In this document: piece after piece, positions 1 to 32,039 of the stretch
Layout of the letters: the number at the start of each line of letters is the position of its first letter
Position numbering within the stretch: the stretch's first letter is position 1
From: Muribaculaceae bacterium
Lineage (GTDB): Bacteria > Bacteroidota > Bacteroidia > Bacteroidales > Muribaculaceae
Direction of reading: 5' to 3'
Assembly (NCBI GenBank): GCA_022509065.1
Contig: JAFLTY010000026.1
Span: 1-32,039 of the forward strand
DNA length: 32,039 bases
The notes under the pieces: generated by a model
What the model saw: the letters and a program-made list of their open reading frames with translations, nothing else
Databases searched by the model: none
What the model was told of the DNA's origin: nothing
Translations under genes and position numbers: made by a program

Positions 1-38
1 TCTATTTTCTCTCGTGCAATCTGCTCTGGTGTCATCAT
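1..38 (-). CDS. Partial N-terminus, probable type I restriction enzyme R subunit (HsdR-like)
   Basis: Reading leftward from position 38, the codons give Met-Met-Thr-Pro-Glu-Gln-Ile-Ala-Arg-Glu-Lys-Ile before the window ends. A start of the form MTPEE/Q-x-AR-x-KID is typical of EcoEI/HsdR-type restriction subunits, which hydrolyse ATP to translocate DNA and cut far from the recognition site. A TAnnTTTG element lies about 35 bp upstream on the same strand, which supports a genuine gene start. Position 35 is an equally good start. Only 12 residues are visible, so the family call is a resemblance and not a demonstration. Confidence 0.4.
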   Translation of the reverse strand, partial: MMTPEQIAREKI

Positions 39-423
39 ATTACTTCCGATAAGTTAATATTATGGGAATATGCAAAGTTACGAAAACTATTACAATGCCT
101 ATTCATAATTCGAGATGATTTTTGATTGGCAGGTACAACTGTGTAGAGTTGATTTTTGATTAATCCTCTTTTTTTCGCACCTCTGTATTAAAACAATAAC
201 CCTTGTTATGGATGAATTTGATGAAAGTTATTAAACAATATTAGATTTCGATGATGGCTGAGGAATTTAAATAATGATTTTCTTAGTGAACGATATAGTC
301 TAAGTTATTCCTGTCTTTATCTTTTCAATTGTCTTGTTGAAGTTAAGACGGCAATGACCGTAAATCGGCGTTCATTATTTGAGGTGGGTTTCTTGAGACT
401 ATGGGAAATCCGTTTTTTTTGAT
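39..423. other. AT-rich divergent intergenic region, no gene seen
   Basis: About 385 bp between the leftward HsdR-like gene and the promoter of the small lipoprotein. I find no open frame worth calling on either strand, no tRNA and no strong hairpin. It contains the -7 element of the leftward gene and a 12-bp direct repeat, TGATTTTTGATT, at 116-127 and 150-161. The repeat is low-complexity and may mean nothing. Confidence 0.4.
73..80 (-). promoter_or_regulatory. -7 element (TAACTTTG) for the leftward HsdR-like gene
   Basis: On the minus strand the bases read TAACTTTG, an exact match to the Bacteroidota TAnnTTTG -7 consensus. It lies 35 bp before the first ATG. I see no -33 TTG at the expected 19 to 21 bp spacing, so only half of the promoter is supported. 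Confidence 0.4.
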
Positions 424-431
424 TATATTTG
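424..431 (+). promoter_or_regulatory. -7 element (TATATTTG) for the lipoprotein-permease-ribBA run
   Basis: TATATTTG matches TAnnTTTG. Transcription would begin near 437-440. That leaves almost no leader for the ATG at 448 but a normal leader of about 30 nt for the ATG at 469, so it helps choose the start. No clear -33 TTG is seen at the proper distance. Confidence 0.45.
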
Positions 432-468
432 CAGGTGATTTGTTAGGATGGTTTTGAAAACTTTTTCT

Positions 469-726
469 ATGAAAACGATAACATTCTGCACTTTACTCTT
501 GACAGTAATTATAACGGGATGCAGTCCTACCCCCGAAAGTCTGGCTCGTCAAAGTCGCTCTTTGCATGAACAATTGTCGAATGCTACCACTGAAGCTGAC
601 AGTGACTCTATTTTTCGAGAAATTTCATATATAGAGACTCGCGCCCGTAGAGAACTCGACAAAAAACAATTCAAAGAATACGCGCGCCAAGCGCATGGCG
701 ATGGTACGCTTGATGTCGCTCATTGA
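469..726 (+). CDS. Small predicted lipoprotein, unknown function
   Basis: An 85-residue protein with a basic N-terminus, a hydrophobic stretch and a lipobox Ile-Thr-Gly-Cys at Cys18, so it should be processed by signal peptidase II and anchored by lipid. The mature part is short, polar, and rich in Arg, Glu and Ser; it is probably helical. No acidic surface-export signal follows the cysteine. The start at 469 is preferred over 448 because it gives a standard signal peptide and fits the -7 element at 424-431; the longer form would add seven residues. The gene lies 15 bp upstream of the LptF/G-family permease and is probably co-transcribed with it. I do not recognise a family. Confidence 0.7.
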   Translation: MKTITFCTLLLTVIITGCSPTPESLARQSRSLHEQLSNATTEADSDSIFREISYIETRARRELDKKQFKEYARQAHGDGTLDVAH

Positions 727-741
727 TTTTTAGCTTTTTGC

Positions 742-2559
742 ATGGCTATTGTAAAGCGTCTATATACATTTATGCTACAGCAGTTTCTGCCGGTGTTCGC
801 GATGACTTTTTTCATCACGCTCTTCATCGTGTTGATGCAGTTTTTGTATAAATATATAGATGACATGGTCGGCAAAGGTCTCGACTTAAGCGTAATAGCC
901 GAGCTATTCTTCTACGCGGCAGTGACAATGGTACCCACAGCTCTTCCGTTGTCCATTTTATTGGCATCGCTTATGACATTCGGAAACCTTGGCGAACGCG
1001 TCGAACTTACGGCAATGAAGGCTTCGGGCATCAGCCTTTTCAAGATAATGCGTCCGCTTATCATTCTTATCGTTGCCGTAGCCACAGGCGCTTTTTTCTT
1101 CCAAAATGACATATTGCCTGTCGCACAAACAAAGATGTGGACTCTGATGTTTTCCATACGCCAGAAAAGTCCTGAAGTGGAAATCCCCGAGAAATCTTTC
1201 TACAATCAACTGAACGGAATGAACCTTTATGTGGCACATAAAGACAGGGAGAGCGGACGTCTTGACAGCGTTATTGTTTATGACACTTCACGCGGTATGG
1301 ACAAAGCCCGTATCATTATGGCAGATTCGGGTCGCATCAGTTTCACCGAAGACAAAAGTCGTGTCCGCATCCAACTATATCAAGGCGAAATGTATGAAGA
1401 TTTTCGCGACAACTTCATGGGGAGTTCAACGTCAAGATACTTACCTTTCAGGAGAGAAAACTTCGAGGAGAAAATCGCCTATATAGCTTATGACGCCAAT
1501 TTTAACCGAATGGATGACAGTTTGATGCGACAACAATACATCGGCAAAAATATCGCCGAACTCAGGTCTTCCATCGATTCGATTAACCATCGCGTCGATT
1601 CAATACGAAACATCACCAGTACAGAGATTAAAGAACGTATGTATGTTGATGTGCCTTATTACGAAACTCGTTATGTGGATCATCAACCGATTCGTGTTGC
1701 ACGTACAGAGGTCAATCATGCTCCTTACGATCTTGATTCTGTTTTCAACTCGCCTCGTCCCGACTCTTATCGCTCATACGTCAATGGGGCATTAAACAAA
1801 GCTCGAAGAGCTAAAAACGAGTTTGAATTTAAAAGTCTGGCTCTTGACGAAGACCAAAAAAATCTACGTCGCCATCAAATAGAAATGCATAAAAAGTTCA
1901 CGCTGTCTTTGGCATGCCTTGTATTCTTTTTCATAGGTGCCCCTCTTGGAGCTATTATTAAGAAAGGAGGTCTTGGGATGCCACTTATCATCTCGGTAAT
2001 GCTTTTTATCGTTTATTTCATTTTTGATAATTCGGGGTACAAGATGGCTCGAGATGGTAAGACAGATGTCATAGCCGGAATATGGTTAAGCACTTTTGTC
2101 ATGCTTCCTCTCGGTATATTTTTCACATACAAGGCTGTTGGAGACACGACCATGTTTGACTTCGATGCCTATCGTCGCGCTTGGCGCAATTTACGACGTC
2201 GTCTTGGACATCATTATGATGACGAACGAACTTTTGTTCTTAAAGAAGTAGTTATGGACGATGTTGTTCCGGAAGAAGCTATTGAAATTATTGATACAAC
2301 AAGAAACAAACTTAACGATTATAAAAAACTGCGTGGTAAACTATTTAATGTGGCCGGCGTATTGAAAGCTTACACGGAGAAAAAACGGCTTAGACAAATG
2401 CTTGCCGAGTTAACATCCTATCTTTCAAACACCCGTTCCCACCATGTCATAGCGATGTTAAACGCGTTGCCCACCCTAATCTATCCCAAAACTGTGGGCT
2501 CACTTGACAACATCTTGACACAATTACGTAGTTTTTACGAAACAGAGCAACAGAAATGA
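742..2559 (+). CDS. LptF/LptG (YjgP/YjgQ) family permease, enlarged
   Basis: Inner-membrane permease of the family that, with LptB and LptC, extracts lipopolysaccharide from the inner membrane toward the outer membrane. Three membrane segments occur near residues 13-35, 55-80 and 98-120. The segment [18 protein letters not shown] near residues 81-98 is the family's conserved cytoplasmic coupling-loop region. A large periplasmic region spans about 120-385, followed by three membrane segments near 388-408, 413-432 and 445-465. At 605 residues it is much longer than the usual 350-400. The extra length is a charged insert in the periplasmic part (about 255-380) and a cytoplasmic tail of about 130 residues rich in Lys, Arg and Leu. 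The stop overlaps the ribBA start by 4 bp (ATGA), suggesting translational coupling. Whether it acts as LptF or LptG cannot be decided here. Confidence 0.88.
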
Positions 2560-3797
2560 ACCAAACCCAGGACAACCCTAAATCTGAAATAAAGCTAAAC
2601 ACTATTGATGAAGCCATTGCGGATTTCCGCGAAGGCAAAATGATAATTGTCGTTGACGATGAAGATCGTGAAAACGAAGGTGATATAATAGTTGCAGCCG
2701 AGAAGATCACACCCGAACAAGTAAATTTCATGTTGAAAAACGCTCGTGGTGTATTATGTGCTCCTATGCCTGTCTCAAGATGCAAGGAACTTGGACTACA
2801 TAAACAAGTTGAAGACAACACCTCCGTCTTAGGCACTCCTTTCACTATCACTGTTGATAAACTTGAGGGGTGTACAACAGGGGTATCCATCCACGATCGT
2901 GCCGCTACATTGCGAGCACTCGCCGATCCGGCCTCTACGGCTGCCACCTTCGGCCGTCCCGGTCATATAAATCCATTGTATGCGCGCGATAATGGTGTCC
3001 TGGAACGAGCAGGCCACACTGAGGCAGCTGTCGATTTAGCCAGGCTTTCCGGGCTTCAGCCGGTAGGTGTGCTTATGGAGATTATGAATGAAGACGGCAC
3101 AATGGCGCGTTTGCCACAACTGCACACTATGGCCAAGGAATGGGACATGAAGCTTATTTCGATACGCGACCTCATCAAGTATCGTCTTGCAACAGAAAGC
3201 CTCGTTGAAAAAGGCGTCGAAGTGGATATGCCTACCAAATACGGTCATTTCAGACTCATTCCCTTCAGGCAACGTAGCAACGGACTCGAGCATATAGCAA
3301 TCATCAAAGGGGATGTCGCTTCGAATCCCGAGATACCCGTTCTTACACGGGTTCACTCTTCATGCGCTACTGGCGACATTTTCGCTTCTTGTCGCTGCGA
3401 TTGTGGAGAACAGCTTCACAGGGCAATGCAGATGATAGAGAAGGAAGGTCGTGGTGTTGTTCTGTATCTCAGTCAGGAGGGACGTGGAATAGGTCTGATG
3501 GATAAAATAAAAGCCTACAAACTGCAGGAACAGGGAATGGACACAGTAGACGCAAACCTTCATCTGGGGCATAAAGCCGATGAAAGGGACTATGGTGTGG
3601 GAGCTCAGATTCTTAACCTTCTTGGCATTCAGCGAATGCGACTGATGACCAATAATCCCGTCAAACGTATTGGACTGGAAGGTTACGGTCTGGAAATAGT
3701 CGAGAACGTACCTATCGAGATTACACCTAACGAATATAACCGTTTCTACATGCATACCAAAAAAGAACGCATGGGACACAATCTTCATAAGGCTTGA
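2556..3797 (+). CDS. ribBA: Bifunctional 3,4-dihydroxy-2-butanone-4-phosphate synthase / GTP cyclohydrolase II
   Basis: Makes both starting units of riboflavin: the four-carbon unit from ribulose 5-phosphate, and the pyrimidine from GTP. The N-terminal RibB domain (about 10-205) has the acidic loop [10 protein letters not shown] at 34-43 and the RAGHTE motif at 151-156. The C-terminal RibA domain (about 206-410) has the zinc cysteines Cys270, Cys281 and Cys283, the QEGRGIGL motif at 307-314, the catalytic-region Asp345-Tyr346, and TNNPVK at 365-370. All expected residues are present and 413 residues is a normal length for the fusion. It begins inside the stop of the permease gene, so it is probably coupled to it. 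It ends 35 bp from the convergent flippase gene. Confidence 0.97.
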
Positions 3798-3815
3798 GAA
3801 GCTTATCTCATGCCT
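3790..3815. terminator. Candidate bidirectional terminator between ribBA and the flippase gene
   Basis: A 10-bp stem with one mismatch (arms 3790-3799 and 3806-3815, loop AGCTTA) covers the ribBA stop codon and sits between two convergent genes. Neither side has a convincing T-run, so termination is inferred mainly from position. Confidence 0.35.
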
Positions 3816-3832
3816 AACTGTACATTATATCC

Positions 3833-5317
3833 TTATTGCATCTTACCTCGCAAGTAAGCTATTGCCTCTTTTTGAATGCGTGATTTGAACAAATAATTCA
3901 TGCCGAGGTAGCCGCCTAAACCAAAAAGAGTTTCTATCACCAAAGCGAGCCAAGGATGTTGGCACATACTCCCAATAAACCACATTACAGCGCCAAGCAC
4001 TACAGATAATAACGCATAAGGCAAATAGTCGATAAGCAGCAATTTAATTGAAAGTTTGCACTTGCGTTTCACCGCCATCAACGTCAGCAACCAAGCCACG
4101 AAAGCCGCCACTATCTGACCCCAAAGCATGATAGAAACTCCCCAGACAGGATTTGAAGCCGTTGAAACATCCATTACAGGAAAGGTAATGACTAAACCTA
4201 CTACGGCAATAATATCACGCCAAATTTCTAACCGCGCAATTGCCGAGGCGTAGCCCAGCGACAACAGATAGTTTGAATATAGACCAGTTAGCACAGTAAA
4301 TATTCCTCGGAATAATAATAATTGAAACAGAAGAATCGACGCATCCCATTTCTCGCCGAAAAGGCAATGGAATATTGGCTTTGCCTCAACAATCAGACCG
4401 ATAAATATGGGTAAAGTAATATATGCAGTCATTCTGTTCATTCTATGTGCCAATCTATTATATCGCGGCATATCATCCTGAACGTGACTTAGAACAGGAA
4501 TAAACGAAGATGTTAACACCTGACTGAGCGAACTCACAAACATTTTAGACCATTTGTCACCTTGGGTGTAATATCCCAGGGCTACAAGACCCACTCTGTT
4601 TCCCACAAAAAATGAATAAATATTCAAAAACACAGTGTTAAGGAATGAGGTGAACATCATGGCTCCTCCCACATGAAAAAAGCCACATAACCTCTTCCAA
4701 GAAAAAGTCATTGAAGGTAACCATCGAGCCGATATCCATAGAAAGACACTTTTAATCGTCCCGAATGTTAACGTTTGCCATACGATAGCCCATGCACCCC
4801 ACCCCGTTACTGCAAGCCAAATGCCGACGACACCTCCAAAAAAAAGCGATGCGAGATTAGCAATAGCAACCGGGCGAACATCCATTTGTTTCATATAACG
4901 GTTGGTTTGAACTATTGCCGTCCCGTTAATTATGAAACTTAAAAACATGACACGAGACAAAGGAACAAGTGCTTCATTATTGTCGAACAGCGAAGAGATA
5001 AAAGGTGCACTGACATAAAGTAACCCATATAAGATAACCGACACTATGATATTGAACCATAATACTGTAGAGTAATCTTGTTGTGTGGGATCCTTGCGCT
5101 GGAGCAATGCATAGCTGAAACCACTGTCAACCAAAAGTGAGGCAAACGCTTGAAAAATTAGTATGGCACCAACCATACCAAATGCTTCCTGACTGAGTTC
5201 TCGCGCTAACACGATACCTGTTATCGCATATAGAACCTGAGAACCGAAGCGATCTATAAGATTCCACTTTAAGGTTCTTGCTGTCTTCAATTTCAGCGAT
5301 GGTTGATTGGCAGTCAT
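3833..5317 (-). CDS. Oligosaccharide flippase (Wzx/TuaB-type, MOP superfamily)
   Basis: A polytopic membrane protein with roughly 12-14 hydrophobic segments, beginning LKWNLIDRFGSQ, the usual opening of Wzx/TuaB lipopolysaccharide-unit flippases. These move lipid-linked sugar units across the inner membrane. Segments such as QEAFGMVGAILIFQAFASLLVDSGFSYALLQRK near the N-terminus and ALGYYTQGDKWSKM in the middle are typical of the family. I chose the ATG at 5317 because family members start just before the KTARTLKW stretch. An ATG at 5374 would add 19 residues with no obvious counterpart. The gene is alone, with no glycosyltransferases beside it, so its sugar substrate is not indicated. Its 3' end converges on ribBA. 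Confidence 0.85.
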   Translation of the reverse strand: MTANQPSLKLKTARTLKWNLIDRFGSQVLYAITGIVLARELSQEAFGMVGAILIFQAFASLLVDSGFSYALLQRKDPTQQDYSTVLWFNIIVSVILYGLLYVSAPFISSLFDNNEALVPLSRVMFLSFIINGTAIVQTNRYMKQMDVRPVAIANLASLFFGGVVGIWLAVTGWGAWAIVWQTLTFGTIKSVFLWISARWLPSMTFSWKRLCGFFHVGGAMMFTSFLNTVFLNIYSFFVGNRVGLVALGYYTQGDKWSKMFVSSLSQVLTSSFIPVLSHVQDDMPRYNRLAHRMNRMTAYITLPIFIGLIVEAKPIFHCLFGEKWDASILLFQLLLFRGIFTVLTGLYSNYLLSLGYASAIARLEIWRDIIAVVGLVITFPVMDVSTASNPVWGVSIMLWGQIVAAFVAWLLTLMAVKRKCKLSIKLLLIDYLPYALLSVVLGAVMWFIGSMCQHPWLALVIETLFGLGGYLGMNYLFKSRIQKEAIAYLRGKMQ

Positions 5318-5569
5318 CCGCAAAAGGGTATTTTTATCAACGATATATAATAAATCAATGATACTTTTGAACACTATAATTGTGTATATTTACATAAACT
5401 CCCTTATTATGATATATAGCAATGAATCTATATATTATACGGAAAAATCTGAGGTATATTAACCTGGAATCAATTCTCTTCAATGAATCTAAGATTCGCA
5501 CTTTTTATGAGAGCTTATAACGACTATGTCAAAATTTCATTGATGGTTGAAACATTGATGATTGAATGG

Positions 5570-6277
5570 TTATTGGACATTTATAATCTCTATAGAACCT
5601 AAAGTCCGTTTTTTCATTTTAGGGTTCCCTTTGACATAAACTTTACCAGTCCCCATTCCGCTGACGTTCAGTTCATCAGTAACGTAACAATCCACGGGAC
5701 CTGTACCCAAGATTTTAACCGACCCGGTTTCCGCCTTTAGTCCTCCGGCCTCGATACGTCCCGTACCGATATTTTTTAGATTAACCGAACGAGTCACGCC
5801 ATTAAACACAATGTGCCCTTTCCCCGTGTCCAGACTGCCTTCAGTTTGTGTTGCGTGTATGTCATTTGCGATTATCGAACCGTTACCAATCACTCTTGCC
5901 TTGAAATTTGATTCGGGAGTCGGTCTTTCGACTACAATGGTTGAGTCCCCAGAGTTTTCTACTTTCGAGATAAAATTCGAATAAACAGTTACGACAGGCA
6001 AACTGGGAGTTTGCATCTCTATGTCTGAATTCTTTTCGATTTTGAGTTTGTTCTTATTGTTAGAAAATATAAAGACTGACGCCAACTCCGAAGGAGCTGT
6101 AAACACAGCAATACCTGCACTATCAGAAACACATTTATGTATGACATTGATGTCATCTATAACTTGAAGCTCGGTAAAATCTCCAACTTGAAGACGATAA
6201 ACTTCCGGGTCGGCGGCTTTCAGTCCAAGTGACAGAAGAAAAAGCGCGCTTAGTAAAAAACAATATTTCTTTATCAT
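5570..6277 (-). CDS. Exported GIN-domain protein (DUF2807, putative auto-transporter adhesin head)
   Basis: A 235-residue protein with a clear signal peptide (Lys-rich start, hydrophobic core, Ala-Ala near residues 21-22) followed by a beta-helix-like repetitive body. Turns such as GNGSI, GTGRIEAGG, GTGPVDCYV and GTGKVYVKGNPK are the hallmark of the GIN/DUF2807 family, common and poorly understood in Bacteroidota. It should lie in the periplasm or at the outer surface. It starts 11 bp after dusB and is the last gene of the kinase-dusB-GIN run. No lipobox is seen. Function is unknown. Confidence 0.82.
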   Translation of the reverse strand: MIKKYCFLLSALFLLSLGLKAADPEVYRLQVGDFTELQVIDDINVIHKCVSDSAGIAVFTAPSELASVFIFSNNKNKLKIEKNSDIEMQTPSLPVVTVYSNFISKVENSGDSTIVVERPTPESNFKARVIGNGSIIANDIHATQTEGSLDTGKGHIVFNGVTRSVNLKNIGTGRIEAGGLKAETGSVKILGTGPVDCYVTDELNVSGMGTGKVYVKGNPKMKKRTLGSIEIINVQ

Positions 6278-6288
6278 AACTATCTATT

Positions 6289-7281
6289 TTATTTTGAATG
6301 GTTTAATAAATCTTCTACTTTTTCAAGGATTTCAAAAAGTTCATTTTGACTTGTGGCTCTTAACATAGCTATTCGCGTAGGCCTGAAATCTGGAATACCC
6401 TTAAAAAGGGGTGACGCTGCTAAATGGCGCCTAACATGAAGAATACCTCGATATGGATCCGATCTGTCTATACTCTCGCTTATCTGTCGCCTTACTAACT
6501 CGAACTTGTTGTGAAGGCTCAATTCGGCATAGTTACCTTTGCCTTTGACCAAAGTCTGTTTCATATCATAAAATATCCAGGGTGCGCCTATTGCAGCCCG
6601 GCCAATCATCACTCCATCGACGCCATAACGGTTAAATTTCTCCACTGCTTGATCCGGAGTCGTAACATCGCCATTACCTATAACAGGAATCTTCATCCGA
6701 GGATTGTTTTTCACCGCTCCTATAAGTTCCCAGTCTGCATCGCCTGTATACATCTGTGAGCGCGTTCTTCCATGGATGGTTATGGCTTGTATCCCCTCAT
6801 CTTGGAGCTGCTCGGCAAGCTCAACAATTATTTTTGAGTTATGATCCCAGCCCAGACGTGTTTTTACAGTTACAGGTACATTGACACTACTGACAATTCC
6901 GCGAACTATTTCGAGCATACGCGGCACATCACGCAGCAAACCGGCACCGGCTCCTTTACCTGCAATTTTTTTTACAGGACAGCCAAAATTTATATCTATT
7001 ATATCGGGGTTTGCAGTCTCTGCTATTTTAGCGGCTTCTACCATCGATTCAACATCCCGTCCATATAATTGTATGGCAGTTGGACGCTCTTGCGGATTGA
7101 TTGTCAGTTTTCGCGTTGTTGAAGCTATATTACGAATAAGCGCATCGGCTGAAACAAATTCGGAATATGTCATATCTGCTCCCATTTCCTTGCAGATAAG
7201 ACGGAAAGACTCATCTGTGACGTCCTCCATCGGAGCCAACAAAATAGGTTTTTCGCCTAAATCTATATTTTGTATCTTCAT
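6289..7281 (-). CDS. dusB: tRNA-dihydrouridine synthase (DusB type)
   Basis: An FMN- and NADPH-dependent enzyme reducing specific uridines in the tRNA D-loop. At 330 residues it has the normal length. Motifs include LLAPMEDVTDESFR at the N-terminus (FMN site), DINFGCPVKK with catalytic Cys101, KTRLGWD, HGRTRSQMYTGDADW, and the phosphate-binding VIGNGDV ... GVMIGRAAIGAPW. The match to Dus is strong; DusB as the subtype rests on general resemblance. It starts 15 bp after the histidine kinase stop and lies 11 bp before the GIN-domain gene, so all three probably share one transcript. Confidence 0.93.
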   Translation of the reverse strand: MKIQNIDLGEKPILLAPMEDVTDESFRLICKEMGADMTYSEFVSADALIRNIASTTRKLTINPQERPTAIQLYGRDVESMVEAAKIAETANPDIIDINFGCPVKKIAGKGAGAGLLRDVPRMLEIVRGIVSSVNVPVTVKTRLGWDHNSKIIVELAEQLQDEGIQAITIHGRTRSQMYTGDADWELIGAVKNNPRMKIPVIGNGDVTTPDQAVEKFNRYGVDGVMIGRAAIGAPWIFYDMKQTLVKGKGNYAELSLHNKFELVRRQISESIDRSDPYRGILHVRRHLAASPLFKGIPDFRPTRIAMLRATSQNELFEILEKVEDLLNHSK

Positions 7282-7296
7282 TGATCGAGTTCAGTT

Positions 7297-9516
7297 TTAG
7301 ACGATTACCGAAGATGGCCGGATACTGACAGGCAAAGTAATAATGAATCGCGCTCCGTGCCTGTGATTCAAGTCAACAACGATATCTCCTTCAAGGAGTC
7401 TTGCCAATAGCCGACTGATATACAACCCAAGACCGAGTCCGTTGCTGTATTGGCCTAATTTTTCGAATCTCTCAAAAATCATATCTGCCTTCTCCGGAGG
7501 TATGCCGGGACCTTGATCGGTCACAGCCACTGTTAGTTCTTTTTTATTGTAATTGATTGAAGGAGTGATTGTTATAGTGCCGTGCTCACAAAATTTCACG
7601 GCATTGTTCACAACATTAATAAGGATCTGTTCCAGCCTGTCCGCATCAGTATCCACTGCAGGATCATCATCAGGAGACTCCCCAACGATTTGTAATGGTT
7701 CTACTACAATGGTCTGATCTTTGGTAAGACGAGGTTTGAAATTCTCGGCTACTCTTTCGCATAAATTTTCCAGCCTGAAATGGGAAACGTTGACGTTTGT
7801 CACCGCATCTTCAGCTTCAGCGGTATCCATAATATCCCCGACAAGTCTCTGTAAAATTCTGCTATTGTCATTGATGAGATCTATAAACCCTGCAAGATAT
7901 CTACGACGTTCCTCGGGAATACTATCAACCACCAACTGCGTAAAACCTACGATAGCCTTGACCGGCTCGGATATCTCATGACTCACGTTATAAATAAAGT
8001 CGTTCTTCTGTCTGACAGCTTTTGCAGCGCGATCACGAGCAGCCATCAACTCGCTTTGCGTTCGCCGTAACGAATCGCGTTCTGTCATCAAGTCTTCGTT
8101 TTTATGCCTTAGCTGTTCGGCCATTTCATGAGAACGCCGGTTTGCCACTCTTTGTGTAAGTATGATTATCAACAAAAAAACCGCCAATGCTATAGTTCCG
8201 AATATCCATATATCCTTATTGAGGTCACGTGTCTTAATATTAGCTTCATCGATTTCTAACCTCGCCTCCTCAGCCAAATTAATTGCCTGATTACGGCTGG
8301 TTTCAAGAGTATCCATCTCGTATGCTATGCGCAATCGGGCATACTCTGTATCAGCAGCATCCTGAGCGCGTTTTTTTAGCAGTTCTATGTATTTCTTTTG
8401 ACCTTTTTCTAAGTCCTCCAAAGAATTTTCGGCAGCGGCAGCCTTTATATATGACAGAAGATATATCGGTTTTTGTGAAAACGAGTTGGAGCTCAAGACC
8501 GTGCGCAAATCTTCTAAAGCATTCTTGTAATCTTTACGATACATCTCCCACATGGCTTTCACAGCCAACTTGTCAATATGAGTGAGGTGGTCGGGAGGCA
8601 ATTCATTCATTAGCTTCTTTAATCTGGAGTAAACTATTTCGGGTTCTCCAGGTTCAAGATAATCGAAATGACTCAATAACCGTCGATTAGCCACAAACTC
8701 AAATCTGTCATATTTTTTGTATATACGCCCGGATTGCTCATTTTGGGCTTTCAACTGATTTAGGACATCAAGCATCTTTCGATCCATCACTACCGCTTTA
8801 GCCCAGTCTTCATTATCATCATATAGCACCGGAGCTATTGTGTAATATAAACTTTTGATTGGGAAACGTTGGCTACGAGTTCTATCTACCAGTCGTGTTA
8901 AATCGCGAAGATATTTGTCCATCATTTCCGACTGAATCAGGCTACCTCCGTACAGCACAAGAGCCAACTCTGTTGTCAGTCTATCGTATAAAGATTTAGA
9001 AGAGGAGTGTTGGGATTCCAGTTGCTCACGAATGCTATGAAAATTTTTTCTACGTTGGGCTTCTGTCATAGCTGTGTCTCGAGCCATCCATATATGCCGT
9101 TGGAGGCGGAGGTAGGTTTCGGTCTCTGTTTTCTCTATCGATGGCCCGAAATTCTCAATGCGCTTGAGCTCATAATCTATATTAGGCAAATCGTATCGAT
9201 CCACAGTAACAATATTGCGCACCACATCCAAGGCAGTCACAGTGTCACCGGCTCTGAGAGCCACATCATACATCTGATTCAGCAATGCAGAATTCTTATT
9301 TTTGGCCGCATCAAAAGTCATTGTCGCTGTATTAATATCAAAGATATTATACATTATTTTTAAAGAATCAGTCGGATTATGGGTAGCAGCCAAAACATTC
9401 CAAAGACTGTCTACGGTGTTTTCGCTGATGACAGTCCCTTGCGCGCCTTCTGCCGCAAACAATATTGCAATTATATACAAAAGGATTTTACGCATAACGT
9501 TCAATGAAATTTTCAA
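7297..9516 (-). CDS. Membrane sensor histidine kinase with periplasmic helical-repeat domain
   Basis: A 739-residue protein. After a signal sequence (about 1-27) comes a long alpha-helical region, probably TPR-like, to about residue 440. A membrane segment follows near 446-464 (IWIFGTIALAVFLLIIIL), then a coiled coil (about 465-503), a HisKA domain with phospho-acceptor His513 in VSHEISEPVKAIVGF, and a HATPase_c domain. The ATPase domain has an N-box (QILINVVNNAVKF), a G1 box (VTDQGPGIPPEKADMIFERF) and a G2 box (GLGLYISRLLARLLEG). All catalytic boxes look intact. There is no receiver domain, and no response regulator gene lies nearby, so it is an orphan kinase here. An internal ATG at 9495 (MRKILLYIIA) is an equally plausible start. 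A -7 element lies about 98 bp upstream. Confidence 0.93.
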   Translation of the reverse strand: MKISLNVMRKILLYIIAILFAAEGAQGTVISENTVDSLWNVLAATHNPTDSLKIMYNIFDINTATMTFDAAKNKNSALLNQMYDVALRAGDTVTALDVVRNIVTVDRYDLPNIDYELKRIENFGPSIEKTETETYLRLQRHIWMARDTAMTEAQRRKNFHSIREQLESQHSSSKSLYDRLTTELALVLYGGSLIQSEMMDKYLRDLTRLVDRTRSQRFPIKSLYYTIAPVLYDDNEDWAKAVVMDRKMLDVLNQLKAQNEQSGRIYKKYDRFEFVANRRLLSHFDYLEPGEPEIVYSRLKKLMNELPPDHLTHIDKLAVKAMWEMYRKDYKNALEDLRTVLSSNSFSQKPIYLLSYIKAAAAENSLEDLEKGQKKYIELLKKRAQDAADTEYARLRIAYEMDTLETSRNQAINLAEEARLEIDEANIKTRDLNKDIWIFGTIALAVFLLIIILTQRVANRRSHEMAEQLRHKNEDLMTERDSLRRTQSELMAARDRAAKAVRQKNDFIYNVSHEISEPVKAIVGFTQLVVDSIPEERRRYLAGFIDLINDNSRILQRLVGDIMDTAEAEDAVTNVNVSHFRLENLCERVAENFKPRLTKDQTIVVEPLQIVGESPDDDPAVDTDADRLEQILINVVNNAVKFCEHGTITITPSINYNKKELTVAVTDQGPGIPPEKADMIFERFEKLGQYSNGLGLGLYISRLLARLLEGDIVVDLNHRHGARFIITLPVSIRPSSVIV

Positions 9517-9613
9517 TTTGGCATTATTTTCTAAATGATTGACTCAGTCATGTATTCCTTATCAAGAATAAGGTTATCTGCTCATGTTTATAGCCGCAGT
9601 CTCCATTATGTGG

Positions 9614-9621
9614 CAAATTTA
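9614..9621 (-). promoter_or_regulatory. -7 element (TAAATTTG) for the kinase-dusB-GIN run
   Basis: The minus strand reads TAAATTTG, an exact TAnnTTTG match, 98 bp before the kinase start. No TTG was found at the expected -33 distance, so this is a partial promoter call. Confidence 0.45.
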
Positions 9622-9756
9622 CGCAAAAATCAGTTTGTATAAATCCTATTGCGCATAAAATATGTTAAATCACTTAGCAGGATTTTGAAAAGAAATGTAG
9701 GTGAATCAGAATATTTTCAAAACTTAGATAGGTCAGAATTATACGCCAATTTTAAA

Positions 9757-9787
9757 TTGTCGGATTGTGTTTTTTTTCGTAAATTTG
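9757..9787 (+). promoter_or_regulatory. -33/-7 promoter upstream of the SPOR-domain gene
   Basis: TTG at 9757-9759 and TAAATTTG at 9780-9787 are separated by 20 bp, fitting the Bacteroidota primary sigma factor pattern (TTTG, 19-21 bp, TAnnTTTG). Transcription would begin near 9794, about 45 nt before the chosen ATG at 9840. Confidence 0.6.
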
Positions 9788-9839
9788 TAGGCTATTAGAA
9801 ATTAAAAGCTTATCAACAGACTTTCATTTGATTAAAATC

Positions 9840-10319
9840 ATGACCAATATAGGTTTATATATCCGAGTTTGTGTGGTTATTGTTCTATGCAGTATTATTG
9901 CACCTCAAGTTCTCGGTGAAGAACAAAGTATAACCGAAAGATTAAGTGCAAATCCTGCTATTACCATTATACAACCTGAGGCATTGACTTCTCGGATAAA
10001 CAAAAAAGACTCTTTCTCAAATAATTCTGAGGCAGGTACTAATATTAATTCTTCAACACGTCAAGCATCAAAAACAGCAATTTATCGTGTAGAAGTCTAT
10101 GCTGACAATTCCCGAGAGGCAAAAGCTCAGGCTACAGCACGGATGAACAATGTTCAAAGTTATTTTACTCATTATAACGTTTTTTTAACTTTCGATTCTC
10201 CTTTCTGGCGTGTAAAGGTAGGAGATTTCCGTAGCCGAAGTGACGCGGAGAACGCTTTAGCCGAAATAGAAGAGGCCTTTCCAGCTTACTCTCCTTACCT
10301 CAGAATAGTTCGTAATTAA
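9840..10319 (+). CDS. Exported SPOR-domain protein
   Basis: A 159-residue protein with an N-terminal signal peptide ending near Val-Leu-Gly-Glu (about residue 26), a polar Ser/Asn-rich linker, and a C-terminal SPOR domain (about 80-156). The domain contains YRVEVYADNSREAKAQATARM, the central FWRVKVGDFRSRSDAENALAEI and the closing PYLRIVRN. SPOR domains bind septal peptidoglycan lacking stem peptides, so a periplasmic cell-wall role is likely. The ATG at 9840 was chosen over an in-frame TTG at 9828. It is the first gene after the promoter at 9757-9787, and folE begins 15 bp after its stop. No partner protein can be named from the sequence. Confidence 0.85.
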   Translation: MTNIGLYIRVCVVIVLCSIIAPQVLGEEQSITERLSANPAITIIQPEALTSRINKKDSFSNNSEAGTNINSSTRQASKTAIYRVEVYADNSREAKAQATARMNNVQSYFTHYNVFLTFDSPFWRVKVGDFRSRSDAENALAEIEEAFPAYSPYLRIVRN

Positions 10320-10334
10320 TTTAACTTAAATACA

Positions 10335-10946
10335 ATGAACGACTTAAAAGTCGAACACAAAGATTCTCCAGAACAAGGGCAGTTAGACCGCGTTGAGGCT
10401 ATTGCCGGCCATATTACCGAAATAATTAAACTGCTTGGCGAAGATCCGTCTCGCGAAGGGTTACTCAAGACTCCCATAAGGGCTGCCAAGGCCTTGCTGT
10501 TTTCCACCTCTGGATATAGTCAGGACGCCGACAGCGTCCTACGGCAGGCAATCTTCGAACATGCCGGATCCAGAATGATAATTGTGCGTGATATAGAGTT
10601 CTACTCTATGTGCGAACATCATATACTCCCATTTTTAGGAAAAGTTTCAATCGGATATATCCCTGACGGGAAAATGGCGGGACTAAGTAAACTTGCACGT
10701 TTGGTAAATGTTTACGCACGTCGTTTGCAGGTACAGGAACGTATGACCGCCCAAATATGCGATGCAGTGCGCCGAACCTTGAACGCCAAAGGCGTAATGG
10801 TGCTCGTCGAAGCCGGTCACTTGTGTATGAAGATGCGTGGGGTTGAAAAACAGGAATCGGCTACCGCTACCGTCGATTATTCAGGACTCTTCGCCGAAGA
10901 CGCATCGCTACGTAAAGAATTCTTTGAAGCCTTGGGGGATAAATAA
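10335..10946 (+). CDS. folE: GTP cyclohydrolase I
   Basis: Converts GTP to 7,8-dihydroneopterin triphosphate, the first step of tetrahydrofolate synthesis. The 203 residues include [20 protein letters not shown] with zinc ligands Cys93 and His96, the conserved [26 protein letters not shown] stretch, and [18 protein letters not shown] with the third ligand Cys164. The protein is full length with all metal ligands present, so it is the zinc-dependent FolE1A type. It lies 15 bp after the SPOR gene and 12 bp before rsgA, consistent with one operon. Confidence 0.97.
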
Positions 10947-10958
10947 AAAAGTTATCAC

Positions 10959-11918
10959 ATGCAGGGTTTAGTCATCCGTAACACAGGAATGCATTATATT
11001 GTGAAGGCTGACGACGGTCGTAATGTCGATTGTCGTGTTAAAGGCAATTTTCGCATTAAAGGCATTCGCACCACCAATCCTGTTGCCGTCGGAGACCGGG
11101 TGATTTTTACCGAAGGAGCGCCGGGCGAACCGGGCTGGATAACAAAAATTGAGCCTCGAAGGAATTATATTATACGCCGAGCCTCGAATCTTTCGAAAGA
11201 GTCGCATATCATAGGAGCCAATATCGACTTAGCCGTTTTGGTTGTCAGCCTTTTTCATCCTGTAACTGCTACCACATTTATTGACCGGTTTCTGGCTACC
11301 GCCGAAGCCTATTCAGTAGAAGCTATTATAGTTATCAACAAGACTGACCTTTTAGACACCGAAGAAGAAAAAGAATATCTCGACGCTGTCACCTATTTGT
11401 ATACCTCTATTGGTTATAAAGTTCTTCCGGTGTCGGCTAAAAACGGCACGGGCATCGATGAGCTACACAAAATACTCCATGGCAAGACATCATTGTTCAG
11501 CGGCAATTCGGGTGTGGGTAAGTCGAGCCTAATAAATGCATTAATCCCCGGACTGGAACTGCGAACCGCAGATATATCACGTTCGCACGATACAGGGATG
11601 CATACTACCACTTTCAGCGAACTTTTTTCTCTACCACCCTCATATCCTGGAGATCATGACCCGGGAAGTATTATTGACACCCCCGGTATCCGTGGTTTCG
11701 GCACCATTGATTTCAATAAATACGAAACAGCGCATTATTTCCGAGAAATTTTTGAAGCGTCAAAGAATTGCCGTTTCAATAACTGCACCCATACTCACGA
11801 ACCGGGATGCGCAGTAAGGCAGGCTCTTGAAGAAAACCGTATTGCGCAAAGCCGCTACGCTTCTTATCTTAGCGTTCTGGAAGATGCCGATGCAGATAAA
11901 TACAGACAACCATATTAA
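10959..11918 (+). CDS. rsgA: Ribosome small-subunit-dependent GTPase A
   Basis: A circularly permuted GTPase that helps 30S subunit maturation. The 319 residues comprise an N-terminal OB-fold (about 1-70), then the GTPase motifs in permuted order: G4 NKTD at 127-130, the P-loop GNSGVGKSS at 182-190, and G3 DTPG at 240-243. A C-terminal zinc-binding knuckle follows with Cys271, Cys276, His278 and Cys284. All motifs are intact. It follows folE by 12 bp and precedes a DedA gene by 37 bp. Confidence 0.96.
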   Translation: MQGLVIRNTGMHYIVKADDGRNVDCRVKGNFRIKGIRTTNPVAVGDRVIFTEGAPGEPGWITKIEPRRNYIIRRASNLSKESHIIGANIDLAVLVVSLFHPVTATTFIDRFLATAEAYSVEAIIVINKTDLLDTEEEKEYLDAVTYLYTSIGYKVLPVSAKNGTGIDELHKILHGKTSLFSGNSGVGKSSLINALIPGLELRTADISRSHDTGMHTTTFSELFSLPPSYPGDHDPGSIIDTPGIRGFGTIDFNKYETAHYFREIFEASKNCRFNNCTHTHEPGCAVRQALEENRIAQSRYASYLSVLEDADADKYRQPY

Positions 11919-11955
11919 TAATCCATAACGAGGCTCCAATAACACATATAACATC

Positions 11956-12645
11956 ATGGAACATTTGTTTTACCCCGATTTACTTGCTTTCTCTCTTTTC
12001 GACGCTCACCAATTCTTTTTATGGTTTTGTGAGCATGCAGGTTATTGGTTCGTTTTCATTTTCATGATCATAGAAAGTTCATTTATTCCTTTTCCAAGCG
12101 AACTCATAGTACCTCCAGCTGCTTATTTGGCTGTGAGTCGCGGAGACATGAATATCTTCATGATAATTATTGTCGCAACTGCCGGAGCTCTTGTCGGGGC
12201 TTTGTTCAATTACTATATTTCGCTCTGGATTGGACGTCCTATCGTGTATCGTTTCGCTGATTCGCGTTTCGGTCACGCTTGTCTCATAACTCGAGAAAAA
12301 GTCAATAAGGCAGAAGAATATTTTGACCGACACGGAGCAATGTCCACTTTAATTGGACGTCTTATTCCTGTGGTTCGCCAACTCATTTCCATACCGGCTG
12401 GTCTCGCCAAAATGAATATATATAAGTTTATCATCTTCACTACTATAGGTGCCTTGATATGGAATATCATCTTGGGTATTTTGGGTTATACACTTGGTCA
12501 CATGGTTCCTTTCGACCAATTGGAGACACAGATAGAAAAATATAACTCCTATCTTAGTTGGGCCGGCTTTCTGTTGCTTGTCGGAGTAGCTGCATTCCTG
12601 GCTTATAATGCCGCAAAAAACAAGAACAGCAAAGATCATAACTAA
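11956..12645 (+). CDS. DedA-family membrane protein (VTT domain)
   Basis: A 229-residue inner-membrane protein of the DedA/SNARE-associated family. Members have been linked to undecaprenyl phosphate and phosphatidylethanolamine translocation and to proton-dependent homeostasis. It shows the early motif with Glu and Pro residues (IIESSFIPFPSELIVPPAAYLA), the GALVGALFNYYISLWIGR segment, and the signature GRLIPVVRQLISIPAGLAKM at about 134-153, followed by two further hydrophobic segments. The length is typical. It lies between rsgA and rpe on the same strand; whether it shares their transcript is not shown by the sequence. Confidence 0.92.
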   Translation: MEHLFYPDLLAFSLFDAHQFFLWFCEHAGYWFVFIFMIIESSFIPFPSELIVPPAAYLAVSRGDMNIFMIIIVATAGALVGALFNYYISLWIGRPIVYRFADSRFGHACLITREKVNKAEEYFDRHGAMSTLIGRLIPVVRQLISIPAGLAKMNIYKFIIFTTIGALIWNIILGILGYTLGHMVPFDQLETQIEKYNSYLSWAGFLLLVGVAAFLAYNAAKNKNSKDHN

Positions 12646-12708
12646 AGCATTACCTCTAAAAATAAAACTATTTAAATTATATTGGTTTCTAATATTCTTC
12701 TTTGAAAC

Positions 12709-13353
12709 ATGATAATTGCTCCCTCCTTACTCTCTGCCGATTTCGGAAACTTGAACAAAGACATCGAAATGGTCAACAGGTCTGAAGCCGATTGGTTTCA
12801 TCTTGATGTTATGGACGGTGTGTTCGTACCTAACATCTCATTCGGGTTCCCTATTATTGAGGCTATTTCTCGAAAAGCGACCAAGCCTCTCGACGTTCAT
12901 CTAATGATAGTCCAACCCGAAAGATATATTTCGCAAGTTAGGGATACAGGCGCGTTCATAATGAACATCCATCAAGAAGCCACTACACATCTGCATCGCA
13001 CCGTTCAAGCAATAAAAAGTGCAGGTATGAAAGCTGCTGTCACACTGAATCCGGCAACCCCGGTCGTTATGTTGGAAGATGTTATAACAGACTTATACAT
13101 GGTTCTTCTCATGGGCGTTAATCCCGGGTTTGGCGGCCAAAAATTCATAGACCAAACTGTTGCCAAAACCCGTGCTCTACACGAGCTTATACAACGAAGC
13201 GGTTCCAAGGCTATCATTGAGGTAGACGGTGGTGTTAATATCAATACAGGTGCTTTACTGGCTCAAGCCGGCGCATCGGCTTTAGTGGCCGGTAGCGCAA
13301 TATTCAAAGCTGATAACCCTTCCCAATATATATCAGATTTAAAGCGATTGTAA
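12709..13353 (+). CDS. rpe: Ribulose-phosphate 3-epimerase
   Basis: Interconverts ribulose 5-phosphate and xylulose 5-phosphate in the pentose phosphate pathway. The 214 residues form a TIM barrel with SLLSADFGNL at the start, HLDVMDG (metal ligands His31 and Asp33), DVHLMI (His64), MGVNPGFGGQKFI for phosphate binding, and IEVDGGVN with catalytic Asp173. All catalytic and metal residues are present. It is upstream of ftsK by 55 bp on the same strand. Its substrate is also the substrate of RibBA elsewhere in the window, but the two are not co-transcribed. Confidence 0.97.
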   Translation: MIIAPSLLSADFGNLNKDIEMVNRSEADWFHLDVMDGVFVPNISFGFPIIEAISRKATKPLDVHLMIVQPERYISQVRDTGAFIMNIHQEATTHLHRTVQAIKSAGMKAAVTLNPATPVVMLEDVITDLYMVLLMGVNPGFGGQKFIDQTVAKTRALHELIQRSGSKAIIEVDGGVNINTGALLAQAGASALVAGSAIFKADNPSQYISDLKRL

Positions 13354-13408
13354 ATCATTTTCTTTTTGGACGAAAGATAATCCCCTCTAAAAACTTCAAA
13401 TACGATAT

Positions 13409-16195
13409 ATGTCTGATAACGAATTTGTTATTAATCCCGATAATGTGCGCCATCAACGTAGCCATGCCAATGGTTATCCCAATGATTATCGTTCACCTGA
13501 TAAAAATGAAAACAACAACTTCTTTGATGACGCAACTGAATCTTCTTTAAACGACATTGGCGCCTCTGTCAAATCGGAGGCTGAGTCGTCATCAAAAGAA
13601 GATTCTGCCAACCCACGCAACAGAGATATAAAACACACTCATCAAAATGAACGAAAACGGCGACGTACCGATAAAGAAAAACAGCAGTCTGACGATGCTG
13701 ATGAGGAAACCCCGGCAATAGTCAATTTCCTGCTTAGTCGTCGCGTGGGCATTTGGCTCGGGATGGTTCTTCTTATTCTAAGTGTCGCAATATTCATTAC
13801 GCTTTTAAGTTTTCTCAAAAACGGAGCCTCGGATCAAGCCTTGATATTGAATATGTCAACCGACGAACTACGACACTCCGGCTTATCGCTTGACAGTGAA
13901 GTGGGGATTTTTGGAGCAAGGTTCGGACAGTATCTTTTTGCCGACAGTTTTGGACTCGGAGCCTTCGTTCTGGCTATATATCTTGCAATAGTAGGATTTA
14001 ATCTACTTTTTAACCGTCCGTTCAATTTCTGGGGGCTAACATTCCGGTCTATATTACTCACTGTATCCATTTCTATAGTTCTCGGTTTGATTACGTATCC
14101 TCTGGCATCATCTACATTCTGGGGTGGTATTCATGGACATTACGCAAACAGATGGCTTTTGGAAATGACCGGTATACCCGGTGCTCTTGCCGTCTCGGCC
14201 ATCTTGATATGCACTATAATCGCTGTGTACTTCAATGAACTTCGCAACGCTTATATTAAGTGGCGCAATAAAATCGAAGAACGCAGAGCTGAACATAATG
14301 CACGCCTGGAAGAAAAACGTAAACATCACATATCATCTCCTGAGACGGATAAACCCAGTGAGAAGACAGACGAAACAAAAGACGACACCTCGGTTTCAAA
14401 GGCCGCTTCCGAGGACAATGATATTATTGAGGTAACTCTTCAGGAAGATTCCAAAGATAATACACCTTCAGACATTGATGACCAAGCCAAGACTTCTACT
14501 ATTGGAGGTTTCGATATAGATGCACCATCTGAGGAATCTTTATCAACAGATACGCCAAGGAAACATGACTCCAATAAACCTGTAGCAAGTGATGACGTCG
14601 ATGCCGGTTTTGAGATTGATGTTCCGATAACCGAGATGGGAAAGAAAACAGGTAGTGTAGCTGAGCGTTTGGTGGCGGAACAAGGCGAATATGATCCGCG
14701 TGCCGACCTTTCCCGTTTTAAGTTTCCTGCACTTGACATGCTCGCTGATCACCCCGTTAAAATAACAGCCGATATAGAGGAACAACAGGCCAATAAGGAT
14801 CGCATCATAAAGACGCTTGGAAATTACGGAATCACTATATCGACAATTAAAGCGACTGTAGGTCCAACTGTTACCCTATATGAGATTGTACCTACGGAGG
14901 GAACTCGTATTGCCCAGATAAAACGTCTCGAAGATGATATTGCACTTAGCCTGGCGGCTAAAGGCATTCGTATTATAGCTCCCATGCCGGGAAAGGGAAC
15001 TGTCGGTATAGAGGTGCCCAACGGAGAACCTCAGACAGTCGCCATGCGAACCATTTTGGCTTCCAAAAAATTCCGTGAAAGCAAAGGCGCTCTACCTATA
15101 GCTATTGGCGCTACAATTTCGAACGATATCTTCGTTACCGATTTGGCCGCTATGCCCCATGCTCTTGTCGCAGGCGCTACCGGTCAAGGTAAATCAGTAG
15201 GTTTGAATGTACTTATTACCTCTTTGCTTTATCGCAAACACCCCTCGGAACTTAAGTTTGTGTTAATCGATCCAAAGATGGTAGAATTTTCAGTCTACGA
15301 ACGGCTTAAAAAGCACTACCTCGCAACTCTTCCTGGAGAAGAGGATGCCGTTGTTACAGATCCGGGGAAAGTTCTTACTGTCTTGAACTCTCTTTGCACA
15401 GAGATGGATAACCGTTACAACTTACTTCGTCTGGCAGCTGTTAATAAAATAGAAGATTACAACCGCAAATTCTGTCAAAGAAGACTGAACATCGAAAAAG
15501 GACATCGCTACCTACCTTATATTGTCGTCATTATCGATGAGTTTGCCGACCTTATCATGACCGGCGGCAAGGAGATAGAAATGCCTGTGATGCGCATCAC
15601 CCAGAAGGCAAGAGCTGTTGGTATACACATGATTATTGCCACTCAACGACCTTCAACCAACGTGCTGACGGGTATAATAAAAGCTAACTGTCCCTCCCGA
15701 ATAGCATTCAGGACGCTCCAGAATGTTGACTCGCGCACCATCCTTGACCGCACAGGTGCCGAGCGTCTGATCGGGCGAGGTGATATGTTATACAGTCAGG
15801 GTGGCGACATGGAACGTATGCAGTGCGCCTTTGTCACAAGTGATGAGATAGAAGCAATCTGTAACTTCATTGAGCAGCAGCCCGGGTATGCTACTCCCTA
15901 CGAACTTCCCGAACCGGCCACTGACGGAACAGGTATGCCTTTAGGTAGCGGCACTCTGCCTGCGGGAGGCTTGGATCGAGACCCCCTTTTTGCAGACGCA
16001 GCTCGCTTCATTGTCATGTCCTCGACTGCTTCCACATCATCTTTGCAACGTAGGTTTGAGATAGGATATAATCGCGCCGGCAAATTAATGGATCAAATGG
16101 AAGCATCAGGCATTGTAGGCCCCGCCTCCGGAGCTAAACCTCGCGCAGTACTTATCGATCCGGCTACACTTGAACAAATCCTATCGAACCGTTAA
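13409..16195 (+). CDS. ftsK: DNA translocase FtsK
   Basis: A septum-located motor that pumps DNA during chromosome segregation and helps resolve dimers. The 928 residues comprise a charged, low-complexity N-terminus (1-105), four membrane segments (about 112-135, 173-199, 206-231 and 254-277), and an acidic Ser/Asp/Thr-rich linker (about 290-440). The RecA-like motor has Walker A GATGQGKS at 589-596 and Walker B VVIIDEFADL at about 706-715. A C-terminal gamma winged-helix domain that reads KOPS sites includes AARFIVMSSTASTSSLQRRFEIGYNRAGKLMDQME. The linker is moderate in length. It is followed 23 bp later by a lolA-like gene, the same order as in Escherichia coli. Confidence 0.96.
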   Translation: MSDNEFVINPDNVRHQRSHANGYPNDYRSPDKNENNNFFDDATESSLNDIGASVKSEAESSSKEDSANPRNRDIKHTHQNERKRRRTDKEKQQSDDADEETPAIVNFLLSRRVGIWLGMVLLILSVAIFITLLSFLKNGASDQALILNMSTDELRHSGLSLDSEVGIFGARFGQYLFADSFGLGAFVLAIYLAIVGFNLLFNRPFNFWGLTFRSILLTVSISIVLGLITYPLASSTFWGGIHGHYANRWLLEMTGIPGALAVSAILICTIIAVYFNELRNAYIKWRNKIEERRAEHNARLEEKRKHHISSPETDKPSEKTDETKDDTSVSKAASEDNDIIEVTLQEDSKDNTPSDIDDQAKTSTIGGFDIDAPSEESLSTDTPRKHDSNKPVASDDVDAGFEIDVPITEMGKKTGSVAERLVAEQGEYDPRADLSRFKFPALDMLADHPVKITADIEEQQANKDRIIKTLGNYGITISTIKATVGPTVTLYEIVPTEGTRIAQIKRLEDDIALSLAAKGIRIIAPMPGKGTVGIEVPNGEPQTVAMRTILASKKFRESKGALPIAIGATISNDIFVTDLAAMPHALVAGATGQGKSVGLNVLITSLLYRKHPSELKFVLIDPKMVEFSVYERLKKHYLATLPGEEDAVVTDPGKVLTVLNSLCTEMDNRYNLLRLAAVNKIEDYNRKFCQRRLNIEKGHRYLPYIVVIIDEFADLIMTGGKEIEMPVMRITQKARAVGIHMIIATQRPSTNVLTGIIKANCPSRIAFRTLQNVDSRTILDRTGAERLIGRGDMLYSQGGDMERMQCAFVTSDEIEAICNFIEQQPGYATPYELPEPATDGTGMPLGSGTLPAGGLDRDPLFADAARFIVMSSTASTSSLQRRFEIGYNRAGKLMDQMEASGIVGPASGAKPRAVLIDPATLEQILSNR

Positions 16196-16218
16196 ACTTT
16201 TTAGTTTGTTATTATAGT

Positions 16219-16836
16219 ATGACGAAATACCTCCTTGCTTTTGGCTTGATAGTATTAACGACTCTATCATGTGCAGCTAAAGACAAAATTTCTGCAACCG
16301 GAATATTGGATAATTCCGTGAAAGCATTTGACTCTGCCAAATCGATTAACATGACTATGTCGATTCGTAGCGGCTCGGATGCTTTTGAGGCACGTTTGCT
16401 TATGTCAAAAGAAAAATTTCGTTACGTTGCCGGGGCTTTAACCGTTTTTTATGACGGCAAAACACAGTGGACTGTAGATAATGAGACTAAAGAGGTATCG
16501 ATAACACAACCAACTGCTGATGAGATCGCGGAAACTAACCCATTGGCTTTTGTCAAATCATACAAAACGAAATACAAGGTCAATCTCGTATCAGAGTCAG
16601 GCGGCACATATTCTGTTAGACTGGAGGCTATCAACAAAACAAGTTATGTTAGGTCGGCTCTTGTCATAATTAGCGCCACAACCTGGTTACCGACCCATAT
16701 CACTGCAACACTTGCCAACGGACAGAACCTTACAATCAGTGTCACAAATACATTAACTAACGGAAGTTTACCTGAGTCGCCATTCAAATATAATTCTACA
16801 TCTTATCCTGGATACGAAGTGTTTGACTTGCGTTAA
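16219..16836 (+). CDS. LolA-like periplasmic carrier protein
   Basis: A 205-residue exported protein. After a signal sequence (about 1-20) it has the LolA fold pattern: SVKAFDSAKSINMTMSIRSG, LLMSKEKFRYVAGALTVFYDGKTQWTVDNETKEVSITQPTADEIAETNPLAF, then a beta-rich second half. LolA carries lipoproteins from the inner to the outer membrane. The sequence LTTLSCAA resembles a weak lipobox (Thr at -3), so cleavage by signal peptidase I after SCAA is more likely. It sits 23 bp after ftsK and about 29 bp before trxB. The ftsK-lolA adjacency supports the call, although sequence identity to proteobacterial LolA is low. Confidence 0.82.
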   Translation: MTKYLLAFGLIVLTTLSCAAKDKISATGILDNSVKAFDSAKSINMTMSIRSGSDAFEARLLMSKEKFRYVAGALTVFYDGKTQWTVDNETKEVSITQPTADEIAETNPLAFVKSYKTKYKVNLVSESGGTYSVRLEAINKTSYVRSALVIISATTWLPTHITATLANGQNLTISVTNTLTNGSLPESPFKYNSTSYPGYEVFDLR

Positions 16837-16865
16837 TTTTTAAACTAGAATACAATATAACAACT

Positions 16866-17816
16866 ATGTCAGAAAACGTAATAAAAACCCGTAATGTCAT
16901 CATCGGTTCGGGGCCGGCCGGATATACTGCTGCCATTTACGCCTCACGTGCCGCTTTGGAACCGGTACTTATAGAGGGCCCACAATTAGGCGGTCAGTTG
17001 ACCACAACCAGCGAAGTAGAAAATTTCCCAGGTTATCCTGAAGGTGTCGACGGTAATCAACTTATGGATGATTTGCGCAAACAAGCTCTTCGGTTCGGTA
17101 CCAAAATGATTTCAGGCAAAGTCACTTCCGTCAATTTTGCAAATAGACCTTTCGAGCTTGTCATTGACAATGGAAACGCTTGCGTACTTGCTGACAGCGT
17201 GATAATTGCGACTGGCGCAGCAGCCCGTTATCTCGGATTGGCCGATGAACAGAAATTCATGGGTATGGGAGTGTCTGCGTGCGCGGTTTGTGACGGTTTC
17301 TTCTACCGCAAAAAAACTGTTGCTGTTGTCGGTGGCGGAGATACTGCATGCGAGGAGGCTCTATATCTTTCCAAACTTGCTGAGAAAGTATATCTAATTG
17401 TGCGTAAAAACTACTTACGCGCATCAAAGGTAATGCAAAAAAGGGTTCTTGATAATCCTCAAATCACCGTGCTTTTCAACACAAATACCACTGGACTCTT
17501 CGGCGAAGAAGTTCTTGAGGGAGCGCATCTTATTGAGTTTGTGGGTACTCCTGAGGAACGGACTTACGATATTGCCATCGATGGATTCTTTCTGGCAATT
17601 GGACGCCAACCAAACAGCGGTGTATTCGCATCGTATATTGAAACGGACGAAGCCGGATTTATAAAAACCAAACCCCACTCCACCGCCACCAATATTCCCG
17701 GCGTATTTGCCGCAGGAGATGTAAGTGATCCATTGTTTCAACAGGCCATTGCGGCTGCTGGATCAGGTTGCCGGGCAGCACTCGAAGCAGAACGCTTCTT
17801 GCTTAACAACGATTGA
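16866..17816 (+). CDS. trxB: Thioredoxin-disulfide reductase
   Basis: An FAD/NADPH flavoenzyme that reduces thioredoxin. The 316 residues hold the FAD dinucleotide motif GSGPAG at 14-19, the redox-active Cys139-Ala-Val-Cys142, the NADPH-binding GGGDTACEEA starting at 156, and the C-terminal FAD motif GVFAAGDVSDP. All are intact and the length is normal. It is the last rightward gene of the run that began at the SPOR gene. A perfect inverted repeat acting as a likely terminator lies about 190 bp downstream. Confidence 0.97.
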   Translation: MSENVIKTRNVIIGSGPAGYTAAIYASRAALEPVLIEGPQLGGQLTTTSEVENFPGYPEGVDGNQLMDDLRKQALRFGTKMISGKVTSVNFANRPFELVIDNGNACVLADSVIIATGAAARYLGLADEQKFMGMGVSACAVCDGFFYRKKTVAVVGGGDTACEEALYLSKLAEKVYLIVRKNYLRASKVMQKRVLDNPQITVLFNTNTTGLFGEEVLEGAHLIEFVGTPEERTYDIAIDGFFLAIGRQPNSGVFASYIETDEAGFIKTKPHSTATNIPGVFAAGDVSDPLFQQAIAAAGSGCRAALEAERFLLNND

Positions 17817-17930
17817 TCTTACCTCTGTTTGGATAGGTTGTTGATTGTCCAGTAAATTTACATTTTCATTTCCTACCACTTCCAGATTAGGAAGCTTGTC
17901 TTCCTTGAGCAATTTCTCGGTTCCCATCAT
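17763..17930 (-). CDS. Doubtful 55-residue ORF antisense to the trxB 3' end
   Basis: A leftward frame opening with ATG-ATG at 17930 encodes MMGTEKLLKEDKLPNLEVVG and continues to a stop inside trxB. The first 37 residues lie in the spacer and have a protein-like polar composition; the last 18 overlap trxB. There is no -7 element upstream. It could be a small protein, the remnant of a lost gene, or chance. Confidence 0.2.
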   Translation of the reverse strand: MMGTEKLLKEDKLPNLEVVGNENVNLLDNQQPIQTEVRSIVVKQEAFCFECCPAT

Positions 17931-18002
17931 TGGATTTATGATGCACCAATTTTGCTCTTTATTTTATATAGTATCTCACCATTTATAGAGAACATTTCAA
18001 TC

Positions 18003-18056
18003 ATCAAAACAATAGAGGTTGCCGAGAAAAAAATCGGCAACCTCTATTGTTTTGAT
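18003..18056. terminator. Perfect 23-bp inverted repeat, bidirectional terminator
   Basis: Arms 18003-18025 and 18034-18056 are exactly complementary over 23 bp around the 8-base loop GAAAAAAA. The arm ends are A/T-rich (CAAAACAATA and TATTGTTTTG), so the hairpin supplies its own A- and U-rich flanks in either direction. It ends 11 bp from the stop of the leftward winged-helix gene and lies about 190 bp after trxB. It therefore fits a shared terminator for the two convergent genes. Confidence 0.8.
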
Positions 18057-18067
18057 TCTGTTTAAAT

Positions 18068-18283
18068 TTATTCTTTTACTAATGTGACTATGAGTTCTTT
18101 TGAATCTTCCGGGTCAACATCGATAGTAATTTTGTTTTCACGTGCAAGCCATCCAAGTGCTGTATACACTTCTTTTTCTTTGAGTTTGGTCATTTTTTTA
18201 AGCTGTTTTACACCGACGGCGTCAGCTGTGTTAAGAGCCACCCAAATTGTACCTGCATTGTAACCTATTGTTTCTGTGTTCAT
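18068..18283 (-). CDS. Small winged helix-turn-helix protein (DUF2582-like)
   Basis: A 71-residue protein made of a single winged-helix domain: an N-terminal segment NAGTIWVALNTADAVGVKQLKKMTKL, a probable recognition helix region KEKEVYTALGWLARENKI, and a short beta wing ending in LIVTLVKE. It resembles the small Bacteroidota DUF2582 family of presumed DNA-binding proteins. No ligand or dimer domain is present. It is monocistronic: the upstream spacer is 274 bp of AT-rich DNA, and a strong terminator follows its stop. Its target is unknown. Confidence 0.8.
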   Translation of the reverse strand: MNTETIGYNAGTIWVALNTADAVGVKQLKKMTKLKEKEVYTALGWLARENKITIDVDPEDSKELIVTLVKE

Positions 18284-18557
18284 TGTAAAAAAATTATTAA
18301 AATGTTAGTTATTAAAAATAATGTATGATAGATAACTTATATTATTAACGTAACTACTTACTATTTTGTTGTTTTTAGTATTATATTTTTTTGTTTTTTA
18401 ATCAATATTTATCCGGTTTTGGTAACTTTTTTTAAATTAACGAAATAATTATCTCCAACCATTACCTCGTAATATTATCATAATAAGAGCCTGTTCGACA
18501 ATTCATCGTCAAAGATTGCAAATCAACATCTCATAGAATTTTCTAAATCCACGATGA

Positions 18558-19049
18558 CTAATCAATGCACATAGTATTCTTAAATGGTTGGCAATCAATG
18601 ATACGCTGATTCGAGCTTCCTCTAAACAACAATGTCTCGTCTCGCAGACTTTCAATAAAAGGTCCGTCCACTATCGCGTCGACCAAACTTATAATTGGTC
18701 GTAAAGTGGCGGAAGCCTTGATTTCCTCAAAGGTAAAACCTGTATAGAGCCAAATATTCTTACCAAATGTTTTTATGCGCTTCGCCAGCTCTATAAGCCC
18801 CGGAACTTGATACAACGGATCGCCTCCACTGAATGTAACATTAAAATCGTTATATTCGACAATTTTCATTATCTCGTCTATCGTCATCTCTGTTCCGGAA
18901 TCCATTGGCCATGATTGAGGATTCTGACATCCGGGACACTGATGTAAGCAACCGGCGAAATAGATTGATGTTCGTAAGCCGGGGCCATCTACCGATGTCC
19001 CTTCAATGATATCAATTATCCGGACAGTATGTGAGTCGCCTCTATTCAT
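18558..19049 (-). CDS. nrdG: Anaerobic ribonucleotide reductase activating protein
   Basis: A radical SAM enzyme that generates the glycyl radical on NrdD. The 163 residues contain the cluster motif Cys34-x3-Cys38-x2-Cys41 in FAGCLHQCPGCQNPQSW, the early DGPGLRTSIYF, and NVTFSGGDPLYQ for SAM binding. The length is normal. It starts 51 bp after nrdD on the same strand and should be co-transcribed with it. About 270 bp of AT-rich spacer with no recognised feature lies after its stop. Confidence 0.95.
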   Translation of the reverse strand: MNRGDSHTVRIIDIIEGTSVDGPGLRTSIYFAGCLHQCPGCQNPQSWPMDSGTEMTIDEIMKIVEYNDFNVTFSGGDPLYQVPGLIELAKRIKTFGKNIWLYTGFTFEEIKASATLRPIISLVDAIVDGPFIESLRDETLLFRGSSNQRIIDCQPFKNTMCID

Positions 19050-19100
19050 TACCTATATGAAGAACATGGGCATAAGTATCGATAGAGTCATACGGCTAAC

Positions 19101-21308
19101 TTATTTGTGCACGACTCGATCTTTAAGCTCAGCCAACTTGGCTTTGTTCCATCGGTCTGTAGTACCAACCAAATAACCTGTGATACGCTGCAAACGGTCA
19201 ATATTATGACTACCGCATTTAGGACATGCTTCAAGATTATCGATAGCGTTCTCGTGTCCACAATCCATACATCTGTTACGATTGTGATTGACGGAACCGT
19301 AACCAATGTTGTATTTGTCCATCAAATCAACGATGTCAGATATCGCCTCAGGATTATGGGTCGCGTCTCCGTCTATTTCGACATAGAAAATATGTCCACC
19401 TCTGGTCAAATCATGGTAAGGTGCCTCCACTTCTGCCTTATGGCGAGGTGAACAATGGTAATAAACCGGAACATGGTTGGAGTTGGTGTAATAATCTTTA
19501 TCTGTTATTCCTTTTATTACACCGAAAGTTTTCCTATCCATCCGCGTGAAACGGCCTGCAAGACCTTCTGCGGGAGTAGCGAGTATAGAAAAATTGTGTT
19601 TATATTTTTCACTGAATTCATTGGCTCTGTCACGCATGCGTGTCACTATCTCAAGTCCCAGTTTCTGAGCTTCAGCATCTTCTCCATGATGTTTACCTGT
19701 CAATGCTATCAAACACTCGGCCAAACCTATAAACCCGATACCAAGAGTGCCCTGGTTGATAACGCTCTCTATACTGTCATTTGGCCCCAAACGTTCAGAG
19801 TCATTCCACAGTCGTGACATTACCAAAGGGAACTGTTTGGCGTATGCGGTGCGTTGAAAACTAAAGCGTTCGTTAAGCTGGTCAGCAGCTATCTGTAAGA
19901 TGTCTTCGAGTTTTTGGAAGAATGCTTCTTTGCGTTCCTCCGGATTTTCGATGGACATACACTCAATTCCCAAACGAGGGAGATTGATTGTTGTGAAACT
20001 CAGGTTTCCGCGACCAATAGAAGTCTTTTTCCCATATCGGTTTTCGAAAACTCTCGTGCGACATCCCATTGTTGCAACTTCGTATTCATATCGTTTGGGA
20101 TCGTCCGCTCTCCAGTCCTCATGATAATTATAGGTGGCGTCCAGATTGACAAAATTGGGGAAAAATCTCCGGGCAGTCACTTTGCATGCCAATTTGTACA
20201 AATCGTAATTTGGATCTTCAGGCAAATAACTCACACCTCGTTTCTTTTTCCATATTTGGATAGGAAATATGGCTGTAGCACCGTTACCAACCCCTTCATA
20301 GGTCGAATTAAGGAGTTCGCGAATGATACATCGTCCCTCTGCCGATGTGTCCGTACCGTAATTAATCGAAGAAAAAACGACCTGATTGCCACCACGACTG
20401 TGGATAGTGTTCATATTATGAATAAACGCCTCCATAGCTTGGTGAACCCTACCAACAGTGCGATTGACAGCGTGCTGCAGTAAACGTTCTCTCCCAGTGA
20501 GGTTTTCGACTGACTGATAAAGATAGTCTTTTAATTTCATATCATAAAACTCGCTCAGGTCTTCGCCACTTAGAGTTTCGAGGTTTTTGATTTCTTCTTT
20601 GAAAGACGAGCGGACAAAAGGAGCCAGATAAAAATCGAAAGCAGGTATAGCTTGTCCACCATGCATTTCGTTCTGAGCTGTTTCAAGGGATATACACGCC
20701 ATAACGCTTGCGGTCTCAATCCTTTTGGCGGGACGCGATTCGGCGTGCCCGGTAGTAAAGCCGTCCTTTAAAATTTTGTCAAGTGGGTGTTGTACACACG
20801 TCAGGCTTTTGGTAAGATAATAATCTTTGTCATGAATGTGAATATAACCGTTTCGAACTGCATCTTTAGTGCGTTCCGAAAGCAGGTAGTCATCTACATA
20901 AGGTTTTGTGGATTCACTTGAGAATTTCATCATCATACCGGCCGGAGAATCGGCGTTCATATTTGCGTTCTCGCGTGTTATATCAGTATTTTTCGCCTCA
21001 ATAATTTCAAGGAAGATGTCACGAGTTTTGGCTCGACGCGCTATTGACCGTTTGTCTCGGTAAGCGATGTATTTTTTCGCGACCTCTTTACGCGGTGATT
21101 TCATCAGCTCGAGTTCTACTCTATCCTGAATTTCCTCGACAGTCATTTGTTCATTTCCTGTCTGTGCAATCCTGACTGCGATTTTTTGTATTAGAGATTC
21201 ATCCTCGCCCAACTCGGTGGTGAGCATTGCCTTGCGTATAGCGGATTTGATTTTTTCTTCGTTGAAGCCTACAACGCGTCCATCGCGTTTAAGTACGGTT
21301 TGTATCAT
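19101..21308 (-). CDS. nrdD: Anaerobic ribonucleoside-triphosphate reductase (class III)
   Basis: Makes deoxyribonucleotides without oxygen. The 735 residues comprise an N-terminal ATP-cone (about 1-95, VLKRDGRVVGFNEEKIKSAI) for allosteric control, the ten-stranded barrel, a C-terminal zinc site with two Cys-x2-Cys pairs (NRCMDCGHENAIDNLEACPKCG), and the radical site RITGYLVG with Gly711. The length and all key motifs fit an active enzyme. A -33/-7 promoter lies upstream at 21365-21396. nrdG follows. No class I reductase gene is in this window. Confidence 0.97.
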   Translation of the reverse strand: MIQTVLKRDGRVVGFNEEKIKSAIRKAMLTTELGEDESLIQKIAVRIAQTGNEQMTVEEIQDRVELELMKSPRKEVAKKYIAYRDKRSIARRAKTRDIFLEIIEAKNTDITRENANMNADSPAGMMMKFSSESTKPYVDDYLLSERTKDAVRNGYIHIHDKDYYLTKSLTCVQHPLDKILKDGFTTGHAESRPAKRIETASVMACISLETAQNEMHGGQAIPAFDFYLAPFVRSSFKEEIKNLETLSGEDLSEFYDMKLKDYLYQSVENLTGRERLLQHAVNRTVGRVHQAMEAFIHNMNTIHSRGGNQVVFSSINYGTDTSAEGRCIIRELLNSTYEGVGNGATAIFPIQIWKKKRGVSYLPEDPNYDLYKLACKVTARRFFPNFVNLDATYNYHEDWRADDPKRYEYEVATMGCRTRVFENRYGKKTSIGRGNLSFTTINLPRLGIECMSIENPEERKEAFFQKLEDILQIAADQLNERFSFQRTAYAKQFPLVMSRLWNDSERLGPNDSIESVINQGTLGIGFIGLAECLIALTGKHHGEDAEAQKLGLEIVTRMRDRANEFSEKYKHNFSILATPAEGLAGRFTRMDRKTFGVIKGITDKDYYTNSNHVPVYYHCSPRHKAEVEAPYHDLTRGGHIFYVEIDGDATHNPEAISDIVDLMDKYNIGYGSVNHNRNRCMDCGHENAIDNLEACPKCGSHNIDRLQRITGYLVGTTDRWNKAKLAELKDRVVHK

Positions 21309-21364
21309 GGCAGTGTTTTAACTAAAAATATATCCTTGTTTTCGGTTATGAAATTTACCGACAA

Positions 21365-21396
21365 CAAAAGTACAATCAATAATCAAAAACACCAAA
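21365..21396 (-). promoter_or_regulatory. -33/-7 promoter of nrdDG
   Basis: On the minus strand the -33 TTTG (plus positions 21393-21396) is 20 bp from TACTTTTG (21365-21372), matching TTTG-N(19-21)-TAnnTTTG. The predicted start of transcription lies about 50 nt before the nrdD ATG. I see no convincing NrdR-type palindrome around it. Confidence 0.65.
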
Positions 21397-21513
21397 TAAA
21401 GACGTAATTTTTTTAATAAAAAAACTTTTTGGACAACTTTTACATATTGGGCGGTCAAATTAACCCCTGATTATATGATGTTTAGCTTTTAGTTTTGGAA
21501 AACTCATAATAAA

Positions 21514-23229
21514 TTATTCATAGTCAATGTTCCTTTTTTTGAAAACTTCTATATCTTGTTGATGAATACCACTTTTTGTTAACGGTACACTTTCATTGTA
21601 GTCATTCAGATATTTTCGCGGACGAGGAGTAAATTTAGGCGATGCCACCGAATATGTTGCATCGTAATAAGGGGAACGCACTCCTGTAATGTCAAGGATA
21701 GTATGAAAGAGACTGCTTGTCGAAGCAATATTTTTATCCTTGTTGTTTCTGAGAGCATTGACTATATCGGGATGAATATCTTCAAATTCCTTTGACAACC
21801 ATATCACCATGGGTACATGAATCTGATGAGCAGTCGGCGTAGGGGATGAATGCAAGAAACGTTCACGTTCATCGTCAAAAATATCTTCTCCATGATCGGA
21901 AACAAAAATCATAGTCGCGGGAATATCCAAGTTATCCAAACTCTCGATAACCCCATCAAGCAGCGCATCGGTATAACGTATGGTGTTATCATAGGCGTTT
22001 AACAGTTGCTCTCGGTTAAATCTCGTTGCTCCCGAATTAATGTCAGGAGTAAAATAAGCCATATCGGAAGGATATCGTTTACGATACTCGAAATGTGAAC
22101 CGTAAGTATGCAACACAATAAACACTTTGTGGGAGGGAGATTTGTCAATTATTTCGTTCATCGCTCCTATTAGATTGATATCACGCATTGTTCCTCCTCG
22201 GTCAGAAATAAATTCTGCAAGCTGTGCCTCCTCTCCGTAGTTATCTAAATAGGAATGATTGCGTTTCTGGTTTGAAAGGAAAGCGGTGCGGTAACCAACA
22301 TTATTAAAAGCTGAGAAGATCGACTTGGTATATGCCACTGAGTCACCGAAGTTCTCGGGAAGTAAATAAGACAACAGCATAGGGACTGCTTTGTGTGTGG
22401 TGTTTATCTCAGTCAGCACTTTTGGGAAAGCGTAAACGCCTTCCCGTTGTTTCAACCGAGGATTGGTAGGACGGTCATAACCGAACAGTTCCCAATTTTC
22501 AGCGCGCGAAGTCTCGCCTATCACTATGACAAACACTTCCGGCATATCTTTATCACGAGTCATCACCGGAGAATAATTAAATTCGCGAGAAGTCGTATGA
22601 TAATGCATGGACATATTAGTCCGACGTATGGCAGTGACAAGGTTTTCTGCTACATTATAAGGAAAAAGTTCTCGACGTGGCATAAACCCTTCGGTAAACA
22701 AAACGGTAATGAAGAAAAGAATTGTCCCTATAATCAACAGGACATACGATGCCACTCGCATGTGACGCCGCCTTTTTACCCCGACATACCTTTTATTAAT
22801 GTACATTATGATAGCAGCCACTAACAAGGGCAGGTAAAGTATCACAATGACAGATATTGCTCCGAGAAGGTTTCCGAGCAACTCTTTCGCTTCCGACGCA
22901 CTGGTCGTAAGTAAGTTGACATACATGTCTATGGCTATGATACTCTCGCCATACAATACAAGTAATACTATTTGAAAACCAGACAGTATAATAATCGGTA
23001 GGAAAAACAATATAGTACGCCCAATCTTTTTAGACAAAGAAAACAACAACATATATAAACCCAAAGGGAGTATAATATTGGTGATTTTAGCCAAAACGGA
23101 ATTATATTCGGTTATCGCCAGCCATATATTAGGCGCTATCAAAAGTAACGGTGCGGCCCACAACCAAAATACGGGGTGTGCGAACCAATTCAATACACCA
23201 GAAATTGTTCTTTTTGTTTTGTGCATCAT
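21514..23229 (-). CDS. Phosphoethanolamine transferase, EptA/sulfatase superfamily
   Basis: An inner-membrane enzyme with a periplasmic sulfatase-fold domain that transfers phosphoethanolamine, most often to lipid A. The 571 residues show five N-terminal membrane segments (about 20-40, 50-66, 71-93, 121-145 and 160-180). The catalytic domain has VIVIGETSRAENWELFGYDRPTNP (metal ligand Glu239), the probable nucleophile threonine at 277 or 278 in INTTHKAVP, and VSDHGED for the second metal-ligand group. The catalytic set appears complete, unlike the PafA-like protein in the same run. It is the last gene of the envelope run, 13 bp after the Omp85-like gene. The exact acceptor cannot be read from the sequence. 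Confidence 0.9.
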   Translation of the reverse strand: MMHKTKRTISGVLNWFAHPVFWLWAAPLLLIAPNIWLAITEYNSVLAKITNIILPLGLYMLLFSLSKKIGRTILFFLPIIILSGFQIVLLVLYGESIIAIDMYVNLLTTSASEAKELLGNLLGAISVIVILYLPLLVAAIIMYINKRYVGVKRRRHMRVASYVLLIIGTILFFITVLFTEGFMPRRELFPYNVAENLVTAIRRTNMSMHYHTTSREFNYSPVMTRDKDMPEVFVIVIGETSRAENWELFGYDRPTNPRLKQREGVYAFPKVLTEINTTHKAVPMLLSYLLPENFGDSVAYTKSIFSAFNNVGYRTAFLSNQKRNHSYLDNYGEEAQLAEFISDRGGTMRDINLIGAMNEIIDKSPSHKVFIVLHTYGSHFEYRKRYPSDMAYFTPDINSGATRFNREQLLNAYDNTIRYTDALLDGVIESLDNLDIPATMIFVSDHGEDIFDDERERFLHSSPTPTAHQIHVPMVIWLSKEFEDIHPDIVNALRNNKDKNIASTSSLFHTILDITGVRSPYYDATYSVASPKFTPRPRKYLNDYNESVPLTKSGIHQQDIEVFKKRNIDYE

Positions 23230-23242
23230 AGTAAATTAAGTG

Positions 23243-24394
23243 TTAAAAGGCCTCGTTAATCGAGAAGTTAAAACCGTATTCATCTTTACCAATACCGAAA
23301 TCCAAACGCACATTGACACGTTGTTTAAACTCCCAACGATACCCTACTCCGGCGTTTGGCAAAACATGGTGAATATCAAAGTCCGAAAACTTGGGGAAGA
23401 TGGTTCCCGCTCCTATCCATACCACTATGCCGTTACGACGCCAAATATGTTGTCTGAGTTCGACGGTAATATCCATTTCGCATTTATCACGGAAACGACC
23501 TTCGTAATAGCCTCGCATCCTTTCTGATCCGCCGAATGTAGGCAACATGCCCCAAGGAGTATTGCCATAAGTGATATCAGCATGATACATGGCTGCTAAA
23601 ACTCCGGACTTCCATACTTTTTTGTACACCGATGCAGTAAGCTCGGATTGCGAAAAAGCATATTTATTACCCATAAAACGAGGGTTAAATACCTGGTTAT
23701 AACGAAGGAAAATTCCACGATATGCATTAAAAGGCACATCACGGCTGTCATAATATGCAGTGATGCCTACACCCGTAGTCAATGTCTCGCGCGGTTCACC
23801 GGCAAATAATTCAGGTCGGTCAACACGCGTGGCTTTGTTGTAACTGAAAGAAGCTATTGGCCCAATGAAAAATCGTTTCCCGAACCGCATTACGAAGTCG
23901 GCTTTGACAACTCCTTGAATTCTTTTGAATATACTTTCGTTGTTGTCGTTTTTATCCATCTCATAGCCAATCCCCCAAAATTTATCTTTAAAGGTATATA
24001 CATACGCGCTATAATTAATTCTAAAGCGGTCTTTGGGAAATATATGATAACCTTCTCCTTCAATTTTATACAATTGCCCCAGCGTCACTTTCCCTTTTAA
24101 CGACAGTTGGGACGGAGGCGTGTCAATCATAGGGACACCCATAGCATCTCTATGGGTATAATAACGTGCCGAACTGACGAGTCCCAACCCGAGTCCCGCC
24201 TCCGAAGAATAAAACGGCGCTCCGATAAAACTGATATCAAATTTCTTGTCTGGATGAGGCTTGTTTGCTTCGCCGAAATAATTGATGACTCGCCGGACAA
24301 AATTAGGGTTTTCTTCTTGTGCATACACACAAAACATCTTCCCCGAGATGGCAACCATCAATATAAGTATAGCGATCTTTATGCGTTTTATCAT
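23243..24394 (-). CDS. Omp85-type outer-membrane barrel lacking POTRA domains
   Basis: A 383-residue protein with a signal peptide (cleavage near Ala25 in VYAQ) and almost at once a beta-barrel made of alternating strands, ending in phenylalanine as outer-membrane barrels do. The segment GGSERMRGYYEGRFRDK matches the Omp85 loop-6 motif ((V/I)RG(F/Y)), here with Met. BamA has five POTRA domains before the barrel; this protein has no space for even one (about 30 residues). It therefore belongs with the short surface-antigen (D15) proteins. It lies 24 bp after the LolC/E-like permease and 13 bp before the EptA-type gene. Function is unknown; it may assemble or translocate an envelope component. 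Confidence 0.85.
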   Translation of the reverse strand: MIKRIKIAILILMVAISGKMFCVYAQEENPNFVRRVINYFGEANKPHPDKKFDISFIGAPFYSSEAGLGLGLVSSARYYTHRDAMGVPMIDTPPSQLSLKGKVTLGQLYKIEGEGYHIFPKDRFRINYSAYVYTFKDKFWGIGYEMDKNDNNESIFKRIQGVVKADFVMRFGKRFFIGPIASFSYNKATRVDRPELFAGEPRETLTTGVGITAYYDSRDVPFNAYRGIFLRYNQVFNPRFMGNKYAFSQSELTASVYKKVWKSGVLAAMYHADITYGNTPWGMLPTFGGSERMRGYYEGRFRDKCEMDITVELRQHIWRRNGIVVWIGAGTIFPKFSDFDIHHVLPNAGVGYRWEFKQRVNVRLDFGIGKDEYGFNFSINEAF

Positions 24395-24418
24395 GGTAGC
24401 TCTTTCATTTATAAAGTA

Positions 24419-25672
24419 TCAATCAAAACGCAACGTTGCTGCCGGAGACATTCGCGTGGCGATACGACCCGGCAACAGAAGTATTAACCATGAAAACGCA
24501 AGTATGCCTACATTAAGCAATACAATACTTGGAACAGAAATATTTATTGGCACAGTGTCAATATAATACATACTGGGATCAAGGCTGATAGCGCCTGTAT
24601 ATTTCTGAAGCAACAAAGCACTCAGTCCGATTATATTGCCAATCAAAACACCCCAAAGCGTCAGTTTCAGTGAAAGATAAATAAAAATATCGCTGATAAA
24701 TTTGTTAGGGGCACCAATAGCACGTAACAACCCGATGGCATTGACCTTATCGAGAACCTGTATAAAGAGTGACGAAATCAGAGTGGAAGCCGCAATAAGA
24801 ATCATTAAGATAAAAATTACCACAACATTAGTGTTCAAAAGCTCCAACCAGTTCAGAAAAACGGCTCCTTGTCTGACAATAGTGTCAACTTGGTACGCTG
24901 TGGCCGGATTACGTGTCACATTGTAATTATAGATAAATTTATTTTCAAGTTGATTGGCCTTCTCTTCAACTTCTTTCAAATCTATGTTACGTATTTCCAC
25001 TCCGGTTGCTTCTCCATCTTTTATGCCGGCAATCTTACGTAAATCAGCACTTCGGCTAAAAGCTATTATATCATCATAATCCGAAAACCCCGTGTCGTAA
25101 ATACCTACAACAGTAAAGGGACGCGCACGAAGTCTGCCGTTCGACACAAAGCAGATGTTTATTTTATCGTCTGCATCAATTCCCAACTTGTCAGCAAGCG
25201 TTTGCGATATCGCAATTTCTCGTGGTCTCTCTCCGTCAGGCCATTTTCCTTGCCGTATTTTCTTTTTTTCGAACTCGGCTTTATAATCATCTTCAAAACC
25301 TTTGATTGAAATAGCCGCAAAATCATTTTCTGTTTTTATAATGCCGTTCAACATGACCACGGGGGTGACTGTGGCGTCTTTATCTACTTGCGCTATATCT
25401 TGATATAATTCCCCGTTGAGTTCGATTGTAGATACTTCGGTATTTGTGCTGACCGCTGATGGCAAGACAGTGATATCCGCGACAAAACCTTTTAGATTCG
25501 CCGTAATCTCATTCTTGAATCCTACCGATATAGCCAGTGTCAACTCGAGAACGGCTACAGCAAAAGCCACGCCTAACACCGCAATTACATTGCCGGTGCG
25601 AGGCGTAGCCTTTTTATTGAACCCGAGATTTCGGGCAACCCAGATTGCTGTTTCGGTCATGTCGAAGGACAA
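24419..25672 (-). CDS. LolC/LolE-family ABC transporter permease
   Basis: A 417-residue inner-membrane protein with the LolCE/MacB layout: a first membrane segment near 25-50 (TGNVIAVLGVAFAVAVLELTLAISVGF), a large periplasmic domain to about 275, and three C-terminal membrane segments in the FtsX-like domain (about 280-305, 325-355 and 370-400). In LolCDE this type of permease releases lipoproteins to LolA. No ATPase (LolD) gene is adjacent, so its ATPase must be encoded elsewhere. It starts 8 bp after the secA stop and precedes the Omp85-type gene. Assignment as LolC or LolE is not possible here. Confidence 0.88.
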   Translation of the reverse strand: MSFDMTETAIWVARNLGFNKKATPRTGNVIAVLGVAFAVAVLELTLAISVGFKNEITANLKGFVADITVLPSAVSTNTEVSTIELNGELYQDIAQVDKDATVTPVVMLNGIIKTENDFAAISIKGFEDDYKAEFEKKKIRQGKWPDGERPREIAISQTLADKLGIDADDKINICFVSNGRLRARPFTVVGIYDTGFSDYDDIIAFSRSADLRKIAGIKDGEATGVEIRNIDLKEVEEKANQLENKFIYNYNVTRNPATAYQVDTIVRQGAVFLNWLELLNTNVVVIFILMILIAASTLISSLFIQVLDKVNAIGLLRAIGAPNKFISDIFIYLSLKLTLWGVLIGNIIGLSALLLQKYTGAISLDPSMYYIDTVPINISVPSIVLLNVGILAFSWLILLLPGRIATRMSPAATLRFD

Positions 25673-25680
25673 GGCAACCG

Positions 25681-28600
25681 TTATTTACCGGCGCCGTGAC
25701 AATTCTTATACTTCTTGCCTGAACCGCAAGGGCACGGATCGTTTCGACCGATACGCGGGGCGTTAACCTTGAACGGTTGTGCCGGAGCCTGTGGACCACG
25801 TGGCGCTGCAGCGGCCTGTGCCTGGGCTCTTGCTTGCTCTTCGCTGGGAAGCGTGGCTTTAGATGTCTTGTAATCCGAGTCGGGTCGACGACGTGGCATG
25901 GGTCGATCCAAACTGGGAGAAGATGTTGTCTGTGTCTGAGTGCTTGTTTGTCCGTCAGGTGCCACACGTGGACTTTGTGGCGCCACAAACACTTTTGCGC
26001 GCATGAGTGACTGGACGGTGCGTTCGTTAAGGGTAGCTAACATACGCTGGAACATATGGAATGACTCCTGCTTATATATTACCAGGGGATCTTTTTGCTC
26101 GTATGAGGCGTTGCGTACAGATTGACGCAGGTCGTCGTTTTCACGAAGATGTTCTTTCCATAGTTCGTCGATAGTGAGCAGGATGAGTCGTTTCTGCCAT
26201 TCCTTTATTAGTGAACGGCCTTCGGTGTTGACGGCTTCCTCTATGTCGAAGACAATACGGAACACTCTTTTGCCGTCAGTTATCGGTAAGGCTCGCAGGC
26301 CGGTCTGTCCCTCGCTAACCATCATTTGAACCATCGGCATCATGGTCTGAAGTATCTGACTGTTGCTTCGTTCCATGCGCTGCATGGCTAATTGATGTAA
26401 TGTGTCTACTTTATCATCATGGGAAAGAGACTCAAATTCCTTGCGAGACATCTCTGGTTCGACGGCGAACAGGCGCATCATCTCAAGCTTAAGGTCATCA
26501 AACAAAGCTCCGTCCGGATAGTTTTTCACAAGGTTGTCTACCGCGTCATAGATGGTATTGGATATATCAATACCTATGCGCTCGCCTTTCAAGGCATGGT
26601 TACGTCGGTGGTAGATGAAAGTACGCTGCTTGTTCATGACATCGTCATAGTCAAGCAAATGTTTTCGTATGCCGAAGTTGTTTTCTTCCACGCGTTTCTG
26701 CGCTTTGGCAATAGAATTCGAAATCATTCTGTGTTCAAGCACCTCTCCCTCTTTGAATCCAAGTCTGTCAAGGAGCTTGACGACAGTATCGCTGGCATAG
26801 ACGCGCATCAACGGGTCTTCGAAAGACACATAGAATACTGAGCTACCGGGGTCTCCCTGTCGGCCTGAACGTCCGCGCAACTGATTGTCCACGCGGCGAG
26901 ACTCATGCCTTTCGGTACCTATGATGGCAAGACCACCTGCGGCTTTAACCTCGGGGGTGATCTTAATGTCGGTACCACGACCTGCCATGTTGGTGGCAAT
27001 CGTCACTGTGCCGGGACGTCCTGCTTGAGCGACAATTTCCGCTTCTTTTTGATGCAACTTGGCGTTGAGCACCTGATGGGGAATACGACGCATATCAAGC
27101 ATGCGGCTGATGAGCTGTGATATTTCGACCGATGTTGTACCCACAAGAACGGGTCGCCCGGCTTTCACCATATTCTCGATTTCATCTATTACGGCAGCAT
27201 ATTTCTCGCGTTTAGTGCGGTATACCAAGTCGTTACGGTCAATTCGCTGTATGGGTCGGTTGGTGGGAATACGTACCACATCAAGTTTGTATATATCCCA
27301 GAACTCGCCCGCTTCAGTATCAGCTGTACCTGTCATACCGGCCAGCTTGTAATACATGCGGAAATAATTCTGCAATGTTATGGTGGCGAAGGTCTGGGTG
27401 GCAGCTTCCACTTTCACGCCTTCCTTGGCTTCGATAGCCTGGTGCAGACCGTCGCTGTAGCGTCGTCCTTCCATGATACGACCTGTCTGTTCGTCGACAA
27501 TCTTGATTTTGTTGTCATCAATGACATATTCGACGTCTTTTTCAAACAAGGTATAGGCCTTAAGCAACTGTGTCACTGTATGCACACGTTCTGCTTTTAT
27601 TGCATAATCCTGCAGGATAGCGTCTTTCTTAGCTGCGCGTTCCTCAATGTCTTCGATGTGGTCGAGTTGTGAAAGGAGTTCAGCTATGTTGGGCAGCACA
27701 AAGAACTGTGAGTCGGAAATACGGCCAGTCAGGGCGTCAAGTCCTTTGTCGGTAAGCTCGACGGAACGATTCTTCTCGTCGATGACAAAATAAAGTGGAT
27801 CGGTCACCTCTGGCATTTCACGGGCGTTGTCCTGTAGGTAATGAGCTTCGGTTTTGAGCAACAGGGTCTTGTTACCTTCCTGGCTAAGGAATTTTATCAA
27901 GGCTCCGTTTTTAGGCAGACCTTTGTAGGCTCTGAATAGTAACAAAGCGCCTTCCTTCTTATCTTCGGGGTTTTCGCTTGCAAGTTTTGTTTTGGCATCG
28001 GATAATATCTGTGTCACCAGCCTTTTCTGAGCCTGAACCACGTTTTCAACGTTGCCTTTGAACTCATTGAAAAATTGGTCGTCGCCTTTCGGTACGGGAC
28101 CCGATATAATCAGTGGGGTACGGGCATCGTCGATAAGCACCGAGTCGACCTCGTCCACAATAGCGTAATAGTGTTTGCGCTGAACCATGTCCTCCGGATC
28201 CATGGCCATGTTGTCACGAAGATAGTCGAAACCGAATTCGTTGTTTGTGCCGTATGTTATGTCACAATTATATGCGGCACGGCGTTCAGGCGTGTTGGGT
28301 TGGTGCTTGTCAATACAGTCGACGGTCGCTCCATGGAACATGTAAAGCGGTCCCATCCATTCACAGTCACGTTTTGCCAGATAGTCATTGACTGTCACGA
28401 CATGGACGCCTTTCTTGGCCATTGAACGCAGGAAAACAGGAAGTGTAGCAACCAGGGTCTTACCCTCACCGGTAGCCATTTCAGCTATCTTGCCTTGGAA
28501 AAGGACTATGCCGCCTTTAAGCTGTACTTCATAATGGGTCATATCCCATTTTATCGTATTGCCGCCGGCCATCCAGCTGTTTTTCCAAATAGATTTGTCA

Positions 28601-29049
28601 CCGTCTATGGTGATAAAGTCTTTCCCTTGGGCTGCCAGCTCACGGTCAAGGTCAGTGGCCTGTACTGTGATAGTCTCGTTGGCTGCAAAGCGGGCTGCGG
28701 TTTCGCGCAATACGGCGAAAACTATTGGCAGATGTTTTTCGAGTTGCTCGTCAAGTATCTCGAGTATCTTCTTTTCATGACGGTCGATGGCGTCCCATTG
28801 CGACTGACGCTCGTCAATAGGAAGGTCTTCTATTTTGTCACGTATGTTGTCTATCGCCTGATAGTGTTCGGCCGTGGCACCGGCTATCTCGGCGCGTACC
28901 TCATCGATGCGCGAACGCAATTGGTCGTTGTTGAGTTTCTCAACTTCCGGCGTCAGAGCGAGTATTTTATCAACTATGGGTTGAAGCGCTTTTTGGTCGC
29001 GGGTGAACTTGTCGCCAAAAATTTTGCTTATTGAGTCAAAAAAAGACAT
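25681..29049 (-). CDS. secA: Preprotein translocase motor subunit SecA
   Basis: An ATPase that drives unfolded proteins through SecYEG. At 1122 residues it is about 220 longer than the E. coli protein. The Walker A lysine is Lys197 (MATGEGKT at 191-198), against Lys108 in E. coli, so about 90 residues are inserted in the N-terminal part. A further insert lies near 335-415 within the nucleotide and preprotein-binding region. [19 protein letters not shown] and the later helicase motifs ([28 protein letters not shown]) are intact. The C-terminus has a Pro/Gln/Ala-rich linker and the zinc site Cys1106, Cys1108, Cys1117 and His1118 that binds SecB or ribosomes. It sits 53 bp after the PafA-like gene. 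Such long SecA forms are usual in Bacteroidota. Confidence 0.97.
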
Positions 29050-29102
29050 TTTTACTTATATATTATTATGTTATGCTCTATTATATTCAGTTCTCTGGGG
29101 TG

Positions 29103-30725
29103 TCATTTCAGTGACACGGAAGGTGTATCGGCACCGTTGGGCGACCGTATGTGCAACATGCCGGCCAATGTCGGAGCGATGGCTCGGGCGTCGACGGGTG
29201 TATCGATACGTTTCGGCTCTATATCCGGCGCCGTTATCATGAACATTGCCGTGGTCGGTGCCACCGAATAGGCGTTCTGCGGGATATGGTCTATAAAGTT
29301 ATAATCATCGACAAGAGTCCATCCCGGTATCAGATTGATAAATACGTCGCCCGACTGCGATATTATCGTGTTGCGTGCCTGTCCGGATGCATTGGGCACT
29401 ATGATATCGCCCCGTACTATGTCATCAATGGTGTATGCATGCCCTATGCCGGCCATGCGAACCAAGAAATCGGCCGTCTGTCTGCGCAAGGTCGACACCT
29501 CTATGTTGCGCTCGTTGGCAAGTATCGCATTGAGGTAAAAATTGCCGTTATTGAAGGCTGTCACCCATTCGCCGTTGCCATACAACGCGATGAGATAAAG
29601 ATTGAGTAACGAAACGGCTTTGCGAGAAGAAAATTCTCCTCCCGGAATATTATATCTGCCGTCATCCCGGCGCCTACTGTCTCGCGGCGGTGTGCCGGCA
29701 ATGTATATCAGCGTGTTGTCTCTGCCAATAGTGTTGTCTATTGTCGTAAACAGCTGCGCCAGGTCGTTGTCAAGCTTTATATAACTGTCATACAGTTCGT
29801 AACGGTTATCCACGTTCTGCGACCATTCGTATGGCTGCAGGTTGTAGGTCAAATTCAGTATATCGAATCCCTCGTGTCGGCCCAGCTCAAGAGTGGCGAG
29901 GTAATCCAAGGCAAGACGTGTTATCTCGCTGTTGACAAAGGGCGAGTTGGCAAACTTGTCGTATTTGTCGGCTGAATTTCCTCCAAAAGTGTATTTAAAA
30001 GAGCTGTCGGTCAGCCGCGCAGGCAGTCCGGAAGCTGATACAGTCACTTCCGATGGTACCCATTGCATCGTGTCGATGCGTGCCGACAGCGGATAATTCT
30101 TGTTGGCGTTGTTGGCCGGTATCGGAAACTCGGGATAGAACGATGTCGACGCCCATGTGCCGGTGTATGTGTCCAGCCATACGGCGCTGTTACCGGCATG
30201 GCCGCCCCATATAAGGGCTTGTGTAGCGTCGGGAGCTATCGAGTGGACACTGGTGGTGCCTGCGCCGGCTATACGCGATTCGTCGCTGAGCGTGCTTACC
30301 CTGAGGGCGCGTGGCGAGAATGGTTCTTTAGTATTGATGCCGTTCTCTTCACGGTCGGCAAATATATACTCGCGTCGGTGAGTAATGGGGTCATAAAGCA
30401 TGCCGCCACCTATGCCGTTGACCTTGGGGGCGGCTCCTGTGGCAAGGATGGCCGATGCCGTGGCTGCGTTGACATTGGTGCCGAAGTCTATGTTGTCAAG
30501 GACAGCTCCGTGGTTGAAGAAACGATTGAACCCGTTCCTGTCCATGAAGGGACGTAACTTCTCGAGTGTCTCGCCCGTGAGCCCGTCGACAACTATGCCT
30601 ACAACCAGGCGAGGCTGTTGCGCGGTAAGACTGACAGCTGAAACTACCGACGCCAATACCAACGCCATGAGGCGTGGCGTCAGCGATACCGATGTATTAT
30701 GGTTATTTTGCTTGCTTCTTGACAA
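29103..30725 (-). CDS. PafA-fold phosphatase-like protein lacking catalytic residues
   Basis: A 540-residue exported protein; the signal peptide uses either Met1 or Met20 (MALVLASVVSAVSLTAQQ). It follows PafA-type alkaline phosphatases along its length: LVVGIVVDG, the SPRALRVSTLSDE region, the tract from about residue 310 to 340, IPGGEF...LLNLYLIALYGNGEWV, QSGDV...PGW and a C-terminal IAPTL...IRSPNG. Only the first metal aspartate (Asp47) is kept. The nucleophile position is Ala87, the expected TADHG is AGTPP (343-347), the KDR pair region is PDA (165-167), and the expected THVP is replaced by VAPTT (488-492). It therefore looks catalytically dead. It overlaps the upstream DUF4105 gene by 23 bp if Met1 is used, and precedes secA. 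GC content appears higher than in the left half of the window. Confidence 0.85.
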   Translation of the reverse strand: MSRSKQNNHNTSVSLTPRLMALVLASVVSAVSLTAQQPRLVVGIVVDGLTGETLEKLRPFMDRNGFNRFFNHGAVLDNIDFGTNVNAATASAILATGAAPKVNGIGGGMLYDPITHRREYIFADREENGINTKEPFSPRALRVSTLSDESRIAGAGTTSVHSIAPDATQALIWGGHAGNSAVWLDTYTGTWASTSFYPEFPIPANNANKNYPLSARIDTMQWVPSEVTVSASGLPARLTDSSFKYTFGGNSADKYDKFANSPFVNSEITRLALDYLATLELGRHEGFDILNLTYNLQPYEWSQNVDNRYELYDSYIKLDNDLAQLFTTIDNTIGRDNTLIYIAGTPPRDSRRRDDGRYNIPGGEFSSRKAVSLLNLYLIALYGNGEWVTAFNNGNFYLNAILANERNIEVSTLRRQTADFLVRMAGIGHAYTIDDIVRGDIIVPNASGQARNTIISQSGDVFINLIPGWTLVDDYNFIDHIPQNAYSVAPTTAMFMITAPDIEPKRIDTPVDARAIAPTLAGMLHIRSPNGADTPSVSLK

Positions 30726-31926
30726 GATTGTTGATATTCAGGTATATATATAGGGCGCTTAGTGTCATGTCGGCCATCACCAAAGGTATAAAAGCCGGAT
30801 TGGGACTTTGAATGCCCAATAGCCAGACACTTAAAAGGCTAATTAACAACACAAAGTTAAGAAAAAAATATGTTATGACTGCTATTTTAGCTTTTTTTAT
30901 CCATAAGCATATTGCCGGTATCACGCACAACGGATTAAGCCATAACAGATTATAATTGGGCGATGTCGCCTCGTGCACCGAAACGAAGACCAGAAATGTC
31001 ACCACAAGACCGGCAAGGGTGAAACACGTGAATAGCACAGTCACCAAACCACGAGGATAGCGTCCGTATCGCAAACACTTCACCAGCGCGTAAATGATGA
31101 CAAATAACGACAGTACCCATGACACCGTTATCGGCCTGAGATACCAGTGTGTTGGCGCCAGTACTCGGCCATCAGGGTCGGTGTCGTTTAGCACTACTGT
31201 CTCGATGGTCAAAGGAGTTCCGTCTGTCAAACGAGCCTCATCCAATTGCATGTCCAGAATGACCGGAGCGAAAGATTTCTCCCGTACCGTTATTTGTCGG
31301 TCTATGCCGGTGCCCAGAGCCAAGTCTATGCCGAACTGATACCAAGGATAATTGCGATGATAATACCGCATGTAATCGCGAAAGGTCTGCAGGTCGGGGA
31401 TATCGTCGGGCTGACTCAACAAAATGCTGTCCCCTGTAGCCAGTTCAACGGTGCGCAACGGTCTCGTAGCGCAATTGTCCAACACATAGTTGTAACGATA
31501 CACTCTGTTCTCGGGCAAAAGATTGTTGGCCACGATAGTCAGTAAACGTTGTTTCTGTTCCGATGTGAGATTGAGTTTATGAGCTACCATACGCCTGCCT
31601 GCATCGATATACTCCCTCTCGAAATAACCCCAAGGAATGGCACCGGCCATATAATCGGTCTCACCCTTCACAAAACGATACACGAAATTGGGGGCGTCGA
31701 AACTGAACATTCCGTAGTTGATGGCCAGATCGTTACCCGGCATGCGGATACGAAGCGCCGAATGTCCCTCAAGTTCGTATATGTCGCTGCCGGGATACAT
31801 GTTCACAAACCACACCGTGGTGTCGCCGTCTACACCATAACCCTCGTTGGCTCGGGCTGTTCGGAACGACACGCCTATCACTGTCACAGCCAGTAACAGC
31901 CTGATAACCGTTGTTTTTATTTTCAT
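30703..31926 (-). CDS. DUF4105 (Lnb N-terminal-like) membrane protein
   Basis: A 407-residue protein: signal sequence or membrane anchor, an exported DUF4105 domain (about 35-260), then four or five hydrophobic segments in the C-terminal part, for example VSWVLSLFVIIYALV, GLVTVLFTCFTLAGLVVTFLVFV and ITYFFLNFVLLISLLSVWLLG. Conserved-looking residues are His55 in LEGHSALRI and Cys152 in YNYVLDNCATRPLR. This His and Asp-Asn-Cys layout recalls permuted NlpC/P60-like cysteine enzymes, which is only inference. The start at 31926 is preferred: the alternative ATG at 31947 abuts the T-run of the tRNA terminator. It is first in the envelope run and overlaps the PafA-like gene. Confidence 0.82.
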   Translation of the reverse strand: MKIKTTVIRLLLAVTVIGVSFRTARANEGYGVDGDTTVWFVNMYPGSDIYELEGHSALRIRMPGNDLAINYGMFSFDAPNFVYRFVKGETDYMAGAIPWGYFEREYIDAGRRMVAHKLNLTSEQKQRLLTIVANNLLPENRVYRYNYVLDNCATRPLRTVELATGDSILLSQPDDIPDLQTFRDYMRYYHRNYPWYQFGIDLALGTGIDRQITVREKSFAPVILDMQLDEARLTDGTPLTIETVVLNDTDPDGRVLAPTHWYLRPITVSWVLSLFVIIYALVKCLRYGRYPRGLVTVLFTCFTLAGLVVTFLVFVSVHEATSPNYNLLWLNPLCVIPAICLWIKKAKIAVITYFFLNFVLLISLLSVWLLGIQSPNPAFIPLVMADMTLSALYIYLNINNLVKKQAK

Positions 31927-31947
31927 CGATACATTCATGGGCGGCAT

Positions 31948-31975
31948 AAAACAAAACCCGCCAGGTCAGCGGGTT
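31948..31975 (-). terminator. Rho-independent terminator after tRNA-Cys
   Basis: On the minus strand AACCCGC and GCGGGTT (plus 31969-31975 and 31955-31961) form a 7-bp GC-rich stem with a 7-base loop. It is followed by TTGTTTT. It sits 14 bp after the tRNA 3' end and directly before the envelope run, with the tail reaching the first possible ATG of the DUF4105 gene. Confidence 0.7.
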
Positions 31976-31989
31976 GTCTCTTTGTTTTG

Positions 31990-32039
31990 AGGTTCCTAGC
32001 AGAATCGAACTGCTGTAAACGGTTTTGCAGACCGGCGCC
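31990..32039 (-). tRNA. tRNA-Cys (GCA), 5' part beyond the window
   Basis: Read leftward, the sequence holds the anticodon loop CTGCAAA (anticodon GCA, with T33 and A37), the T-arm AGCAG-TTCGATT-CTGCT, and the acceptor 3' strand AGGAACC followed by a T discriminator, the base characteristic of cysteine tRNAs. The CCA end is not encoded. The window ends before the D-arm and the 5' acceptor strand. The outermost pair of the anticodon stem is C-T, which may be a mismatch. Confidence 0.85.

Follow-up and report, generated by a model that had tools for sequence, protein, structure and literature searches.

Bacterial pseudoenzymes are proteins that have lost catalysis and have been kept as partners. 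Among enzymes, the closest described relative of the protein studied here is the alkaline phosphatase PafA, with the solved structures 5tj3 and 5too, whose active site we take to consist of ten residues (D38, T79, N100, K162, R164, D305, H309, D352, H353 and H486), D38 being a metal ligand. This list agrees with the title of 5too, which names T79S, N100A, K162A and R164A, and with the residues DTNKRDHDHH at the ten columns in 29/29 homologues fetched from outside the order. After PafA, the solved proteins closest in sequence and fold are the PhoK/SPAP alkaline phosphatases of Sphingomonas (3q3q, 5xwi, 5xwk), which are active enzymes by their titles and more distant from our protein than PafA is (17% identity, Foldseek). 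The source organism of 5tj3 and 5too is Elizabethkingia meningoseptica (PMC8812569, in its available part). According to that same part, only PafA sequences with the key residues were kept there and those with point mutations at them were removed, so degenerate PafA homologues would have been met earlier and set aside. The second described system is Lnb, the Bacteroides/Bacteroidota enzyme for lipoprotein N-acylation (available parts of PMC13251419 and PMC13103446), described in 2024 (Armbruster 2024, as cited in both). No pseudoenzyme family of the PafA branch is described in the open-licence papers searched, nor is the protein analysed here, on which a search with B. thetaiotaomicron locus tags gave nothing either, and the available parts of PMC5682007 and PMC13114119 hold nothing on it.

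In this work, we have analysed a window of 32,039 nucleotides (the whole stretch of DNA considered here, from contig JAFLTY010000026.1 of a Muribaculaceae bacterium), in which a gene that we call pseudo-PafA lies between an Lnb-family gene and secA:

30703..31947, minus strand: Lnb-family lipoprotein N-acyltransferase (DUF4105), 414 aa, sharing 23 bp with the pseudo-PafA ORF when the latter is started at TTG
29103..30725, minus strand: pseudo-PafA gene, whose 540-aa product has the PafA fold and lacks most of the catalytic and metal-binding residues of PafA
30621..30725, minus strand: predicted N-terminal signal peptide of pseudo-PafA, residues 1-35, with the hydrophobic segment 13-31 and SLTA/QQ at the putative cleavage point
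25681..29049, minus strand: secA, 53 bp 3' of the pseudo-PafA stop codon

The pseudo-PafA ORF was confirmed at these coordinates and on this strand, with a TTG start and 540 aa, and the 53 bp between its stop codon and secA agree with an earlier note on this DNA, which had placed it directly upstream of secA. Of the two candidate start codons, TTG (residue 1) is preferred to ATG (residue 20), as the TPRLMAL stretch before and across the ATG can be aligned with its counterpart in a related locus (L004). The signal segment has no lipobox cysteine, and the whole protein is free of Cys; the cleavage type and the TTG start are favoured on a reading of the sequence by eye. The contig ends 92 bp 5' of the Lnb start (window 31948-32039), so the operon head and promoter lie outside view.

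Pseudo-PafA has, on model evidence, the alkaline phosphatase superfamily fold over its full length. A phmmer search matched it to 5tj3 (E 8.5e-29; query 36-533 on chain 16-525), the NCBIfam profile alk_phos_PafA (NF042991) gave 189.1 bits (E 1.1e-55), which is under the curated equivalog cut-off of 650, and Pfam Phosphodiest exceeded its cut-off of 23 with 36.8 bits. The AlphaFold2 model, built with 67 sequences, reached a pLDDT of 91.0 and a pTM of 0.89, and its best PDB match in Foldseek was again 5tj3 (TM 0.79/0.82, 22% identity), followed by 5too and then by the Sphingomonas phosphatases. The claim of the earlier note that the protein is a PafA homologue from end to end is thus upheld by the profile and phmmer matches, and the structure prediction that it had proposed as a check leads to PafA as well. 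In Pfam and NCBIfam profile searches, pseudo-PafA matched no acyltransferase family.

The full-length fold and the framework residues are common to PafA and pseudo-PafA, whereas 8 or 9 of the ten catalytic and metal residues are replaced in the latter. Two positions are of particular use in what follows:

30585..30587, minus strand: Asp47, corresponding to PafA D38; among 121 best-match orthologues the column holds D in 99 and E in 22
29688..29693, minus strand: Thr345-Pro346, replacing PafA Asp352-His353 in the alignments

By alignment, T79 corresponds to Ala87, N100 to Gly108, K162 to Asp166, R164 to Thr168, D305 to Pro298 and H309 to Ser302. PafA H486 pairs with His480 in the phmmer alignment and in a 60-row alignment, and with Gln483 in a larger one, which is why the count of lost sites is 8 or 9; His480 does not behave as a conserved ligand, since only 9/121 best-match orthologues have H in that column. 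The residues of an active PafA-type site thus appear to be absent, as the earlier note had claimed in stating that Asp47 was kept and nearly all the rest lost. Its equivalences, drawn by eye, were right for Asp47, Ala87, Thr345 and Pro346 and wrong for D305 and H309, which it had put at Tyr294 and Pro298, and for K162 and R164, which it had put at Pro165 and Ala167; the missing His that it reported near 489 is doubtful, as His480 aligns with H486 in two of three alignments.

The same loss was found in the orthologues. Of 198 genomes of the window's family, 190 gave a match; 15 of these (all of genus g17) are intact PafA and one (G190) is marginal, leaving 174. The sites were read in 139 loci, namely the 59 best rows of the family, window included, and the best 80 of at least 570 titled relatives, whose titles include Muribaculaceae, Barnesiella, Coprobacter, Phocaeicola, Bacteroides and Parabacteroides and indicate that the order is Bacteroidales. 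Dropping rows more than 99.5% identical left 121 distinct orthologues, all of them best matches listed. D305, D352 and H353 are kept in none of these 121, T79, K162, R164 and H309 in one each, N100 in 19 and H486 in nine; counted per orthologue, no site matches in 20, one in 74, two in 24 and three in three. This bears out the expectation of the earlier note that the same sites would be lost elsewhere, with 0-3 of ten kept in every best-match orthologue.

The family is under constraint. The match is uninterrupted in nearly all family rows listed, a few having one stop, and 25 columns are invariant among 31 diverse copies. Across 20 close pairs of relatives with dS <1.5 (Nei-Gojobori, greedy pairing), dN/dS was 0.027-0.266 with a median of 0.055, pairs with saturated dS (high dS or no value) being left out, and the median was unchanged with the 16 pairs that stayed when four repeats (same genomes in two collections) were dropped. 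These ratios belong to the relatives, as the closest match listed for the window's own protein is 47% identical and too distant for a ratio of its own; among the relatives, purifying selection, which the earlier note had proposed to look for by dN/dS, is what was found. Taken with the predicted fold and the site loss in 121/121 orthologues, this selection against amino-acid change identifies pseudo-PafA as a putative pseudoenzyme of the PafA branch, and the selected, non-enzymatic role that had been suggested for it is probably correct. As in other bacterial pseudoenzymes, the catalytic residues have been lost under purifying selection and there is a preferred gene partner.

This partner is Lnb. 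The upstream gene exceeds the Pfam cut-offs for Lnb_N (67.8 bits) and for 5TMH_Lnb (96.4 bits), and scores 267.1 bits with the NCBIfam Lnb profile, short of its curated equivalog cut-off of 550; the DUF4105 membrane protein named in the earlier note does adjoin pseudo-PafA, and is better called a probable member of the Lnb family on these Pfam domains. Of the 121 best-match orthologues, 119 have Lnb as the immediate upstream neighbour, 116 have SecA as the immediate downstream one, and 115 have both. One locus (L055) has neither neighbour and one (L056) SecA only, while in four (L061, L093, L104 and L105) Lnb is present and SecA is not seen, L093 and L105 ending too early to tell. In 162 separate adjacent loci, same-genome repeats included, a median of 6.5 bp separates the Lnb stop from the point where the pseudo-PafA profile match begins.

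Association was also seen at the level of genomes and of sequence divergence. In 198 genomes of the order, 78 hold both Lnb and a PafA-like match of more than 100 bits, 14 Lnb alone, 36 the match alone and 70 neither, which gives an odds ratio of 10.8 (Fisher p 1.8e-13, kinship ignored); where the profile match is at least 500 bits, Lnb is present in 31/31 order genomes. Pairwise distances in 101 loci correlated with r 0.85 for Lnb and pseudo-PafA, 0.76 for Lnb and SecA and 0.82 for pseudo-PafA and SecA, the median identities being 39% for Lnb, 40% for pseudo-PafA and 68% for SecA. The partial correlation of Lnb with pseudo-PafA given SecA was 0.61 in these 101 loci, as high a value being reached in 0/500 permutations, with kinship and saturation ignored. 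Faster evolution of Lnb and pseudo-PafA than of SecA may explain part of the distance correlation.

A further tie is that nine genomes of six genus codes, all in another family of the order (f41), encode the two proteins, which have different folds, as a single frame that runs for 899-956 codons without interruption:

Fusion genomes: G237, G606, G620, G664, G684, G603, G598, G688 and G614, L061 being one of the loci
Fusion genus codes: g70, g310, g294, g289, g299 and g304
Fusion loci: L312, L313 and L342-L349

Each of these frames gives a near-complete Lnb match and then a near-complete pseudo-PafA match, and in g294 two genomes have the fusion and two have separate genes. Family f41 was read in 50 loci from 49 genomes, including one that also stands among the 121 as L061. 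Ten of the 50 loci are fusions (two of them from G606), in 23 a separate Lnb gene lies upstream, and in 17 no Lnb is seen there, two of the 17 having less than 0.2 kb of upstream DNA in view; all 50 keep 0-2 of the ten PafA sites. SecA was seen in 0/50 of them, where at most a few kb of flanking DNA was in view. For each fusion, 4-7 hydrophobic segments were counted in a simple hydropathy scan, and in L345 and L348 the former signal peptide persists as a hydrophobic stretch between the Lnb and pseudo-PafA parts, which would place the pseudo-PafA part in the periplasm. The fused frames may contain an internal start or undergo signal-peptide cleavage. In three g299 genomes (L352, L353 and L354) the Lnb frame stops some 50 profile positions short of the full match, immediately ahead of the pseudo-PafA frame, possibly by a split or a frameshift.

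The conserved adjacency and the natural fusion mark pseudo-PafA as a candidate Lnb accessory protein, though not a universal one. The explanation that we consider best, and that we would give an even chance of being right, is that it is a secreted pseudoenzyme acting as a non-catalytic periplasmic partner of Lnb. This is the smallest account that would fit the fusion, the spacing, the likely topology and the loss of catalysis. Pseudo-PafA, keeping the whole fold and most of the residues that hold it while the two-metal site and the catalytic residues are gone, would be made beside Lnb, often from nearly abutting frames, and would bind Lnb at the inner membrane, on its periplasmic side. It might also bind the acyl-donor phospholipid or the N-terminus of the lipoprotein there, placing or holding the substrate; we propose such docking by analogy, because the ancestral fold binds phosphate esters and because of the reaction that Lnb carries out.

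SecA was considered as the main partner, and is weakened in that place by the Lnb fusions and by the loci that keep Lnb without SecA in view (L061, L104, L143 and those of f41). The earlier note had linked the gene to secretion or the envelope, which the Lnb linkage (119/121) and the nine fusions narrow to lipoprotein maturation: the neighbourhood points there more than to general secretion, because the linkage to Lnb is the tighter one and the Lnb fusions occur without SecA seen nearby.

In genus g17, of the window's own family, 15 genomes gave no pseudo-PafA match, the weak matches first obtained there being rejected as intact PafA, and Lnb is found strongly in 14/15, the remaining genome (G079) having a weaker match only. 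In 11/14 fetched main Lnb loci of this genus, the next gene after Lnb is secA, some 0.2-0.9 kb away, which leaves no room for pseudo-PafA; its absence between the two genes was seen in loci L226-L241. Lnb does not need pseudo-PafA in g17, since the gene is gone and Lnb is kept, and the co-loss of the two is rejected for this genus on the same ground. An intact PafA stands elsewhere in the genome in 15/15 and may substitute for it. Pseudo-PafA is thus not present wherever Lnb occurs, g17 and the 14/198 order genomes with Lnb alone being the cases found.

A rival explanation, possible and on the whole rather unlikely, is that pseudo-PafA is a general envelope or periplasmic scaffold, whose binding role was gained by the ancestral copy of the order while still a phosphatase and whose catalysis was lost later in many lineages, its place between Lnb and SecA in the gut families being one inherited gene order. 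The loss of the gene in g17 with Lnb kept would fit this, as would the 17/50 f41 loci that show no Lnb upstream, and a wider sample of 66 further order loci, a part of the order homologues matched, speaks for it as well. Three of these adjoin Lnb and are degenerate, and 63 were not seen beside Lnb, seven of them having less than 0.8 kb of upstream DNA in view. Among the 63, seven retain the full set of ten residues and the other 56 retain 0-5. Each of these 56 is from a genome of its own, 40 family codes being represented, and an Lnb match lies elsewhere in the genome in 30 and is absent in 26. Loss of catalysis is therefore not tied to Lnb, as these copies and the f41 loci without Lnb upstream are degenerate too. 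The neighbours of the unlinked copies differ and show no single shared partner, the best cluster reaching 17/66 loci; in loci L163-L214 unlinked degenerate copies recur beside genes that we take to be M14-type carboxypeptidase-like, phosphopantetheinyl transferase, GldD-like lipoprotein and PcrB-like genes.

Part of the protein could carry such an older role:

29577..29609, minus strand: helix LLNLYLIALYG, residues 373-383, conserved among linked and degenerate copies and also found in the four intact members of the clade

Compared with PafA, pseudo-PafA adds this conserved helix (LLNxYLxAxYG) and a C-terminal RIRxPN. The helix is weakly conserved in other PafAs, and we consider it a candidate binding surface. 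Three of the seven intact copies (L153, L154 and L155) group with 5tj3 as ordinary PafA, in genomes where a linked dead copy is present as well. The remaining four (L164, L172, L178 and L203) are nested inside the degenerate clade, in genomes without an Lnb match, and carry LL[KR][ST]YLNA[IVL]YG, which the eight ordinary PafAs compared do not; a helix LLxxYLxAxYG is thus common to linked, degenerate and intact members, as the scaffold explanation would have it. The tree was made by a quick method, with SH-aLRT of 80-99 around the four nested copies and several long branches elsewhere. On it the intact state was lost ten times if never regained, or changed three times if gain and loss cost the same, and catalysis was probably lost repeatedly, because the four intact copies sit among degenerate ones. 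Outside the order, the 29 best fetched loci of the phylum sample were all intact (100/198 genomes matched, some weakly).

Against a scaffold independent of Lnb stand the fusions in nine genomes, the presence of Lnb in all 31 order genomes with the strongest matches, and the correlation with Lnb beyond SecA (partial r 0.61). The Lnb linkage also persists where SecA is not seen (L061, L104 and L143), while the reverse occurs in L056 alone of the 121. The two explanations can be combined: tentatively, and with the chances rather against it, a Bacteroidales family may have gained a binding role marked by LLxxYLxAxYG while catalytic and then lost catalysis many times, the dead form of the gut families becoming an Lnb subunit, fused in some lineages, that docks the acyl donor or the lipoprotein.

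It is improbable that pseudo-PafA is a changed enzyme, whose cleft would catalyse another reaction through other residues or a single metal. The Asp47 column is D or E in 121/121 best-match orthologues, the Thr345 column is T in 112/121, and His176, Asp148, Asp288, Glu310 and Asp313 are invariant or nearly so, as might be expected of a working site. However, these last five are also the commonest residues in the intact PafA set (71-100%), outside the ten sites, and are therefore better read as framework; His176 is the only invariant His among 67 copies; and, Pro/Gly at 346 apart, none of the remaining lost sites has a residue shared by more than 63% of the 121. The related idea that ligands are supplied from elsewhere in the chain is rejected, as no extra conserved His/Asp set stands out and the near-invariant residues are shared with intact PafA. 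A neutral passenger or decaying pseudogene, kept by its operon with important genes, would suit the one genus where the gene is missing and Lnb and secA have closed up, but with the low dN/dS in relatives, the open frames and the 25 invariant columns among 31 copies decay is rejected and this reading retains a very slight chance.

If pseudo-PafA is indeed a non-catalytic partner of Lnb, a conserved pseudoenzyme would be an unrecognised part of lipoprotein finishing in gut Bacteroidales, and the Lnb pathway, so far described as a single enzyme, would gain a subunit. The intact, half-lost and dead copies in one clade offer a series on how a binding role may outlive catalysis, and gut surveys should leave homologues like pseudo-PafA out of their phosphatase counts.

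Other envelope genes were seen in the window. A LolCE-like lipoprotein-releasing permease comes directly after secA (window 24419-25672, minus strand; TIGR02212, 144.7 bits with a cut-off of 362). Such a gene was found after SecA in 0/50 long related loci with SecA (median 2.5 kb in view), and a conserved lipoprotein-export cluster 3' of secA is rejected on this count. A LolA1-type lipoprotein chaperone, above its NCBIfam cut-off, lies at 16219-16836 on the plus strand, which brings LolA together with a LolCE-like and an Lnb-family gene in one 32-kb window. An EptA-like phosphoethanolamine transferase stands beside a short Omp85-family barrel (21514-23229 and 23243-24394, minus strand).
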